The translations under genes and the position numbers were made by a program. The notes under the pieces were generated by a model. The model did not search any database. It was not told the origin of the DNA and worked only from the letters and a program-made list of their open reading frames with translations. From Rubripirellula tenax (GTDB taxonomy: Bacteria; Planctomycetota; Planctomycetia; Pirellulales; Pirellulaceae), in assembly GCF_007860125.1 (NCBI RefSeq), contig NZ_SJPW01000003.1, positions 1-64,000 on the forward strand: a DNA stretch of 64,000 nt. The letters are read 5' to 3'. Positions 1 to 64,000 of the stretch are shown one piece after another (within the stretch, counting starts at the first letter, position 1; every line of letters begins with the position of its first letter).

Positions 1-85
1 GAACGTGGGAGTCAACCTATGGCGCGGTCTTGAAGGCTAATGAGGCGTCGATACGACCTTACGCACCCAAAGCTACCACGAACCA
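1..85. other. Window edge downstream of the truncated cas3
   Basis: This stretch lies 3' of the minus-strand cas3 fragment. No reading frame here resembles the missing C-terminal half of Cas3. A normal type I-G operon would continue leftwards with csx17, cas7 and cas5, which are outside the window. The sequence that begins at about position 126 and runs to position 1 is probably the material that interrupted the gene. I do not recognise it. Confidence 0.4.
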
Positions 86-1264
86 TCAATTGGCCGCGTA
101 AACTCGCGCCCTGGCGAGACGACACCCATCGCCGACCATGTGGTCAGCCGATAAATTGACACCAACTTCGCCAGCAGAGGTTGAAATCAAATAAGCAGTT
201 CCGTGGTTTAGAATTTTGCCATCGTTTGGTAGGAAGCGAAGAAATACGTTTCGTTTGAGTTCGAGTGGATGGCCTGATGGACAATCAATCGCTCCGGTCA
301 GGTAATCGCGTTCTAGCCCTCGCATCGTCCCGGTCAACGTGGCGACCGACTCTGGAAGCTTTCGCTTTTTCAGTTCTTTCGTGAGCGCGTTTGCGATCTT
401 TGAGACTTCGGCAACAGACCGGACGAAGACAAGGATGTTCTGACCTGATTCGGCGTGATCCAATGCCAGTGACGTGATCTTGTCGGCGTTTTCCTTCGAG
501 CTCTCGATAGGGTGTAGTTTGATCGCTTTCTTGGCATGCAATCGCTTTTTAATTTCGGCATTGGAGAGATCGCTAGCGGACAGACTCAGAGGCTCATTGA
601 GTTTTCCGATTCCTCTCGATGTAGCAGACAACTCCACAACGCGAAGCTTTCGCTTGCCTTCTCGCTGGGCATCTTGGACCGAATCAAGAAGCGTTTGGAA
701 AGCGGGTTCCAAATGTGCTTCGTCATGGATCAACAAAACATCACGACCGATCATTCCCGCATGAGGCGGTTTGGACTTAAAGCCACATCGGTAGCCATCA
801 AACAGTAAACGACTGCCCACCAAATCGACGGTGCCCGCAACAATGACGGGCCTCGCAGGGTCTTGCAACCACTGCCGGTTGTCCGCGAACTGACCTCGAA
901 GCGTACTGATCGACAAAGGCAATTCGGATTTCACAGCCAGCAATCTTTGCAAAGCGGCAAGAAGCTGAGGATGACTAGCAAGACGTTTTCGGATTGAAAT
1001 TGCTTCATCAGTTGATTGGTCCACCACGGTCCGGCGATTCACCACATACACCAGACGACGAGGAACTATCGACGGAGCATTGGCAAGCGCAATCAACCAA
1101 GCTGGTATCGTAGATGTCTTACCGAGCCCTGTCGGAATTCGACAACACGCAATGGCATCAAAATCACCGGTAACGAGGTGTTCATAAAACGACCTTTGCC
1201 ACGGAAACGCGGGGTGACCAGTCAGGTGCTCAAAGCACTGATCGAAGTCGACTAATCGTTTCAC
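86..1264 (-). pseudogene. cas3: Truncated Cas3 helicase, type I-G (I-U) CRISPR
   Basis: This is the N-terminal half of a type I-G (formerly I-U) Cas3 superfamily 2 helicase, which in an intact system unwinds and degrades Cascade-bound target DNA. The GTG start gives 392 residues. Visible motifs are LTGHPAFPWQ near residues 14-23, the Walker A PTGLGKTS at 44-51, NRRTVVDQ at 76-83, DEAH at 181-184, SAT at 213-215 and TSAGEVGVNLSADHMV near the end. In the family DHMV is followed by a CDL segment and then by the QR.GR.NR arginine-finger motif VI and a C-terminal domain. Here the frame diverges right after DHMV and stops about 17 residues later, so motif VI and everything after it are missing. The GTG start overlaps the TGA of a minus-strand frame ending at 1266. 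I consider it a disrupted gene. A miscalled or shifted frame does not rescue it, since no other frame continues the motif. Confidence 0.8.
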
Positions 1265-1550
1265 TTCACACCTCTATGTCCGAGTCGTTTTTCAATTTTG
1301 TTTGGCAGTCGCGGAAACACCGAACGGGTCGTGGCCCAGTTGAAGCTGGCCTGCGCAGACTGTCGAGATTCGCCATCCCGAGGAACACTTCCGCGCTTGC
1401 AAAAAGTCGGCTTCGTTGACTTTCCGATCTCCACCTGTTCACATTCAGGTAACCACGATGCAGTTCTTCCTTTTCCATTGGACCGATAAAATAGTTGAGT
1501 TCTTTTTGAATCCCACGTCGCAGGATGAATCCAAGCCAAAGTTGCCTCGC

Positions 1551-1877
1551 ATGAACGACGACGAACGCATCGCTTATGAGCAAGCCGTTGCACTGGAGAT
1601 TCTGGGCAAGGAAGCGAATATTGCGGCGGCTCGCTTGCTGATTCCGGAATTGTTGGAGCGAATTCGCTTTTCGGTGGAGTTGGTTGCGCAGTTGCGTGAG
1701 GCGCGGCAGAGAGCAGGTGTGTCGCTGGATGAAATGCAGGAGCGGACGGGGATCCAGAAGTCGGCTCTGTCGCGATTGGAAAATAGCCATAACCCCAACC
1801 CGACACTGTCGACGCTGCGCCGGTATGCGGAAGCGATTGGGATGCGACTGGATGTGTCACTGAGCGAGGCTGGGTAG
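1551..1877 (+). CDS. XRE-family HTH regulator (antitoxin-like)
   Basis: A small DNA-binding protein with a Cro/C1-type helix-turn-helix in its C-terminal half (residues about 50-105: VSLDEMQERTGIQKSALSRLE, then NPTLSTLRRYAEAIG). The N-terminal half is an acidic/hydrophobic helical segment beginning MNDDERIAYEQ. I chose the ATG at 1551 because coding-like sequence begins there; the frame is open further up, with an ATG at 1458 and a TTG at 1416, and those longer starts cannot be excluded. Such proteins commonly act as antitoxins or autorepressors, but no partner toxin is visible on either side. It stands alone on the plus strand between the minus-strand cas3 fragment and the minus-strand WYL regulator. 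Confidence 0.7.
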   Translation: MNDDERIAYEQAVALEILGKEANIAAARLLIPELLERIRFSVELVAQLREARQRAGVSLDEMQERTGIQKSALSRLENSHNPNPTLSTLRRYAEAIGMRLDVSLSEAG

Positions 1878-1927
1878 TAGCGGTGCATGGCTTTGCTGTG
1901 AATGCTGCTCGTGGAGCGAACTGGCGT

Positions 1928-2923
1928 CTATCGTTCATGCTTGACCTCGCGTTGATACTGGGCGGCGATTGCTGTGGCTTTCGCTGCGATGGCTTCGGCT
2001 AGTGATTCTGGTTCGATTACTTTCGCTTCGGGTCCTAGCGACAAGATCCAACTCTCTAGCTCGGGCGTGATCGCTACCTGCATCGTTAGCGTGAGCGTTC
2101 CGTCGGCGTGGTGGACCACTTCTTGACTGGCGTGCCACTCTGATTCGGCGATTGGGCGGGCGGCCGCGGCGGCGATCTTGATTTCGACTCGCTCGGGTTC
2201 GCCGCTGTAGATGCCGAAGGCTGGGCCCAGATAGGCGTCGGCGTCGAAAGTTGCTGGGATCGTGAACGGGAACTCGATGCGTTCGGCTTCGACGATTCGA
2301 TCGAGCTTGAAACAGCGCACTTCGTCGTGCTGTTCGCTGTGCCCGATGATGTAGACGGCGTTTTGGTATTGACGAATCGCGTAAGGAGAAATGGGATACG
2401 TGAGCGGTTCAGTGGATCCGCGTGAGTGATAGGCGATGAAGACGTTGCGTCGCTCTTCATGACCGAGCAAGATCTGTTCGAGAATGTCGGCCTTGTCGGC
2501 GTAGTCGACGCCGCGCGATTGGAGCAAGGTGATTGAGCGAGCGAGGCGATCGCAGTAGTCCAACGTTCGCTCACACAATCCGCTGCGCAGCTTGGCCATC
2601 GCCGATCGAGCGGCATCGCCAATTTCGGTTCCGGCGAGCGATCCGATGCACTGGGTCGATAGCGCCAGTGCAAAGGCTTCGTCGAATGCCAGTCCGGCAC
2701 CGGTCGTGCTCTCGCCGTGCATGGACCAACGATGCCGCCCGTGCGCCTCGGTAGCCTCTTGGATCGGAAAGCCGGCATCGCGCAGACGCACGAGGTCGCG
2801 GCGAACGGTTTTCAGGCTGACGCCGAACTGGCGCGACAGATCGTCGACCGTGACGCCTTGGCGACGATTCTGCAGCAGCCTCAACAGATGAAGCTGACGC
2901 TCGGTTGTGCCCAATTCTTTCAT
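1928..2923 (-). CDS. WYL-domain transcriptional regulator (YafY type)
   Basis: A DeoR-like winged helix (residues about 1-60, TTERQLHLLRLL ... GVSLKTVRRDLVRLRDAGFPI) is followed by a WYL domain (about 130-230) in which PYAIRQYQNAVYIIGHS and RCFKLDRI are the recognisable strands, and by the WCX C-terminal extension. I placed the start at the ATG giving MKELGTTERQ; an in-frame start 12 codons earlier at 2959 is possible. WYL proteins sense nucleic-acid-like ligands and are frequent regulators of CRISPR-Cas and other defence loci. This one reads towards the truncated cas3, which fits a role as a former regulator of that locus, but that link is inferred from position only. Confidence 0.85.
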   Translation of the reverse strand: MKELGTTERQLHLLRLLQNRRQGVTVDDLSRQFGVSLKTVRRDLVRLRDAGFPIQEATEAHGRHRWSMHGESTTGAGLAFDEAFALALSTQCIGSLAGTEIGDAARSAMAKLRSGLCERTLDYCDRLARSITLLQSRGVDYADKADILEQILLGHEERRNVFIAYHSRGSTEPLTYPISPYAIRQYQNAVYIIGHSEQHDEVRCFKLDRIVEAERIEFPFTIPATFDADAYLGPAFGIYSGEPERVEIKIAAAAARPIAESEWHASQEVVHHADGTLTLTMQVAITPELESWILSLGPEAKVIEPESLAEAIAAKATAIAAQYQREVKHER

Positions 2924-3109
2924 CACAGCCGCGGCCCCGTGCAGCGAGTAGGAAATCACCGGGGCCGCACCGTCCGTCTCGCTTCGCTGCCCCTGCGATC
3001 AAAATAGCAAAAACCCTTTTGCCAGTGGGGAGCCTACATAACCTGGTGGGCGGGGAGTGTCCAAGCTGGTGGATCGTGAAGGCTTTTCATGGTGCCGAAC
3101 GGGGTTTTG

Positions 3110-3185
3110 GTGAACTGCTTTGCAGTTCACGTCCCGCGAACGGAGTCGCGGGTCCACGATGGGTTGCCCGCTGTGATCCTGTGGA
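3110..3185. repeat. Single inverted copy of the three-hairpin repeat
   Basis: A perfect 9-bp palindrome arm pair with a TTT loop (3110-3130) is followed by a CCCGCGA/TCGCGGG hairpin with loop ACGGAG (3133-3152) and a degenerate GGATCCGCTTGGAGGGTGTA tail. It is a reverse-complement relative of the tandem units at 32524-32881. It lies between the WYL gene and the end of the NtrC-type gene. Confidence 0.8.
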
Positions 3186-3220
3186 TCCGCTTGGAGGGTG
3201 TATGGTCTTTCGCCGCTTCG

Positions 3221-4672
3221 TTAGGACTCGTCGTCATCCGCGACTTCGGTGCCGTCTTCGTCTTTCTTGTATTGGTCCAGACGGCGGTATAGCGTTCGGG
3301 CTCCGATTCCCAGAACCTTGGCGGCTTCTTCGCGGTTGTCGCCGGTCAACTTGAGCGTCTCTTCGATCGCCCAACGTTCGATTACCTCCAGTCGCTTCCC
3401 GATCAAGTCGTTGTCGCCGGCGATGATGGGGAATTGCGTTTCGTCTTCGGCCACAGCCTCGGAGCTGTCCAAGAGTTCCGGCGGCAAATCGTCAACGTCC
3501 AGCTTGCCGTCGGTGTCCAGCACGACCATGGTTTCGACAAAGTTGCGAAGTTGCCGCACGTTTCCGGGCCAATCGTAGGCAAAGAATCGTTTGGTCACCG
3601 CGGGCGTGAAATGGGCCGTCGACTTGTCGTGCCGCCGCAGAAACATCTTGCGAAAGCTGTCCATCAACGGCACAACATCTTCGCGCCGTTCACGAAGGGC
3701 CGGCAATTCGATCGTCACGACTTTCAAGCGGTGATAGAGATCGCGGCGGAACGTACCCGCGTCGATCATTTCTTCGAGTGGACGATTGGTTGCCGAAATC
3801 AGCCGCACGTTTACCTTGATCGTCTTGTTGTCGCCGACTCGCGTGATTTGGTTTTCTTCCAGCACGCGAAGCAATTTGATCTGCGTCGCCATCGGCATGT
3901 CGCCGACCTCGTCCAAGAACAACGTGCCTCCGTTAGCATATTGAAACGCACCTTCGCGATCGGAAACGGCGCCTGTGAACGAACCTTTGACGTGACCGAA
4001 CAGTTCGCTTTCGACCAAGTTTTCGGCAATCGCACCGGTGTTCATTGCAACGATGCGTTTGGCGCGCCTGGGACTGTTTTGGTGGATCGCCTGGGCGATG
4101 ATTTCTTTGCCGGTCCCGTTCTCGCCCGTGATCAAAACGGTGGCGTCGGTCGAAGCGATTCGTCGAACCCGATCGACGACGTCTTGCATTTTCTTGCTGG
4201 TGTAGACGATCCCTTCGAAACCGAAGCGTTCGTCGAGCCGTTGATGCAGTTCGGTGTTCTCGCGGCGAAGCAGCACGGCGTTGGCGGCCTTTTCGGCGAT
4301 CGCCCGAAGCCGATTCGGCGTGATTGGTTTTTCCAGAAAGTTGAAGGCCCCTTGCTGCATCGCTTGGACGGCGATTGGCACGGTCGCGTGACCGGTCACC
4401 ATCACGACTTCGCAATCCGGCAAACGTTCTTTGGCGAGCGTAAGGATCTTCATGCCGTCGATATCATTCATCACCATGTCGGTGATAACGATGTCATACG
4501 TTTCGCGTTGTATCAACTTGGCCGCTTCGGGACCGCTGGTCGCCACTTCGCAAACGTAGCCGACCTTTTCAAGACTCTCTGTCATCGCGCGGGCGTGCGC
4601 TGCTTCGTTGTCGACGACCAACAGCTTCAAGCTGCTGGGATCAAATACGGTGGTGGATGCTTCGGTTGACAT
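3221..4672 (-). CDS. Sigma-54-dependent response regulator (NtrC family)
   Basis: A 483-residue enhancer-binding activator. Domains in order: receiver domain (about 15-130) with phosphoacceptor Asp65 in ITDMVM and Lys in EKP; AAA+ sigma-54 activation domain (about 160-400) with Walker A GENGTGKE, the sigma-54-contact loop GSFTGA (a Ser variant of canonical GAFTGA), and Walker B GGTLFLDEVG; and a C-terminal Fis-type helix-turn-helix (AAKVLGIGARTLYRRL). It would activate sigma-54 promoters after phosphorylation. The ATG at 4672 (MSTEAST) starts just before the conserved receiver domain; the open frame upstream (to 4753) lacks family similarity. No sensor kinase gene is adjacent, so its partner is unknown. 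Confidence 0.95.
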   Translation of the reverse strand: MSTEASTTVFDPSSLKLLVVDNEAAHARAMTESLEKVGYVCEVATSGPEAAKLIQRETYDIVITDMVMNDIDGMKILTLAKERLPDCEVVMVTGHATVPIAVQAMQQGAFNFLEKPITPNRLRAIAEKAANAVLLRRENTELHQRLDERFGFEGIVYTSKKMQDVVDRVRRIASTDATVLITGENGTGKEIIAQAIHQNSPRRAKRIVAMNTGAIAENLVESELFGHVKGSFTGAVSDREGAFQYANGGTLFLDEVGDMPMATQIKLLRVLEENQITRVGDNKTIKVNVRLISATNRPLEEMIDAGTFRRDLYHRLKVVTIELPALRERREDVVPLMDSFRKMFLRRHDKSTAHFTPAVTKRFFAYDWPGNVRQLRNFVETMVVLDTDGKLDVDDLPPELLDSSEAVAEDETQFPIIAGDNDLIGKRLEVIERWAIEETLKLTGDNREEAAKVLGIGARTLYRRLDQYKKDEDGTEVADDDES

Positions 4673-4831
4673 GTCTTGGCAAGAAAATGGAGGCAAGAAA
4701 ATCTGAGGAAATCGACTTTGTCGCCCCGTTGTCCTGCAAAAGGGTTTCGTCATCGAATGCTGAGAATTCCACGCATTCGTTCAAAAAGGTCTCCCGTCTT
4801 GAAAGGCGGGATAAGGATCGTATGAACAACA

Positions 4832-4890
4832 CGTGGGATAGGCTTCCAGCCTGTCAAATCTTGAACGACAGGCTGGCAGCCTATCCCACG
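4832..4890. repeat. Long palindromic extragenic hairpin
   Basis: Two 24-bp arms (4832-4855 and 4867-4890) are reverse complements with a single mismatch, separated by an 11-nt loop. The arms read CGTGGGATAGGCTTCCAGCC on one side. A smaller CCCGTC/GGCGGG hairpin lies just before it near 4793-4810. It sits between the end of carB and the start of the NtrC-type gene, both on the minus strand. It could act as a terminator-like structure or be a mobile REP-like palindrome; there is no clean T-run. Confidence 0.85.
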
Positions 4891-4958
4891 TTCGCAAACC
4901 CGTTCGCTTTTTTCGCAGTGCGAAGCAGGGCGTGGTTCCTCCTCGGTTGCAACAAGTT

Positions 4959-7900
4959 TTAAGTGCTGGCGTAGCGGCTTTGCAGCGATTCAACTTTCAT
5001 GGATCCGACCTTCATCGCCTTCATCGCTTTGACGGCGACTTCGGCGGCCGCGATCGTCGTGATGCACGGCACACCGGCCTGGACGGCGGCGGCACGAATG
5101 CGACCTTCGTCCGTTCGAGCGCCTTTGCCGCTGGGCGTGTTGAGAATCAACTGCACGTCATCGTTTTTTAGGAAGTCGATCAGGTTCGGGTGACCTTCGG
5201 CGATCTTTTTGACTTGCGTTACGGCTACGCCAGCTTCCTTCAATCGTGTTGCCGTCCCCGACGTGGCCAGCAACTCGAATCCCAAACCGATCAGATCGGC
5301 GCCAATGGAGACGACAGCATCTTTGTGGCGGGACGACAGGCTCATGAAAATCTTGCCCGCTTCGGGCAACACGCTGCCGGCCGCGATCTGGCTCTTGGCG
5401 AACGCCATCGAAAAATCATCGCTGATGCCCATCACTTCGCCGGTGCTTCGCATTTCGGGGCCCAGCACGATGTCGACGCCCGCGAACTTGCGGAACGGGA
5501 ATACGCTTTCTTTGATCGAAACGTGACGCGGGATCGGTTCGCTGGTGATGCCCAACTCTTTCAACGTCATGCCGGTCATCACTTTGGTTGCGATTCCAGC
5601 GACGGGAACGCCCGTGGCTTTGGCAACGAACGGTGCGGTCCGACTGGCACGCGGATTGACTTCGAGCACATAGACCTTTGGGCCGTCGGCTTCGTCTTTG
5701 ATCGCGAATTGAATGTTCATCAAACCGATCACCTTCAATCGCTTGGCCAACTTGGCCGTCGCTTCGCGGATCTCGGTAAGAACGGCTTCGCTCAAGCTGA
5801 ACGTCGGGATCGCACATGCCGAGTCACCGGAGTGGACACCGGCTTCTTCGATGTGTTCCATGATCCCCATGATCACACAATCGGTACCGTCGGCGACCGC
5901 ATCGACGTCGACTTCGGTGGCGTCTTCCAAGAAGCGATCAATCAGCACCGGTTGTCCGTCGGCCACGACAAAGGCTTCGGCGACATAGCGTTCGAATTGG
6001 GGTTGGTCGTAGCAGATTTCCATCGCCCGTCCGCCCAGCACAAAACTTGGCCGAACCAACATTGGGAACCCGATCTTCTTGCCTTCGATCCGTGCCTGTT
6101 CCATGTTGCGGGCGATGCCACTTGGCGGTTGTCGTAATCCGAGTTCGTTGATCAACTGCTGGAACAACTCGCGATCTTCGGCGGCATCGATCGTATCGAC
6201 GCTGGTACCGATGATCGGCACGCCAGCTTCTTGCAGACCACGGGCAAGGTTAAGCGGCGTCTGTCCGCCGAACTGCACGATCACACCATCGGGCTGGACC
6301 GCGTCGCAAATATTCAGCACGTCTTCGATCGTAAGCGGCTCGAAGAACAGGATGTCGGACGTGTCGTAATCGGTGCTGACCGTTTCAGGGTTGCTGTTGA
6401 CCATAACGCTTTCGATGCCGATTTCGCGAAGCGCGAAGCTGGCGTGACAGCAGCAATAGTCGAACTCGATGCCTTGCCCGATTCGGTTCGGACCACCGCC
6501 CAAAATCATGATCCGTTTCTTGTCACCCTTCGGCGGCAGTTCGGTTTCGGATTCATAGGTGCTGTAGTAGTACGGCGTGTACGCTTCGAATTCGGCCGCA
6601 CAGGTGTCAACGCTTTTGAACACGGGCTTGATGTCCATTTCGATTCGTCGGGCGCGGACCTTGGTTTCGGTCGAGCCAAAAATCTTGGCGAGCTGGCGAT
6701 CGGAAAAGCCGTTGCGTTTGGCGGCTCGCATTTCGTCGACGGTGATCTTGGAAAGCGAACCGATTTTGATCAGCCGCGTCTCTTCTTCGATGATTTGCGA
6801 CAAGTGATCCAAGAACCACGGGTCGATGTGAGTCAGTTCGTGGATATGTTCGTTCGTCATCCCGGCCTTCATCGCGTAACGGATATAGAAGATCCGATCG
6901 GCGTTGGGGATGCTCAGCTTGGACGTGATTTCGTGTTGATCGGGCTGTTCATCGGTGCCCCATTTGTCACGATTGTCGCTGCCCAGTCCGAAGGCGCCGA
7001 CTTCCAGACCTCGCATCGCCTTTTGGAACGATTCGCGGAAGGATCGGCCGATCGCCATCGTCTCGCCGACGCTCTTCATTTGAGTCATCAGCGTCGCGTC
7101 GGCTTCGGGGAACTTCTCAAACGCGAACCGAGGAATCTTGGTGACGACATAATCGATCGTCGGCTCGAAACAGGCCTTCGTCTTTTGCGTGATATCGTTG
7201 GACAGTTCCCACAATCGGTAACCGACGGCAAGCTTGGCCGCGATCTTGGCAATCGGAAAACCGGTTGCCTTGCTGGCAAGAGCGCTTGATCGGCTGACCC
7301 GTGGGTTCATCTCGATCACGATCATGCGTCCGGTATCGGGCTCGATCGCAAACTGGATGTTGCTGCCGCCGGTTTCGACACCGATTTCGCGGATGACGGC
7401 GAGCGATGCGTCGCGCATCCTTTGATACTCTTTGTCCGTCAACGTTTGGGCCGGCGCGACGGTGATGGAGTCACCGGTGTGGACACCCATGGCGTCAAAG
7501 TTTTCGATCGCGCAGATGATGACGACGTTGTCGTCACAATCACGCATCACTTCCATCTCGTACTCTTTCCAACCGATGATCGATTCTTCGATCAGCACTT
7601 CGGTGACGGGCGATTGATCCAGCCCATTTTGAACCAGCGAATCGAACTCGTCTTTGTTGTACGCGATGGCTGATCCTGAACCGCCCATCGTAAAGCTGGG
7701 ACGCACGACGGCGGGCAAGCCAACTTCCTTCAGCGCCGCGCGGGCTTCGACGAGCGTTCCGATTGTGAACCCTTTGCAGACATCGAGGCCGATTTTTTCC
7801 ATCGCCTCTTTGAACTGGTCACGTTCTTCGGCCTTGGCGATCACGGCAGTGTTCGCACCGATCATTTCGACGTTGTATTTTTTCAGCACGCCGTTGGCTT

Positions 7901-8207
7901 CCAATTCCATGGCGGCATTCAACGCGGTCTGTCCACCCAGCGTCGGCAGCAGCGCGTCGGGTCGCTCTTTGGCGATGATCTTTTCGATCATCTGCCACGA
8001 CAGCGGCTCGATGTACGTCGCATCGGCGGTTCCGGGATCGGTCATGATCGTGGCCGGGTTACTGTTGACCAAGACGACGCGATACCCCTCTTCACGCAGC
8101 GCCTTGCAGGCCTGGGTTCCCGAGTAATCGAATTCGCAAGCTTGGCCAATCACGATGGGGCCGCTACCAATGATCAAAATCGTTTTAATGTCGTCGCGGG
8201 CGGGCAC
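4959..8207 (-). CDS. carB: Carbamoyl-phosphate synthase, large subunit
   Basis: A full-length (1082 residues) synthetase that makes carbamoyl phosphate from bicarbonate, ammonia and two ATP for pyrimidine and arginine synthesis. The start [20 protein letters not shown] is the canonical beginning. Two homologous ATP-grasp halves are visible: the first with [15 protein letters not shown] and [18 protein letters not shown], the second with [29 protein letters not shown] and [18 protein letters not shown]. The C-terminal MGS-like allosteric domain follows from about residue 940. carA is not adjacent, so the two subunits are encoded apart, which is common in this phylum. Confidence 0.98.
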
Positions 8208-8340
8208 AGGTGTCTTTCCGGCGGGGGGGATTTTTCGTGGATGTCCGTCTGCGCGCTGGGCAATCGGGCCGTGGATCGTCCACCGCCTCCGACACGCAAA
8301 TTACCCGACAGAATAGCAGAGAAATGCCGCAGCGCAGAGG

Positions 8341-8371
8341 ACGCGTCCGGCACGCCGAAGACGCGTTTTTT
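8341..8371 (+). terminator. Hairpin with T-run between thuA-like gene and carB
   Basis: ACGCGTCCGGC and GCCGAAGACGCGT form an interrupted hairpin (8341-8366) followed on the plus strand by six T residues. No plus-strand gene precedes it. In the minus-strand carB leader it is a hairpin preceded by an A-run. Its role is uncertain; it may be a leader structure for carB or a terminator against antisense transcription. Confidence 0.35.
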
Positions 8372-8434
8372 CGGGAATCTTGGCCGCCCTAGGAAAAACG
8401 GTGCGAAAATCAACTCCGCGCGGGCCCGACAGCA

Positions 8435-9472
8435 TCAATCCTTGGTCGGCTTTTCCGGATCCATAATCGGCGTGTCCCAGCCGGCCATGTCCAATGGCTT
8501 GACGCCACGGCGGTAGCCTTTGAAGCTGAACGTGGACGGGTGGTAGGGCCCCACCAAATCCGTGTTCAAATCGGCGCGGATGGCATCTTCGGATCCGATT
8601 GCCCACAGGCAACCGTTTACCATCATCCGCCGAAAACCGTCGTTGCGAAAATCCTCGCTGGCGCCATAGGTTGTTGTGAACGCGAGGCCCTTTTCGCCAC
8701 CATCGATTTGGTAGTCGCGAATCCAAACGCCAGGGCAAGGATCTTTCCCTTCCGCCGGCGGTGAATCCGGCGTCATCCCTTGCAGCGGTTGGGCCAATGC
8801 CAGAACGGTACTGTTCGGCGCCGGGTCGACCCAGTAACCGCCGGCTTCGACCCAAGGATCTTTGACGCCACGCATGATCGGATGCTCGGCTTGTTCGGGG
8901 ACGATGTCCAAACGCGTGCTCATGACGTGGTTCTTGCCATAGTGGCTGACCCAAGTCTCACCCAAGACTTGACGTCCAAATCCGCCCTTCATTTCTTCAC
9001 CAGCGTACTTGTGATCGAAACGGGCGAACTGGGAGTCCTTGGGGATATTAAACGCGTGCGTGCTGGTCCGCGTACCGACGACGGGCCCGCCGCGTTGAAG
9101 ATAGTCCACGATGGGTTGCATCTGCTGGGCGGGGAAGTTCTGGAACCGCAACCCGAACACCAACAAGTCGGCATCCTTGATCACATCGGTGTGCGGCATG
9201 TTGTTATTGCCCGGATGGATAAATCCAGTATCGGCATCGACGTTGAACAACACGGTGCATTTGAATCCGTGATGCTTGGCCATGATTCGCGCCAGGGCGG
9301 GCAACGCTTCTTCGCTGCGATACTCGTGATCCCCCGCCAAGAAGACGATGTGCTTCCCCGCACCTGGACCAGACTCGCCCTGATAGACCAGCGGCCCGTC
9401 GTCCCCCCAAGCCGGAGTGAACGTGCAAAGCAGCGAACAAATCAGCAAACCAAATCCAACGTAACAACGCAT
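8435..9472 (-). CDS. Secreted ThuA-domain protein
   Basis: A ThuA-like (class I glutamine amidotransferase-like fold) protein. The ATG at 9472 gives a clear signal peptide (MRCYVGFGLLICSLLCTF, cleavage near AWG). Family-typical segments are KHIVFLAGDHEYRSEE, NNMPHTDVIKDADLLVFGLR, QMQPIVDYLQRGGPVVGTRT and GVKDPWVEAGGYWVDP, and near the C terminus RRMMVNGCLWAIG. In planctomycetes these proteins are exported and often grouped with DUF1501/DUF1553 genes, as here (49 nt downstream of the DUF1501 gene, same strand). ThuA homologues are linked to sugar metabolism, but the actual substrate is unknown. Confidence 0.85.
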   Translation of the reverse strand: MRCYVGFGLLICSLLCTFTPAWGDDGPLVYQGESGPGAGKHIVFLAGDHEYRSEEALPALARIMAKHHGFKCTVLFNVDADTGFIHPGNNNMPHTDVIKDADLLVFGLRFQNFPAQQMQPIVDYLQRGGPVVGTRTSTHAFNIPKDSQFARFDHKYAGEEMKGGFGRQVLGETWVSHYGKNHVMSTRLDIVPEQAEHPIMRGVKDPWVEAGGYWVDPAPNSTVLALAQPLQGMTPDSPPAEGKDPCPGVWIRDYQIDGGEKGLAFTTTYGASEDFRNDGFRRMMVNGCLWAIGSEDAIRADLNTDLVGPYHPSTFSFKGYRRGVKPLDMAGWDTPIMDPEKPTKD

Positions 9473-9520
9473 ATCATTTTCTCGAATGGAGTTTAAAAAT
9501 TCTTTGAACAACGGATCCCT

Positions 9521-10972
9521 TTAACCCGTCACTAACTTTTCAATCATGGCGCCCTCGTTGACCGTCGGTCGCTCGAGCCGCCCCTGGTGATTGTAGGACA
9601 AAGTGAGTCGGTCGAGTCCCATCAGGTGCAAAATACTGGCGTGGACGTCGTGAACATGGGCGCGATCTTGGATCGCGTGCAAGCCGAGCTCGTCGGTTGC
9701 CCCGATGGTTTGACCACCGCGAACTCCGCCGCCAGCCATCCACATCGTGAATCCGGTCGGATTGTGATCGCGTCCGTTCCCTTTCTCACTCATCGGCGTG
9801 CGTCCAAACTCGCCGCCCCAAACGACCAGCGTCTGGTCCAACAGACCGCGACGCTTCAAGTCGGCAAGCAACCCGGCGATCGGCACATCGACGCTGCCAC
9901 AGTATTTTGTGTGATTGGCTTCGATGTTCGCGTGCGCATCCCAGCCGCTTCCCGTTCCGCTGTAAAGCTGTATGAACCGCACGCCGCGCTCGACCAAGCG
10001 ACGCGCCAGCAAACAGATTTCGCCGTAGTTTTTCGTTTCTTTTCGGTCCAGCCCATACAAGCGACGCGTCTCGGCCGTTTCGCCCGCCAAGTCAACCGCC
10101 TCCGGTGCAGACGCTTGCATCCGCGACGCCAGCTCGTACGATCGGATCCGTGCGTCCAACGACGAAACGTCCGGCAACGTTGCGGCATGCGCGGCGTTGA
10201 TCTGATGAATCCATTGCAACTTTCGCAATTGACGCTCGGCCGACATGCCGGCGGGCAAACTCAAATTTGCGATCACTTCGCCTTTGGGGCCATTGCCGAC
10301 CGGAGTGCCCTGGTACGTCGCCGGCAAGAAACCGGGCCCCCAACTTCTCACTCCGTTGGTCGCCGGCTTCTTTTCATCTGTCATCACCACAAAGGCCGGC
10401 AGGTCTTCGTTCTCGCTGCCTAAACCGTACGTGATCCAAGACCCCAGCGACGGACGTCCACCCAGGATCGAGCCGGTGTTCATCAAGTTGCAACCGCCGG
10501 CGTGATTGATACCTTCGCCATAGCAGGAACGAATCACGGCCAAGTCGTCTGCGTGCTGCGCCACGCTCGGAAACCAATCGCTGGTTTCCAATCCGCTTTG
10601 ACCATATCGCGTCCACTTTCGCTGCGATGCCAGCAAGGGCGCGCCGTGTTCACCCATCGCCGTGATCGGCGCGTTGAAACTGGCGGGCAAACCTTGCCCC
10701 GCCAACTCGTTCAGTAGCGGCTTGCGATCGAAAGTGTCCATTTGGCTGGGGCCACCTTCCATGAACAGAAAGATCACGCTTTTCGCCGTCGCCGGATGGT
10801 GCAACCGGCCTGCAGAGGACTCGGCCAGCGTGGAACCTGCCATCATTGCGTCCAACGCCAGCGCGCCGAAACCAGCACCGGCCGTCGTCAAAAATTGCCG
10901 ACGGTTGGATACGTGTTGAATGTGGGGCACGCCGGCGGCGCGGCACAATCGCGATGGGTTCGCGAGATTCAT
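9521..10972 (-). CDS. DUF1501 protein with Tat signal (sulfatase-like fold)
   Basis: A 483-residue DUF1501 protein. The N terminus carries a twin-arginine signal (SNRRQFLTTAGAGFGALALD). Family hallmarks are FLFMEGGPSQMDTFDRKP near residues 69-86, GPGFLPATYQGTP, RGVRFIQLYSGTGSGWDAH and WGGEFGRTP, then GRDHNPTGFTMWMAGGGVRGG. DUF1501 is distantly related to alkaline phosphatase/sulfatase folds. The gene begins 3 nt after the stop of the DUF1553 gene, so the two are almost certainly co-translated, the standard paired arrangement in Planctomycetes. The pair is thought to act on complex polysaccharides at the periplasm; the substrate is not known. Confidence 0.92.
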   Translation of the reverse strand: MNLANPSRLCRAAGVPHIQHVSNRRQFLTTAGAGFGALALDAMMAGSTLAESSAGRLHHPATAKSVIFLFMEGGPSQMDTFDRKPLLNELAGQGLPASFNAPITAMGEHGAPLLASQRKWTRYGQSGLETSDWFPSVAQHADDLAVIRSCYGEGINHAGGCNLMNTGSILGGRPSLGSWITYGLGSENEDLPAFVVMTDEKKPATNGVRSWGPGFLPATYQGTPVGNGPKGEVIANLSLPAGMSAERQLRKLQWIHQINAAHAATLPDVSSLDARIRSYELASRMQASAPEAVDLAGETAETRRLYGLDRKETKNYGEICLLARRLVERGVRFIQLYSGTGSGWDAHANIEANHTKYCGSVDVPIAGLLADLKRRGLLDQTLVVWGGEFGRTPMSEKGNGRDHNPTGFTMWMAGGGVRGGQTIGATDELGLHAIQDRAHVHDVHASILHLMGLDRLTLSYNHQGRLERPTVNEGAMIEKLVTG

Positions 10973-10975
10973 CGA

Positions 10976-13480
10976 TCACTCCACAAACAAAAAGGCGTTG
11001 CTATTGATCAAAATGTGACAAACGTCCGTCTGACCTTCGCTGCCGGATGCAGCCAATTTACCGAGTGACGACTTCAGTTCGTCAGACGCCTTGGCGCCCG
11101 TCAGAATTCGATGGACCCGGTCGACAAACGCGGCACCAAAAACCTCCGGTGCAACGACACGCACTTCCCCCTGCAATTCGCCACGTACTCGTTCGGCGAC
11201 GCGCCCCGCTGCACCCAGAACACGAGGACTATTCAACATCATCAGCGATTGGGGCGCCGTCGTCGTTACATCGCGACGGGCCGTGCCGACTACGCCCGGC
11301 GGCACGTCCAGGGCGGCCAGCATTTCATCGGACGAGTTGCGAAACCGTCGGATATAGATCGAACGACGGCCCGCATGGTCGCTCGGCCCCGGACCACCCC
11401 CGGTGTCGATCAAACCGTCCATCGCAACCAGCAATGAGTCACGATATTGTTCCGCATCCAAGCGGCGAACCGTTCGGTGCCACAGCAATCGATTGTCGGC
11501 GTCGACCGTCTTCGCCGCTGCCGCGTCATGGTGGACAGCCGATTGTCGATAACTTGCGGTCATCACGATCTCGCGCTGGATCCGCTCGATAGACCACCCT
11601 GATTCGATGAAACGTTGGGCAAGATAGTCCAGCAATTGCGGGTGCGTCGGTCGCTCGCCCAGAATCCCAAAATCGTTCGGGCTGCGGACCAGTCCACTGC
11701 CGAAATGGAACTGCCACAACCGATTGACCATCACCCGTGCGGCGATCGGATTGCCGGGGGACGTGATCCACGTAGCCAACGCGGATCGGCGCCCACTAGA
11801 ACCAGGTGACTCGGTCGGCGGCGTCGCGTCCAACGCACCACCGCCCAGTACCAGAGGAACCCCCGGCTCGAACGATCTACCTTGGCTGCGGCCGGGCAAT
11901 CGTGTCGGCCGAATCGAACCCGACGCGTCCGCGACCGTTAGCATCGCATCGAGCGAGTACGGATCAGCGCCCCAACGATCAAGCTGTTTCAGAATCGCCG
12001 TTCGACGTTGATAACGTTCCTCGCCCAATGCTTTACGGATCTTTCCGTCTTGCAAACCTTCTTCGATCACTTGCCGAGCGACGATGTAGGCGAGTTGATG
12101 TTCGTACGTGTTTCGTTGATCAACCGGCTTTCGATACGCGGATTGAACCTCTAAGGGAAACCTATCGGCATGACTGTCTTTAAGAGCCCGGATGTCGCCG
12201 CCTTCGACGTCGACCAGTTCGGCCAACAGTGTTGCGATTTCGGCTTCGGCGTCGGCATCACGAGGCACCGTGTTGACGTCGCGAAACGACACCGGTTCGA
12301 ACACGCTGCGAAAACGAAAGTAGTCGGCGCGGGGGATCGGATCGAACTTGTGATCGTGACACTTCGCGCACGCCAAACCGGTCGCCAAGAAGACGTCGGC
12401 CGTCACATCGGTCATTTCGTCAACGATGTTGTGCCACTGCCCCTCGGCATCGCGTTGGTTGTATTCGAAAATCCCTAGCCGCAAAAACCCTGTTGCGGCC
12501 AACGTACGATTGTCGCCGGGCGACACTTCGTCGCCGGCCAACTGCAACGACACAAATCGATCGTATGGCATCTTTTCGTTGAACGCATCGACGACGAAAT
12601 CGCGATAACGCCAGACTTGCGGACGATAGGCATCGGCTCGCCAACCATCGGATTCGGCGTAGCGAACCAAGTCCAACCACAACCTCGCCATTCGTGTCCC
12701 GTAAGCCGGATCGGCGAAATAAGAATCAACCAATCGCGTATAGGCATCAGAACGCCGGTCCGCGGCAAATCGATCGATTGCCTCGGGGGACGGGGGAACG
12801 CCCAACAAGTCATACGACAAGCGACGAATCAACTTTGTTCGGTCCGCTACAGGTGCCCGATGCAATTGGACCGCATCCAATCCTTGGTCAACGTAACGGT
12901 CGATGATCGTCGGCGAGTGAATACCGGCGATGTTGTCGGGTGGCGTCTCGGGGTCAATCGGTTTTGCGGCCCACCAATTACCCAATTCGGCATCCAGTTC
13001 GGCCGCCATGTCGGTTGCATCTTCATCGACCGGGTTGGTGGCAGCAGCCTTGTCCTTGACCGGCCAGACGGCGCCTCCGCGTATCCAAGCCTCGACATCG
13101 GATCGCTCTTTTTCACTCAACGGCGCGTCGGGCGGCATTTCTAATTCGTCGTAGCGAATCGCGGCAACCAACAAACTGGCTTCGACATCACCCGAGACAA
13201 CTGCGGGGCCGCTATCGCCGCCGATCGCTAGCGAGTCCGATCGATCGAGACTCAAACCACCCTCGCGTGATTCTCCCGCGTGGCACTCATAACATCGGCT
13301 GATCAACAGCGGGCGAATGCGACTTTCAAAGAAGCGGACTGAATCGGCGTCGACGACCTTCGCGCCACCCGTCGCCGGATCGGCAAAAGTCGTAACGCAA
13401 AATCCGATTGCCCCCAAGATCCAGACCGATCCAAGGACAAACAGTGCAGGGGAGGGAAACTTCACGGCGGAAATTCTCAA
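10976..13480 (-). CDS. PSCyt1/DUF1549/DUF1553 planctomycete cytochrome protein
   Basis: An 834-residue exported protein. A hydrophobic signal segment (about residues 9-33) is followed by a PSCyt1 cytochrome domain with heme motif CYECH and GGLSLDRSD, then DUF1549 (RLSYDLLGVPPSPEAIDRF ... DRFVSLQLAGD ... CAKCHDHKFDPI) and DUF1553 (VNRLWQFHFGSGLVRSPNDFG ... MTASYRQS ... LDVPPG ... QSLMMLNSP). The second CAKCH could bind another heme or a metal. It is the upstream partner of the DUF1501 gene. Such proteins are abundant in Pirellulaceae and are presumed to work in the periplasm on polymeric substrates; no reaction is established. Confidence 0.93.
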   Translation of the reverse strand: MRISAVKFPSPALFVLGSVWILGAIGFCVTTFADPATGGAKVVDADSVRFFESRIRPLLISRCYECHAGESREGGLSLDRSDSLAIGGDSGPAVVSGDVEASLLVAAIRYDELEMPPDAPLSEKERSDVEAWIRGGAVWPVKDKAAATNPVDEDATDMAAELDAELGNWWAAKPIDPETPPDNIAGIHSPTIIDRYVDQGLDAVQLHRAPVADRTKLIRRLSYDLLGVPPSPEAIDRFAADRRSDAYTRLVDSYFADPAYGTRMARLWLDLVRYAESDGWRADAYRPQVWRYRDFVVDAFNEKMPYDRFVSLQLAGDEVSPGDNRTLAATGFLRLGIFEYNQRDAEGQWHNIVDEMTDVTADVFLATGLACAKCHDHKFDPIPRADYFRFRSVFEPVSFRDVNTVPRDADAEAEIATLLAELVDVEGGDIRALKDSHADRFPLEVQSAYRKPVDQRNTYEHQLAYIVARQVIEEGLQDGKIRKALGEERYQRRTAILKQLDRWGADPYSLDAMLTVADASGSIRPTRLPGRSQGRSFEPGVPLVLGGGALDATPPTESPGSSGRRSALATWITSPGNPIAARVMVNRLWQFHFGSGLVRSPNDFGILGERPTHPQLLDYLAQRFIESGWSIERIQREIVMTASYRQSAVHHDAAAAKTVDADNRLLWHRTVRRLDAEQYRDSLLVAMDGLIDTGGGPGPSDHAGRRSIYIRRFRNSSDEMLAALDVPPGVVGTARRDVTTTAPQSLMMLNSPRVLGAAGRVAERVRGELQGEVRVVAPEVFGAAFVDRVHRILTGAKASDELKSSLGKLAASGSEGQTDVCHILINSNAFLFVE

Positions 13481-13535
13481 CGAGACAACGGAGAACCTTT
13501 CCAGGATAACTGATCGATGGCCGAACGGGGCGATT

Positions 13536-14228
13536 TCAGCCGGCCAACGCCTCCTTTTTCAAGCTCCGCGACGACAACATCAACTGGACCGCGTCGTAAG
13601 TGGCGTGGGCGGTAATCGGAACCAGCATGTTTTCGCTCCAAATCAACAGTCCACCGAAGTAAAACCCCATCACCGTTGCCACGACGACATAGAGTTTCGT
13701 CAACGGATGGACCAACCCGAACGCGATCGACGATCCCACCAACCCGGCACCCAACGCGAACTCGGGTGATACAGCAACCGAAGCTTCGTCAGCCAGCTTC
13801 CAACCATCAGCCAACCAATACATCAACCATCCGCGGAACAACAATTCTTCGCCGATTCCCGCGCACAAGCTGATCACGATCATCTCGGACGCCCGCAATT
13901 GCAGCAGAGATTTGATCAGCCCGTCGTCGCTGAGCCGTTCCAATTCACGAACGGGCTCCCAAGGCAAACGCCGCAACAGATCGATCGCGACCAACATCGG
14001 GATCGCAGCGAGCGCGCCGTAACCCACCCCTGTGCCGATCGGTATCAATGCTTCCCAATCGACGGGAATCGCAAAAACGGACAAGTCGATCTCGGGCACC
14101 CATGCGCGAGGATCAGGCCCCAGCCAAAGGCCAAGCAAGATTGCCAAAACACCGAGTGCCGACTCAAACAGCACGGCTGTCAAAAAGACGTCATCAGGCG
14201 ACTGGTCGCCGGCTTCGGTGTCATCCAC
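13536..14228 (-). CDS. CPBP-family intramembrane metalloprotease
   Basis: A 230-residue membrane protein with about six hydrophobic segments. The CPBP (CAAX protease and bacteriocin-processing) motifs are EELLFRGWL near residues 126-134, FGLVHP near residue 170, and a late ITAHATYDAV segment, all of which supply zinc-ligating or catalytic Glu/His residues in the family. Members cleave membrane substrates or act in immunity to bacteriocins; the target here is unknown. It stands alone, 55 nt after the DUF1553 gene's start on the same strand. Confidence 0.85.
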   Translation of the reverse strand: MDDTEAGDQSPDDVFLTAVLFESALGVLAILLGLWLGPDPRAWVPEIDLSVFAIPVDWEALIPIGTGVGYGALAAIPMLVAIDLLRRLPWEPVRELERLSDDGLIKSLLQLRASEMIVISLCAGIGEELLFRGWLMYWLADGWKLADEASVAVSPEFALGAGLVGSSIAFGLVHPLTKLYVVVATVMGFYFGGLLIWSENMLVPITAHATYDAVQLMLSSRSLKKEALAG

Positions 14229-14396
14229 AAATAATTCTATGGTTCAAGAAGGCAGGTCATTGGTGTCAACTTTCATTGTGGCATGTTCGCGGCGTGGTGT
14301 AGACCAGGGTAAGGTTGTCCCCCACCGCGACACGATGGTCCGATCCTTGGCCGCTAAGGACTTCAAAGGTCCGTCGCCCCAGCCTAGAGTGATGGC

Positions 14397-14768
14397 ATGA
14401 TTGATCCCTGTGACCCGCCGCGCGACGCGACTGCTGGACCACCATCGATGGATGGATCCGGCTGTATTCATTTGTCGGACGAACAGATGCAAAAAATTGC
14501 CAAAGCGATTGCCGATCCGCAGCGTTTCGCGATTCTTGACTGTATTGCCGCGACGGACGAGATTCCTTGCAAGAAATTGGTCGCGGAGTTTTCGATTACC
14601 CAAGCGACCATTTCGCACCACTTAAAAGAACTGGTTTGCGCGGACCTGATCCATTCGCGGCGAGACGGTCAAATGGCGATCCTTTCGTGCCGACGCGACG
14701 TCTGCGGCGCGTACATTCACGCCTTGTCCGAGCGACTGGTTTCTCCCGGCGCCGACCAACCCCGTTAG
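14397..14768 (+). CDS. ArsR-family HTH transcriptional regulator
   Basis: A 123-residue winged helix-turn-helix of the ArsR/SmtB family. The conserved segment runs KIAKAIADPQRFAILDCI, then ITQATISHHLKELVCADLI and a wing SRRDGQMAILSCRR. Several cysteines (DCI, IPCK, VCAD, SCRRDVC) could sense metal or thiol oxidation, but they do not form the classic alpha-3 CVC metal box. It ends 10 nt before folK on the same strand, so the two may be co-transcribed although no functional link is obvious. Confidence 0.85.
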   Translation: MIDPCDPPRDATAGPPSMDGSGCIHLSDEQMQKIAKAIADPQRFAILDCIAATDEIPCKKLVAEFSITQATISHHLKELVCADLIHSRRDGQMAILSCRRDVCGAYIHALSERLVSPGADQPR

Positions 14769-14778
14769 GCCGATCAAC

Positions 14779-15657
14779 GTGAACGCACAATGCCTGATCA
14801 GCTTCGGGAGCAACCTTGGCGACCGCGACAATCGAATCGCGGACGCTGCCGCCATCGTGCAGTCATCGTCGATGGTCCAGAACTTTGCGGCCAGTCGATT
14901 GTTCGAAACGCCGCCGATCGGTGGCCCGGGCGGACAAGAACCGTTCCTCAACGCGATCGCCTCTTTCGATACGCAAGCCACTGCGCGAGAAGTGCTGAAG
15001 TTGCTGCAAGAAACCGAGAACCGACTCGGCCGACTTCGCCGTCAACGCTGGGGATCTCGCTCGATCGATTTGGACGTCGTCCTACACGGCGAATTGATCG
15101 GCGGATCGACCGCGCTGGTCGTTCCCCATCCGCGGTACACGGCCCGACAATTTGTGCTTCAACCGGCTTGCGATGTCGCCGCCCACTATCGTGACCCTCG
15201 GTTCGGATGGTCGATTGAACAACTGTCCGATCATCTGAACCAAGGCGCGGCGTCGTTGGCGTTGATCAATGGTGAAGTGGCGATGCGAGAAGAACTGTGC
15301 CGCCGGCTTTCGCAAGAGCATGGCATCACCACCTATACCGACCCCGCTTCGTTTCCGACCGACCACCGCGCCGAAGATCCGTGGGTGTCTAGCTTCGTGC
15401 CGACGCTGCCGCCGCTGGACAGTGCCGAGACTCGCAAGCCGAACGTCCCTCGGCTGGTCGCACGAATCCAACAAAGGACCGACGAAGCGGGCTGGCCGGC
15501 ACCGCATCAAATGTGGCCGACGCGATGGAAGTGGCCCGAATATCGTTTGGATGTCGACGATATTGACTGGGCCGTTACCGAAATCGTGTCGGCTCTGGCT
15601 TCGATGCGATGCCCCATTCGTCCCGTCACCAAAGACGGGGCGTGGGCCAAACCGTAA
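14779..15657 (+). CDS. folK: HPPK (folate biosynthesis) with long C-terminal extension
   Basis: The first about 160 residues are 2-amino-4-hydroxy-6-hydroxymethyldihydropteridine pyrophosphokinase, which transfers pyrophosphate from ATP to the pterin in folate synthesis. Motifs: FGSNLGDRDNRI, FETPPIGGPGGQEPFLN, ENRLGRLRRQRWGSRSIDLDV (with the metal-binding D.D) and VPHPRYTARQFVLQPACDV. It starts with GTG at 14779. About 130 residues follow that are not part of HPPK (residues about 165-292, ending in RWKWPEYRLDVDDIDWAVTEI), making the protein nearly twice the usual 160-170 residues. I do not recognise the extension; it is rich in Trp and Pro. Confidence 0.88.
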   Translation: MNAQCLISFGSNLGDRDNRIADAAAIVQSSSMVQNFAASRLFETPPIGGPGGQEPFLNAIASFDTQATAREVLKLLQETENRLGRLRRQRWGSRSIDLDVVLHGELIGGSTALVVPHPRYTARQFVLQPACDVAAHYRDPRFGWSIEQLSDHLNQGAASLALINGEVAMREELCRRLSQEHGITTYTDPASFPTDHRAEDPWVSSFVPTLPPLDSAETRKPNVPRLVARIQQRTDEAGWPAPHQMWPTRWKWPEYRLDVDDIDWAVTEIVSALASMRCPIRPVTKDGAWAKP

Positions 15658-15681
15658 CACGAAGCCTTGGACGGGCTAACT

Positions 15682-15777
15682 GCCTGTTGAAAAAGGGGGC
15701 TTACCCTTCGGAGACGTTGCTGAAACATTGTGAATTCGAAACGTCGGAGCGGGTCAGACCTTTTCAACAGGCTGCTA
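15682..15777. repeat. Palindromic convergent-gap element, copy 1
   Basis: The outer arms GCCTGTTGAAAAAGG (from 15682) and CCTTTTCAACAGGC (ending 15772) are inverted repeats. Internal blocks around GACGTT and AACGTCGGAGCGGGTCAGA are also partly inverted. The reverse complement matches copy 2 at 54001-54078. The right edge supplies the TAG stop of the minus-strand gene that follows. It lies between convergent genes and each arm holds a T-run in one transcription direction, so a bidirectional terminator role is plausible. Confidence 0.85.
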
Positions 15778-16185
15778 AGGCCGAATGTCCATCGGCATTC
15801 GGTACCGAACCCAACCCGGAAGTGCCGCGCGAATCAACGTCGGCTTGCCGATGCTGACCTTCACACGGTGCGAGTACAGTCGATTGTCGGCCTCGACGCG
15901 ATGGATTTGGTCCCAAGGAATCACCAGCGGCGGATGACCGAGTCGAAACAAAAACGGCATCGACATTCGCAGCGAGGTGTCATTGATCCCGAAAGTCACG
16001 CACGAGTGATATTGAATCGCACCAAGGGTTGCCGTTCGGAATCGCGCCGATTCGTCGGCAACAAACGCACCGTCCGAAACTTCGCCCGCGGAATACGGTT
16101 TGACCAGACGGGACCAACCGCTGATTCTCGCCAGCAAGAACGACACGAACACCCAAGCAAACGGAATCATCAGCAACCACATCAT
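15775..16185 (-). CDS. Membrane-anchored PH-like hypothetical protein
   Basis: A 136-residue protein of unknown function. One N-terminal membrane helix (MMWLLMIPFAWVFVSFLLA, residues 1-19) is followed by a beta-rich domain resembling bacterial PH-like folds: the RFRTATLGAIQYHSCVTFGI, LRMSMPFLFRLGHPPLVIPW and DQIHRVEADNRLYSHRVKVS blocks alternate strands. It begins 13 nt after the stop of the YacL-like gene and is probably co-transcribed with it. The stop codon coincides with the edge of the palindromic element. Confidence 0.7.
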   Translation of the reverse strand: MMWLLMIPFAWVFVSFLLARISGWSRLVKPYSAGEVSDGAFVADESARFRTATLGAIQYHSCVTFGINDTSLRMSMPFLFRLGHPPLVIPWDQIHRVEADNRLYSHRVKVSIGKPTLIRAALPGWVRYRMPMDIRP

Positions 16186-16198
16186 CGGCGGATGGCCA

Positions 16199-17206
16199 CT
16201 AACGGCTTTCGACTTTCGAGAAGATCATCTTCCCCGCGTTGGTTTGCAATGTGCTGGTGACGCGAACATCCAATTCCTGGCCGATGCGATTCCGCCCGCC
16301 TTCGATGACCACCATGGTGCCATCGTCCAAGTAACCGATCCCTTGCTCGGGACCTTCGCCGGCCTTGATGACTTTCAAACGGAACGTTTCGTCGGGCAAG
16401 AACACCGGACGCAGCGCGTTGCTGATCTCGTTCAAGTTGATGACCGGAACGTTGTGCAGCTTCGCGACTTTGTTCAGATTGAAGTCACCGGTGACGACCT
16501 TGCCCTCCAAGTGCTTCGCCAACAACACCAGTTGCAGATCCACCGTCTGGCCGGCCAACTCGGGAAGTTCGCGGTCGAAGATGATCAAATCAACGTTGTC
16601 GTCGGCCCGCATCCGGTTCAGCACGTCCAAACCGCGCCGGCCCCGCGTGCGGCGAAGCTTATCGCCGCTGTCAGCGATCGCTTGCAATTCGGTCAATGCA
16701 AACCGCGGCATGATCAATTGGTTATCAAAGATTCCGGTGCCGACCAAATCGGCGATCCGCCCGTCGATGACGACGCTGGTGTCCAACACCAACGGCTTGA
16801 ACCCCTTCACCTCGCGAACAAATTCGACGTAGGGAATCAAGAAACGGAAGTCGTCCTTGGTCTGCAACAGCACACTGACGCAGATGTAACAAAGGATCAA
16901 CGCCATCACCATTTGCGGGATGGCCGGCCCCACGAACGTGGCAGCAAGCAGCGGCGCCAGCGCGATTGACAGCACGTAGGTCAACAACACACCGATCAGC
17001 AACCCGAAGTAAATCGACGAAATCGTGTCGATTTTCTTCTTCGGCGCATAGATATCCGCCACCACGACCGCCAACGCTATTGCCATCGTGCCGGCAAACA
17101 CCAGCCACGGCACCGACGTCGATGTATCCAAGAGTTGGGTGTTGATGATTGCCGAAACGCCACCGGCGCACAGCAAAAACAGGAAACGCAGGATGATCAA
17201 CGCCAT
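16199..17206 (-). CDS. YacL-like membrane PIN-TRAM protein
   Basis: A 335-residue protein with four N-terminal membrane segments (about 1-125), a PIN nuclease-like domain (about 138-260) and a C-terminal TRAM RNA-binding domain (about 275-335). The PIN acidic residues are visible in LVLDTSVVIDGRIADL, LTELQAIAD and GDFNLNKVA. The order matches Bacillus YacL. PIN-TRAM proteins are presumed RNases; the membrane location and substrate are unproven. It heads a two-gene unit with the PH-like protein. Confidence 0.88.
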   Translation of the reverse strand: MALIILRFLFLLCAGGVSAIINTQLLDTSTSVPWLVFAGTMAIALAVVVADIYAPKKKIDTISSIYFGLLIGVLLTYVLSIALAPLLAATFVGPAIPQMVMALILCYICVSVLLQTKDDFRFLIPYVEFVREVKGFKPLVLDTSVVIDGRIADLVGTGIFDNQLIMPRFALTELQAIADSGDKLRRTRGRRGLDVLNRMRADDNVDLIIFDRELPELAGQTVDLQLVLLAKHLEGKVVTGDFNLNKVAKLHNVPVINLNEISNALRPVFLPDETFRLKVIKAGEGPEQGIGYLDDGTMVVIEGGRNRIGQELDVRVTSTLQTNAGKMIFSKVESR

Positions 17207-17626
17207 GGAACCGAATGCCCGCAGAGCTTATTTGGGTATGAAAAGCGTGGCGGAATTGAACACACCTCGCTAACCCTAGTGTAAATCAGTGCCGCGGAAG
17301 GCCCCAGGGGATGAACCGCCCAACACCCAATCCGGAACAAGATCGTCCAAAATATCCCGAACAACCGACTCGATCGTCAAAACCACCCCCGAATCGCCCA
17401 ACGTGGCAGCCCTGTTTCGCGGGATGCGGAAGCACGGTACGCCGGACAGGGACTCAACAGGACGGGACAGGCGAGCCTGTATCCGGCGCCACCGGAACCG
17501 AAGAGAGAACCTTCGTGCCCATCAGAATCGTTCGCGGCAGCTCGCTCCATTCCACGAATGGCTCGATAGCAAAGTACGACATGTAACGACGACGCCTACG
17601 CCATTCGAACCCAATTTTCCCGCCGC
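17207..17626. other. 420-nt gap with one weak plus-strand frame
   Basis: The gap separates the yacL-like gene from the oxidase subunit IV gene. A plus-strand frame at 17311-17586 would encode 91 Pro/Arg-rich residues (starting MNRPTPNPEQDRPKYPEQP) with GC-typical codons, but no domain, no signal peptide and no clear ribosome-binding site. I regard it as possible but unproven. Nothing else is seen here. Confidence 0.25.
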
Positions 17627-18004
17627 TCAGCCTTCGACCACCATTGGCACAACTTCATCGATCTTAGGCTCGAACGAGTCGGAGGTGAGACTGCTGTCGC
17701 TGAGCGTGAATATCACAAACAGGCCCACGAACACGAACGAACCCACGAACACGATCGTGTTGAACGGCTTTTCCCAAGCCATGTGCATGAAGAACAGCAT
17801 CACCAAAGTAGCTTTGATGGTCGCAATTCCCATCACGATCAGGATGTCGTAGCTGCCAAAATCAAAGCTGGCCTGTGCAACGGTGACAATGGTCAAGACG
17901 ACCAAGGCGCCGAAGACAGCCAATAGCATCGAAACAGGCATGGGATGCGCGAAATCGTAGCCTTCGCGACCGTGACCGTCTTCAGTGTGACCGTGTGCAG
18001 ACAT
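17627..18004 (-). CDS. Cytochrome c oxidase subunit IV (caa3 type)
   Basis: A 125-residue membrane protein of the COX4_pro family, last gene of the oxidase block. Three membrane helices follow a His-rich N terminus (MSAHGHTEDGHGREGYDFAH). Family-typical segments are LTIVTVAQASFDFGSYDILI and KATLVMLFFMHMAWEKP. I used the ATG at 18004; the longer frame to 18106 would run into the subunit III gene. The protein stabilises the oxidase core and carries no redox centre. Confidence 0.88.
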   Translation of the reverse strand: MSAHGHTEDGHGREGYDFAHPMPVSMLLAVFGALVVLTIVTVAQASFDFGSYDILIVMGIATIKATLVMLFFMHMAWEKPFNTIVFVGSFVFVGLFVIFTLSDSSLTSDSFEPKIDEVVPMVVEG

Positions 18005-18066
18005 CGTGTTCTTTTCAACAAAAAATCGTATATGGAAATTCGCTGGCGAGGGCGCCGTTTCGCGAA

Positions 18067-19323
18067 CTATCGAATCAGGTACAGCAGCGGGAACAAGTAG
18101 ATCCAAATCAAGTCGACCAAGTGCCAGTAAAGCCCGACATAGTCGACCGGGCCAAAGTACTGGCGATTGAAATCGTTACGCACCGACCGGATCAACAACC
18201 AAACCAAAACCCCAATACCACCGAGAATGTGAATCGCGTGGACGCCGGTCATGCAGTAATAGATACTGAAGAAAACGCCCGCCGTCCGCGGAGTGAAAAC
18301 GTTCTCGGTCGCCGAGGTGATGCCACCTTCGACTTGACCGCCTTGGGCAACGACCGCACCGCTAGCCATCGCCGTTTGCTGCCGCCGTGCTTCCAACTCG
18401 CTTTGCAAGCCCGAATTCGTGGCATCGCTGGCCAAACGCTGGCGAATGGATAGATCACCGCCGGCCAATGCTTCTTCCGACGCATGGGCTTCATCGTGGG
18501 AGTGCTCGCCAACGGCGTGATCATGGTCACCGTGATCATGGCTGGCATGTCCGCCATCCACCATCGCATGGTCAGCCATTGCGTGATCAGCGCCGTGACC
18601 TTCCGAGCCACCGCTTTCCAAAATCATGCCTAGCCCGACGCCAACGAAGAAGCACAGGCTGACCACCGCCAAAGGTAACGCACATGCTTTTTGAAACTTA
18701 TTGCCTTGGATGGTTGCAACAACCAACCAAATGACCACTCCGATCAACACCATCAAAAACGGTGCACACAGAAAGTAGAGACTGTTTTGCAGGAAGAAAG
18801 CGACGTTCTCGCTGAACCCGTAGCTGGTTATCTGAGCGGCCGTCGGATGCGGGTTCGCCGGGTCATAGAAGAACGAACCAGCGGGCAGCAAACCCATACC
18901 CCACTTGTGCGAATACTCGATCGATTTGACACCCAAGAAGATCATTGCACAAGACAAGGTCGCGGCCAACATTCCGGTCAGCTTCTTGTATTCCTCGGTT
19001 TGCGAGCAGCGAACCGCCCAAGCCATCGTCAACGAACTGAACAACAGCACGCCCGTGTTGATCGCACCCAATTTGGTGTTCAGAAACTGGCTATTTCCTT
19101 CGAACACTTCCGGTTTCAGATTGCGGAAAATCGCGTACGCACAAAACATGCCACTGAAGAACAAGACTTCGGTGACCAGGAACAGCCAAATGCCCAGTTT
19201 TCCACTGTCGAACTGCTGCTCGGGAGTGTCAAAGTGGTGCGCCAAAAACGACGGATGGTCGTGATCATGATCGTGACCATGCGCGTCGTGCGCATTTTCG
19301 GGAGCTACGTCGATGGTAGACAT
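18067..19323 (-). CDS. ctaE: Cytochrome c oxidase subunit III with His-rich insert
   Basis: A 418-residue COX3-family protein, longer than the usual 200-270. N-terminal His/Asp-rich tract (HDAHGHDHDHDHPSFLAHHF), then helices including WLFLVTEVLFFSGMFCAYAIFR and LLFSSLTMAWAVRC. Between about residues 234 and 340 lies an insertion with about 17 His (GHGADHAMADHAM, HASHDHGDHDHAVGEHSHDE) and a Gln/Ala-rich helix; the fold resumes at TPRTAGVFFSIYYCMTGVHAIHILGG and ends YWHLVDLIWIYLFPLLYL. The ATG at 19323 was chosen because MSTIDVAPEN begins the conserved part. The His-rich tracts may bind copper or other metals. Confidence 0.93.
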   Translation of the reverse strand: MSTIDVAPENAHDAHGHDHDHDHPSFLAHHFDTPEQQFDSGKLGIWLFLVTEVLFFSGMFCAYAIFRNLKPEVFEGNSQFLNTKLGAINTGVLLFSSLTMAWAVRCSQTEEYKKLTGMLAATLSCAMIFLGVKSIEYSHKWGMGLLPAGSFFYDPANPHPTAAQITSYGFSENVAFFLQNSLYFLCAPFLMVLIGVVIWLVVATIQGNKFQKACALPLAVVSLCFFVGVGLGMILESGGSEGHGADHAMADHAMVDGGHASHDHGDHDHAVGEHSHDEAHASEEALAGGDLSIRQRLASDATNSGLQSELEARRQQTAMASGAVVAQGGQVEGGITSATENVFTPRTAGVFFSIYYCMTGVHAIHILGGIGVLVWLLIRSVRNDFNRQYFGPVDYVGLYWHLVDLIWIYLFPLLYLIR

Positions 19324-19461
19324 GGATTGAGTCTGAAAAAGGGCCGGTGATGACAGGCTGTCATCGTACAAGTAAAGGTCGGGGCGTCCAAGGACAACCA
19401 GGTCATCGATTGAACAGTTCCGTAGCGAGCCCGCAGGTCGCTACGACATTCGCTATCGCGA

Positions 19462-21210
19462 TCAGTGAGTGTCCTTGGCGTGGGCGGGCACCGCTTCGGG
19501 CGTTTCGCCAGGAACCAACTTCCGCTCGGGCTCGGTCGAAACATAACGCTCGTTTTCGTCATCCCATTCGACGTTGCTAAAGTCGTAGGGGTCGCCCACA
19601 ACCGGTGCTCGTTCGAAGTTATAAAACGGCGGCGGGCTGGTGCAGTGCCATTCCAACGTCGCACCACCCCAAGGGTTCGCCGGAGCCTTCTTGCCCTTGA
19701 CCAACGAAGTCAGCAGCACGACCAAGGCGACCAACAATCCCACGCCCAATAACAGGGCACCATAGGTACTCATTTGGTGCAGGTACGCAAATTCAGGATC
19801 GTACGTCGCGTATCGACGAGGCATCCCGCGGCTGCCCAGAACGAATTGAGGCAAGAAAGTCAGGTTGAATCCGATGAAGATGATCAGCGCGGCCAAGCGG
19901 CCACCAAATTCGCTGTACATCTTGCCGAACATTTTCGGCCACCAGTGGAACACACCGCCCAAGAAGGCGATCAGCGTTCCACCGACCATCACGTAGTGGA
20001 AGTGGGCAACAACGAAGTACGTGTCGTGCAAGTGCATGTCGGTGGCGAGCGTGCCGAGGTGCAGCCCCGTCAATCCGCCAATCGTGAACAGGAAGATGAA
20101 CGCGATGGCAAAGCACATCGGCGTCGTCAGGCTGATCGAGCCCTTGTACATGGTCGCCAACCAGTTGAACACCTTGATCGCCGACGGTACGGATACCGTG
20201 AACGTCAACGCACTGAACACGATCGTGGTCAACGGGCTCATGCCGGCGGTGAACATGTGGTGTCCCCATACCAGGAAGCCCAGCAGGGCGATCGCGATCG
20301 AAGAGTAGGCGATGAAGCGATATCCGAAGATTCGTTTGTGCGAGTGAACACTGATCAAATCGCTGATGATGCCGAAGGCTGGCAAAATCATGATGTAAAC
20401 GGCCGGGTGGCTGTAGAACCAGAAAAAGTGTTGGTACGTGACCGGGTCACCGTTGAATTCAGGATCGAAAATCCCGATGTGCATCGTGCGTTCGGCAATC
20501 AGCAACAGCAACGTGATCCCCAAGACGGGCGTCGCCAAGACTTGGATGATGCTTGTCGAATACGTGGCCCACAGGAACAATGGCATGCGAAACCAAGTCA
20601 TTCCCGGCGGACGCATCGTATTGATCGTCACGATGAAATTCAGACCGGTAAAGATCGAACTGAACCCCAGAATGAACGCGCCCATCGTCGCGGCGATCAC
20701 CGAGGTGTCGGTCGTCGTGCTGTACGGCGTGTAGAACGTCCATCCCGTGTCCAAACCCGTGCTGAACAAAGCGGCGATGAAGAACACCGCGCCGACGCAC
20801 CACAGGTAAAAACTGCACAAATTCAGCCGCGGAAACGCGACGTCCTTGGCCCCCAACATCACCGGCACTAGGAAATTACCCAATGCCGCGGGAACACTTG
20901 GGATGATGAACAAGAACACCATCACCGCACCGTGCAGCGTGAAAACTTGGTTGTAATAGTTGTTCGCTTCGGCACCCTTGAAGATCGCGCCTTCGGGTTG
21001 AAACAGGTGCAACCGAATCAACAGGGCGAGCAACCCGGCGAATCCAAACGCCAAAGTCACACCGATCAGATACATCACCCCGATCCGCTTGTGGTCGAGC
21101 GTGAACACCCAACTGAGCACACCCTTGGAATTGGTGAGATAGTTCTCACTTTCAGTCGGATATCCTGGGTCGCGAACGACGGAGCCTTTCGGAATCGAGC
21201 CGGCAGACAT
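19462..21210 (-). CDS. ctaD: Cytochrome c oxidase subunit I (A2 type)
   Basis: The 582-residue catalytic subunit of a heme-copper oxidase that reduces oxygen to water and pumps protons. Start [12 protein letters not shown]. Twelve or more helices; the binuclear-centre segment reads [15 protein letters not shown], i.e. the YSHP motif of A2-type enzymes in place of [16 protein letters not shown] carries the next heme/CuB histidines, and [14 protein letters not shown] the heme a and a3 ligands. It fits a caa3 oxidase, agreeing with the cytochrome c domain fused to subunit II next door. Confidence 0.97.
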
Positions 21211-21273
21211 GGTAAAGCCTCTAAAACGGATGATGCGATGGATGGTTGGTCGAGAACAGAAGCAAAGCGGTGG

Positions 21274-22380
21274 TTACTTTGCTGCGTCCCCGCTGGAGAG
21301 CGTTTTCAGGTATTCGACGATTGAATAGATGTCATCGTCGCTGAGCTGACCCTTGTAACTTGGCATGACCGGTTGGTAGCCGGCAACAATTTTTTCTTTG
21401 GGGTACAAGATCGATTCGCGAAGGTAGTTTTCATCGGCCTTGACCGATCCACCCACGGTCATTTCCTCGTCGCGACCATAAAGCCCACCGAAGGACGGCC
21501 CGACTCGCTTCGATCCGTCCACGCTGTGACAGCCGGCGCATCCGCGGTTCTTGTACAATTTTTCGCCGTACTCGGCGGGGGGAGTACCGTCTGGGCGGAC
21601 GCTGTTCGCCGAAATCCAATCGGTCAAGTCTTTCAACGTTTCGTGAACGACAACGACCGTCTGCATTTCAGAGTGGTTGGTGCCACAGTATTCGGTGCAG
21701 TAAAGGTCAAAAAACCTATAGCCATCAGGCGTGAATTGATGCTTATCGTAGTTCCAGGTCTCGCCCAAGTCCTTGGTTTCTTTGACCGCGGCCGCAAGCT
21801 CTGCGTCGCTGACTCGTTCGTTCGCCACGGTGGGCTTGAACCACATGTAGTTGTAACGGCCCGGGACGATGTCCTTCTTGGCACGAAACGCGGGCACGTA
21901 AAGGCTGTGGATGACGTCCGTCGAACGCATCGACAACTTCACTGGTTCATCCAACAGAATGTGCAACTCGGGATGAAAGACACCTGAACCGTAGTCCATC
22001 GTCCATCCCCATTTGAATGCCTGGACGTTGATTTCGTTCGCGCCATCGGGAACGTCACGCTGATCTAAGTAAGCGCGGGCCCCCAAAATGAACATGCCGA
22101 CCAGAAAGAACGAAGGTCCGATTGACCATGTCAGTTCAAGAATCGTGTTGTGAGCAACGTTGCTCTCGGCCTTGGTACCCTTCGGCTTTTTGTACTTGAC
22201 CGAAAAATACACCAGCGCGAACACGATCGGGATGAAGAACACCAAGCAAGTGTAAGTGATCCAGTTGTACAACCAGTCATTGGTTTCCGAGAACGTCGAC
22301 GCTGACTGCGGAAACCAAGCGTAGGGCTCGGCGTAGTCGCTGAGCAGCGAAAATGCGTTTGTGAAGTTCATCGACATCAT
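21274..22380 (-). CDS. ctaC: Cytochrome c oxidase subunit II with cytochrome c domain
   Basis: A caa3-type subunit II of about 368 residues. Two N-terminal membrane helices anchor the periplasmic CuA domain, whose ligands lie in DLYCTEYCGTNHSEMQ. A C-terminal cytochrome c domain carries heme motif CAGCH and a distal Met region (QPVMPSYKGQLSDDDI). The ATG at 22380 was chosen; the frame also opens at a TTG four codons earlier. It accepts electrons, directly or from alternative complex III, and passes them to subunit I. Confidence 0.95.
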   Translation of the reverse strand: MMSMNFTNAFSLLSDYAEPYAWFPQSASTFSETNDWLYNWITYTCLVFFIPIVFALVYFSVKYKKPKGTKAESNVAHNTILELTWSIGPSFFLVGMFILGARAYLDQRDVPDGANEINVQAFKWGWTMDYGSGVFHPELHILLDEPVKLSMRSTDVIHSLYVPAFRAKKDIVPGRYNYMWFKPTVANERVSDAELAAAVKETKDLGETWNYDKHQFTPDGYRFFDLYCTEYCGTNHSEMQTVVVVHETLKDLTDWISANSVRPDGTPPAEYGEKLYKNRGCAGCHSVDGSKRVGPSFGGLYGRDEEMTVGGSVKADENYLRESILYPKEKIVAGYQPVMPSYKGQLSDDDIYSIVEYLKTLSSGDAAK

Positions 22381-22449
22381 GACGGGTTTCAAGCGGAAAG
22401 TTTTTAGGATGTGTTGAGTTATCGAGTTCGGCCGGTAGATCGACGGGTG

Positions 22450-23379
22450 TCAGTCGTCGCGTGACGTTTCCTGCACTTCGTCGGCCTCGGTCGCTGCGGT
22501 GACGCTGCCTTTGCGACCGATCCAATACGGTGCCAAACACGCCAACATCAAACCGATCGTCGCGGCGCCACCAAGACGCATGATCTTCCAAGCCTGCGGA
22601 ACGTAACTGTTGCTATCGGGATCGTAACTGAAGCACCACAAAACGAATTGATCGACGGGAGTGCCGACCGTGCCATCGCCCGCTTCCACGAGCGCCTTGC
22701 GAAGGTCTTCAGTTTCAAACGTTACGGCCAACGAGTATCGCGTCACCACGCCCTTGGGTGAAACGAACGCCAACATCGCCGGGTGATAGTACTCGCCCGA
22801 CTTGGCGTCATACGTGTATCGAAAGCCTAAAACATCGGCCAACTTGGTAATGATCGGTTGTTGAGCGGTACAGAACTCCCAACCCTCTTCGGCGCGGGGA
22901 TGTTTTGATACCAATTGTTCGACGTATTTGTCTTTTGTCTTGCGAGCCGTTGCGGTCGATTCTTTTGGGTCGATGCTGACGCTTAGCATTTGAAAGTCTT
23001 CGCCGATCCGCAGATCCAATTCGCCCAGCGACTTGGCCAGTTGGTTCAACTGGACGTTGCAAAGCATCGGACAATTGCTGTAATTGAGCGACACGATCGT
23101 CGGTTTGTTGCCGTCGATGAAGTAGCCCGTCTTGACCTTGCGACCGGCTGAATCGGTCAGCGGCAAGTTCAGCGGAATCTGGGCGCCGAGATTTTGTTCG
23201 ACGGTCACGTTTTCGACTTCACGCGGCACGCCGTTGTTCAGCGAGACATCAGCGCCCGATTGCAAACCTTGTGCAACCAGCGATGAACTCAGCACCAAGG
23301 GCGCAGCGATCGCGACGAAGCCGGTAAAAAATACCGACGCGAGAGGATTAGGTTTCGTCGCTGCCACTTTTCTTTTCAT
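22450..23379 (-). CDS. SCO1/SenC copper-delivery protein
   Basis: A 309-residue thioredoxin-fold copper chaperone for the CuA site. An N-terminal signal/anchor (SVFFTGFVAIAAPLVLSSSLVAQG) is followed by the SCO domain with the CPMLC copper-binding pair and the conserved His in SGEYYHPAML. Unusually there is a further membrane helix near the C terminus (GGAATIGLMLACLAPYWIG). It lies directly upstream of ctaC on the same strand, and its 5' end overlaps the 3' end of the 110-residue gene before it by 32 nt. Confidence 0.92.
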   Translation of the reverse strand: MKRKVAATKPNPLASVFFTGFVAIAAPLVLSSSLVAQGLQSGADVSLNNGVPREVENVTVEQNLGAQIPLNLPLTDSAGRKVKTGYFIDGNKPTIVSLNYSNCPMLCNVQLNQLAKSLGELDLRIGEDFQMLSVSIDPKESTATARKTKDKYVEQLVSKHPRAEEGWEFCTAQQPIITKLADVLGFRYTYDAKSGEYYHPAMLAFVSPKGVVTRYSLAVTFETEDLRKALVEAGDGTVGTPVDQFVLWCFSYDPDSNSYVPQAWKIMRLGGAATIGLMLACLAPYWIGRKGSVTAATEADEVQETSRDD

Positions 23380-23680
23380 TGCTGGGTTGGTTGTCCGCGT
23401 TCGCTTTGTCCTTGACCATCAATTCGATGGCGTCCTTGACCGGAATCGTGATGCTGCCCGTGTCAGGATTGACACCAAACTCGCTGATTTGTGCGGTTTG
23501 CTCGTCGAGTATCTGGTTTTGACGGCGGTAATCGCTCTGGGCCGCCGTTTCGACCTCCTGCCACTGCTTCATCGAGTAGTACAGCACTTGAACCGCCAAA
23601 GCGGTGACGCCCGTCACAACAATCGAGATAATTCCGACTGTGAAAATTCGCTTTACGTTCAGATCGTCGTAAGCTGCCAT
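23348..23680 (-). CDS. Small single-helix protein of the respiratory block
   Basis: A 110-residue protein with one membrane helix (IFTVGIISIVVTGVTALAVQVLYYSM, about residues 12-37) and a soluble C-terminal part that ends acidic/polar. I recognise no domain. It sits between actF and the SCO gene and overlaps the latter, so it is co-expressed with the electron-transfer complex and may be a small accessory subunit; that is inference from context. Confidence 0.75.
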   Translation of the reverse strand: MAAYDDLNVKRIFTVGIISIVVTGVTALAVQVLYYSMKQWQEVETAAQSDYRRQNQILDEQTAQISEFGVNPDTGSITIPVKDAIELMVKDKANADNQPSNEKKSGSDET

Positions 23681-23764
23681 GTTTTTATTGTGGTGGAAAA
23701 CGTGTTCGAAAGGGGAAAAATTGCCTCAGACTGCGTCATCACGACGCATCCGACGTACGACCGA

Positions 23765-25027
23765 CTAGACGTTCTCGAATGCCATCGATTCGGCCAATCG
23801 GGGATCACGAACCGCCACGACTTTCGTGTCGCCGGCAACCTTCAACACCAACCCGGTCAGCAGGGCCGCCATCCCAACGACACACATCACCGCCGACGCA
23901 ACGCCGATGGTCTGGATCGTATAGGGTAATTCACCGGCCACGGTCGCTTCCGGCATGATGATCCAGAAGATGTCCGCGAAGTGCATGACCAAGACGTAAG
24001 CAGCCCAAAACGCGATGATCGCTGGACGACGACGAACAAACATGCTCATCAAGCCAAAGAACGGCAGCAACCAGTGCAGAAAAATCAACAGGACCGTCAA
24101 CGTTCCCCACCCACCAAGTTGGCGGTGATAGATCCACTCGGTTTCTTCCGGAATATTGCCGTACCAAATCAGCATGTACTGACTGAACGCGATGTACATC
24201 CAAAACAGCAAGAAACCGAAGATCAGCTTCGCCAAGTCGTGGTAGTGCTCGACGGTGACTTCATCACGCATCGCACCCTTCTTTTGCAACATGTAAGCCG
24301 AAACGGCCAACATGCTGTGCGTCGCCAGAACGCTGCCAGCGAAAAGGTACACGCCGAACATCGTCGAGAACCACATCGGCGACAGGCTCATCACCCAGTC
24401 GAAGGCTGCGAACGAGGTAACGCCGCAGAACGCCATCGTTGCCGGCCCACTCCAGTATTGCAAACGATCGGTCATCGCTCGCTCGCCGGTTTGATCCTGT
24501 TGCGTGCTGCCGCGGAAAAAGTACAGAGCCAAAAACAACCAGACGGCGAAGTAGATGACCGAGCGAATAGTAAACCAGCCCTGGTTCAGCCAGCGAGACT
24601 TTTCGGCCCATGCATCGGTAGGCAGGTGGTTGGCCGTTGCGAAGTTCGGATCGTCCCAGCGATAGAGCGTGCCTTCGCCCATCAACAGCGTCATCAAGAT
24701 CGGCAGAAACAAGATCGCCAACGGAAACAACATCATCATCACCAGTTCGGCGATTCGGCGGATCACGGTGCTCCAGCCGGCGCGAACGAGGTGTTGGATC
24801 AGCACGAAGAACAGCGATCCGGTCGCCAACGTTAGGCAATAGATGAACGCGGCCAAATAGGCCGACATGCCGACTTGGGGACTTCCCATGAAGCTGCCAA
24901 CGGCCCAACCCGCTACCAACAACAGCAATCCGCCACCCAACAGGGGGGTGGTCAGTGCCGAGAGGGCAGCCGGTAGCATGAAGGCCGGATCATCGGCGGG
25001 TTTGACGACAGGGCGTGCGTGAGACAT
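23765..25027 (-). CDS. actF: Alternative complex III subunit F (NrfD-like)
   Basis: A 420-residue polytopic membrane protein with about ten helices, the second NrfD-like subunit of the quinol:cytochrome c/HiPIP oxidoreductase (alternative complex III). Segments such as LPTDAWAEKSRWLNQGWFTIRSV, WSGPATMAFCGVTSFAAFDWVMSLSPMWFSTMFGVYLFAG and AFSQYMLIWYGNIPEETEW are characteristic. It follows the actD-E fusion at a 96-nt gap that contains a tandem ATTGATCAGTA repeat. Confidence 0.93.
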   Translation of the reverse strand: MSHARPVVKPADDPAFMLPAALSALTTPLLGGGLLLLVAGWAVGSFMGSPQVGMSAYLAAFIYCLTLATGSLFFVLIQHLVRAGWSTVIRRIAELVMMMLFPLAILFLPILMTLLMGEGTLYRWDDPNFATANHLPTDAWAEKSRWLNQGWFTIRSVIYFAVWLFLALYFFRGSTQQDQTGERAMTDRLQYWSGPATMAFCGVTSFAAFDWVMSLSPMWFSTMFGVYLFAGSVLATHSMLAVSAYMLQKKGAMRDEVTVEHYHDLAKLIFGFLLFWMYIAFSQYMLIWYGNIPEETEWIYHRQLGGWGTLTVLLIFLHWLLPFFGLMSMFVRRRPAIIAFWAAYVLVMHFADIFWIIMPEATVAGELPYTIQTIGVASAVMCVVGMAALLTGLVLKVAGDTKVVAVRDPRLAESMAFENV

Positions 25028-25123
25028 CAGTGCGAACGCTTGTAAAGTTTAAGTGAATTGATCAGTAATTGATCAGTAATATGATCTTGCGGTCGATCAG
25101 GGTTGGCTCGATCCGCTATCGAT

Positions 25124-26584
25124 TTAAGCCGACGGCTTGTCGCTCTCGGCTTTGGCAGCTTTCGCCGCCGATTCCTCGGCGGCCTTCTTTTCGGCCTCCG
25201 CTTGTTCTTTCAACTTCTGTTGAACGGCAGCTTGCTGTTTCTCGATCGCCTTCTTCTTCGAAGCCGGCACCAAGTCAATCGAAGCGTTTTGGCTCTTCTG
25301 CAACGCTCTTACATAGGCCACGATCGCCCAGCGGTCTTCGACCTTGATCTGCGACGCATAGCCCGGCATCTTGCGGATACCGTTGCTGATCGTGTTGAAC
25401 AGCTTGCCATCGGGATACTTACCCGCGTACAGGCTGTCCTGATGCAGCGAGGACGGCGGCACCCACGTGCCCGCCAAAATCTTCTGGGCCCGTCGGTTCA
25501 CCAGTCCGTTGCCACCACCGTTCATTCCGTGGCACACCGAACAATAGATCCCAAACTGCTGTTGGCCTTTCTCCAGCAATGCGGCCGTTAGTTCGCTCGG
25601 GTTTTCACCCAACCAAGGCGTCGTATCCATCACGCCGGGGGCCGGTGAGGCGGCGGCTTTCGGAGCACCATCGGACTTCGCAGCGGAATCGGCCTTCGCT
25701 TCGGCATCATCCAGAGCCCGCACCAACATCGCAGCACGTGGCCCATCGATTTTCGCAAGCGCGTCGATGTCGATGCCCGTTTGATAGTTCAAGTCCATTT
25801 GACCGCGGGCCACCGTTCCGGGAACGTCTGGCCGCATCGCTCGCGCGTCGGCGAACAGGGTCGTGTTCTGCTGAGCATCCTTGGAAGGCGAAAAATCCAT
25901 GTCATAGAAAATATGGAAGCGTGGCGAAGAACTATTCGTCACTCGCATCTTCAGTACGATCAACAACGGAATGATCGACAGAGCGACCATCACCATCCAC
26001 GACGTGATGATGAACTTCGGCACCTTCTTGGGCGAATCGTCTTCCATCACCGTGGTGATGTACTCGCTACCCGTTTCACTGAACAGTTTCTCAACGCCGG
26101 CGCGGTCGTACCGGGCATCCGACGCGTCGACGTAAACGAAGAATCGATCGTCCGTGACCCGATCAAACCGAGGATCGGTAAAAACGGGGTTACTGAACTT
26201 GGGCAATCCGTTGAGCGCCCACATTCCGAAGAACGCGCCGAACGATGCGAACAAAATCGTCAATTCGAACGCGACGGGAATAAACGCTGGCAGCGAAATG
26301 TACGGCTTGCCTGAGATGATGTACGGGTAATCGATCCCGTTCATCCAAATCTGCATGCACAACCCGGTCAACGTGCCAGTCAATCCGCACGCCAACACGA
26401 TCCAGGGCAACTTGGTCGGCTTGATACCGAGCGCCTTATCGATGCCGTGAACCGCGAACGGCGCAAACGCATCCGTCTTGGTGTAACCGGCATCGCGAAC
26501 GCGACGACAAGCATCCATCAAGGTATCGACCGAGGTGTACTCGGCGGCAATTCCGTGAACTTTTTTATCGGTGGTTTCAGACAT
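25124..26584 (-). CDS. Fused ActD-ActE: DUF3341 plus monoheme cytochrome c
   Basis: A 486-residue fusion of two subunits usually encoded separately. Residues about 1-170 are ActD (DUF3341) with two membrane helices (LPWIVLACGLTGTLTGLCM and FIPVAFELTILFASFGAFFGMW). A third helix (IITSWMVMVALSIIPLLIVL) leads into the ActE-like region, whose cytochrome c domain has heme motif CSVCH at about 346-350 and a distal Met in RKMPGYAS. The C-terminal tail is a Lys/Ala/Glu-rich helix. The ATG at 26584 begins MSETTDKKVHG, 7 nt after the actC stop. No stop or frameshift interrupts the join, so the fusion is real in this assembly. Confidence 0.93.
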   Translation of the reverse strand: MSETTDKKVHGIAAEYTSVDTLMDACRRVRDAGYTKTDAFAPFAVHGIDKALGIKPTKLPWIVLACGLTGTLTGLCMQIWMNGIDYPYIISGKPYISLPAFIPVAFELTILFASFGAFFGMWALNGLPKFSNPVFTDPRFDRVTDDRFFVYVDASDARYDRAGVEKLFSETGSEYITTVMEDDSPKKVPKFIITSWMVMVALSIIPLLIVLKMRVTNSSSPRFHIFYDMDFSPSKDAQQNTTLFADARAMRPDVPGTVARGQMDLNYQTGIDIDALAKIDGPRAAMLVRALDDAEAKADSAAKSDGAPKAAASPAPGVMDTTPWLGENPSELTAALLEKGQQQFGIYCSVCHGMNGGGNGLVNRRAQKILAGTWVPPSSLHQDSLYAGKYPDGKLFNTISNGIRKMPGYASQIKVEDRWAIVAYVRALQKSQNASIDLVPASKKKAIEKQQAAVQQKLKEQAEAEKKAAEESAAKAAKAESDKPSA

Positions 26585-26591
26585 CGGTATT

Positions 26592-28013
26592 TTAGTGCTC
26601 GTCTGCTTGGGACGTGTTTTCATGGGACATGTGATGCTGCTTCGCAAGCGTCCACTTCACTTCGGCCATGTTGATCACCGGCATCAACCGGCAGAACAAC
26701 AAGAACAGCGTGAAGAACAGACCAAACGAACCAATCAGCATCGACCAGTCGACCCATGTCGGAGAGAAATACGCCCAGGCGCTGGGAAGATAATCGCGTG
26801 ACAAACTCGAAATCACAATCACGAATCGCTCGAACCACATTCCGATGTTCACAAAGATCGAAATGATCACGATGATCCAAGGTGTTGTGCGGAACTTTTT
26901 GAACCAGAACAACTGAGGACTGATCACGTTGCAGGAAACCATCGTCCAATAGGCCCACCAATACGGACCAAATGCACGGTTCAAGAACGCAAACTTCTCT
27001 TCGGGCACCTGGCCGTACCAAGCGATAAAGAATTCTGTGCCGTAAGCCAGTCCGACGATCGATCCGGTCGCCAGGATGATCTTGCACATGTTGTCCAAGT
27101 GGCGAATCGTGATCAACTTTTCCAGACCCAACATGGTGCGGGCCGGGATCATCAACGTTAACACCATCGCGAAACCACTAAAGATGGCCCCGGCAACAAA
27201 GTAGGGTGGGAAAATCGTCGTGTGCCAACCGGGAACTTGCGAAACCGCGAAGTCGAACGAAACGATCGTGTGCACCGACAAAACCAGCGGCGCGGCGAAC
27301 GCAGCCAACAATGCATAGGCCTTCTCGTAACGCATCCAGTGACGCGACGACCCCGACCAACCGAGCGACAGAAAGCCGTAAGCCATTCGTCGCCATTTGT
27401 TCTTGGAACGATCGCGGAATGTCGCCAAATCCGGCACCATCCCCATGTACCAAAACAGCAACGAAACGGTGCCGTACGTGGACACGGCAAACACGTCCCA
27501 CAACAACGGACTGCGGAATTGGGGCCACATCCAAAGATTCAAACTGGGATAAGGTGCCAACCAAAACGCCAACCAAGCCCGACCGACGTGGATCCCCGGG
27601 AACGTTCCCGCACACACGACGGCGAAGATCGTCATCGCCTCGGCGGCCCGGTTGATCCCCGTCCGCCAGTCTTGGCGAAACAGATACAAAATCGCGCTGA
27701 TCAATGTACCGGCGTGACCGATACCGACCCAGAACACGAAGTTGACAATCGGCCAACCCCAGAACACCGGCGATCGGTTACCCCAGACGCCGACGCCCGT
27801 GTAAAGCAAGTAAAGGATGCAGATACCGAACCACTGAAGCAGTGCGAACGAGATCAAGAACCCGATCACCCAAGCCTTGTTCGGCTTTCGCTCGGCAACT
27901 TGACACACCGTTTCGGTGATATCGTGAAACGTCGTGTCGCCCAACACCAACGGGGCACGTTCGCCCGGGCGTTCGACGCTGTTGTCCAGTCCGTTGGGGA
28001 TGGCAAGTGACAT
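26592..28013 (-). CDS. actC: Alternative complex III subunit C (NrfD-like, quinone site)
   Basis: A 473-residue integral membrane protein with about ten helices of the NrfD/PsrC family, expected to hold a quinol-binding site and feed electrons to ActB. Characteristic stretches are [61 protein letters not shown] and [22 protein letters not shown]. The ATG at 28013 is directly preceded by a heptameric repeat array. The gene lies between actB and the actD-E fusion. Confidence 0.95.
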
Positions 28014-28055
28014 AAGGAATAGGTTTCAGGTATCAGGTATCAGTTGAAAGGAAAA
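28014..28055 (-). repeat. Heptameric CCTNNNN array abutting actC start
   Basis: Read on the plus strand the units are AAGGAAT, AGGTTTC, AGGTATC, AGGTATC, AGTTGAA, AGGAAAA in strict 7-bp register. On the coding (minus) strand this is a CCTNNNN-type array that runs up to the ATG of actC. No complementary arm is seen near the actB stop. Confidence 0.8.
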
Positions 28056-28093
28056 CGCAGGTCGACCAGCCCAGCGGGCCGATCGTGGCGAGG

Positions 28094-31000
28094 CTAATCT
28101 TTGTGTTCGGCTTCATGATCATGGCCGTCGTGATCATGATCGCTATGAGCGTCGTGAGCGTGGGCGTCGTGACCATGACCTTCGCCGCCATGAGCACCAC
28201 CAGCGTCGTGATGACCGGCGTGATGCGGTGCCTTGAGCTCCGCCAAGTCCAACAACTGAACCGCCGTCATCAAACGCTTGGGGGTATTGCGGACGCGAGC
28301 CAGATACTCCGTTCGTGGCTTGACGTTCAATTGACCCAACATGCCGTAACTGCGAGGGTCCTTCCGCTTCTTCGCGACGACCGAATCGGGGTCGGCGATA
28401 TTGCCGAAGTTGATCGCTCGGGTCGGACAAGCCGACTGACAAGCCGTGACAATGTCACCGTCTTGAACTTTGCGATCTTCTTTGCGAGCGGTGATCTTTC
28501 CCTTTTCGATGCGTTGGACACAGTACGTGCATTTTTCCATCACACCGCGACCACGAACAGTCACGTCGGGGTTCATCACCAAGGCCTGCAACTTGCGGTT
28601 CGCTTTTTCGATCGCACTGGGATAGGCGTCGATGCCGTACCCGACGCCAACGTCTGAGTTGTAGTTGAAGTAGTTGAAGCGACGTACTTTGAACGGACAG
28701 TTGTTGGCACAATATCGCGTTCCGATACATCGGTTGTACGCCATCGCGTTCAAGCCTTCGTCGGTGTGAACCGTTGCCGCGACAGGGCAAACTTGCTCGC
28801 ACGGAGCCGTTTCGCAGTGCATACAAGCGACGGGCTCTTGAACAACATCTGCGTTATCTTCGTCGCCCTGAAAGTAACGGTCGATTCGCAACCAGTGCAT
28901 TTCGCGACTGTTAAGAACCTGTTCGCGACCGACGATCGGCACATTATTTTCGCTTTGGCAAGCGATCACACAAGCATTGCAACCGATGCACTTGGTCAGG
29001 TCGATCGACATGCCCCACTGCGGTAATTCAGGTCTCTCAATTTCGATCGTATTGATCGGCTCTTCCCACGGCGATCCGGCACGACCGACCTGAGGCACGT
29101 GCGGTGCTTTGCCTTCGGCATGAGCAAACTCGGGCACTTTGGCGAGCAGCGCCGCGGTACCTTCGCGAACAAGCGAGAAACTTCGTTGCTGGGTTTCATC
29201 ACGCCCACCTTCATCGATCGCCCAGTGATCCTGGGTCGTTGCGATTTCAGTTTCTTCGAATCGTGGACGACCTTTGACGTTGTAAGCAACCATCATCGAA
29301 TCGTGCTTCCGCAGCGACGACACGTTGATACCAACCGTGTCCACATCCTTCGCGACGTTGCCACCCACCATACCCGCACGGGTACGTCCATAACCGATCA
29401 TCGCAACGACGACACCGGCGGCCAGGCCTGGCATTTCATAGACAGGCAACTCAACCTTTGCGTCACCGACTTGCAACGCCACCGCCAATTCGTGCTTCAC
29501 ACCGAGCGATTGAGCCGTTCGCGGACTCATCACGGCCGCGTTGTCCCACGACATCTTCGTCAGCGAATGAGGCAACTCTTGAAGCCAACCGTTGTTCGCG
29601 AACCGACCGTCGTACAGACCGTCGGCGGGCACAAACAGAACCTCCATCGCATCTTTATCGAATTCGTTTGACGCCGTGGGTGCATCGGCCGTCAACGGCT
29701 TGCCTTCGCCGACCGGCTTCAACTCCGCTTTCACAACGATCGAGTCCGAATATCCGTCGTGCAGCAATTTCTGCCACTGACGATCGCTCAACGAAGAACC
29801 AGCCAGTTGATCGGCAGTTCGACGAACGATTCCCGCGCCGTCGACCGTATCTTCACCCAGCATCAACGCCAAGACTTCGATCACACCGCGACCACCCAAA
29901 AGCGGCAAGATCTGCGGCTGGCAAACGCCGTAGTGACCGTCATCACCGATCACATCGCCCCAGGATTCGAGCGGGTGCGACATCGGCAACGACCACTCAC
30001 ACACGTACCCCGTTTCGTCGTCGTATTCGCCCAAGTAAATCGAATGCTCGACCTTCGCGATCGCAGCGGCCAACTCGACATCGCCCGGTGCAGTGAAGAC
30101 CGGGTTGTCACCCAGAATCAGCAACGAATCGACATCACCCGAGTTGATCTTGGACACCAAATCCGAGATCGAGACTGCGTCGCCCAACTCCGCATCAACG
30201 GCCGCCATGAAGCTTTGCGACTTGCCGAGCGAACCCAACTTTTGGTTCATGCGAATGCCGGCCGCAACCGCGTCGGCACCCAGCGTTTCGCCCACAACCA
30301 CGACCGCCTTGTCGCCCGCTTCGGCGATGTCATGCGCCGCAACATCCAAGAATCGCTCGAGACGATCCTCGGGGTTCATTGTATTAAATCCAGCTTCGGC
30401 TTCGCCCGAATGATCGTGCTTGCCACCACCGACCAACTCTTCGACACGGCGACCCAATTCGGCGATGAACGCAGGCATTTGCGAAGGCTTGATCGCCAAA
30501 CGCGTGTCAGCACTCGCACCGGTACCCGTGAAGCCACCTTCAACGACATACAAGCGGTTCATGCCATTTTCATCACCCGAAAGTGGGTCACGACGTTTCG
30601 CAAACGAACGAGCGGCCGTGATCATCGCCGGGTGCTTGCCCAAAATATCGGCTTCAATCGTGACGATAACATCCGCCTGATCGAGCGACAAAACCTGCGT
30701 CGCCGCTTTTCCGAAGACCGCCTTGGTTGCATCCGCCATCACGCTGCCGGAAACCGAATCAAATCGACAAACGGTCGCCTTGGGCAGCTTCTTTTTCATG
30801 GCCGCCAACATCCGCGACGTCGAGGGCGAATGCGTGGGCGACATCAGCACGGCGAACTTCGAACCGCCGTCACCAGCAGCCGTCTTCACAAGAGCCTTGC
30901 CATAGACTGCAAAGTCATCCCAACCGAGCTGCTCTCGATTCCCATCCACTTTACGCAGCAAGAAACCGCCATCACCACGAGCACGATCGGGGTCATAAAG

Positions 31001-31441
31001 CCCCAGAATCGACGCCTGCGAAAACACATCGGTGCCGCCGCCGCCGGGGTGATCCTGATTCGATTCGATCTTCAACGGACGGCCGTCGAAGTTGGTGACC
31101 AGCAGATTGTAAACCCGACCGGCCAACTCGAAATTCGTCGCACGGCTATATGTTTCGCCGGGAACACGCCCTTCCGGACGGATCACGAACGGCAAAATCT
31201 CTTCTTCGGGGTAGCGGCAACCGGCGGCACCCACAAGGGCCAACGACGCGCCCATCAACTGCATCCAGCGACGACGCGATACGCCCTCGGGGAACTCCGA
31301 TGCCGCGACCGGGAACTCGCGATCGAGGTACTGCTCGAATTCCTTGTCGCCACGAAATTCCGAGAGACTTCGCCAGTACTGTGGCCGTGCCTTCTCCTGG
31401 GTGGCTTCGGATGTCGAAGGTTCCGGATGGTTCAAGGTCAT
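28094..31441 (-). CDS. actB: Alternative complex III subunit B (molybdopterin-like + FeS)
   Basis: An 1115-residue periplasmic subunit. A twin-arginine signal SRRRWMQLMG with GAAGC follows an N-terminal leader at about residues 50-75. The middle (about 80-750) resembles molybdopterin oxidoreductases but alternative complex III lacks molybdenum. The C-terminal ferredoxin-like part (from about 800) has cluster motifs CIGCNACVIACQSEN, CMHCETAPCEQVCPV, CIGTRYCANNCPF and CTYCVQRI with CQSACPT. The last about 45 residues are His/Asp-rich (HHAGHHDAGGAHGG ... HDAHAHDAHSDHDHD). I used the ATG at 31441 (MTLNHPEPS). Confidence 0.96.
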   Translation of the reverse strand: MTLNHPEPSTSEATQEKARPQYWRSLSEFRGDKEFEQYLDREFPVAASEFPEGVSRRRWMQLMGASLALVGAAGCRYPEEEILPFVIRPEGRVPGETYSRATNFELAGRVYNLLVTNFDGRPLKIESNQDHPGGGGTDVFSQASILGLYDPDRARGDGGFLLRKVDGNREQLGWDDFAVYGKALVKTAAGDGGSKFAVLMSPTHSPSTSRMLAAMKKKLPKATVCRFDSVSGSVMADATKAVFGKAATQVLSLDQADVIVTIEADILGKHPAMITAARSFAKRRDPLSGDENGMNRLYVVEGGFTGTGASADTRLAIKPSQMPAFIAELGRRVEELVGGGKHDHSGEAEAGFNTMNPEDRLERFLDVAAHDIAEAGDKAVVVVGETLGADAVAAGIRMNQKLGSLGKSQSFMAAVDAELGDAVSISDLVSKINSGDVDSLLILGDNPVFTAPGDVELAAAIAKVEHSIYLGEYDDETGYVCEWSLPMSHPLESWGDVIGDDGHYGVCQPQILPLLGGRGVIEVLALMLGEDTVDGAGIVRRTADQLAGSSLSDRQWQKLLHDGYSDSIVVKAELKPVGEGKPLTADAPTASNEFDKDAMEVLFVPADGLYDGRFANNGWLQELPHSLTKMSWDNAAVMSPRTAQSLGVKHELAVALQVGDAKVELPVYEMPGLAAGVVVAMIGYGRTRAGMVGGNVAKDVDTVGINVSSLRKHDSMMVAYNVKGRPRFEETEIATTQDHWAIDEGGRDETQQRSFSLVREGTAALLAKVPEFAHAEGKAPHVPQVGRAGSPWEEPINTIEIERPELPQWGMSIDLTKCIGCNACVIACQSENNVPIVGREQVLNSREMHWLRIDRYFQGDEDNADVVQEPVACMHCETAPCEQVCPVAATVHTDEGLNAMAYNRCIGTRYCANNCPFKVRRFNYFNYNSDVGVGYGIDAYPSAIEKANRKLQALVMNPDVTVRGRGVMEKCTYCVQRIEKGKITARKEDRKVQDGDIVTACQSACPTRAINFGNIADPDSVVAKKRKDPRSYGMLGQLNVKPRTEYLARVRNTPKRLMTAVQLLDLAELKAPHHAGHHDAGGAHGGEGHGHDAHAHDAHSDHDHDGHDHEAEHKD

Positions 31442-31534
31442 GTCGAGAGATTGCGAAAGAGGGTGGAAGTGATGTGCGGGAAAAAAACCAAGTGACGAGC
31501 GGCGACTATTTCGCCCCACGCGACCGGGACCGAC

Positions 31535-32224
31535 CTAGCGATGACAAACGGCGCAGTGGACTTGGGGATTGATGTTGTGATCTTTCCGCCACTCTTTCGC
31601 GAAGGCCGCTTGAGCTTCGGGGTTATCAAACTCCCAATCCAACTTCGTTACAAATTCCTTGGGCCGCAGGTGGGGCTCAGGATTGCGGTGGCACGTGATA
31701 CACCATGCCATCGACAACTCTTCGTGCTGATAAACGACTTCCATCTGATCGATCCGGCCGTGACACGACTTGCAACTAACGCCCGAATTGACGTGTGCAG
31801 CGTGGTTGAAGTAGACGAACTCGGGCAGGTTGTGAACGCGTTTCCAGGCCATACTGCGACCGGTTTCCCAGCTTTCACGAATGGGAGCCAACTTAGGGCT
31901 CTCTGCATGAACGGCCGCCAAAGCTGTCACGCCCTGGTCGTTCGCTGGCGAGTGACAATTGACACACGTCGCGGTGGGCGGGACCGCCGCGTGGGCAGCG
32001 TCGAAGACCGTGTTGTGACAGTACCGGCAGTCCATTTTCAACTGCCCCGCGTGGATCGCGTGACTGAATGGAACCGGCTGAGTCGGCTGATAGCCGATAT
32101 TGAGCGTCACGGGATCGGTCAGCAGACCGCCCATCGCGCCCGCGAACACGGCACCAGCCGCACCGGCAACTGCCAGCAGGCCGAGAAGTGGATTGATCCA
32201 GCGAGGAAACAAGAACCGTTGCAT
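31535..32224 (-). CDS. actA: Alternative complex III subunit A, pentaheme cytochrome
   Basis: A 229-residue membrane-anchored multiheme cytochrome c, first gene of the respiratory block. One N-terminal helix (about residues 9-33) is followed by five CXXCH motifs: CRYCH (66-70), CVNCH (87-91), CKSCH, CITCH and CAVCH (224-228, at the extreme C terminus). Five hemes match ActA of characterised complexes. The open frame continues upstream to 32644, but that part translates the repeat region and has no family similarity, so the ATG at 32224 (MQRFLFPRWINPLL) is the start. Confidence 0.95.
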   Translation of the reverse strand: MQRFLFPRWINPLLGLLAVAGAAGAVFAGAMGGLLTDPVTLNIGYQPTQPVPFSHAIHAGQLKMDCRYCHNTVFDAAHAAVPPTATCVNCHSPANDQGVTALAAVHAESPKLAPIRESWETGRSMAWKRVHNLPEFVYFNHAAHVNSGVSCKSCHGRIDQMEVVYQHEELSMAWCITCHRNPEPHLRPKEFVTKLDWEFDNPEAQAAFAKEWRKDHNINPQVHCAVCHR

Positions 32225-32523
32225 AATAATACTGTCTAGCCCAACGACGCCGGCGCCGACGACAGTTCGTCGCGACTCGTTTCGCGGGAGAAGGAGTAAG
32301 AAAAAGAAGGCATCCAGTGCCCGATCGGGCCGCAGTATGGCGGTCACACTAGCAAGCTGGCAATCCCGACCAACGACCGAGCGACATTGTGTCGCACGAC
32401 TATTGCTTTGCGATGCCAAAAAAGCGGTGTTCACGCTGTCTGGGTAAGAACCGAGGGCGACCAATAGCCGGCAACCGGCATAAGCCTGCGACGCAACGAC
32501 GCGGCCGCTGATGCGTTCCAAAA
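32225..32523. other. Leader/promoter region of the respiratory block
   Basis: About 300 nt upstream of actA with no convincing gene on either strand. A small GCGACA/TGTCGC hairpin lies near 32380. This region must hold the promoter for the actA-to-oxidase transcript, but I could not identify a confident -35/-10 or sigma-54 site. Confidence 0.4.
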
Positions 32524-32881
32524 AACGGGCAACCCGATGTGGACCCGCGACGCCGTTGGCGCGACGTGAACTGCAAAGCAGCTCACGAAGAAAACACAGT
32601 ACACCCTGCGAGCGGAGTCGCAGGGCCACGAAGGGTGATCCCAAACGGGCAACCCGATGTGGACCCGCGACTCCGCTCGCGGGATGTCAGCTGCAAAGTA
32701 GCCGGCAGAAGCGCAGCGTACACCCTGCGAGCGGAGTCGCAGGGCCACAAAGGGTGATCCCAAACGGGCAACCCGATGTGGACCCGCGACTCCGTTGGCG
32801 GGATATGAACTGCAAAGCAGTTCATGAAGAGAACACAGTACACCCTGCGAGCGGAGTCGCAGGGCCACGAAGGGTGATCCG
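32524..32881. repeat. Three tandem 119-120 bp three-hairpin units
   Basis: Units at 32524-32643, 32644-32762 and 32763-32881 each begin AACGGGCAACCCGATGTGGA. Each contains a CCCGCGA/TCGCGGG hairpin, a GAACTGC-AAA-GCAGTTC hairpin (weakened in unit 2), and a CCCTGCGA/TCGCAGGG hairpin with loop GCGGAG. The first and third hairpins are inverted relatives and their loops are complementary (CTCCGC and GCGGAG in unit 2). There is no unique spacer, so it is not a CRISPR array. Confidence 0.92.
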
Positions 32882-32949
32882 CAACGGGTAACAACTTCAG
32901 CCCCGGTGTATGCTCGTAGCTATCCGAACCGAACGCGAAAGGCACCGCC

Positions 32950-33909
32950 ATGACACACGCGACACCGTCCCAACGTCGCCTTTGGGTCCTGATCGCGATA
33001 GCGATCGTGACCACCGTGGCGGTGATCGGCTACATCCAATTCTACTTAGCTCGGCCCATCGGCGACGGACCGGCTGGCCCAGCGGTGAACGCGACTGTTT
33101 TTGAGCATCCTTGGACCGATCGCAAAATCCGCGTCATCGGCATCGGCGACAGTGTCACGGCGGGATTGGGTGCCAAGTCACCGTCCCATTCGTTCTTCAA
33201 CCGACTGCTGAAGAATCCTCGCGACGAATTCGACGAACTGCGAGGCGTTTGCTTGACGGCCGTGCTTCCCAACCTGGAATCCGAGAACTTTGCCATTTCG
33301 GGGTCCGAGTCATCGATGCATCTAGAAGTCGCGGTTGACCAAGTGCCGACATACGACGACGCATTCGGCATTGTCCTGATGACATCCGGTGGAAACGATT
33401 TGATCCACAGCTACGGTCGCAGCGACCCGCGAGAGTGCGCGATGTACGGTGCTTCGCTGGAACAAGCCCGACCCTGGATCGCTTCTTTCCGAGTCCGACT
33501 GCGAGAGATATTCGACGAGCTGAGCGGAAAATTCCCGGCTGGCTGCGAGATTTACATCGGCGACATCTACGACCCGACCGACGGCATTGGTGACGCGCCG
33601 AGCATCTTCCTGCCCGATTGGCCCGATGGACTTGCGATTCACGCCGAATACAACGCCGTGATCCGAGAAGTGGCCAGCCAGGACGCGCACGTGTTCGTCG
33701 TGCCGCTTCACGAAACTTTCTTAGGCCACGGCTCGCACTGTCGCCAATTTTGGCGATCGACCTACGACGCAGACGATCCACACTACTGGTTCTACACCAA
33801 CATCGAAGACCCCAACGACCGAGGCTACGACGCGATCCGTCGCGTCTTCCTCAACACGATTATCGCCAACACTTCACTGGCGACCGAAGTTCGCTCCGAA
33901 CAACGATGA
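32950..33909 (+). CDS. Membrane-anchored SGNH/GDSL hydrolase
   Basis: A 319-residue esterase-like protein. One N-terminal helix (LWVLIAIAIVTTVAVIGYIQFYLA) anchors or exports it. The SGNH blocks are visible: GIGDSVTAGLGAKS (block I, nucleophile Ser), SGGNDL (block III) and a C-terminal DPNDRGYDAIRRVF (block V region). Substrates of the family include acyl esters and acetylated sugars; this one's is unknown. It is a single plus-strand gene downstream of the tandem repeats. Confidence 0.85.
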   Translation: MTHATPSQRRLWVLIAIAIVTTVAVIGYIQFYLARPIGDGPAGPAVNATVFEHPWTDRKIRVIGIGDSVTAGLGAKSPSHSFFNRLLKNPRDEFDELRGVCLTAVLPNLESENFAISGSESSMHLEVAVDQVPTYDDAFGIVLMTSGGNDLIHSYGRSDPRECAMYGASLEQARPWIASFRVRLREIFDELSGKFPAGCEIYIGDIYDPTDGIGDAPSIFLPDWPDGLAIHAEYNAVIREVASQDAHVFVVPLHETFLGHGSHCRQFWRSTYDADDPHYWFYTNIEDPNDRGYDAIRRVFLNTIIANTSLATEVRSEQR

Positions 33910-33980
33910 ACGCTGCTCGAAACAGCTAGGCGATTTCACGCAGCGCGTTTCCGCTGACAAAGAAACTGCCCATTGGAAAG

Positions 33981-33997
33981 CGGCAACGATTGCCGCC
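33981..33997. terminator. Short hairpin between convergent genes
   Basis: GCGGCAA and TTGCCGC form a 7-bp stem with loop CGA in the gap between the plus-strand SGNH gene and the minus-strand lipoprotein gene. There is no strong T-run, so termination is only a possibility. Confidence 0.35.
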
Positions 33998-34006
33998 TCG
34001 CGTTCA

Positions 34007-34192
34007 CTACTTGTTGTCTTTCATCGAGTTCTCAGTTTCCTCTAACAACTGCTTCTCCTTGGCTTGATACTCTTCGATGGCCGAAGGGGCCATTCCCTCG
34101 GTCACGCTGGTTGGCGCTGAACTGTCGCCACAGCCACTGACCATCGGAACGACACAACCCAGGAAAAGGAAACTGAACATTAGGTTTTTCAA
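34007..34192 (-). CDS. Small lipoprotein paired with the DUF1559 gene
   Basis: A predicted lipoprotein of about 61 residues: MKNLMFSFLFLGCVVPMVSG followed by the lipobox Cys, then a short hydrophilic tail rich in Glu (KEKQLLEETENSMKDNK). I favour a TTG start at 34192 because it adds the Lys and Asn typical of the signal n-region; an ATG at 34180 is the alternative. It lies downstream of the DUF1559 gene on the same strand, a common planctomycete pairing. Function unknown. Confidence 0.65.
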   Translation of the reverse strand: MKNLMFSFLFLGCVVPMVSGCGDSSAPTSVTEGMAPSAIEEYQAKEKQLLEETENSMKDNK

Positions 34193-34370
34193 CGGAAATC
34201 TCTTTTCAAAAATGTGAGTGCGAACGCCTCGCTCGCTGACTGTCCCAAACGCAAATGGATCGATGTTGATCGATCGGTTTAAAAAAAGAACCGGGATGCA
34301 TTTCTGCCCCGGCAAAGCTCGCCACCGAAACCGATCGTCCAGTGGCGAGCAAGAGAAGGTGCCAATCGAT

Positions 34371-35565
34371 TTACAACTCTTCTTCGATCACTTCTTTCGC
34401 GGCGCGAGTCCCCAAAGCACCCCACAAGCCGTAGGGGCTTTCGGAGCCTGCGGATTGCGGGCCAACGCCACCCGACCAAACCATTCCCGCTGTCGAAGTC
34501 CCCGCTTCGATGGAATCGGTGATGAATTTCACCGCACCATCACCCATCAATACGTGGGCACCACCTTGGTGATAGCTCGATGCTGAACCAACCAAGTTCA
34601 AGTCGTCACCGTTGGTCCGCGAGCAAATCTCGCTGTTAGGCGGCAGGATCGTGACCATGCCCGAGAAAATCGTCTTGGCATCCGCCCAGCGATAACCTCG
34701 CGCTCGGGTATCACGACTATCCGCGGTCCAAAATCGCGGTCGTAGTGGATCGATGACACCAGCACAGGCTTTCGGATTTTGGCGAATCACCGTCATGGTC
34801 GCGTTGTTGTTCCCAGCCGTGAAGTTGGGCAGGACGGTTCGGTTGTCTTTGTCGCCGAGCGAAGTCGCGATTTCACCCATCGCGATGGCATTTGATAATC
34901 CGTCAAGACAGTCGCGAAACTTTGTGTCGTCAAACGGCTTGAAGAATCCACGGTGGGCCTTCTGTGCCGTTTGGGCCCGCGTCTTCGTCATTCCGATAAC
35001 GCGATTATTTGGCCAAGGACCGTATGCCGTTTCGTCCGACGAATCGCCGATACAGGCTGCGTAATTGGTTCGACCCAGCGCAGGAAGGCCAACACCTGGA
35101 TCGCTGGGACAGCGAAAGGTCGGGATCTCAAACGTCCACGGCAAGTAAGTGATTTCGTTCGGTGTCGGCCCCATGGCAGGCCAAATCAGTGGCGTGCCGC
35201 CGTTGTTGTCCAAAGGATTGGTAATCTGTTCCCAGATGCCTTGTTGCTCAATCATTGGCAAAACGCTCACCAACATGCTCAATTGCTTGTTATTTCCGGT
35301 CACGCCATTTTGCCACCATGCCATCCCGGTGGGGTTGATCCCGTCAACGGTGCCTGTGCCGTGTGTCGGCAACCTCTTGAAGACCGAATGGTAATTGTGA
35401 ATTCCAAGCCCGATTTGCTTGAAATTGTTACTGCAACTCATCCGACGAGCAACTTCACGTGCCGCTTGAACCGCCGGCACGCAACCCGACCAACACGCCG
35501 ATGATGGCGATGACCACTAGAAGCTCCACCAAGGTGAAACCTCGATTCCGATTCGCGTTCTTCAT
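34371..35565 (-). pseudogene. DUF1559 pseudopilin-like protein, frameshifted near N terminus
   Basis: A DUF1559 (SBP_bac_10-like) protein with a type IV pilin-like N terminus. From the ATG at 35565 the frame reads MKNANRNRGFTLVELLVVIA then IIGVLVGL and shifts into RAGGSSGT and a stop. The rest of the gene resumes in another frame at 35480 with PAVQAAREVARRMSCSNNFKQ, and runs intact to the C terminus, which carries HVLMGDGAVKFITDSI. Restoring the usual VGLLVPAVQ needs two extra bases at about 35481. So the gene has a 2-nt deletion or the assembly has an error. If real, the product would lose its membrane helix and prepilin cleavage site. Confidence 0.85.
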
Positions 35566-35884
35566 GACTAAAATCCCTAGGATTAAAAAGAGAAAGACTC
35601 AAAACTTCACATCAGACTGGCTCGTCAAATCCTCAAAACGTCATAGACGCTCAGTAACGGATTGATAAGAAAAAATTTGGACTTGCCAGCCGTATTGCAA
35701 TTTTGGGCCTGAGGCGACCGATAAACAATCGTTTATTGCGACGCGAGAAACGCCGTCAACTGCGGCGCATGAACGGTTCGCCCGACAGTGCCGTGAACGC
35801 ACAGCAACGTTTCAAACACATCAGAATCCAGCCCAAAATCGCCCGTTCGTTTGTTGTCCCCGATCCGTTTATGAGTGTTTTCCA
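35566..35884. other. Divergent promoter region of about 320 nt
   Basis: This gap lies between the minus-strand DUF1559 gene and the plus-strand nucleoside hydrolase. It is relatively AT-rich at 35566-35700 and holds a short ATAAAC/GTTTAT inverted repeat near 35723-35738. It must carry at least two promoters, but I could not single out elements. No gene was supported. Confidence 0.4.
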
Positions 35885-36820
35885 ATGATAATGAAGTCAA
35901 AACGGGGCCGACCCTGCTATTCGATCTTGTGCTGCTATGCGGTGGCGCTGCTCGTCGGGACCACCACCGCGAAGGCGAGCCACACCCCAGGACAACGACT
36001 AATCCTGGACTGCGATACGGCGAACGAGATCGACGACCTGTATGCGATCGTGCGAATGATGAAGCAGGACGCGTTCGATGTCGTCGGCCTGACTTCATCG
36101 CAGTGGTTTCACTATTTGGGCGACCCAAAGTCGGTCGAAGCAAGCCAGAAAGACAACGAGGACCTGATGCGCGTTCTGGGACGAAGCGATGTGCCGATGC
36201 CGCAAGGTTCGCCGGAACCACTCGGAAAACCTTGGGGCGGTGACGATGCCAAAGACTCCGTAGCGGCACAGTTCATCATCGCGCAAGCCCGGGCAACTCC
36301 TGCCGATGAACACCTGATCGTTGTCTGCACCGGTGCGTCGACGAACCTGGCATCGGCCATCAAAATTGCGCCCGAAATCGCGGCCAAAATCAAAGCCTAC
36401 ATTTTGGGATTCCAGTACGACGCTTCGACGGGCGTCTGGAACAAGTCGGAATTCAATATTCGTCGCGACTTGAATGCCGCCGATTTTCTGCTGAACCAAC
36501 GCGACCTGGAATTGCACATCATGCCGACCAGCGTGTCGAAACAACTGACTTTCGATCGCGACGATACCTTCACGCGTCAGCAATCGATGGGCGAACTCGG
36601 TAGATACTTGACGCAAAAATGGAAAACCAAATTTCCAAACAGCACGACATGGACGATGTGGGACCTGGCCCTCGTCGAATCGCTACTGCACCCCGAAATG
36701 GCATCCGAGAAGCAGGTCAACACGCCTCCGGAAAACAATCAGCGGAAGGTATGGATGTACGATTCGATTGATGCCGCCGCGATGAAACAAGACTACTGGC
36801 AAACGGCGACAACGAAATAG
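35885..36820 (+). CDS. Secreted inosine/uridine-preferring nucleoside hydrolase
   Basis: A 311-residue protein of the nucleoside hydrolase family, which cleaves the N-glycosidic bond of ribonucleosides. A signal peptide (about residues 1-32, SILCCYAVALLVGTTTAKAS) suggests export. The calcium/ribose-binding aspartate cluster is LILDCDTANEIDDLYAI near residues 39-55, and ICNH family features VVCTGASTNLASAI and a late TMWDLALVESLL follow. The substrate cannot be fixed from sequence. It is flanked downstream by a strong hairpin. Confidence 0.85.
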   Translation: MIMKSKRGRPCYSILCCYAVALLVGTTTAKASHTPGQRLILDCDTANEIDDLYAIVRMMKQDAFDVVGLTSSQWFHYLGDPKSVEASQKDNEDLMRVLGRSDVPMPQGSPEPLGKPWGGDDAKDSVAAQFIIAQARATPADEHLIVVCTGASTNLASAIKIAPEIAAKIKAYILGFQYDASTGVWNKSEFNIRRDLNAADFLLNQRDLELHIMPTSVSKQLTFDRDDTFTRQQSMGELGRYLTQKWKTKFPNSTTWTMWDLALVESLLHPEMASEKQVNTPPENNQRKVWMYDSIDAAAMKQDYWQTATTK

Positions 36821-36857
36821 ACAAAGCGAGCGAGGCCGTGGCCTCACTCGCTTTGTC
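36820..36857. terminator. Strong bidirectional hairpin
   Basis: GACAAAGCGAG-C-GAGGCC pairs with GGCCTC-A-CTCGCTTTGTC, a 17-bp stem with one mismatch and a very short loop. It begins at the stop codon of the plus-strand nucleoside hydrolase and lies before the end of the convergent minus-strand AAA gene. There is no long T-run. Confidence 0.75.
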
Positions 36858-36885
36858 GTTCGAGCGCACTGTGATTGCGGGGGAT

Positions 36886-39800
36886 TTAGGCCGCGATCAG
36901 TTCGCGGTGGTGCTGGGCGTACCCGACCCACTCGGTCACTTCGTTCAAGTCGGGCAGCGTGCCGCCACGAACGATTCGCTTGCCCTCGGTGCTGCGAGCG
37001 ATCGAATCGATGGTGCCAAACAACGTACCCGCGTTTTCAGCCGCAAGTTCCTCGGGCGTCGTGACTTCGGCCATCACCAACAACTGGGCGTCATGGCCTC
37101 GCAACATCGGGACTCGGCAAACGAGTGTGGACTGCTGCTGCCATTGCAACACCGTATCAGCGTCGACACGACGATGCCCCAGTTGCTCCGCGACCGCAGC
37201 CGGATCGGAAGTCAACAAGTCGTCGACAGTGTAGATGTCAATCGCGTGCAATCGTTCGGCCATACGTGCGCCGATCGACGGTGCGTCGACAACGGGACTG
37301 TCGCGTTGCAAGTAGAAACGCAGCTCTCGCTCTGAACTGCGTTCGGGTCGCGGTTCACGACGACGCGAGTCGCGCTCGCCTCGCTGCGCCCGTTCGCTTC
37401 TCTCGGTTCGTTCACTTCGTTCGGCTCGTGGTTCCCTTTCACTGACAACTCGATCGCCGCTAACTCGATCGCCGCTAACTCGTTCGTTGCTAACTCGTTC
37501 GTCACGGTCACTTCGTTCGTATCGAACGACTTCACGTGCAGCCGACGTGGATCCAGTCGATGAACGTCGCGATTGACGCCGTGATCGTCCGCTATCGGAA
37601 CCACTGCCCGAACCGTTTCCAGTTCCATGGCCGTTTCCAGTTCCATGGCCGTTTCCACGACCTTGTCCCTCGGCGGCCGAGCGAGTGGAGTTTCCACCCC
37701 GGTTGCTTCGTCGTCGAATGTAACCGTCGATGGAATCGCCTTCACGCGAGCCCCGTTCATTGCTTTCGATGGTTCGAATGCGTCGACGACCTCGCGAGCC
37801 TTCGGAGGATCGGCGTCCGTCATTTTTTTCGTACTCGTAGCGATCGCTGTCGAACGCGAATTCACCGTCGCGCCCTGCGTCCGAGTCACGACCTAGTGGA
37901 TCGTCGCCGGACAAACGTTCGTCACGATAGTAGCTGCGGCGCGCCCCGTTTTGGATTCGCGTTTTTCCGTGTGAACGAACCGAAGCCGAGCGACCGCGAG
38001 CAAATCCACCGAATTTTCGATCACTGCTGCTATTGGCCGCAGCGATCCAACTGGTCAAACGCGACAGTTCGTGACTGCTGCCGGAAAGCAATAACTGCTG
38101 GCCTCGCTGCGTTGCCAAAAATTCTTCGACACGGCCGAGCAAGTCGACGGGATGAATCGACGCCAACTGTGCCGGCGTGGTGATCCCGCATCCGACAAGC
38201 ACGCGTGCATCGAAGCCTCGCAATTGAGGTACGCGGCACACCAACCGACACTCGGCTTGCCAACGACGAATCACGGGTGCGTCAACATTCGTCAAACCCA
38301 ACGCATCGGCTAGACGGTTCGAGTCTTGCTGCATCAAGTGATTGATGTGAGTCACGCTCAATCCACGCAACCGCGCCGCTGCGACGGCGTCGATGGACGG
38401 GGCTTGGTCGATCGGGCTGTCCACGGACAAAAAGAATGGGCTTGCCGGTGCTTGTACCGACTTGATCGCAACGGAGTTGTTTACCACCGACGGCGATACA
38501 ACTTGGCCAGCGGCGTGTCCGTGAGCATCAACATACGAACCATTCGAGGAATCGCGAAACGTGCTCTCCGGGTAGAGAGTCCTTTGCATCCCCTGGCCAG
38601 ACGTGTCGACACGGTTTCCGTGATCGCGATGGTTTCGCGCCGCATCGGTCGTGTAGTGATCGGCATAGTAGTATCCGTCACGAAACTCGGCTCCATCGAT
38701 CGCCCAATCGGTTCGCGCCGATTGCGTGGGATCGTTGTACAGCCCGTAGGCTTCGCGCCACGCCATGTCAAAGTCGCCATTGACATCGCCGCTTCGCGGC
38801 GGGCGACGACTGGCCACGGATTCCGCCGATCGATCGCCGTACGTGTGCGGATGCGGGCCGACGTAGCTTTCCGGCGTGTATTGGGATTGCCACATTGGAC
38901 GATGCGGGTGCACGACGCGTTCACCGCGAATCGCAAACGAGCGGGCTCCGACACGTGCAAGTTGATCGACCAAACCTTGATGGCTGGTCAACACAACGAC
39001 CTGGCGGCCGCGATGTGCGTAGTCACGCAGCGCCGCAACGATCGGGTGATTGCTGTGACCGTGATCGCCGTGTTCAAAGTAGGCCAAAGGCGTGGTATCA
39101 CCCAAGCCGATCGAACCGATGTCCGAGAACAATTCGCGATGCGTTTCCAAGACCAGAGGAATGGGACGACCGAGTTGTTCCAAAAGTTCACCCGCGGCCA
39201 ATCGAACGGCCATGGTTGCGATCGCACGTTCGGCGCCCGTGCACTGGTTTTCGTCGCGACCATTGATCTTGACCACACCGCCTTGGAATCCATCGCGATG
39301 CATCATCGACGAATCATTGCGATACAGTTGGTACGGCCAATCGACACGCTGCAACCGACCGGCGGAAAGACGCACCAACCATCGGCTGGCAGCATCGGCG
39401 AGCGGCGATTGCGAGCTTCCCGTCGGTTTGACAACGCGAAGTTGATCGATCAGTTCATCGCGTCGCTTTCGAAGCCAATCGATACGCGGGGTCGAACCGA
39501 TCGCCGCATCGATGCTGCGAATTTCAGCGGCGATCGCGTCACGGTCGATCCAGTCCGATGAATAGCCCGACACATGATCGCCGGCGAGTTGATAGTGGGC
39601 CGCGTACGAATCAATGACTGGCAACGTACGCATGGAACGACGGATCTGTGCCGCCGAACGCAAACAGTCATCCAGTTCGGCGGTCAATCGACCGAGTTCG
39701 GCCGACCGTTCGTCACGTTCACGTCGCAGTCCGATCGCGCCGAAGCGGACGCCTTCGGACCATGGGCCGGCCGAAAAATTAGCCGACGCCGAGTGACCGA

Positions 39801-41427
39801 TTGTGCTTTCACGCAGCAGTGATTCACGGTGACGCGACAGCCCTTCCAAGGCGGCCACTAACCACGATTCGCTGTGCGCCAGTTCTTCCAATTCGCCGAC
39901 GTGGTGGCGGTCGATCGACGACGGGGCCGCGTAGTGCGAACCGCGTGCGTATTGATCCACCGTATACGATTGAACCGTTCGCAAGTCGTCGCGGATGGCA
40001 CGAAGGGTGCCTTCCAACGAAGTGGCCGATCGGTAACCCGCCGATGACGGGATCGACTCGAACCAAGCGTGTTGAAGATTTTCGGGGCTGGCGTATCGCG
40101 ACAGCAACCAATCGATATTGCGTGTCGCCGACTCCATGCGAGATTCGACTTCGTCCAAATGCAGCAGTGGCCGATGCCCGCCGGCATAAATGTTCTGGTC
40201 CAAGTCGTCCCATGAACGGGTCGGCTCATAGCGATCGATGGCATGCAGGAACCCATCCAATCGCATACGACGAAGCGTCGCTTCATCGATCGGCGATCCG
40301 GTGTATCGAGCGAACGTGTCGCGACCGGCAAGCAATGCTTGACGCAGACCGCGAACTTCCAACAGCGCGCGGCGCCAACGGATCATTTGGGCGTCGAGGT
40401 CTTCGAGTTGGCGACGCAAATTTTCGTCGGCAATCGAGGCTTCGTATCGATAAGATGGCGAGACATCGCCGCGGGCACCGTAGCGAGCCGCTTCGGCATC
40501 GATCTCGGCGATCCAACGACGCAATTCGTGTTGACGATGACGCAGGCCGCGCGTCCGATCGTGCAAACGCGACAATTCGTGCTGCCAATCGTTGTAGCGT
40601 GACCGAGGAATGAAATGGTCGGTGTTATGTCCCACGGGGTGATGCGTACGACGATTCAAGCGGGCAACCAATTCGGCGCGACGGTGGATCAGCGATTCCC
40701 GATCACGACCGCCCGAATCCAACCGAGACAATTCGGACTCGATGGTTGCCAATTCTTCACGTCGTTGCAAATGGTTTTCATAGCGACGATCGCCAACGGT
40801 TTCGCGACGATACCCACCCAGCGAGTCCACGTGAGCATCACGATCTTGATAGACCGAATCGCGGCCCAGCGGCAGCGAGCGATACGTTTCGGGCGAATCC
40901 AGTCCGGCGCGAACGCAGGCCGACACAACTCGACCGACCGACGTGATGCCAGAATCCGTGATCACACCGTCGACCAGGCTCTCGGGCAACTGAATCGACT
41001 TCATGGCCAACGCCGAGTCGGAAAAATTCGCGTTTGCATGGGCTGCCGAGCCGGCGCCGATTGAATTGGCCCAAGCTGAACCATTCAGTGCCATGTCTTG
41101 ATAGGCCCCGGAACTCGCGATGTCGGAATAGACCGAAGCGCCTCGAGATTCGAATTCGACGGTGCGTCGTCCCGTCGCGGTGCCATCTTTTTCGCGGCGG
41201 CAATGCAGCATTCCGTGGCGATCGGCCCAGACGACGCGGCCCGTCGACGAGCTCATCATGCCAAGCGGATATTCGCGATTGACCAGCGAATCACGAATGA
41301 AGCGAACAATTGCGGTTTTTCCAGAGCCAGCGGGGCTGGATACCACGTTGAGGTGTTCGGAAAACGGGCCCAATTCTACGCCGTTTAGGGGTCCGTGGGC
41401 GTCGATGTCGATTCGGTCCAACAACAT
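36886..41427 (-). CDS. Giant AAA/coiled-coil protein with two DUF4332 domains
   Basis: A 1513-residue protein. Residues about 1-60 hold an SMC/YhaN-like ATPase start with Walker A SSPAGSGKTAI. A long Arg/Glu-rich helical/coiled-coil region follows (about 220-690). At about 720-770 come NQCTGAERAIATMAVRLAAG (a degenerate ABC signature) and PLVLETHRELF (Walker B position), then VVVLTSHQG. In most SMC/Rad50 proteins Walker B ends in Asp-Glu; here it is Glu-Thr. Two DUF4332 helix-hairpin-helix-like domains follow (about 990-1135 and 1373-1513), both containing a CRVP.LRG.DA.VLV-type core, separated by a low-complexity Arg/Ser/Glu/Gly linker. The ATG at 41427 was used. DNA repair or chromosome organisation is possible, but unproven. 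Confidence 0.85.
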   Translation of the reverse strand: MLLDRIDIDAHGPLNGVELGPFSEHLNVVSSPAGSGKTAIVRFIRDSLVNREYPLGMMSSSTGRVVWADRHGMLHCRREKDGTATGRRTVEFESRGASVYSDIASSGAYQDMALNGSAWANSIGAGSAAHANANFSDSALAMKSIQLPESLVDGVITDSGITSVGRVVSACVRAGLDSPETYRSLPLGRDSVYQDRDAHVDSLGGYRRETVGDRRYENHLQRREELATIESELSRLDSGGRDRESLIHRRAELVARLNRRTHHPVGHNTDHFIPRSRYNDWQHELSRLHDRTRGLRHRQHELRRWIAEIDAEAARYGARGDVSPSYRYEASIADENLRRQLEDLDAQMIRWRRALLEVRGLRQALLAGRDTFARYTGSPIDEATLRRMRLDGFLHAIDRYEPTRSWDDLDQNIYAGGHRPLLHLDEVESRMESATRNIDWLLSRYASPENLQHAWFESIPSSAGYRSATSLEGTLRAIRDDLRTVQSYTVDQYARGSHYAAPSSIDRHHVGELEELAHSESWLVAALEGLSRHRESLLRESTIGHSASANFSAGPWSEGVRFGAIGLRRERDERSAELGRLTAELDDCLRSAAQIRRSMRTLPVIDSYAAHYQLAGDHVSGYSSDWIDRDAIAAEIRSIDAAIGSTPRIDWLRKRRDELIDQLRVVKPTGSSQSPLADAASRWLVRLSAGRLQRVDWPYQLYRNDSSMMHRDGFQGGVVKINGRDENQCTGAERAIATMAVRLAAGELLEQLGRPIPLVLETHRELFSDIGSIGLGDTTPLAYFEHGDHGHSNHPIVAALRDYAHRGRQVVVLTSHQGLVDQLARVGARSFAIRGERVVHPHRPMWQSQYTPESYVGPHPHTYGDRSAESVASRRPPRSGDVNGDFDMAWREAYGLYNDPTQSARTDWAIDGAEFRDGYYYADHYTTDAARNHRDHGNRVDTSGQGMQRTLYPESTFRDSSNGSYVDAHGHAAGQVVSPSVVNNSVAIKSVQAPASPFFLSVDSPIDQAPSIDAVAAARLRGLSVTHINHLMQQDSNRLADALGLTNVDAPVIRRWQAECRLVCRVPQLRGFDARVLVGCGITTPAQLASIHPVDLLGRVEEFLATQRGQQLLLSGSSHELSRLTSWIAAANSSSDRKFGGFARGRSASVRSHGKTRIQNGARRSYYRDERLSGDDPLGRDSDAGRDGEFAFDSDRYEYEKNDGRRSSEGSRGRRRIRTIESNERGSREGDSIDGYIRRRSNRGGNSTRSAAEGQGRGNGHGTGNGHGTGNGSGSGSDSGRSRRQSRRSSTGSTSAAREVVRYERSDRDERVSNERVSGDRVSGDRVVSEREPRAERSERTERSERAQRGERDSRRREPRPERSSERELRFYLQRDSPVVDAPSIGARMAERLHAIDIYTVDDLLTSDPAAVAEQLGHRRVDADTVLQWQQQSTLVCRVPMLRGHDAQLLVMAEVTTPEELAAENAGTLFGTIDSIARSTEGKRIVRGGTLPDLNEVTEWVGYAQHHRELIAA

Positions 41428-41706
41428 GATCTGGCCCCTCCATGGCCACGCGGGTCGAAACCCGGCAAATTGCATTCATTGCATACGATTGTTCAAGAAT
41501 GGCGAATCAATCGCCACGGGAATTCTCGAACTTCCACCGTTTGATTTGCGGATGTCGACGCACTTTAGTCGAATCCGGTGTTTCACGAAAAGAGAGATTT
41601 TTTCGCGGCTACAAAATTCGTGTGCCGATAAGTGGTATTGGAATGGCGCGAGTTGCTTTGATACATGCCAATGCGGACGCCGTCTTTGAAAGTACCGAGT
41701 TACCGA
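41428..41706. other. Divergent gap between AAA-DUF4332 and HEAT lipoprotein genes
   Basis: Two oppositely oriented genes start from this 279-nt stretch, so it should hold both promoters. An AT-richer segment lies at 41580-41660. No gene or repeat was recognised. Confidence 0.4.
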
Positions 41707-42462
41707 ATGTCGAAAGTTGTTATGCCACGGCCAATTTACAATCGAACGAAAACCGATTCGCTGACTCGTCGCTTCACATTGGGTGCTTTGGTGATGTCGA
41801 CGTTCGCGGCCGTCGCCGGTTGCCAGGATGGACCGCTGTACGCGTTGAAGGTTGCCAATCCTTATTATTCGATGAAGGAATGGAAAAAAGACGAAGCCAT
41901 CGGCGTGACGGACCACGAACGACGCAAGGTACTGACCCAGTTGGCGGACACGATTGCAACCATGCCGGCCAATCGCCAACAGTATTGGTCGGGCCATCTG
42001 AAACAATTGATCGAAAACGAACAGAGCCCTGAAATGCGACGCTTAGCCGTTCGCGCCGCCGGTGCAATTCAAGACCCGTCCGCTTTGGCGATGGTCGAAA
42101 AAGGGCTCGACGACGAGAGTGTTAAGGTTCGCATGGAAGCCTGCGAAGCACTCGGCCGCCGCAAAGGCGACGACGCTGCTCGTATGTTAGCGGCGACGAT
42201 CGGTACCGAAACCAATCAAGACGTGCGTCACACTGCGATGACGGCGTTGGCCGGCCACAAGAGTCCGATCGCGGTCGATTCGTTGCGAACGGCCCTGTCG
42301 GACCGTAACCCGGCAACCCGGTCGCTGGCGATCGCTTCGCTACGCGGCGCGACGGGAAAGAACTACGGTAGCGATCCCGAGGTTTGGATAGCCGCGTTGG
42401 ACGGCAAACCAGCCGCGCAAGTGGAAACGCGAATCGCTGATCGAGTTCGCGATCTTTTCTAG
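41707..42462 (+). CDS. HEAT-repeat lipoprotein
   Basis: A 251-residue protein. An N-terminal segment RRFTLGALVMSTFAAVAGC gives a lipobox, so it is probably attached to a membrane. The rest is alpha-helical HEAT/PBS-type repeats: RRLAVRAAGAIQDPSALAMV, VRMEACEALGRRKGDDAARML, VRHTAMTALAGHKSPIAVDSL and TRSLAIASLRGATG. Such repeats bind proteins. The ATG at 41707 was chosen, with another at 41722. It is divergent from the AAA-DUF4332 gene and only 56 nt before the SHD1 gene. Confidence 0.82.
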   Translation: MSKVVMPRPIYNRTKTDSLTRRFTLGALVMSTFAAVAGCQDGPLYALKVANPYYSMKEWKKDEAIGVTDHERRKVLTQLADTIATMPANRQQYWSGHLKQLIENEQSPEMRRLAVRAAGAIQDPSALAMVEKGLDDESVKVRMEACEALGRRKGDDAARMLAATIGTETNQDVRHTAMTALAGHKSPIAVDSLRTALSDRNPATRSLAIASLRGATGKNYGSDPEVWIAALDGKPAAQVETRIADRVRDLF

Positions 42463-42518
42463 ATCGCCCAATCGTTGAACGCGAAACTTCGAACACCAAA
42501 ACTATCGAACCGATTGCC

Positions 42519-44096
42519 ATGCACCGACGACCCACCCGAACTCGATTGGCGATCCTTCGCAGCATTGCCCTGTCGACGCTTACAGGAATCGCAATCACGG
42601 CCAGCAATGCGGGCGCTCAAAACGTTGAACGGATCTGGGTCGATGCGGGCGGGTCGTTTTCGGTCAAAGCCACCATGATCAACGCGTACGACAATTCGGT
42701 CGTGCTGCTACGATCCGACGGAGGCGAGATCACGCTATCGTTGGACAAACTCAGCGAACAAGACAAAGCCTACGTTGCTGAACAAAAGCAATTTGAATCG
42801 ACGCTGAACGGGCTGCGTGCCGCGCCGCCCTCACCGCCCAAAATCGTGGCGTTGGAACCGCTTAAGATTCCTTTTGATGCTTCCGAAGCCGAGGCCGCCG
42901 ATGCGCCGTTGCAGTTCGACGGCCCGATCCGACAACGCGTGTCCGACCACTTGCCAGCGTCGATTCCCGCGGATCGATCGCCCATGGACGTATCGGTTGC
43001 CGATGCCAGGATCATGATCCAGCGCGTCGATTTCAACATTGGCATTTCGCCACCGATCGCGATCAACACCCTGGACGCGTCAGGAAACAGCAAAACGTCG
43101 CTGATCATGTCGATCAGCGAACCCATTCGATTGCCTGACCAAATCACGCGACAAGAACTGGTTCGATTCGAACTCGACCGTGGCAGCGCCGACGTGATGA
43201 TGCGACATAACGAAACGCTCCGCTTGCTGGATCATCATCTCGAAAGCGGTCGCTCGTTGGTTGCGGTCGGATTCAATTCGCTCGGCTCCGGGGGCTCGCT
43301 TGCGGTCTTGGAAGGATGGCAAGACGGCGGACTGGAACTATCCCATCGCAAAGAACTGCCGCCGCGCCGATCCGCCGGCGGTGTGCCCCGACTGCGTTGG
43401 GCGAAATGGATCGACCAGAATCACGCATTGGCGGTCATCGACGAAACCCTTGGCCTTTGGAACATCACGACCGGAAAACAGCTCTATCAGATCGAAGGCA
43501 TCGACAAGCGGGCGGCGCTGGCGGTGTCCGGCGGCGGTCGCTACGTTGCGATTCCCTACGAAGGCGGCGTCGATCTATGGACGACGGCGACGGGTGACTG
43601 GCAAGGCCGCATCAAAGTCGAGAAACAAGTTCCAGGCGTTTCTTTTTCGCCCTTAGGAAACCAATTGGCGATCGCCACAACGCGTCGTGTTCGGGCCTGG
43701 GACCTGCCTTCGGCAGCGCTGGCCGGTGACGTCCGCAGTCGCAACAGCTTGGGAACGGGAACACCATTCTGGATCGACCATGACATGCTAATCACCGATT
43801 CGGGAACGCTTGTCAGCCTGTATCGCGGCGTTCCGATTTGGCGCTATGACGTTGCGGGTTCCGATCGCACGCGAATCGGCTCGAAGCTGGCAATTTTTCG
43901 CAAATCACCGATCACGGAATTGGTGATCGCGACGTTGCCCCACGCAGGTGCCGAATCCATGATCCGCCGCATCGACCATAGCGTGACGAAAATCGAACCC
44001 GAAAGTTGGCAAGTGGCCGGCCGCAGCGCGTGGGAAGAGGGTCAGTGGGTGGACCGAGACGTGAAGATCGGTTCGCTGACCAAAGAACGCCGCTGA
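42519..44096 (+). CDS. Secreted SHD1-domain and WD40-like protein
   Basis: A 525-residue protein with a signal peptide (RLAILRSIALSTLTGIAITA, cleaved near ASNAGA). Residues about 36-88 are an SLA1-homology domain 1 (RIWVDAGGSFSVKATMINAY ... SLDKLSEQDKAYV), a domain that is typical of planctomycetes. The C-terminal two thirds show WD40-like repeats (LGLWNITTGKQLYQIEG, GGVDLWTTATGDW, VRAWDLPSAALAGDV), consistent with a beta-propeller. It probably mediates protein contacts outside the cytoplasm. Function unknown. Confidence 0.82.
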   Translation: MHRRPTRTRLAILRSIALSTLTGIAITASNAGAQNVERIWVDAGGSFSVKATMINAYDNSVVLLRSDGGEITLSLDKLSEQDKAYVAEQKQFESTLNGLRAAPPSPPKIVALEPLKIPFDASEAEAADAPLQFDGPIRQRVSDHLPASIPADRSPMDVSVADARIMIQRVDFNIGISPPIAINTLDASGNSKTSLIMSISEPIRLPDQITRQELVRFELDRGSADVMMRHNETLRLLDHHLESGRSLVAVGFNSLGSGGSLAVLEGWQDGGLELSHRKELPPRRSAGGVPRLRWAKWIDQNHALAVIDETLGLWNITTGKQLYQIEGIDKRAALAVSGGGRYVAIPYEGGVDLWTTATGDWQGRIKVEKQVPGVSFSPLGNQLAIATTRRVRAWDLPSAALAGDVRSRNSLGTGTPFWIDHDMLITDSGTLVSLYRGVPIWRYDVAGSDRTRIGSKLAIFRKSPITELVIATLPHAGAESMIRRIDHSVTKIEPESWQVAGRSAWEEGQWVDRDVKIGSLTKERR

Positions 44097-44139
44097 TCCG
44101 AACGCGGCTGGAAATCACGACCGAGACCGGGACGGTCGG

Positions 44140-45228
44140 TCATGCCGCGGCGACTTCCGCAGTCGGATTTCGATAGCGCACCCATCCGCGGCGAAGCGCA
44201 TTGGTGATGGGTTGCTCGACGCGGTGCGTGATGATCACCGCCAACGCAAACGAGAAGACCACGGCGATCGCAAAACAGATCACCGGTGGCACGCCCGCTT
44301 CGTCAAAGCGACGGATCAATGCACAGCCCAAATTGTTGTGGCAAAGGTAGATCGCGTACGAAATCGTGCTGATGTAGACCAAAGGTCGGAACCTCAACGG
44401 TGGCACTTTGCCGTACGCACATAGCGTCACCAAACCGATGATCATCACGGTTGCGACGGGATTGTGTTTGCCGTGGTCGATGCAGTGAAACACGATTGCG
44501 GCAACGACGATGCCGGCAATGTTTTGCCACCGTTTGCCGACACCGGTCTTGATCATGTACAGCAGGAAGCCGATCGAAAACAGCGGCGCAAAGTCCAACA
44601 GCAACAAACGTCTTAGTCCCGTGGCAACGCTGAACCAAGCTTGACCGCCGTAGGTGGCTTCCAACGAATCCAGCAGCGGACAAAACGTGATCGACATCGC
44701 CAACAGACTTCCCCAACCGATGAAGTACCGCCGCAGTCCGCCGATCATGAACAAGGTCACAAGCGTGACGTAAAACATCATCTCGATCTGCAACGTCCAC
44801 ATCACCGGATCGACGCACTCGAATCCCAACACTCTTGGCAACAACGTCATATTGGCAACGAACTGACCGAGCGTTACCGATTGTTGCATCGGAGCCAACG
44901 GCAAAATCCAAAGATTGGCGATGATCACCAACAGGAACACGGGCACGATGCGAATCAATCGAGCGGCGACGAAATCAACCGGCTTACCGCGACGCAACAA
45001 CGACATGCTGTTGACGAATCCGCTCAAGATAAAAAACATCTCGACGCCGTAAGCACCAAACGGCCATTGAAAGCCGAGGGGCGACGAATAGCCGTACTTG
45101 TTCGCGTACACCAAAGTGAAGTGGAAGAGCACCAAGTTGATCGCGGCAAGGGCGCGCAGCGAATCCAACTCGACGATTCGTCGATGTGGTTTCAAAATGC
45201 TGGGCGACGAGGCCGAATCGTTTGACAT
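44140..45228 (-). CDS. Acyltransferase 3 family membrane protein
   Basis: A 362-residue membrane O-acyltransferase of the acyltransferase 3 family, with about ten helices. Characteristic features are RIVELDSLRALAAINLVLFHF (with catalytic His), GVEMFFILSGFV, RLIRIVPVFLLVII and WTLQIEMMFYVTLV. Members acetylate surface polysaccharides, peptidoglycan or lipids. The ATG at 45228 begins MSNDSASSPS, the natural start before the conserved region. It is divergent from the ApgM-like gene. Confidence 0.9.
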   Translation of the reverse strand: MSNDSASSPSILKPHRRIVELDSLRALAAINLVLFHFTLVYANKYGYSSPLGFQWPFGAYGVEMFFILSGFVNSMSLLRRGKPVDFVAARLIRIVPVFLLVIIANLWILPLAPMQQSVTLGQFVANMTLLPRVLGFECVDPVMWTLQIEMMFYVTLVTLFMIGGLRRYFIGWGSLLAMSITFCPLLDSLEATYGGQAWFSVATGLRRLLLLDFAPLFSIGFLLYMIKTGVGKRWQNIAGIVVAAIVFHCIDHGKHNPVATVMIIGLVTLCAYGKVPPLRFRPLVYISTISYAIYLCHNNLGCALIRRFDEAGVPPVICFAIAVVFSFALAVIITHRVEQPITNALRRGWVRYRNPTAEVAAA

Positions 45229-45525
45229 GATGGCTTGTTGGTGGTGCAAAATCCCGAATTCAGGCGTTCGCTGAAACCTAGGTTGCGAAACGCGGCCCTT
45301 GATCAATGTGCCCCTTTCGTCGACCGACCGCCGGTCGCCGGCGTCGGATTGGGCCGACCGTTCCGGTTGCGCCGGCGGCGGAAACGATCGCCGAACAGAA
45401 CCACGATGCGGCGAAACCCCCTTTCGTCCGATCCAGACCTGAACGAAACTACGCCGAGATTTCCCTCATTTCGATCAAATCTGCGGATTCGATCCGCAAA
45501 ACCAACCACTCGGCGGAGCCTCGCT
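45229..45525. other. Divergent gap with hairpin before the ApgM-like gene
   Basis: A 297-nt gap separating the acyltransferase and ApgM-like genes. A perfect GCGGAT-TCG-ATCCGC hairpin lies at about 45483-45498, ahead of a GGCGGAG ribosome-binding site at about 45513 and the GTG start at 45526. No gene was supported, although the plus-strand frame stays open. Confidence 0.45.
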
Positions 45526-46746
45526 GTGAAGTATGTAATCGTCATCCCGGACGGATGCGCCGATGAACCGATGGATTCGCTCGGCGGAAAAACGCCGCTC
45601 CAGGCCGCCCAATTGCCGGCGATGGACGCGATCGCCGCTCGCGGATTCCAGGCCCTGTCCAATAACACGCCGGCCCACCTGCCCGCGGGCAGCGAAGTCG
45701 CCAACCTGTGCCTTCTGGGCTATGACCCGGATGTCTATTTCACCGGCCGTGCCCCCCTGGAAGCTGCAGCCCAAGGCATCACGCTCGGCCCCAACGACTG
45801 GGCCGTTCGATGCAATTTGGTCACGATCGAAGACCAAGTGATGGTCGATTTTACCGCCGATCACGTCTCGACCGCCGAAGGAACCGAGTTGCTAAAGTCG
45901 GCGCAGGAAAAGATTCTGTCTCGCGACGGCATGGACGGACGGTTGGAATTTGTGCCCGGCGTCAGCTATCGAAATCTGTTGATCTATCGAGGCGTCGATG
46001 GCGAACCGGCTCCCTTCGCTCGCGATACCCGCACCAGCGCGCCGCACGATTTGACGGACCTGAGTGTCGCCGATGATTTCCCGCGCGGCCCGGGCAGCGA
46101 CTGGCTGGTTCGGTTGATGAACGATTCGGCCGAACTGTTTGCCGACCATCCGGTCAACAAGAAACGCATCGCCGAAGGCAAGCGTCCGGCCACGAACGTC
46201 TGGCTTTGGGGATTGGGCGGCGCACCGAGCCTGCCGTCGGTGAAAGAACGATTCGGGGTCCAGGGCGTGATGATCACGGCGGTGGACTTGCTGCGTGGGA
46301 TCGCGGCGCTGGTGGGATGGCCCCGCATCGAAGTCGAAGGGGCAACCGGATACCTGGATACGGACTATGCCGCCAAGGGTCGCGCGGCCGTTGAAGCGTT
46401 AAAAGAGTACGACGTCGTCTGCGTTCACATCGAAGCCCCCGACGAAGCATCGCACGAAGGCCGCGCCGATGCAAAGATCGAAGCACTGCAGCAGATCGAT
46501 AAGCACATCGTGGCGCCGCTTGTCGATGCACTGGCCCAATACGGCGACCATCGCATTTTGGTGCTCCCCGATCACCCAACGTTTTGCAGCACCAAGAAGC
46601 ACACGCACGGGATGGTGCCTTTGGTGATCGCCGGTACCGGCATTACGGCCGACGACCAAACGACGTATGACGAAATCGCGGCCCAGGCGAGCGGCCGAAC
46701 GTTCGCGAAGGGCTGGGACCTGATGCAAGCGTTCCTAAAAGGCTAA
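45526..46746 (+). CDS. ApgM-like phosphoglycerate mutase / predicted homoserine kinase analogue
   Basis: A 406-residue member of the alkaline phosphatase superfamily, the cofactor-independent (archaeal-type) phosphoglycerate mutase branch. A GTG start at 45526 gives KYVIVIPDGCADEPMDSLGG, with metal-binding Asp; HLPAGSEVANLCLLGYDP includes the catalytic Ser region, and HIEAPDEASHEG and VLPDHPTFCSTKKHTHG are the metal-binding His/Asp blocks. Bacterial members beside aspartokinase have been proposed as an alternative homoserine kinase. Here aspartokinase follows after 61 nt, so I favour that role over glycolysis, but sequence alone does not decide. Confidence 0.85.
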   Translation: MKYVIVIPDGCADEPMDSLGGKTPLQAAQLPAMDAIAARGFQALSNNTPAHLPAGSEVANLCLLGYDPDVYFTGRAPLEAAAQGITLGPNDWAVRCNLVTIEDQVMVDFTADHVSTAEGTELLKSAQEKILSRDGMDGRLEFVPGVSYRNLLIYRGVDGEPAPFARDTRTSAPHDLTDLSVADDFPRGPGSDWLVRLMNDSAELFADHPVNKKRIAEGKRPATNVWLWGLGGAPSLPSVKERFGVQGVMITAVDLLRGIAALVGWPRIEVEGATGYLDTDYAAKGRAAVEALKEYDVVCVHIEAPDEASHEGRADAKIEALQQIDKHIVAPLVDALAQYGDHRILVLPDHPTFCSTKKHTHGMVPLVIAGTGITADDQTTYDEIAAQASGRTFAKGWDLMQAFLKG

Positions 46747-46770
46747 CGCTCGAGACTACGATCACAAAAT

Positions 46771-46807
46771 CCTGTTACCTGTCACCTATCTCCTGTTACC
46801 TACTCCC
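46771..46807 (+). repeat. Heptameric CCTNNNN array abutting lysC start
   Basis: Units CCTGTTA, CCTGTCA, CCTATCT, CCTGTTA, CCTACTC run in exact 7-bp register from 46771 to 46805, followed by CC and the ATG at 46808. No purine-rich Shine-Dalgarno lies between the array and the ATG. No complementary arm follows the ApgM-like gene's stop. Confidence 0.88.
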
Positions 46808-48592
46808 ATGTCTCTGATCGTCCAAAAGTTTGGCGGCACTAGCGTTGCCGATGTTGAAAAAATCCGTGCCGCCGCTCGCAAGGCGATCCGCGCCCAACGG
46901 CAAGGTCACCAAGTCGTGATGGTTGTCAGCGCGATGGGTAAGAACACCGATGTCTTGTTGGACCTGGCCGGCCAAATCGGCGAGAACCCGCCGGCACGCG
47001 AGATGGACATGCTGCTAAGCACCGGTGAACAGGTCAGCGTCGCCTTGGTGGCGATGGCCATTCACGAACTCGGCGCCAAAGCGATCAGCTTGACCGGCGG
47101 ACAGATCGGAATGAAGACCGACAACAGCTTCTCGAAAGCACGCATTCAATCGATTTCGACCGATCGCATCGAACGACTCTTGGCCGAGGGCAACATCGTC
47201 GTCGCGGCGGGATTCCAAGGGATCGACGACGATTTGAACATCACGACGCTGGGCCGCGGCGGCAGCGACACCACCGCCGTCGCACTGGCCGCCGTTTTGG
47301 GCGCCGATGCGTGTGAAATTTATACTGACGTCGATGGCGTCTACACGACCGACCCACGCAAACTCCCAGAGGCGCGCCGCGTCGACGTGATCAGCTACGA
47401 CGAAATGCTGGAATTGGCCAGCCTGGGTGCCGGAGTGATGCACAACCGCTCGATCGAATTTGCGAAGAAGTTCGGTGTGCCGATTCACGTCCGCAGCAGT
47501 TTTTCGGACACCGAGGGCACGATGATCGTGGCCGAAGCCGAATCGACGACCCAACCCGTCAGCGGCGCGGCAATGACGGCCGACGAAGCACGCGTGACGG
47601 TGCTTGGCGTGCCGGACGTGCCGGGCAAAAGCTTGCAGATTTTCTCGGCAATTGCGGCGCGTAAGATCGCGGTCGACATGGTCGTCCAGAACGTCGGACA
47701 GGACGGCCACGCCGACGTCTCGTTTACGGTCCCGCGAGGCGAACTGAAGTCGACCCTTGCGGCGCTCGATTCGGTGGTGAAGTCGATCGGAGCGCAAGGC
47801 GTCACTCACGACGACGAAGTGTCGAAAGTCTCGGTGGTCGGCTTGAATATGGCGACGCAAACGAACGTCGCGTCGCGAATGTTCCGCGCACTTGCCGACG
47901 CGGGTGTGAACATCCATATGATCACGACCAGCGAAATCAAGATCTCGACGCTGGTTCCGAAATCACAATCGGCCGACGCGTTACGTGCGGTCCATAAAGC
48001 GTTCGATTTGCATTCGCGTCCTGCTGACGCAAAAAATTGGAGCGAGATCAAGGCCGATCGAGGCAAAGCCGACGTTGATACGTTGGTCAACCGATTGAGG
48101 GCCGACGAACTGGAAGCCTTGACGTTGACCGGCATCGCGCTGACCAAAGACCAGGCCCGTGTGACGCTTCGCGGAGTCCCCGACCGACCGGGCATCGCGG
48201 CGGACATGTTCGAAATGATCGGCAAGGCCAACATCTTTGTCGACATGATCGTGCAAGGCTATGACGGCGAAGACGGGTCGACCAGCGTCTCGCTGACCGT
48301 CGACAGAAAAGATCTCGAAAAGACGCTGGACGTCGCTCGCGTGATCCAGAAAAACCATGGGATGCGAGACGTCCAAGGTGCCGACAATATCGCCAAGATC
48401 ACGGTCAGCGGCATCGGACTGCGCAGCCATACCCATGTCGCAACGCTGCTGTTCGACCGCTTGGCGAACGACCAAATCAACGTCGAAATGATCAACACCA
48501 GCGAACTGCAGGTCAACGCAGTCATCGACGCGACCAGGGCGGCCGAGGCGACCGAAGGGCTGAGAAAGGCGTTCGCCCAATCGCTGATGTAG
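46808..48592 (+). CDS. lysC: Aspartate kinase with four ACT domains
   Basis: A 594-residue aspartokinase, the first step of lysine, threonine and methionine synthesis. Residues about 1-245 are the kinase (LIVQKFGGTSVADVEKI at the N terminus, GRGGSDTTAVALA, YTDVDGVYTTDPR). Four ACT domains follow as two pairs (about 265-415 and 440-590), each pair starting VTVLGVPDVPGKS or VTLRGVPDRPGIA. The double ACT pair is longer than the 400-residue enzymes and resembles cyanobacterial forms; it implies feedback control by lysine and/or threonine. It follows the ApgM-like gene on the same strand. Confidence 0.96.
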   Translation: MSLIVQKFGGTSVADVEKIRAAARKAIRAQRQGHQVVMVVSAMGKNTDVLLDLAGQIGENPPAREMDMLLSTGEQVSVALVAMAIHELGAKAISLTGGQIGMKTDNSFSKARIQSISTDRIERLLAEGNIVVAAGFQGIDDDLNITTLGRGGSDTTAVALAAVLGADACEIYTDVDGVYTTDPRKLPEARRVDVISYDEMLELASLGAGVMHNRSIEFAKKFGVPIHVRSSFSDTEGTMIVAEAESTTQPVSGAAMTADEARVTVLGVPDVPGKSLQIFSAIAARKIAVDMVVQNVGQDGHADVSFTVPRGELKSTLAALDSVVKSIGAQGVTHDDEVSKVSVVGLNMATQTNVASRMFRALADAGVNIHMITTSEIKISTLVPKSQSADALRAVHKAFDLHSRPADAKNWSEIKADRGKADVDTLVNRLRADELEALTLTGIALTKDQARVTLRGVPDRPGIAADMFEMIGKANIFVDMIVQGYDGEDGSTSVSLTVDRKDLEKTLDVARVIQKNHGMRDVQGADNIAKITVSGIGLRSHTHVATLLFDRLANDQINVEMINTSELQVNAVIDATRAAEATEGLRKAFAQSLM

Positions 48593-48660
48593 ACCAGCAC
48601 GGCAACGCCAGAACTGCAACATCGACGCTGTAACATCGACGTCGGAGTTCCGTTCGGGTG

Positions 48661-48737
48661 CGAGGTAGAGGGTTGGGTTATGATGAGTCCCTCTACTCGT
48701 TTCCCTCTTATCTATCTGCCTCCCGCTTGGACCTCCC
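48661..48737 (+). repeat. Degenerate CCT-rich tract before the zinc-ribbon/GYF gene
   Basis: AGGTAGAGGGTTGGG at the left and CCCTCTACTCGTTTCCCTCTT further right are partly complementary, and pyrimidine-rich CCT blocks continue to the ATG at 48738. This resembles the heptameric arrays elsewhere in the window, but the 7-bp register is only partly kept. Confidence 0.45.
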
Positions 48738-49412
48738 ATGGGTGTTCGTTTTGCCTGTCATGCCTGCAACAAGCAACTCAATATCAAACAGGAATTTGCC
48801 GGACGTCGTGGCGTTTGCCCGAAGTGCAAAACCAAGTTTCGAATTCCGGTTGCTGACTCAGACGTTTCCTCACCGATTCAGGACACACCGGCCGAGCCTG
48901 CCACCAGGTCGCGCCCGGCACCCAAAGTTTCCGCCGCATCCCAACCGTCCGCCAAACGCCAGCCGTCCGCTGGCGCTGCCATTTCCCTGATCGCCGACGA
49001 GCCCGACGCGACATGGTACGTCCGCCCGCCAAGTGGTGGACAGTACGGTCCGGCTTCGGGCGATTTGTTGAAACAGTGGATCGAAGAAGGCCGTGTCGCC
49101 GCGACGGCGCTGATTTGGCGAGAAGGATGGCCACAGTGGCGCCCCGCCGACGAAGCCCTAGTCGAAGTCGCCTCGATCTTGCCGTCGGTATCTGAAGTCG
49201 CGAAACCGGCCGTGCAACCTGCTGCGTCCCCGCGGCCCCAAGTTGCCCCAGAAAGTGACGTGACGACACCGACGTTCGCGGGCCAAGCCAACATCGGCGC
49301 CGCGCGACGATCCCGTTCGTTCCAGCGGATATTTTGGATCGGCGCACTAACCTTGATCGCCATTTCGCTGGCCGTCGCGTTGTACTTCCTTCTCAATCGG
49401 CCCGCAGCCTAG
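48738..49412 (+). CDS. Zinc-ribbon/GYF_2 membrane protein
   Basis: A 224-residue protein. An N-terminal zinc ribbon (CHACNKQLNIKQEFAGRRGV then CPKC, residues about 7-34) is followed by a Pro/Ala/Ser-rich linker, a GYF_2 domain (about 90-145: WYVRPPSGGQYGPASGDLLK then WIEEGRVAA and WREGWPQWRPA) and a C-terminal membrane helix (IFWIGALTLIAISLAVALYFLL). This layout is recurrent in planctomycetes. GYF_2 is a protein-interaction domain; the partner is unknown. Confidence 0.85.
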   Translation: MGVRFACHACNKQLNIKQEFAGRRGVCPKCKTKFRIPVADSDVSSPIQDTPAEPATRSRPAPKVSAASQPSAKRQPSAGAAISLIADEPDATWYVRPPSGGQYGPASGDLLKQWIEEGRVAATALIWREGWPQWRPADEALVEVASILPSVSEVAKPAVQPAASPRPQVAPESDVTTPTFAGQANIGAARRSRSFQRIFWIGALTLIAISLAVALYFLLNRPAA

Positions 49413-49557
49413 GATCGGCACCTCCCAACTACCGGGCGTTGGCACGACGCACTAGAGTATTTGCAGGACGACGCGACGATGGCGAAACGTTCACGACGAC
49501 GCCGTCTCCTGTCAAAGCCCGCCCTTGCCAATCCTTCCCAAAGTTGGAGTTTCCGCG

Positions 49558-50115
49558 ATGCGTTTCCTCTTAAGCCTGGCCTCGCTTCTAGCGATTTTGT
49601 TGACGCTTCTTTCCTCGCCCCTGGCTACCGCAGCCGAGCCAGCCGAAGCCACCAAAGTCACCGTGTTTGGTGACGGCGACCTGGATGTGCCCGCCGAGTT
49701 CAAGTCGGTCGATCCGAAATCGCGAATCATCGAACACGAATTCGAAGCCACCGCCGACGGAGCACCGGCACCGGCGCGGATCACCATGATGGCGGCCGGC
49801 GGCGACGTGCCCGCGAACATCGCGCGTTGGAAAGGCCAATTCGCCGGCGGCAACGCCGATGCGAACAAGACCGAAACCATGAAAGTCGGCCAATGGGAAG
49901 TCCACTTGGTCGATCTCAACGGCAGCTTCGGTGAATCGATGGGCGGCGGCCCGTTCTCGGGCGGAAAGGTCGTCCAGCGAGAAGATTATGCGATGACCGC
50001 AGCAATTTTGGTCCATCCCGAAGGCCAAAAGTACTTCGTCAAGATGATCGGCCCCGCCGCCGTCATCAAAGCCAACCGTGAAAAATTCGTCGCGATGATC
50101 AAAAGCATCGAGTGA
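49558..50115 (+). CDS. Secreted hypothetical protein
   Basis: A 185-residue protein with a clear signal peptide (MRFLLSLASLLAILLTLLSS, cleaved near TAAEP). The mature part is a single alpha/beta domain (TKVTVFGDGDLDVPAEFKSV ... PARITMMAAGGDVPANIARW ... GQWEVHLVDLNGSFGES) ending in KANREKFVAMIKSIE. It resembles lipoprotein-like planctomycete families of unknown role. I chose the ATG at 49558; an in-frame start 11 codons earlier is less likely because it precedes the signal peptide. It is 145 nt after the GYF gene on the same strand. Confidence 0.7.
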   Translation: MRFLLSLASLLAILLTLLSSPLATAAEPAEATKVTVFGDGDLDVPAEFKSVDPKSRIIEHEFEATADGAPAPARITMMAAGGDVPANIARWKGQFAGGNADANKTETMKVGQWEVHLVDLNGSFGESMGGGPFSGGKVVQREDYAMTAAILVHPEGQKYFVKMIGPAAVIKANREKFVAMIKSIE

Positions 50116-50188
50116 TCGATCGCGCGAATCCGTCACCAGCCGCCGTCAACTCGCCTTGTTGAATCAATTGAACCGGTAACCCGCCAGC

Positions 50189-51706
50189 ATGAATATCCAG
50201 AGCTTCTTGGAACACCACGGGATCGTCCGCAACCCGTTCGCCGAAGAGGACGCCCAAACCGATCAGGTGTTCAAAGAGCACTGCATCAGTAGCGCGTACC
50301 ATCCGATTTGGGACAAGGTTTATGGCGATCCCAAGGAACCGTCGACCGCGATCGTCTTCGGCCCCAAGGGCTCTGGCAAAACGGCCATGCGGCTGCAAAT
50401 CGATCGGCACCTGGCTCGGTTCAACCAAGAAAACCCGACCAATCGCACGTTCGTGATTCGCTATGACGACTTCAATCCGTTCCTGGATCACTTCTGCGAA
50501 CGGATGAGTCGGCGGACGACCAAAAAACCCGAAAAGGTCCTCGATTCGTGGCGTTTATGGGACCACATGGACTCGATCCTGTGCCTCGGTGTGACCGATT
50601 TGGTCGATCGTGTTTTGCGAACCGAAGGCGACGGCAGCACCGGGCCGCGGATCGACGCCAATGCGTTGAAGAACCTCGACCGCACATCGGCTCGCGATTT
50701 TTTGATGCTGGCGACGTGCTATGACCAATCCACGGCGTCTTCGTTCACCAGCCGATGGAACGACCTTCGCAAACGACTGCGATACAGCAACGTTGGTGCC
50801 AAATGGCCGATGGTGCTAGCGATCGTCGCATTCTTGGCGTCGGTCATCCTGGTCGGTTGGCTGTTCTATCGAGGCGGCGGTGTCGGTGCCGACGGCGAAC
50901 CAGCGGCGGTTAGCAATCACATCCTTTGGTTGATTCCGCTAATCACATTGGTCGGCGGAATGCCGTTTTGGATCCAATGGACCAAAAACCAGTTGGCGGC
51001 CGCCGGAATTCGCAAACACATGCGAGTCGGAAAGCGAGAAACGGGAACGCTGCGAAAAGTGCTCGGCAATATCCCATCGAAGGAATTGGCCAGCCAACCG
51101 CTGCCGCGCTACGATCGGACCGACGATCGCTACGAGTTGCTCAACAAGTTTCGGGCGATCCTGTTGCGATTGGGTTACAGCGGCGTCGTTGTGTTGATGG
51201 ACCGCGTGGACGAACCGCACATGACCGGCGGCAAGGCCGAATTGATGCAACGTTTCGTTTGGCCGATTCTGGACAACAAACTTTTGAAGCACCCCGGTAT
51301 CGGTTTCAAGATTTTCTTGCCGCAAGAGCTGCACCGCGATATCGAACGCGAGACTCGTGAATTTCATGAACGGGCCCGGCTGGATAAGCAAAACGTCATC
51401 CCGGCGTTCCAGTGGACCGGCGAGGCGCTCTACGACCTGGCCCGTGCCCGGATGTTGGCGTGCGCCGCAGACGGACGGTCGCCGGAACCAAAGGACTTGT
51501 TCGCCGACGATGTAAGTTACGAACGATTGCTGGCCGCATTCCAGTCGCTACGCGTGCCTCGTCATCTGTTTCGGCTGCTCTATCGCGTGCTGGTCGATCA
51601 CTGCAACCGGCACACCGATGCCCAACCGGTCTTCAAGATCAACGGCCAAACGTTCGAGTCGGCGCTAGCCGTCTACAGCCGTGATTCCGAAGTCACCAAC
51701 GGTTAA
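50189..51706 (+). CDS. Membrane-embedded P-loop ATPase, function unknown
   Basis: A 505-residue protein. Walker A FGPKGSGKTA lies near residues 58-67 and a Walker B-like VVVLMDRVDEP near residue 340. Two membrane helices (PMVLAIVAFLASVILVGWLF and HILWLIPLITLVGGMPFWI, about residues 205-265) split the ATPase domain, an arrangement seen in KAP/STAND-like P-loop proteins. The N-terminal HGIVRNPFAEEDA motif resembles the start of ORC/ExeA-like ATPases. Neighbouring genes give no clue. I do not assign a function. Confidence 0.7.
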   Translation: MNIQSFLEHHGIVRNPFAEEDAQTDQVFKEHCISSAYHPIWDKVYGDPKEPSTAIVFGPKGSGKTAMRLQIDRHLARFNQENPTNRTFVIRYDDFNPFLDHFCERMSRRTTKKPEKVLDSWRLWDHMDSILCLGVTDLVDRVLRTEGDGSTGPRIDANALKNLDRTSARDFLMLATCYDQSTASSFTSRWNDLRKRLRYSNVGAKWPMVLAIVAFLASVILVGWLFYRGGGVGADGEPAAVSNHILWLIPLITLVGGMPFWIQWTKNQLAAAGIRKHMRVGKRETGTLRKVLGNIPSKELASQPLPRYDRTDDRYELLNKFRAILLRLGYSGVVVLMDRVDEPHMTGGKAELMQRFVWPILDNKLLKHPGIGFKIFLPQELHRDIERETREFHERARLDKQNVIPAFQWTGEALYDLARARMLACAADGRSPEPKDLFADDVSYERLLAAFQSLRVPRHLFRLLYRVLVDHCNRHTDAQPVFKINGQTFESALAVYSRDSEVTNG

Positions 51707-51942
51707 CCCGGTGGATCGCACAGGAAAACACACAATTTGAGGGCTGGCGGATGAGGTTTCATCGCCGCCCCCGATGACGCGGAATTCGACGCCGAATGGC
51801 CGATCCGGTATCCGACTTGCCGCCGTGCCGCGATTTGGTACGCTACGGGACCGAATCGGACTTTCGTTTTCGACGGGAAGATTATGCCTTGATGTCGAAC
51901 GACGCTCTGTTTTCGACGCAATACCATGGGAGATTTGACTAG
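51707..51942. other. Gap upstream of the mini-protein
   Basis: A 236-nt region with no recognisable gene. A GGGAGA ribosome-binding site at 51928-51933 precedes the GTG of the mini-protein, and a TAG immediately precedes that GTG in the same frame, limiting the start. Confidence 0.45.
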
Positions 51943-52032
51943 GTGGGTACTAAGAGAACGGGAAAAGGTCGACGAAAAGTGGGACGTAAAAAACGCCGTA
52001 TGCGAGCGAAAATTCGTCACCGCAAGAAATAA
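51943..52032 (+). CDS. 29-residue very basic mini-protein (ribosomal-protein-like)
   Basis: A short reading frame starts at GTG 51943, right after an in-frame TAG, and ends with TAA at 52032. It encodes 29 residues of which more than half are Lys/Arg (MGTKRTGKGRRKVGRKKR then RMRAKIRHRKK). A GGGAGA sequence 10 nt before the GTG is a good ribosome-binding site. accD starts 6 nt downstream. Composition resembles very small ribosomal proteins such as the bTHX and AURKAIP1/COX24-like families, but I cannot match it to either. It would be missed by ordinary gene calling. Confidence 0.6.
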   Translation: MGTKRTGKGRRKVGRKKRRMRAKIRHRKK

Positions 52033-52038
52033 TTTTGC

Positions 52039-52926
52039 ATGTCCACTGTCGATTCCAACCCTGCTGGTCCCGCGATGTCTGAGGAAACACCCGTGTCATC
52101 GTCCGACGATACACCCGTGCCACCAAAGAAACGCGGTGTGCCGGAAGGACTTTGGCTGAAGTGTCCGGGATGCGGATCGTCGGTTTACAAAAAAGAAGTC
52201 GAACAACGGCTGAACGTTTGCCCCAAGTGCGAACATCACTTTTACGTTTCGGCAATTGATCGAATCGCTCAAGTGTTGGACGAAGGCACGTTTGAGCCGA
52301 TGAACGAATCCCTTCGGCCGGTCGACCCGCTGGAGTTTTCGGATCGACGAAAGTACGCCGACCGGCTTGTCGGCGAGCAAAAACGCACGGGTTTGACCGA
52401 TGCTGCGATGACGGGAACCGGAATGGTTCGGGCTCGTCGAGTGGCGTTTGCGGTCACCGATAGTGCGTTCATCATGGGAAGCATGGGCTCGGTGGTCGGC
52501 GAACGCCTGACGCGTTTGATCGAACGTGCCACGGACGACGGGCTGCCACTGATCATCATCTCGGCGTCGGGCGGCGGTGCCCGAATGCACGAAGGAATCC
52601 TGTCGCTGATGCAGATGGCGAAGGTCTCCGCGGCACTTGCACGCTATGACGAGTCCGGCGGACTGTTCATCAGCGTTTTGACCAACCCAACCATGGGTGG
52701 CGTCGCCGCAAGTTTCGCATCGCTTGGCGATTTGGTGTTCGCCGAACCCAAAGCTCTGATTGGGTTCGCCGGGCCACGGACCATCAAAGCCACCATCGGA
52801 ATCGAATTGCCTGAGGGATTCCAAACCAGCGAATTCCTCCTCGAACACGGCTACATCGACCGAATCGTCACACGCAAGCACCTCAAGAGCGAAATCGCCC
52901 GCGCAATCGACTATTGCGGAAAATAG
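52039..52926 (+). CDS. accD: Acetyl-CoA carboxylase carboxyltransferase subunit beta
   Basis: The 295-residue beta subunit, which with AccA transfers carboxyl from biotin to acetyl-CoA to make malonyl-CoA for fatty acids. A zinc ribbon ([21 protein letters not shown], about residues 36-60) precedes the crotonase-like carboxyltransferase domain, with [20 protein letters not shown] and [20 protein letters not shown] then [10 protein letters not shown] as hallmarks. The N-terminal about 30 residues are an acidic/Pro-rich leader. It is 6 nt after the mini-protein and its 3' flank starts the AGGNNNN repeat arm. Confidence 0.96.
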
Positions 52927-52932
52927 CGGGAT

Positions 52933-52967
52933 AGGTGACAGGCTTCAGGTCACAGGTAACAGGTTTC
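52933..52967 (+). repeat. AGGNNNN heptamer arm after accD stop
   Basis: Units AGGTGAC, AGGCTTC, AGGTCAC, AGGTAAC, AGGTTTC are in exact 7-bp register, starting 6 nt after the accD stop. The arm is complementary over about 31 nt to the CCT array at 53046-53080. Confidence 0.9.
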
Positions 52968-53045
52968 GGGGCATAGGCACCTGGAATCCAGTTTCAGCTT
53001 GCCCAATCTGGACCTAAACTAAAGGGGGTTGAGTCATCGCTTTTT

Positions 53046-53090
53046 CCTGTCACCTGTCACCTAAAACCTGTCACCTACTCCTACTCCGCC
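53046..53090 (+). repeat. CCTNNNN heptamer arm abutting the kinase start
   Basis: Units CCTGTCA, CCTGTCA, CCTAAAA, CCTGTCA, CCTACTC run from 53046 to 53080, followed by CTACTCC, GCC and the ATG at 53091. The reverse complement aligns with the arm at 52933-52967 with only a few mismatches, separated by a 78-nt loop. Confidence 0.9.
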
Positions 53091-53999
53091 ATGAGTCTTT
53101 TCGATTCCATCAAGTCCGCGTTCAAATCCGGCCCCAGCACGGGCGGACGGATTGACGTTGCCGGACGGTTCGCCCGCCAGCGGACGGCAGTGACGGGAAC
53201 GATGGCCAACTTTTTCGTCGCGAAAGATCGCGAACACAACGACCGGATGGTCGGAGTGAAGATTCTGGATATCGAAAAGATGGAGTTGTTCGAGGCTCGA
53301 TTCAAAGGCCTGAACAAACCGTCCGAAGGCCAAATCGCGATGCAAATGAAGCATCCCAAGGTCGTCGAAACCTACGAAATCGGAACGTCGCTGAAGGGCG
53401 AACCGGTCATTGTGATGGAATACGTCGGTGGACCGAGTCTTCAAAACATCGTCGTTCAAAAGCAAGAACATCATGTGACGGGACGCCGAATGCTGATGAT
53501 TCGGGATATGGCCGAATCGCTGAAATATGTCCACAGCCAAGGCTTCATTCACCGAGACATTTGCCCGCGAAACTTCATTTGCTTGCCGGAAACGACCGGT
53601 GTCAAACTGATCGACTTCGGGCTGACGGTCCCTGCAACCGCCCCTTTTATGGTTGCCGGCAATCGGACGGGGACGCCGCTTTACATGTCTCCAGAGATCG
53701 TTCGCCGACGACCGACCGACAAACGCGTCGACATTTTCTCGTTTGGCGTGACGTGTTACTGCCTCGTTTGTTTTTTTCACCCCTGGCAGAGCGAGATGCT
53801 CAACGGGCGAGCAGCGCTCCAACACGATTCGAGGCCTCCCAAAGACCTGATCGAGCGATGCCCCAACGTCGACCCGCGACTGGCGCGGACCATCATGAAC
53901 GCGCTCAATCCCGTGGTCGAACAGCGAACGGAGGACATGGATCAATTTCTGCACGGAATCCGAAACGTCGAAAAGGCCTTCGTCGATTCGGACGCCTAA
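53091..53999 (+). CDS. Serine/threonine protein kinase
   Basis: A 302-residue Hanks-type kinase. The nucleotide-binding Lys lies in VGVKILD near residue 60. The catalytic loop IHRDICPRNF (about 150-160) and the DFG-type LIDFGLTV carry the catalytic Asp and Mg-binding residues; GTPLYMSPEIVRRRPTDKRV then DIFSFGVTCY are the activation-segment and APE-region motifs. The glycine-rich loop is weak (RFARQRTAVTGTMANFFVAK). It appears active. No extra domain or membrane helix is present, so it is a cytoplasmic soluble kinase. Its stop codon sits at the edge of the palindromic element. Confidence 0.9.
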   Translation: MSLFDSIKSAFKSGPSTGGRIDVAGRFARQRTAVTGTMANFFVAKDREHNDRMVGVKILDIEKMELFEARFKGLNKPSEGQIAMQMKHPKVVETYEIGTSLKGEPVIVMEYVGGPSLQNIVVQKQEHHVTGRRMLMIRDMAESLKYVHSQGFIHRDICPRNFICLPETTGVKLIDFGLTVPATAPFMVAGNRTGTPLYMSPEIVRRRPTDKRVDIFSFGVTCYCLVCFFHPWQSEMLNGRAALQHDSRPPKDLIERCPNVDPRLARTIMNALNPVVEQRTEDMDQFLHGIRNVEKAFVDSDA

Positions 54000-54078
54000 C
54001 AGCCTGTTGAAAAAGGGGTCTGACCCTCTCCGACGTTCGACGTCCCCTAAGTCAGCCCCTTTTTTCAACAGGCTGCTA
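54000..54078. repeat. Palindromic convergent-gap element, copy 2
   Basis: AGCCTGTTGAAAAAGGGG then TCTGAC (54001-54024) pairs with GTCAG-CCCCTTTTTTCAACAGGCT (ending 54074), with internal GACGT blocks. The left edge follows the TAA of the kinase by zero to one nt; the right edge includes the TAG of the minus-strand small gene. It is a relative of copy 1 at 15682-15777. Confidence 0.88.
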
Positions 54079-54288
54079 ATCGGGCCGCAGCAAAACGAAG
54101 TCAATTCCCTTGCCCGACTGGTCGAAAAAGACCGTAGGCCACCACCGGATGGCTGTTCCAGCGCGGCAAAAGCTCCTCAAAACGGAAAAATTGGCATAAT
54201 CGGCACGACCGATTCCCGATGCGTATCCGGCCGGCGCCGTGTATTTGGTTCCGATTCGGTAAAAGGTGCCGGCAATGGCGGTTTTCAT
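54076..54288 (-). CDS. Small hypothetical protein convergent with the kinase
   Basis: A 70-residue frame (MKTAIAGTFYRIGTKYTAPA ... RLGRADYANFS-type region ... QSGKGIDFVLLRPD at the C terminus) with codon use like its neighbours. Its TAG stop lies at the edge of the palindromic element, mirroring the stop of the PH-like gene at copy 1, which supports its being a real gene. No domain or signal peptide is recognised. Confidence 0.5.
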   Translation of the reverse strand: MKTAIAGTFYRIGTKYTAPAGYASGIGRADYANFSVLRSFCRAGTAIRWWPTVFFDQSGKGIDFVLLRPD

Positions 54289-54400
54289 AGCGAATTCGTT
54301 GACACTCGTTTTTCCGCGTAACTATACTTCGGGGGCGTGGTAATTCAGGCAAGATTGCCCGCACGTCCCTTGTCGATCTCGTCGTTAACGGAAAACACCC

Positions 54401-55249
54401 ATGACCCTACTTGGGAAGTCCTTCACAGCTCTCATTTTGATTCTCAGCGCCGTCTTTATGGTTTTGGCGCTGGCAGTCAATGCGTCCCACCGTAATTGGC
54501 GAGACGTTGTTCTGACCGGTGTCAACGGACAACCGGGGCTGAAGTCTCAGATCGAAGCGATCTCACGTGAGAACGAACAGCTCACGATCCAGAAAGAGCG
54601 AAGTCAATCGTCGCTTGATCGTGAACAAGCCGCCCGCCGTACCGCGCTGGCCGCCCTGCAGACTCAACTCGACCAACTCAAGAGTGACCTGCAACAAAGC
54701 GAAGCGAGCGTTCAAAAATTGACCGCGCAAGTTCAAGAGCTCACACAAATTGACTTGAGTCGCGCTCAAGAATTGGAGCGCCTGACCGCAGACAACTCGA
54801 GCCTTCGCCAGAAGGTTCGCGACGAACAACAGAGTCGCGATAGCCTGTTCACGCAGACGCTCGAATTGACCGACCAAATGAACAAACTGCGAGGCTTCAA
54901 GCAACAGCTCGAAGAACGCAACGCTCAACTGATGTCGCAAGTCACGCGATTTGAAGAAGTCGTCGCATCGAAGGGCATCGACATCAATGCACCGCTGGAC
55001 GGTGCACCGCCGATGCGGAACGGCAAGATTCTTGAAATCGATCGCCCACGTCGCTTGACGTTGGTTTCAATCGGCTACGACGAAGGACTGCGAGAAGGCC
55101 ACTTCTTGGAAGTAACCCGAAACGGTCGCTATATCGGCAAGATGAAAATCCGCAAGACCGAACCGGACCGTGCGGTCGCCGAGATCTTGGAAGACTACAG
55201 CGAAGGCATCATGCAGGAGAACGACCGTGTCGACACAACCCTCGATTGA
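54401..55249 (+). CDS. Membrane-anchored coiled-coil protein
   Basis: A 282-residue protein with one N-terminal helix (FTALILILSAVFMVLALAVN, about residues 8-27) and a long heptad-rich coiled coil (about 50-190: ISRENEQLTIQKERSQSSLD ... VQKLTAQVQELTQIDLSRAQ ... LRGFKQQLEERNAQLMSQV). A C-terminal beta-rich domain (about 200-282, GKILEIDRPRRLTLVSIGYD ... EVTRNGRYIGKMKI) resembles a small OB/PH-like fold. No family is recognised. It overlaps the following small gene by 23 nt, so the two are translationally coupled. Confidence 0.75.
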   Translation: MTLLGKSFTALILILSAVFMVLALAVNASHRNWRDVVLTGVNGQPGLKSQIEAISRENEQLTIQKERSQSSLDREQAARRTALAALQTQLDQLKSDLQQSEASVQKLTAQVQELTQIDLSRAQELERLTADNSSLRQKVRDEQQSRDSLFTQTLELTDQMNKLRGFKQQLEERNAQLMSQVTRFEEVVASKGIDINAPLDGAPPMRNGKILEIDRPRRLTLVSIGYDEGLREGHFLEVTRNGRYIGKMKIRKTEPDRAVAEILEDYSEGIMQENDRVDTTLD

Positions 55250-55433
55250 AAATAGTGGCAAGCAGCCACCAAGCGTCTACACGGTCATGCTTCTGCTAAG
55301 CATGCTGTTCATGTTGATCGCCGTCATTGCGATGTGGATTGAATTGAACCGTTGGGCGCCGGACTATTACCGAACCAACACGGCGAACCCGTCGGTGATG
55401 GTGATGCCCGTGCAAACTACGCTGTTGGCGTAG
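55227..55433 (+). CDS. Small single-helix membrane protein coupled to coiled-coil gene
   Basis: A GTG start at 55227 gives a 68-residue protein (VSTQPSIENSGKQPPSVYTV in the N terminus) with one membrane helix (MLLLSMLFMLIAVIAMWIEL, about residues 21-40) and a short polar tail. The frame overlaps the end of the coiled-coil gene by 23 nt. Its 3' end overlaps the convergent recQ-like gene by 17 nt. Function unknown; a partner of the coiled-coil protein is likely. Confidence 0.65.
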   Translation: MSTQPSIENSGKQPPSVYTVMLLLSMLFMLIAVIAMWIELNRWAPDYYRTNTANPSVMVMPVQTTLLA

Positions 55434-56901
55434 GGTTTTCATTTTCGGTGAAACCGTCACCCATAAAGTAGCGGTTGAGAAACTCTTTGCGGTCACCTTC
55501 TTCGGCCGCCAATTGGACCATCGCATACAAACGCTGCTGATCGCGGCGTTTTTTATGCGCCAGTGCTTCGTCGTCTGAAAAGTACGACGGCAAAGGACCA
55601 AGGATGTCAAAGCACTCTGGTTCATGCGGGCCTGCGATGACGCCGTGACGATCCAGCATCGCGATCGCCGTCGCCAATCGATGATCATGTCGGCTAACCC
55701 GCTGCAACCGATCGTTAAGCCACTGAAGCCCGAAGGCTCGGCATGGCTCAGGGTGCTCGACCATCGTGGTGTATACCCGACCGTAAAAATCAGCATCCGG
55801 GTTGGACCATTCAATGAATTGCATTTGCGTCATCAAGTCCGACTGGTCATACAGCCACCGACACAAACTCGGCTTACCGTCGCGGCCCGCTCGCCCGATC
55901 TCTTGATAGTACGACTCGATCGACCCCGGTGTTTCGGCGTGAATGACAACGCGAACGTCTTCCTTATCAACACCCATCCCAAACGCGGGTGTCGCCAACA
56001 CGATGTCCGCATCACCGGCCATGAATTCGTCCTGAACGCGTCGACGCCGATGGCGAGGAACATCGCCGTGATAGACGACGTGGTCGATTCCGCGTTGGCG
56101 AAAATCGTCGCTGAATCGTTCCAACGTTTTGATCAGCGAGAAATAAACGATGACGCTTCCGCCGCGGTACTCGGTATCGTCCAAGGCGTCCCCGATGACG
56201 ATTAGCTTTTCCTCTTCATCGAAAACCGGTTGCACGTCCAACTTCAAATTCGGTCGATCAATTCCCTCGTGGAACAACTTGATTGAATTCTCATCCAGCC
56301 GCAGTTGCCGGCGAATGTCGTCGCGACATTCCGCGGTGGCCGTCGCAGTCAAAGCGATCGTGACGGGGTCGCCCAAAGACCGTCGAATGTCACCGACCCG
56401 CGAATAGTCGGGGCGAAAATCGTGGCCCCATTGGCTGACGCAATGCGCTTCGTCGATCGCCAACAACCGAACGCGTCGCTTCGACAGAGCTTCTCGAAAG
56501 TCGTCTTTGCGAAACCGTTCCGGCGTCACATATATCAACCGATATTTTCCATCGGCCAATTCCTGATAACGCTGTAAACGAGTGGGGCGATCAAGTGACG
56601 AGTTGATAAAGGCCGCATCCATGCCTCGGCGCACCATGGAATCCACCTGATCATGCATCAACGCCACCAGAGGGGAAAGAACCAATACTAAATTTTCTCC
56701 ATCCGCCTTCATCGCTAGCGCAGGAATCTGGTAACACAATGATTTGCCCATCCCCGTGGGCATGACCACCAATGCATTTTGTCCCGAACAAACATGGTCA
56801 ATGATCGCTCGCTGGCTTCCGCGAAACGACGGGTAACCAAAGTGTGTTTCCAAAAGTCCCAACGCGTCATCGGCCGGAATTGATAATCTGTGCTCTGTCA
56901 T
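55417..56901 (-). CDS. recQ: RecQ-family DNA helicase without zinc and HRDC domains
   Basis: A 494-residue ATP-dependent 3'-5' DNA helicase. Motifs: FRGSQRAIIDHV (motif 0), MPTGMGKSLCYQIPA (I), DEAHCVSQWGHDFRPDY (II plus aromatic loop), ALTATAT (III) and YYQEIGRAGRDGKPS (VI). The part after the helicase core (from about residue 345) lacks the four-Cys zinc motif seen in standard RecQ, and no HRDC domain follows; instead there is a short unrelated helical tail. The ATG at 56901 begins MTEHRLSIPADDALG. Confidence 0.88.
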   Translation of the reverse strand: MTEHRLSIPADDALGLLETHFGYPSFRGSQRAIIDHVCSGQNALVVMPTGMGKSLCYQIPALAMKADGENLVLVLSPLVALMHDQVDSMVRRGMDAAFINSSLDRPTRLQRYQELADGKYRLIYVTPERFRKDDFREALSKRRVRLLAIDEAHCVSQWGHDFRPDYSRVGDIRRSLGDPVTIALTATATAECRDDIRRQLRLDENSIKLFHEGIDRPNLKLDVQPVFDEEEKLIVIGDALDDTEYRGGSVIVYFSLIKTLERFSDDFRQRGIDHVVYHGDVPRHRRRRVQDEFMAGDADIVLATPAFGMGVDKEDVRVVIHAETPGSIESYYQEIGRAGRDGKPSLCRWLYDQSDLMTQMQFIEWSNPDADFYGRVYTTMVEHPEPCRAFGLQWLNDRLQRVSRHDHRLATAIAMLDRHGVIAGPHEPECFDILGPLPSYFSDDEALAHKKRRDQQRLYAMVQLAAEEGDRKEFLNRYFMGDGFTENENPTPTA

Positions 56902-57051
56902 GCCAAAATCTTTGCAATCACGTCGCGGATCGTCCATAGTCATGCCAATGGAAATTGGCCGATTCGCACAGCCCAAAGTTCGAGGCTTCCAATTTGCTCC
57001 TAAGTCGCGACACCCTAAGATTTCCAGCCCTTACACGACGAAGACTTCAAG

Positions 57052-58308
57052 ATGAGCACCAACGACAAGATTGACTTCCAACCTCTTCATGGTGAAACGG
57101 AACTATCACCGCCCGAGGTTTACGCCGCTAATTTGGTCGAATGGGCCGTCGAGCGTCACGCCAGCGATTTGTTTATCTCGGATTCAGAATCCAGTGTTTT
57201 GGTTTCGATTCGTCGCCTAGGAAAAATTGAACCCGTTCGACAACTCGCTCGACAATATGGAAAGCGATTGCAGGGCCACCTTCGCGTCCTCGCCGGTGCC
57301 GATGCCGGCGAGTCGATCCGTCCGTCCGACGGCCGGGGAGTCTTGGCCACGCCCGACGGCAGCCTCATCGACTTGCGATTGAGCTCCATTCCGACACTCT
57401 ATGGACAAGACGTTGCAATACGCTTGTTCGACCCGATTCGTGGCGCACGATCGATCGAAAATCTCGGATATGACGATTCCGAAATGCAAACCATTGTGGA
57501 TCTGATCCATCGGCCATCGGGTTTGATTTTGGTCGCCGGCCCGGTCGCGAGCGGTAAATCTAGCACGCTCTATTCCGCAGTGGAGGCGTTGAACGACGGC
57601 ACCCGAAAAATCCACACGCTCGAGGACCCGATCGAACACTCGCTTCCCGGTGTGATGCAATCACAAGTCAATCTTCGCGCCGGTCTCGACTTTGCCGACC
57701 TGCTCTCGGCGGTCCTTCGTCATAGCCCTGATGTGATCATGATTGGCGAGATCCGCGATTCACGAACCGCTTCCACTGCGGTCCGTGCCGGCGCAAGCGG
57801 CCAACTGGTACTCGCCACCATTCACGCAAAGAGCTGTGCCGAAGCGGTCGATGCGATGTTGCAGTACGATACGATGCCGAAGTTCTTGGCAGGTGCCCTC
57901 ATCGGCGTGATCAATCAACGACTGCTTCGCAAACTATGCCCGAAGTGCCGAAAACCGCTGCTTGACGTCGAAATGGATATCGGTCCACGAATTCGAAGCG
58001 TGCTCTGTGGACAGGAACCGCGCTTGTATGGAGCTGCGGGATGCGAAGAGTGCTTCGGCGATGGCTTCGATGCACTCACGTGCGTCCCCGAAGTCATGCG
58101 AATGGACCATCGGCTCTGCGAAGCGATTGGCAACGGCGCGTCGGCAGCTCAACTGGAAACGATCGCAATCGATGAAGGCATGCTGTGTCTTGCCGAAGTC
58201 ACGGCCGCGAGAGTGCTCAGGGGACTGACCACCGCCGACGAAGCGAACCAAGCCGTCGCCGATCCGCTGTTGGCAACCTTGGCCGCATTGGCGAAGAACG
58301 CAGAGTAG
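57052..58308 (+). CDS. GspE/PilB-type secretion ATPase
   Basis: A 418-residue ATPase of the GspE/PulE/PilT family that powers type II secretion or pilus assembly. It has an N-terminal N2-like domain (ASDLFISDSESSVLVSIRRL), Walker A GPVASGKSS (canonical GPTGSGKTT), the Asp box HTLEDPIEH, Walker B VIMIGEIRD, the His box ATIHAKSCAEAVDAM and a C-terminal zinc motif (CPKC then CEEC). The N-terminal N1 domain of long GspE proteins is shortened. No secretin or pilin gene is adjacent. Confidence 0.88.
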   Translation: MSTNDKIDFQPLHGETELSPPEVYAANLVEWAVERHASDLFISDSESSVLVSIRRLGKIEPVRQLARQYGKRLQGHLRVLAGADAGESIRPSDGRGVLATPDGSLIDLRLSSIPTLYGQDVAIRLFDPIRGARSIENLGYDDSEMQTIVDLIHRPSGLILVAGPVASGKSSTLYSAVEALNDGTRKIHTLEDPIEHSLPGVMQSQVNLRAGLDFADLLSAVLRHSPDVIMIGEIRDSRTASTAVRAGASGQLVLATIHAKSCAEAVDAMLQYDTMPKFLAGALIGVINQRLLRKLCPKCRKPLLDVEMDIGPRIRSVLCGQEPRLYGAAGCEECFGDGFDALTCVPEVMRMDHRLCEAIGNGASAAQLETIAIDEGMLCLAEVTAARVLRGLTTADEANQAVADPLLATLAALAKNAE

Positions 58309-58437
58309 CGACCACGACGACGATTGATCTACACCTTAAGAACGGATCGACGAAAAGTGAGAAATCGGCAAGCCGATTGAAGTTGGCTTGCCGCTCGCGC
58401 GGACTAACCCAACCGACGCTCTAACGCTGGACAAAGA

Positions 58438-58475
58438 AAAACCTCGCGTCCCGATATGGAACGCGAGGTTTTTTG
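58438..58475. terminator. Bidirectional rho-independent terminator
   Basis: ACCTCGCGT (58441-58449) pairs with ACGCGAGGT (58461-58469); T-run TTTTTT follows on the plus strand and the A-run before the stem is a T-run on the minus strand. It lies between the convergent GspE-like and rpoC genes. Confidence 0.9.
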
Positions 58476-58506
58476 TTTACTGAAGGTGAATCCGACTAGC
58501 TAAGAA

Positions 58507-61500
58507 TTACTCTTGGCCGCCCATCATTTGATCCAGGGTTTGGTTTTTCGGCATATCAACCGGTTCATCGGGCGTCGCTGCTGGTGACGGAGCTGAGCCT
58601 TCGTCTGCGTTGAGCAGCGGGAAGCTCTCTTCCAGGCTTTGCACCGGAGCATTCGCCAGTTCCTCGAGTGCTTCGCGTCGGTAATTGACTTCCGATTCTT
58701 GGAAAATTCGGAAACCCGTTCCGGCGGGAATCAAGTGACCCAGGATAACGTTCTCCTTCAACCCGACCAACTTGTCGACCTTGCCGGCCAATGCCGCTTC
58801 GGTCAACACCTTGGTGGTTTCCTGGAACGAAGCCGCCGAGATAAAGCTATTCGACTGAACGGCTGCCTTGGTGATCCCCAGCAACTGAGTACTGGCGGTC
58901 GCACTCTTGGGACGCTTGCCCTTGGCAGGATCGCCACCCATCGCTTCGATTTCCGCGTTCGTTTGTTCGAACACTTCTTTGGGAATGATTTGTCCTTCGT
59001 GGAAATCGCTTGCACCCGGCTTGGTCACCTTCATGCAATTGGCCAACGCATCGTTGGCGTGACGGAAATGGAACCGGTCCATCACGCTGCCGGGCAACAA
59101 GTTCGTATCACCCGCTGACTCAATTTTCACCTTGCGAAGCATTCGGGCGATAATGATCTCGCAGTGCTTATCGTTGATTTCAACTTTCTGCGACTGATAG
59201 ACCTGTTGAATTTCGTGCAGCAAGTATTGCTGAACGGCTTCTTCACCCGAGACACGCAAGATGTCGTGCGGAACCAACGGACCCTCGACGAGTGCTTGAC
59301 CCGCTTTGACGAAGTCACCGCTGTGAACTTGGAAGTGTTTGCCGTGAGGAACCAAGTGTTCACGCTCGATACCCGATTCGCTGCGAACAACAATGGTTCG
59401 CTTACCACGTTTACGCTCGGCAAGAATTTCAACTTCACCATCGACTTCCGCGATCACAGCAGGATCTTTCGGCTTGCGAGCTTCGAAAATCTCGGTAACT
59501 CGAGGCAGACCGCCCGTGATATCCGACACACCGCCGGCTTCACGCGGCATTTCAGCCAGCACCGTACCGGGAACGATCTTGTCGCCTTCGCGAGCCACGA
59601 TCATGGCACGTTCGGGCAAGTAGATGACGTCGAGAGCCTTGCCGGTGGCTGCTTCCAAGTCGGAGTCCACCGATTCGATCACCAACTGCGGGTGAAGGTC
59701 ACCCTTATGGTCGACAATCATCATCCGCACGTTGCCGCTGGCTTCGCGCTCGACCCGCATCGTTTCGCCTTCGACGATGTCTTCGAAACGGATCTTACCG
59801 TTGACTTCCGACAAGATCGGAATCGAGTAGGGGTTCCATTCGCAAAGGACGGTGCCTTCTTTAACGGTCTCGCCTTCTTTGACGCGAAGCGCCGCACCGG
59901 TGGGAACCGGATACGATTCGATTTCGCGACCACGCTCGTCGACCAACGTGATTTCACCGTTTCGATTCAGCACGATCGGGATGCCTTCGGTGTTGGCCAC
60001 CGCACGCATCCGCGTCAAACGAACTTCACCAGACCGTTTGCTCTTGATGTCCGATTCAACCGACTGCTTGCTAACCGATCCACCGATGTGGAACGTTCGC
60101 ATCGTCAACTGAGTTCCGGGTTCACCAATCGATTGAGCGGCGATGATACCGACGGCCATGCCTTCTTCGACCAACGATCCAGTCGACATATCCATGCCGT
60201 AGCAACAACGACAAACACCCAACGGCGCGTCGCATGTCATCGGTGTCCGGACTTGGATCTTTTCCAGTCCCATTCCTTCGATGTTGCGGGCGATTTCGGG
60301 GGTGATCATTTCGTTTTCGCGAACGATCACTTCGTCGGTTACCGGATTGACGATCGATTGGCGACTGACGCGACCGTTGATCGAATCGAGCAAGCTGACT
60401 TCGACCTTCTCGCCGCGATAGACAACACCCTTGGTGATACCTTGCGTCGTACCGCAATCGTTCATCGTGATGACGACGTTTTGCGCGACGTCGGCCAGTT
60501 TACGGGTCAAGTAACCCGAGTCGGCCGTCTTAAGCGCCGTATCGGCCAAGCCCTTACGAGCACCGTGCGTCGACGAGAAGTATTCCAGTACCGACAAACC
60601 TTCGCGGAAGTTCGCCTTGATCGGCGTTTCGATGATTTCACCGGTCGGCTTTGCCATCAATCCACGCATACCGGCCAACTGCCGAATTTGCTCGATACCA
60701 CCCCGTGCACCTGAGTGCGACATCAAATACACCGGGTTGATGTACCAGCCGCCATCGCGGACGTCGTTCTTCATCGCCTGCATCATGTCCTTGGTGATCA
60801 ACTCGCGTGCCGCTGTCCATTCGTCCAGCACGTGGTTGTATCGTTCCGCACCGGTCATCAAACCGCGTTCGTACGACTTCTTCAGCTTCATGACTTCCTT
60901 TTCGGCCTTCTTGATGAATTCCGTTTTGGAGTCCGGCGTGACCAAGTCGTCGGTCGCGAACGACAAACCCGACCGCGTCGATTCGCGGAAACCGGTCTGC
61001 ATCATGTCATCAAGCAAGTGAATCGTCGCGCGACGACCCAGACGTTGATAACAGTCGCTAATCGCCAACGCCAAGTCACCGCTCTTCATCGGGTGGTTAT
61101 AGAAATCCATCCCGTCGGGAAGCATTTCATTGAACCGGACACGACCGGGCGTCGTGTCGATGATCGCGCCGTACTTGCCATCGCCGTTATCGGTTTTCAA
61201 GCGTTGGAACTTGGGCAACCGCATCTTGATCCTCGCGTGCAGCGCGATGACGCCTTGGGCGAATGCCAAATCGACTTCGTCGTAGCCCGAGAAGATCATG
61301 CCTTCGCCCTTTTGATCGGGCATTTCGGCGGTCATGTAGTAACAACCCATGACGATGTCCTGGGACGGCGACATGATCGGCTTGCCGTTCGACGGTGCGA
61401 AGACGTTGTTCGTCGACATCATCAACGTGTGGGCTTCGACTTGCGCTTCAATCGAAAGCGGCAAGTGGACGGCCATCTGGTCACCGTCAAAGTCGGCGTT

Positions 61501-62868
61501 GAAGCCTTTGCAAACCAAGGGGTGCAAGTGAATCGCGTTGCCTTCGACCAACACTGGCTCGAACGCTTGGATCCCCATCCGGTGAAGCGTCGGTGCACGG
61601 TTCAGAAGCACGGGGTGGTTTGTGATGACCTGTTCCAGGATGTCCCAAACCTCTTCGTCTTTCCGCTCCAGCATCTTCTTGGCCGACTTGATCGTGTCGG
61701 CGTGGCCGAGCTCTTTCAAACGACGGATGATGAACGGTTGATACAGTTCGAGCGCGATCTTCTTCGGCAAACCACACTGGTGCAGCTTCAGCCGCGGACC
61801 GACCACGATGACGCTACGTGCCGAGTAATCGACTCGCTTGCCCAGCAAGTTTTCGCGGAAACGACCTTGCTTGCCCTTGATCATGTCGGTCAACGACTTC
61901 AGCGGTCGGTTCGATGAACCCAACACGGGTCGCTTGCAGCGGTTGTTGTCGAACAGCGCATCAACGGACTGTTGCAGCATTCGCTTTTCGTTGCGAATGA
62001 TGACTTCCGGTGCGTTCAAGTCGACAAGCTTGCGCAAGCGGTTGTTGCGGTTGATGATCCGTCGATACAAGTCGTTCAAGTCCGACGTCGCAAAGTTGCC
62101 GCTGTCCAACAACACCAATGGACGCAAGTCGGGCGGAATCACGGGGATCACGTCCAACACCATCCACTCGGGACGGTTATCGCTATCGCGGATCGATTCA
62201 ACGATCTTCAAACGATTGATCAGGTCTTTCTTCTTTTGCTTCGATCCGGTCTCGACCAAATCGACACGCAACTTGTCCGACAAGGTGACCAAGTCGAGTT
62301 GGTTGAGCAGCTTGCGAACTGCTTCGGCGCCCATGTCGGCCTCGAAGGTGCCTTCGCCGTACTGTTGACGGGCGGCGCGATACTCTTCTTCGGTCAACAA
62401 TTGGCGAGCTTCCAACTCCGTCGATCCGGGATCGATGACGACGTAGTCTTGGAAGTAGATGACCTTTTCAAGCGAACTGGTCTTCATGTCCAGCAGGTTA
62501 CCCAAACGCGACGGCATCGCTTTGAAGAACCAAATGTGAACGACCGGTGCGGCCAATTCGATGTGGCCCATTCGTTTACGACGAACGCGGCTATGCGTGA
62601 CTTTCACACCGCAGCGGTCGCAAATCATGCCCTTGTACTTCATGCCGCGGTACTTACCGCAGGCGCACTCCCAGTCCTTTTCAGGCCCGAAAATTCGCTC
62701 GCAGAACAGCCCGTCTTTCTCGGGGCGATAGGTACGATAGTTGATCGTTTCGGGCTTCTTCACTTCGCCGAACGACCAACCCTTGATGTCCTGGGGGCGT
62801 GCGAGTGAAATCCGAACCGAAGCGTAGTCGTTAATGCGATCGTAGTTGCTGGTTTCGCCGGTCGACAT
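58507..62868 (-). CDS. rpoC: DNA-directed RNA polymerase subunit beta-prime
   Basis: The 1453-residue largest core subunit of RNA polymerase. The N-terminal zinc-ribbon region ([20 protein letters not shown]) and the catalytic [18 protein letters not shown] loop binding Mg2+ are clear, as are the trigger/bridge segments and the C-terminal second zinc region ([13 protein letters not shown]). The start [20 protein letters not shown] is typical of planctomycete RpoC. It follows rpoB on the minus strand. Confidence 0.98.
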
Positions 62869-62910
62869 AGGAAGGAAGGCCTTAGCTATTAGGTTTTAGG
62901 TGTTAGGTCG
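62869..62910 (-). repeat. CCTNNNN-type heptamer array before rpoC start
   Basis: Plus-strand units TAGCTAT, TAGGTTT, TAGGTGT, TAGGTCG (62883-62910) in 7-bp register, followed on the coding strand by a shorter AGG/CCT segment up to the ATG at 62868. On the coding strand this is a CCTNNNN-type array. It pairs with the array at 63005-63039. Confidence 0.85.
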
Positions 62911-63004
62911 CAGCGACGAATCAAAAAGTCGTCACAAATTTCATCGCCAACGTTGTTCGCCGGCGATGCTTATCGAGAGAGGTCCAGGTTTCCGGCGTCA
63001 GTCT

Positions 63005-63038
63005 CCTAACGCCTAAAACCCAATACCTAATCCCTCTC

Positions 63039-63039
<1 letters not shown>
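63005..63039 (-). repeat. Heptamer array right after rpoB stop
   Basis: Plus-strand units CCTAACG, CCTAAAA, CCCAATA, CCTAATC, CCTCTCT run 63005-63039, i.e. AGGNNNN on the coding strand right after the rpoB TGA. It is complementary over about 20 nt (one mismatch plus one wobble) to the array at 62890-62910. Confidence 0.88.

Positions 63040-64000
<961 letters not shown>

Follow-up and report, generated by a model that had tools for sequence, protein, structure and literature searches.

The CCT-type heptamer arrays that precede several gene starts in the 64,000-nucleotide window analysed here (positions 1 to 64,000 of Rubripirellula tenax contig NZ_SJPW01000003.1) are probably, at a rough 60%, the arms of an intergenic element associated with genes of family PF05635, the copies in the window being gene-less, a class assignment made on shared unit and architecture only. 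The arrays keep a period of 7 bp, abut start and stop codons, are nearly restricted to the gaps between genes and form outward-facing inverted pairs there; they recur at the same sites in several species, pairs elsewhere enclose a PF05635 gene, and the arms diverge together with the encoded protein. In its fuller form the element would consist, between two host genes, of a G-rich heptamer array, a gene of PF05635 (23S rRNA intervening-sequence, four-helix-bundle family) and a C-rich heptamer array. The kinase and rpoC gaps of the window would then be gene-less copies with both arms round a core, and the lysC and actC gaps would hold one arm each.

All four arrays that an initial annotation had reported could be located at or very near the places given there. 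A single CCTGNNA arm (28016-28043, minus strand) stands before the start of an NrfD-like gene in the place of actC, within the gap 28014-28093, and another (46771-46807, plus strand) directly abuts the ATG of lysC in the gap 46747-46807; a second arm was found in neither gap. The gap 52927-53090 holds an arm at 53046-53081 (plus strand), before the start of a Ser/Thr kinase gene at 53091, and the gap 62869-63038 one at 62881-62907 (minus strand), which faces the start of rpoC. Two outward-facing partner arms had been missed: one at 52929-52963 (minus strand), beginning 2 bases past the stop of the carboxyl-transferase-like gene upstream of the kinase, and one at 63005-63034 (plus strand), facing the stop of rpoB. 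Period 7 is significant (p 0.001 each) in the 47-bp leaders of the NrfD-like gene, lysC and rpoC. Pfam matches of the adjoining genes are NrfD (actC place), AA_kinase/ACT (lysC), Pkinase (kinase), RNA_pol_Rpb1 (rpoC, beta') and RNA_pol_Rpb2 (rpoB, beta), and the closest LysC in the named collection is that of Rubripirellula obstinata (84%).

The arrays also far exceed chance expectation, and their register is regular. The pattern CCTNNNNCCTNNNNCCT has 11 matches in the window, against a mean of 0.10 and a maximum of 1 in 100 dinucleotide shuffles. In the whole genome (8.0 Mb in 42 contigs) ACCTNNNACCTNNNACCT has 84 overlapping matches in 36 clusters and the same pattern read backwards has 1, so the 7-bp register is kept genome-wide. 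An unselected 400 kb contained CCT arrays at just 3 places, including one within a gene, which indicates that the arrays are scarce and clustered.

On its C-rich strand a typical array reads TTT-[CCTGNNA]n-CCTAYTCC(C), followed by the gene edge; in the outward-facing inverted pairs the C-rich strand runs into the neighbouring gene on either side. Positions relative to genes were determined for 59 arrays, 56 from the window and 20 stretches picked for holding arrays (L031-L050) and 3 from the 400 kb of unselected sequence (L051-L070), using a simple codon-usage gene caller, the stops of which are surer than its starts. All but one of the arrays are intergenic (58/59). Stops account for 24 of the faced edges and starts for 35, so that the specificity for start codons claimed in the annotation does not hold. 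Of the 49 arrays in gaps shorter than 400 bp, 44 point to whichever gene edge is nearer, against a mean of 24.6 and a maximum of 38 in 5000 rounds of random placement, and the distance to the edge so faced is at most 14 bp for 35 of the 49 (random mean 9.4, maximum 22). By a strict pattern 15 of the 29 array gaps are two-armed, all 15 with the minus-strand arm preceding the plus-strand arm. The same anatomy is found in the congeneric genome G021, where all 43 mapped arrays are intergenic (23 stop-facing, 20 start-facing), 36/40 face the nearer edge, 29/40 lie within 14 bp of it, and 15 of 23 gaps are two-armed, in minus-then-plus order in 14 of the 15. Counted with a three-unit pattern, arrays with 3, 4 and 5 CCT triplets occur 16, 16 and 18 times in R. 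tenax and longer ones 8 times; the corresponding numbers in G021 are 6, 13, 18 and 6. At L031:7700-8990 (about G000:C1:510.7-512.0 kb), tandem similar genes lie about 584 bp apart with CCTG arrays between them, and the leaders of both genes end with CCTACTCCCATGCAATTGATCAT, which suggests a recent duplication along with its arrays.

The heptamer differs between species, being CCTGNNA in R. tenax and GCTAANN in G021; three successive GCTANNN units match 240 times in G021 (120 per strand) and 5 times in R. tenax. The sites are shared. Genes beside an array have an array-side orthologue in R. tenax in 16/17 cases for G011 (other genes 6/36, Fisher p 7e-8), 13/18 for G021 (3/29, Fisher p 2e-5) and 3/3 for G018 (5/16), the comparison being made with array-free genes of the same stretches because these had been selected for arrays. 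A sequence-agnostic test of 74 leaders of 47 bp, each at six periods, gave p<=0.01 at period 7 in 16 leaders and at the other periods in 2. Arrays precede rpoC in 5 of 18 genus members (four CCT-type, and GCTA-type in G021), and the other 13 (leaders L156-L168) have a common conserved leader with CAGGAGCAC before the ATG; PF05635 matches are present in 5/5 genomes with the rpoC array and in 2/13 without it. For lysC, 17 leaders were tested, and arrays of other units stand directly before the ATG in L079 and L083 (Neorhodopirellula pilleata; p<=0.005), L071 (Rubripirellula obstinata; p 0.014) and L110 (Pirellulales; p 0.004, a leader that joined the set after its arrays had been seen), and are absent from the remaining ones. 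The L110 units, ACTGATA/ACTGAAA, belong to the same cycle as TAACTGA. Period-7 arrays were found in 4/20 kinase leaders and 3/19 actC leaders; for actC, G011 and G021 reach p 0.03. In one operon, apparently of ribosomal proteins as judged by reading, several successive gaps carry arrays in G000 as well as in G021, the units differing between the two (L040:5709-11069 and L304:2506-7989).

The fuller form was encountered at L031:10441-10937 (about G000:C1:513.4-513.9 kb), where a CCTG pair encloses a gene for a 121-residue PF05635/TIGR02436 protein. The protein at this locus is identical at 98/105 positions in G011, where the arms are again CCTG, and at 73/105 positions in G021, where they are GCTA (identities taken from L339, L340 and L341). 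The window copies enclose no PF05635 gene. PF05635 is matched 25 times in the genus (9 of 22 genomes) and 92 times elsewhere in the order (22 of 38 genomes), and 55 of these 117 loci were fetched, namely all 25 from the genus (2 of them below the family cut-off) and the best 30 of the 92. Each gene was scored by locally aligning its 330 bp upstream with its reverse-complemented 330 bp downstream and taking the best alignment, with 225 genes, all from G000, as controls; omission of the short-flank loci L376 and L385 left 53. The score exceeds the control 95% point at 47/53 loci and all 225 controls at 43/53. Loci of the genus, the flanks of which had been read by eye beforehand, pass in 21/25 cases, and loci outside the genus, with flanks unread beforehand, in 26/28; the set includes the near copies L340/L341 and L349/L350. 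The inverted-flank signal is lacking at 6/53 Pirellulales loci, among them the G011 orthologue L340, where arrays can nonetheless be seen by eye. At PF05635 flanks direct repeats are not enriched overall (Mann-Whitney p 0.23), although 10/53 pass the control 95% point. At the 15/18 level, period 7 is found at 27/53 loci against 3/225 controls and period 6 at 6/53 against 3/225. Arm length at PF05635 genes peaks at five units (22/83), with a median of 5.3. The closest solved proteins, 2gsc (XCC0516) and 2rld, have five chains per entry, and the 2gsc paper, as cited in PMC10053308 and PMC3936711, reportedly names five four-helix bundles in its title. At L343, L351, L355 and L359 the arms consist of 6-bp units (GTGCTC, GAGTAC and AAACTT types), and the upstream flanks of L349, L350 and L353 place, by eye, one PF05635 family beside apparent tRNA genes in G000, G011 and G021.

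The enclosure extends beyond the Planctomycetota. PF05635 matches occur in 39 plasmid records, mostly cyanobacterial, of which 18 were fetched together with 1 of 3 phage records. Inverted arrays were detected (p<=0.01, mononucleotide shuffles) at 13/18 plasmid loci, eleven cyanobacterial, one of Azospirillum and one of Gemmatirosa; they were not detected at the other 5, all cyanobacterial, nor at the single phage Avd gene tested (p 0.11). The arms on a Pseudanabaena plasmid are GCTAAAA, the unit of G021, and those on a plasmid of Anabaena sp. 90 are CCTGTCA, the unit of the window. On IMG/VR viral contigs, 27/33 PF05635 loci pass against 9/246 control positions of the same contigs and 6/33 give no inverted-flank signal, with the short-flank locus L434 omitted and with near copies among both the hits (L430/L432, L438/L439, L442/L444/L445) and the misses (L452/L453/L455/L462). 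PF05635 enclosure is thus found in Planctomycetota and Cyanobacteriota, plus single loci of Pseudomonadota and Gemmatimonadota. The PF05635 gene is faced by the G-rich strand in 54/57 cases.

Arms and proteins diverge together. The 4-mer content of the arms correlates with PF05635 protein similarity (Mantel r 0.38, 0/5000 permutations), also after removal of pairs with a similarity of at least 0.8 (r 0.37, 0/5000), and nearest neighbours have an arm cosine of 0.29 against 0.13 for random pairs (0/3000); this test leaves out L344, L346 and L347, whose genes contain stops, and loci scoring 12 or less. Such a correlation could result from joint inheritance alone as well as from reading of the unit by the protein.

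On plasmids of Pseudanabaena, Picosynechococcus and Anabaena sp. 90 (L395, L397, L401), arrayed PF05635 genes have cas genes on both sides (cas6/cas4, cas10/cmr3), a placement that may account for the listing of PF05635 as CRISPR-associated. PF05635 genes in cas loci have been noted before, in a passage that mentions no repeats (PMC3936711).

Genomes with PF05635 are also richer in arrays. At least 10 matches to three successive ACCTNNN units or their mirror are found in 17/31 PF05635-positive and 3/29 PF05635-negative genomes (Mann-Whitney p 1.5e-4), and outside the genus in 13/22 and 1/16, respectively. Since the genomes are related and few unit types are captured by the two patterns, we take this as supporting evidence only. 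Exceptions are the PF05635-negative G005, G019 and G033, with 10-15 matches, and the 14/31 positives with fewer than 10. Whether the abundance of a unit tracks the PF05635 type present was considered as well and rejected, with weak support from TTGNAAN and a failed prediction for CTTCANN. TTGNAAN arrays occur mainly in the two genomes with that PF05635 type (G021 10, G002 2, sites counted on both strands) and elsewhere in G014 (2), G001 (1) and G005 (1). For CTTCANN, G011 has 0 matches despite such PF05635 flanks, and in G014, a 74%-complete assembly with 114 matches, only a PF05635 gene of the 6-mer type was found.

The arrays might instead be heptamer microsatellites made by replication slippage wherever coding permits, with the PF05635 genes as separate small insertions that came to lie there by chance. 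In most genomes with many long-unit repeats, heptamers form the largest class, and slippage has been proposed as their origin (work of Mrazek, as related in passages of PMC4679880). Unit number, a comparison of which the annotation had asked for, does vary between two species: one orthologous gap measures 155 bp in G000 and 215 bp in G011. Some arrays are long and perfect. Slippage would give, however, neither the outward inverted pairs, which are without exception in R. tenax and have a single one in G021, nor a common gene-side end CCTAYTC, nor the agreement between arm and PF05635 similarity, and we regard it as unlikely.

Slightly less probable still is a function at the RNA level for which the pairs would be retained: a stem lying between stop and start would terminate, cut or couple neighbouring cistrons, with the PF05635 protein as an RNA-binding regulator. 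In favour of such a role, array gaps lie preferentially between co-directional genes (26/29 in R. tenax and 21/23 in G021, together 47/52, against 79/123 background gaps of the R. tenax genome; Fisher p 0.0004), several species have sites in common, and the transcribed strands of the kinase and rpoC gaps fold as RNA into a long stem between the stop and the next start (z -5.2 and -6.2, respectively, mononucleotide shuffles). In the one-armed lysC and actC gaps, by contrast, the transcribed strand does not fold (z 0.7 and -1.4), and most members of the genus have no array at rpoC. Moreover, two arms of one gap resemble each other no more than arms taken from different gaps do (the observed value is attained in 864 and in 3431 of 5000 permutations), a result that argues against selection for pairing inside a gap, although two orthologous gaps (L031b, L039) had, by eye, given the impression of a special match between same-gap arms. 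Known RNA families were considered too, and no Rfam match at gathering scores was obtained in the window.

Still more doubtful is translational regulation by a start-proximal, pyrimidine-rich array in place of the ribosome-binding site, the first of the two readings offered in the annotation. It would agree with the last CCT lying within 8 bp of the ATG in 13/33 start-facing arrays, and a similar role has been proposed for TAACTGA (in passages of PMC4679880). Start-specific regulation is rejected in view of the stop-facing arrays, which abut stop codons as tightly, and 13 of the 18 genus members tested do without an array at rpoC. Moreover, Shine-Dalgarno-like cores are rare in leaders of this genome anyway (27/132, complementary control 21/132), so that a missing Shine-Dalgarno site is ordinary. 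G-quadruplex elements, as proposed for the GGGNATC and GGGGAYT heptamers of Xanthomonas and Nostoc, which obey the same rule of place and strand and favour four units (in passages of PMC4692102), are the least credible reading and rejected as a general cause, since no more than GG doublets occur on the G-rich strand of the window units and the GCTAANN arrays of G021 (TTTTAGC type) have the same anatomy and no G-run.

For the PF05635-associated element itself, we propose that the PF05635 protein would bind the arrays and help to copy or keep them, and that gene-less copies would be non-autonomous or decayed forms. The unit numbers would agree with a five-fold protein of which each subunit reads one heptamer. 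The second reading of the annotation, a mobile heptameric repeat that targets gene starts, was the better guess, in view of the lineage-specific units, the inverted pairs and the fuller form that encloses a PF05635 gene; as to its target, the arrays adjoin both coding edges of a gap. Its mobile part we retain as a conjecture: the element would move, but comparison of orthologous gaps by eye revealed neither a clean empty site nor a target duplication, some of these gaps being array-free but too diverged for the junction to be read.

Terminal inverted repeats that form a stem are also a property of the intervening sequences (IVS) of 23S rRNA, and the paired arms of the element would fold in RNA into a similarly processed stem. 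These IVS encode a PF05635/S23 protein, and their excision is mediated by RNase III in one organism, according to passages of PMC4990558, so that array stems may be cut as well. Unlike the IVS, all array gaps examined lie between protein-coding calls and not in 23S rRNA. The likeness of PF05635 to Avd of diversity-generating retroelements has been discussed (in part of PMC10053308), but the L031 protein scores 27 bits against DivGenRetAVD, with a cut-off of 80, and the phage Avd gene mentioned above has no inverted arrays. The arrays further resemble MITE and REP repeats as gene-less inverted intergenic structures with many copies per genome, but differ in having tandem heptamers as ends; a transposase or target duplication was not found.

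As repeats, the arrays are of a known kind. They share the 7-bp register, the intergenic position (58/59) and the C-rich strand running into the gene (44/49 at the nearer edge) with intergenic heptamer repeats. The closest likeness in period, intergenic location, inverted pairs and preference for aligned ORFs is with the STRR-like GGGNATC/GGGGAYT repeats of Xanthomonas and Nostoc, the G-rich strand of which follows stops and is the non-coding strand before starts, with 70 and 75 inverted pairs in two xanthomonads; they are described as generally unassociated with mobile elements, and PF05635 goes unmentioned in the passages concerned (all PMC4692102). The units in R. tenax and G021 are different, those of G021 being free of G-runs, and on inspection neither CCTGNNA nor GCTAANN has the quadruplex-able G-runs of the GGGNATC subtype. 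TAACTGA of marine Beggiatoaceae, Cyanobacteria and Bacteroidetes likewise forms tandem heptamers about 1 nucleotide before starts, mostly without a ribosome-binding site and sometimes reversed past stops. It differs from the window arrays in unit, and inverted pairs are not the rule there, with one indirect repeat in the main genome (both from passages of PMC4679880). The open-licence literature searched yielded no link between PF05635 and heptamer arrays, although one may have been published elsewhere; the part for which no published account was found is thus the enclosure of PF05635 genes.

To our knowledge, PF05635 proteins have no settled function, and the heptamer repeats of cyanobacteria, xanthomonads and giant sulfur bacteria have been reported without a known maker, for which PF05635 is now a candidate factor. 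Their tie makes both testable partners, in that the protein gains candidate binding sites and the repeats a candidate factor, and PF05635 may be the missing partner protein of a long-known and unexplained kind of bacterial repeat. It also implies that heptamers before starts should not by default be read as regulatory sites. In a wider and tentative form, which we consider possible but doubtful, PF05635 proteins would propagate a class of intergenic elements that is spread throughout the bacteria and has arms of short, mostly 7-bp, period: each of five subunits would read one heptamer, so that arms with about five units would match the pentamer, the unit would evolve with the protein, and the STRR, GGGNATC and TAACTGA repeats would be gene-less copies.

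A repeat of another type was observed in the window at 32523-32892, where a tandem array of a 120-bp unit has 3.1 copies with 84% matches.
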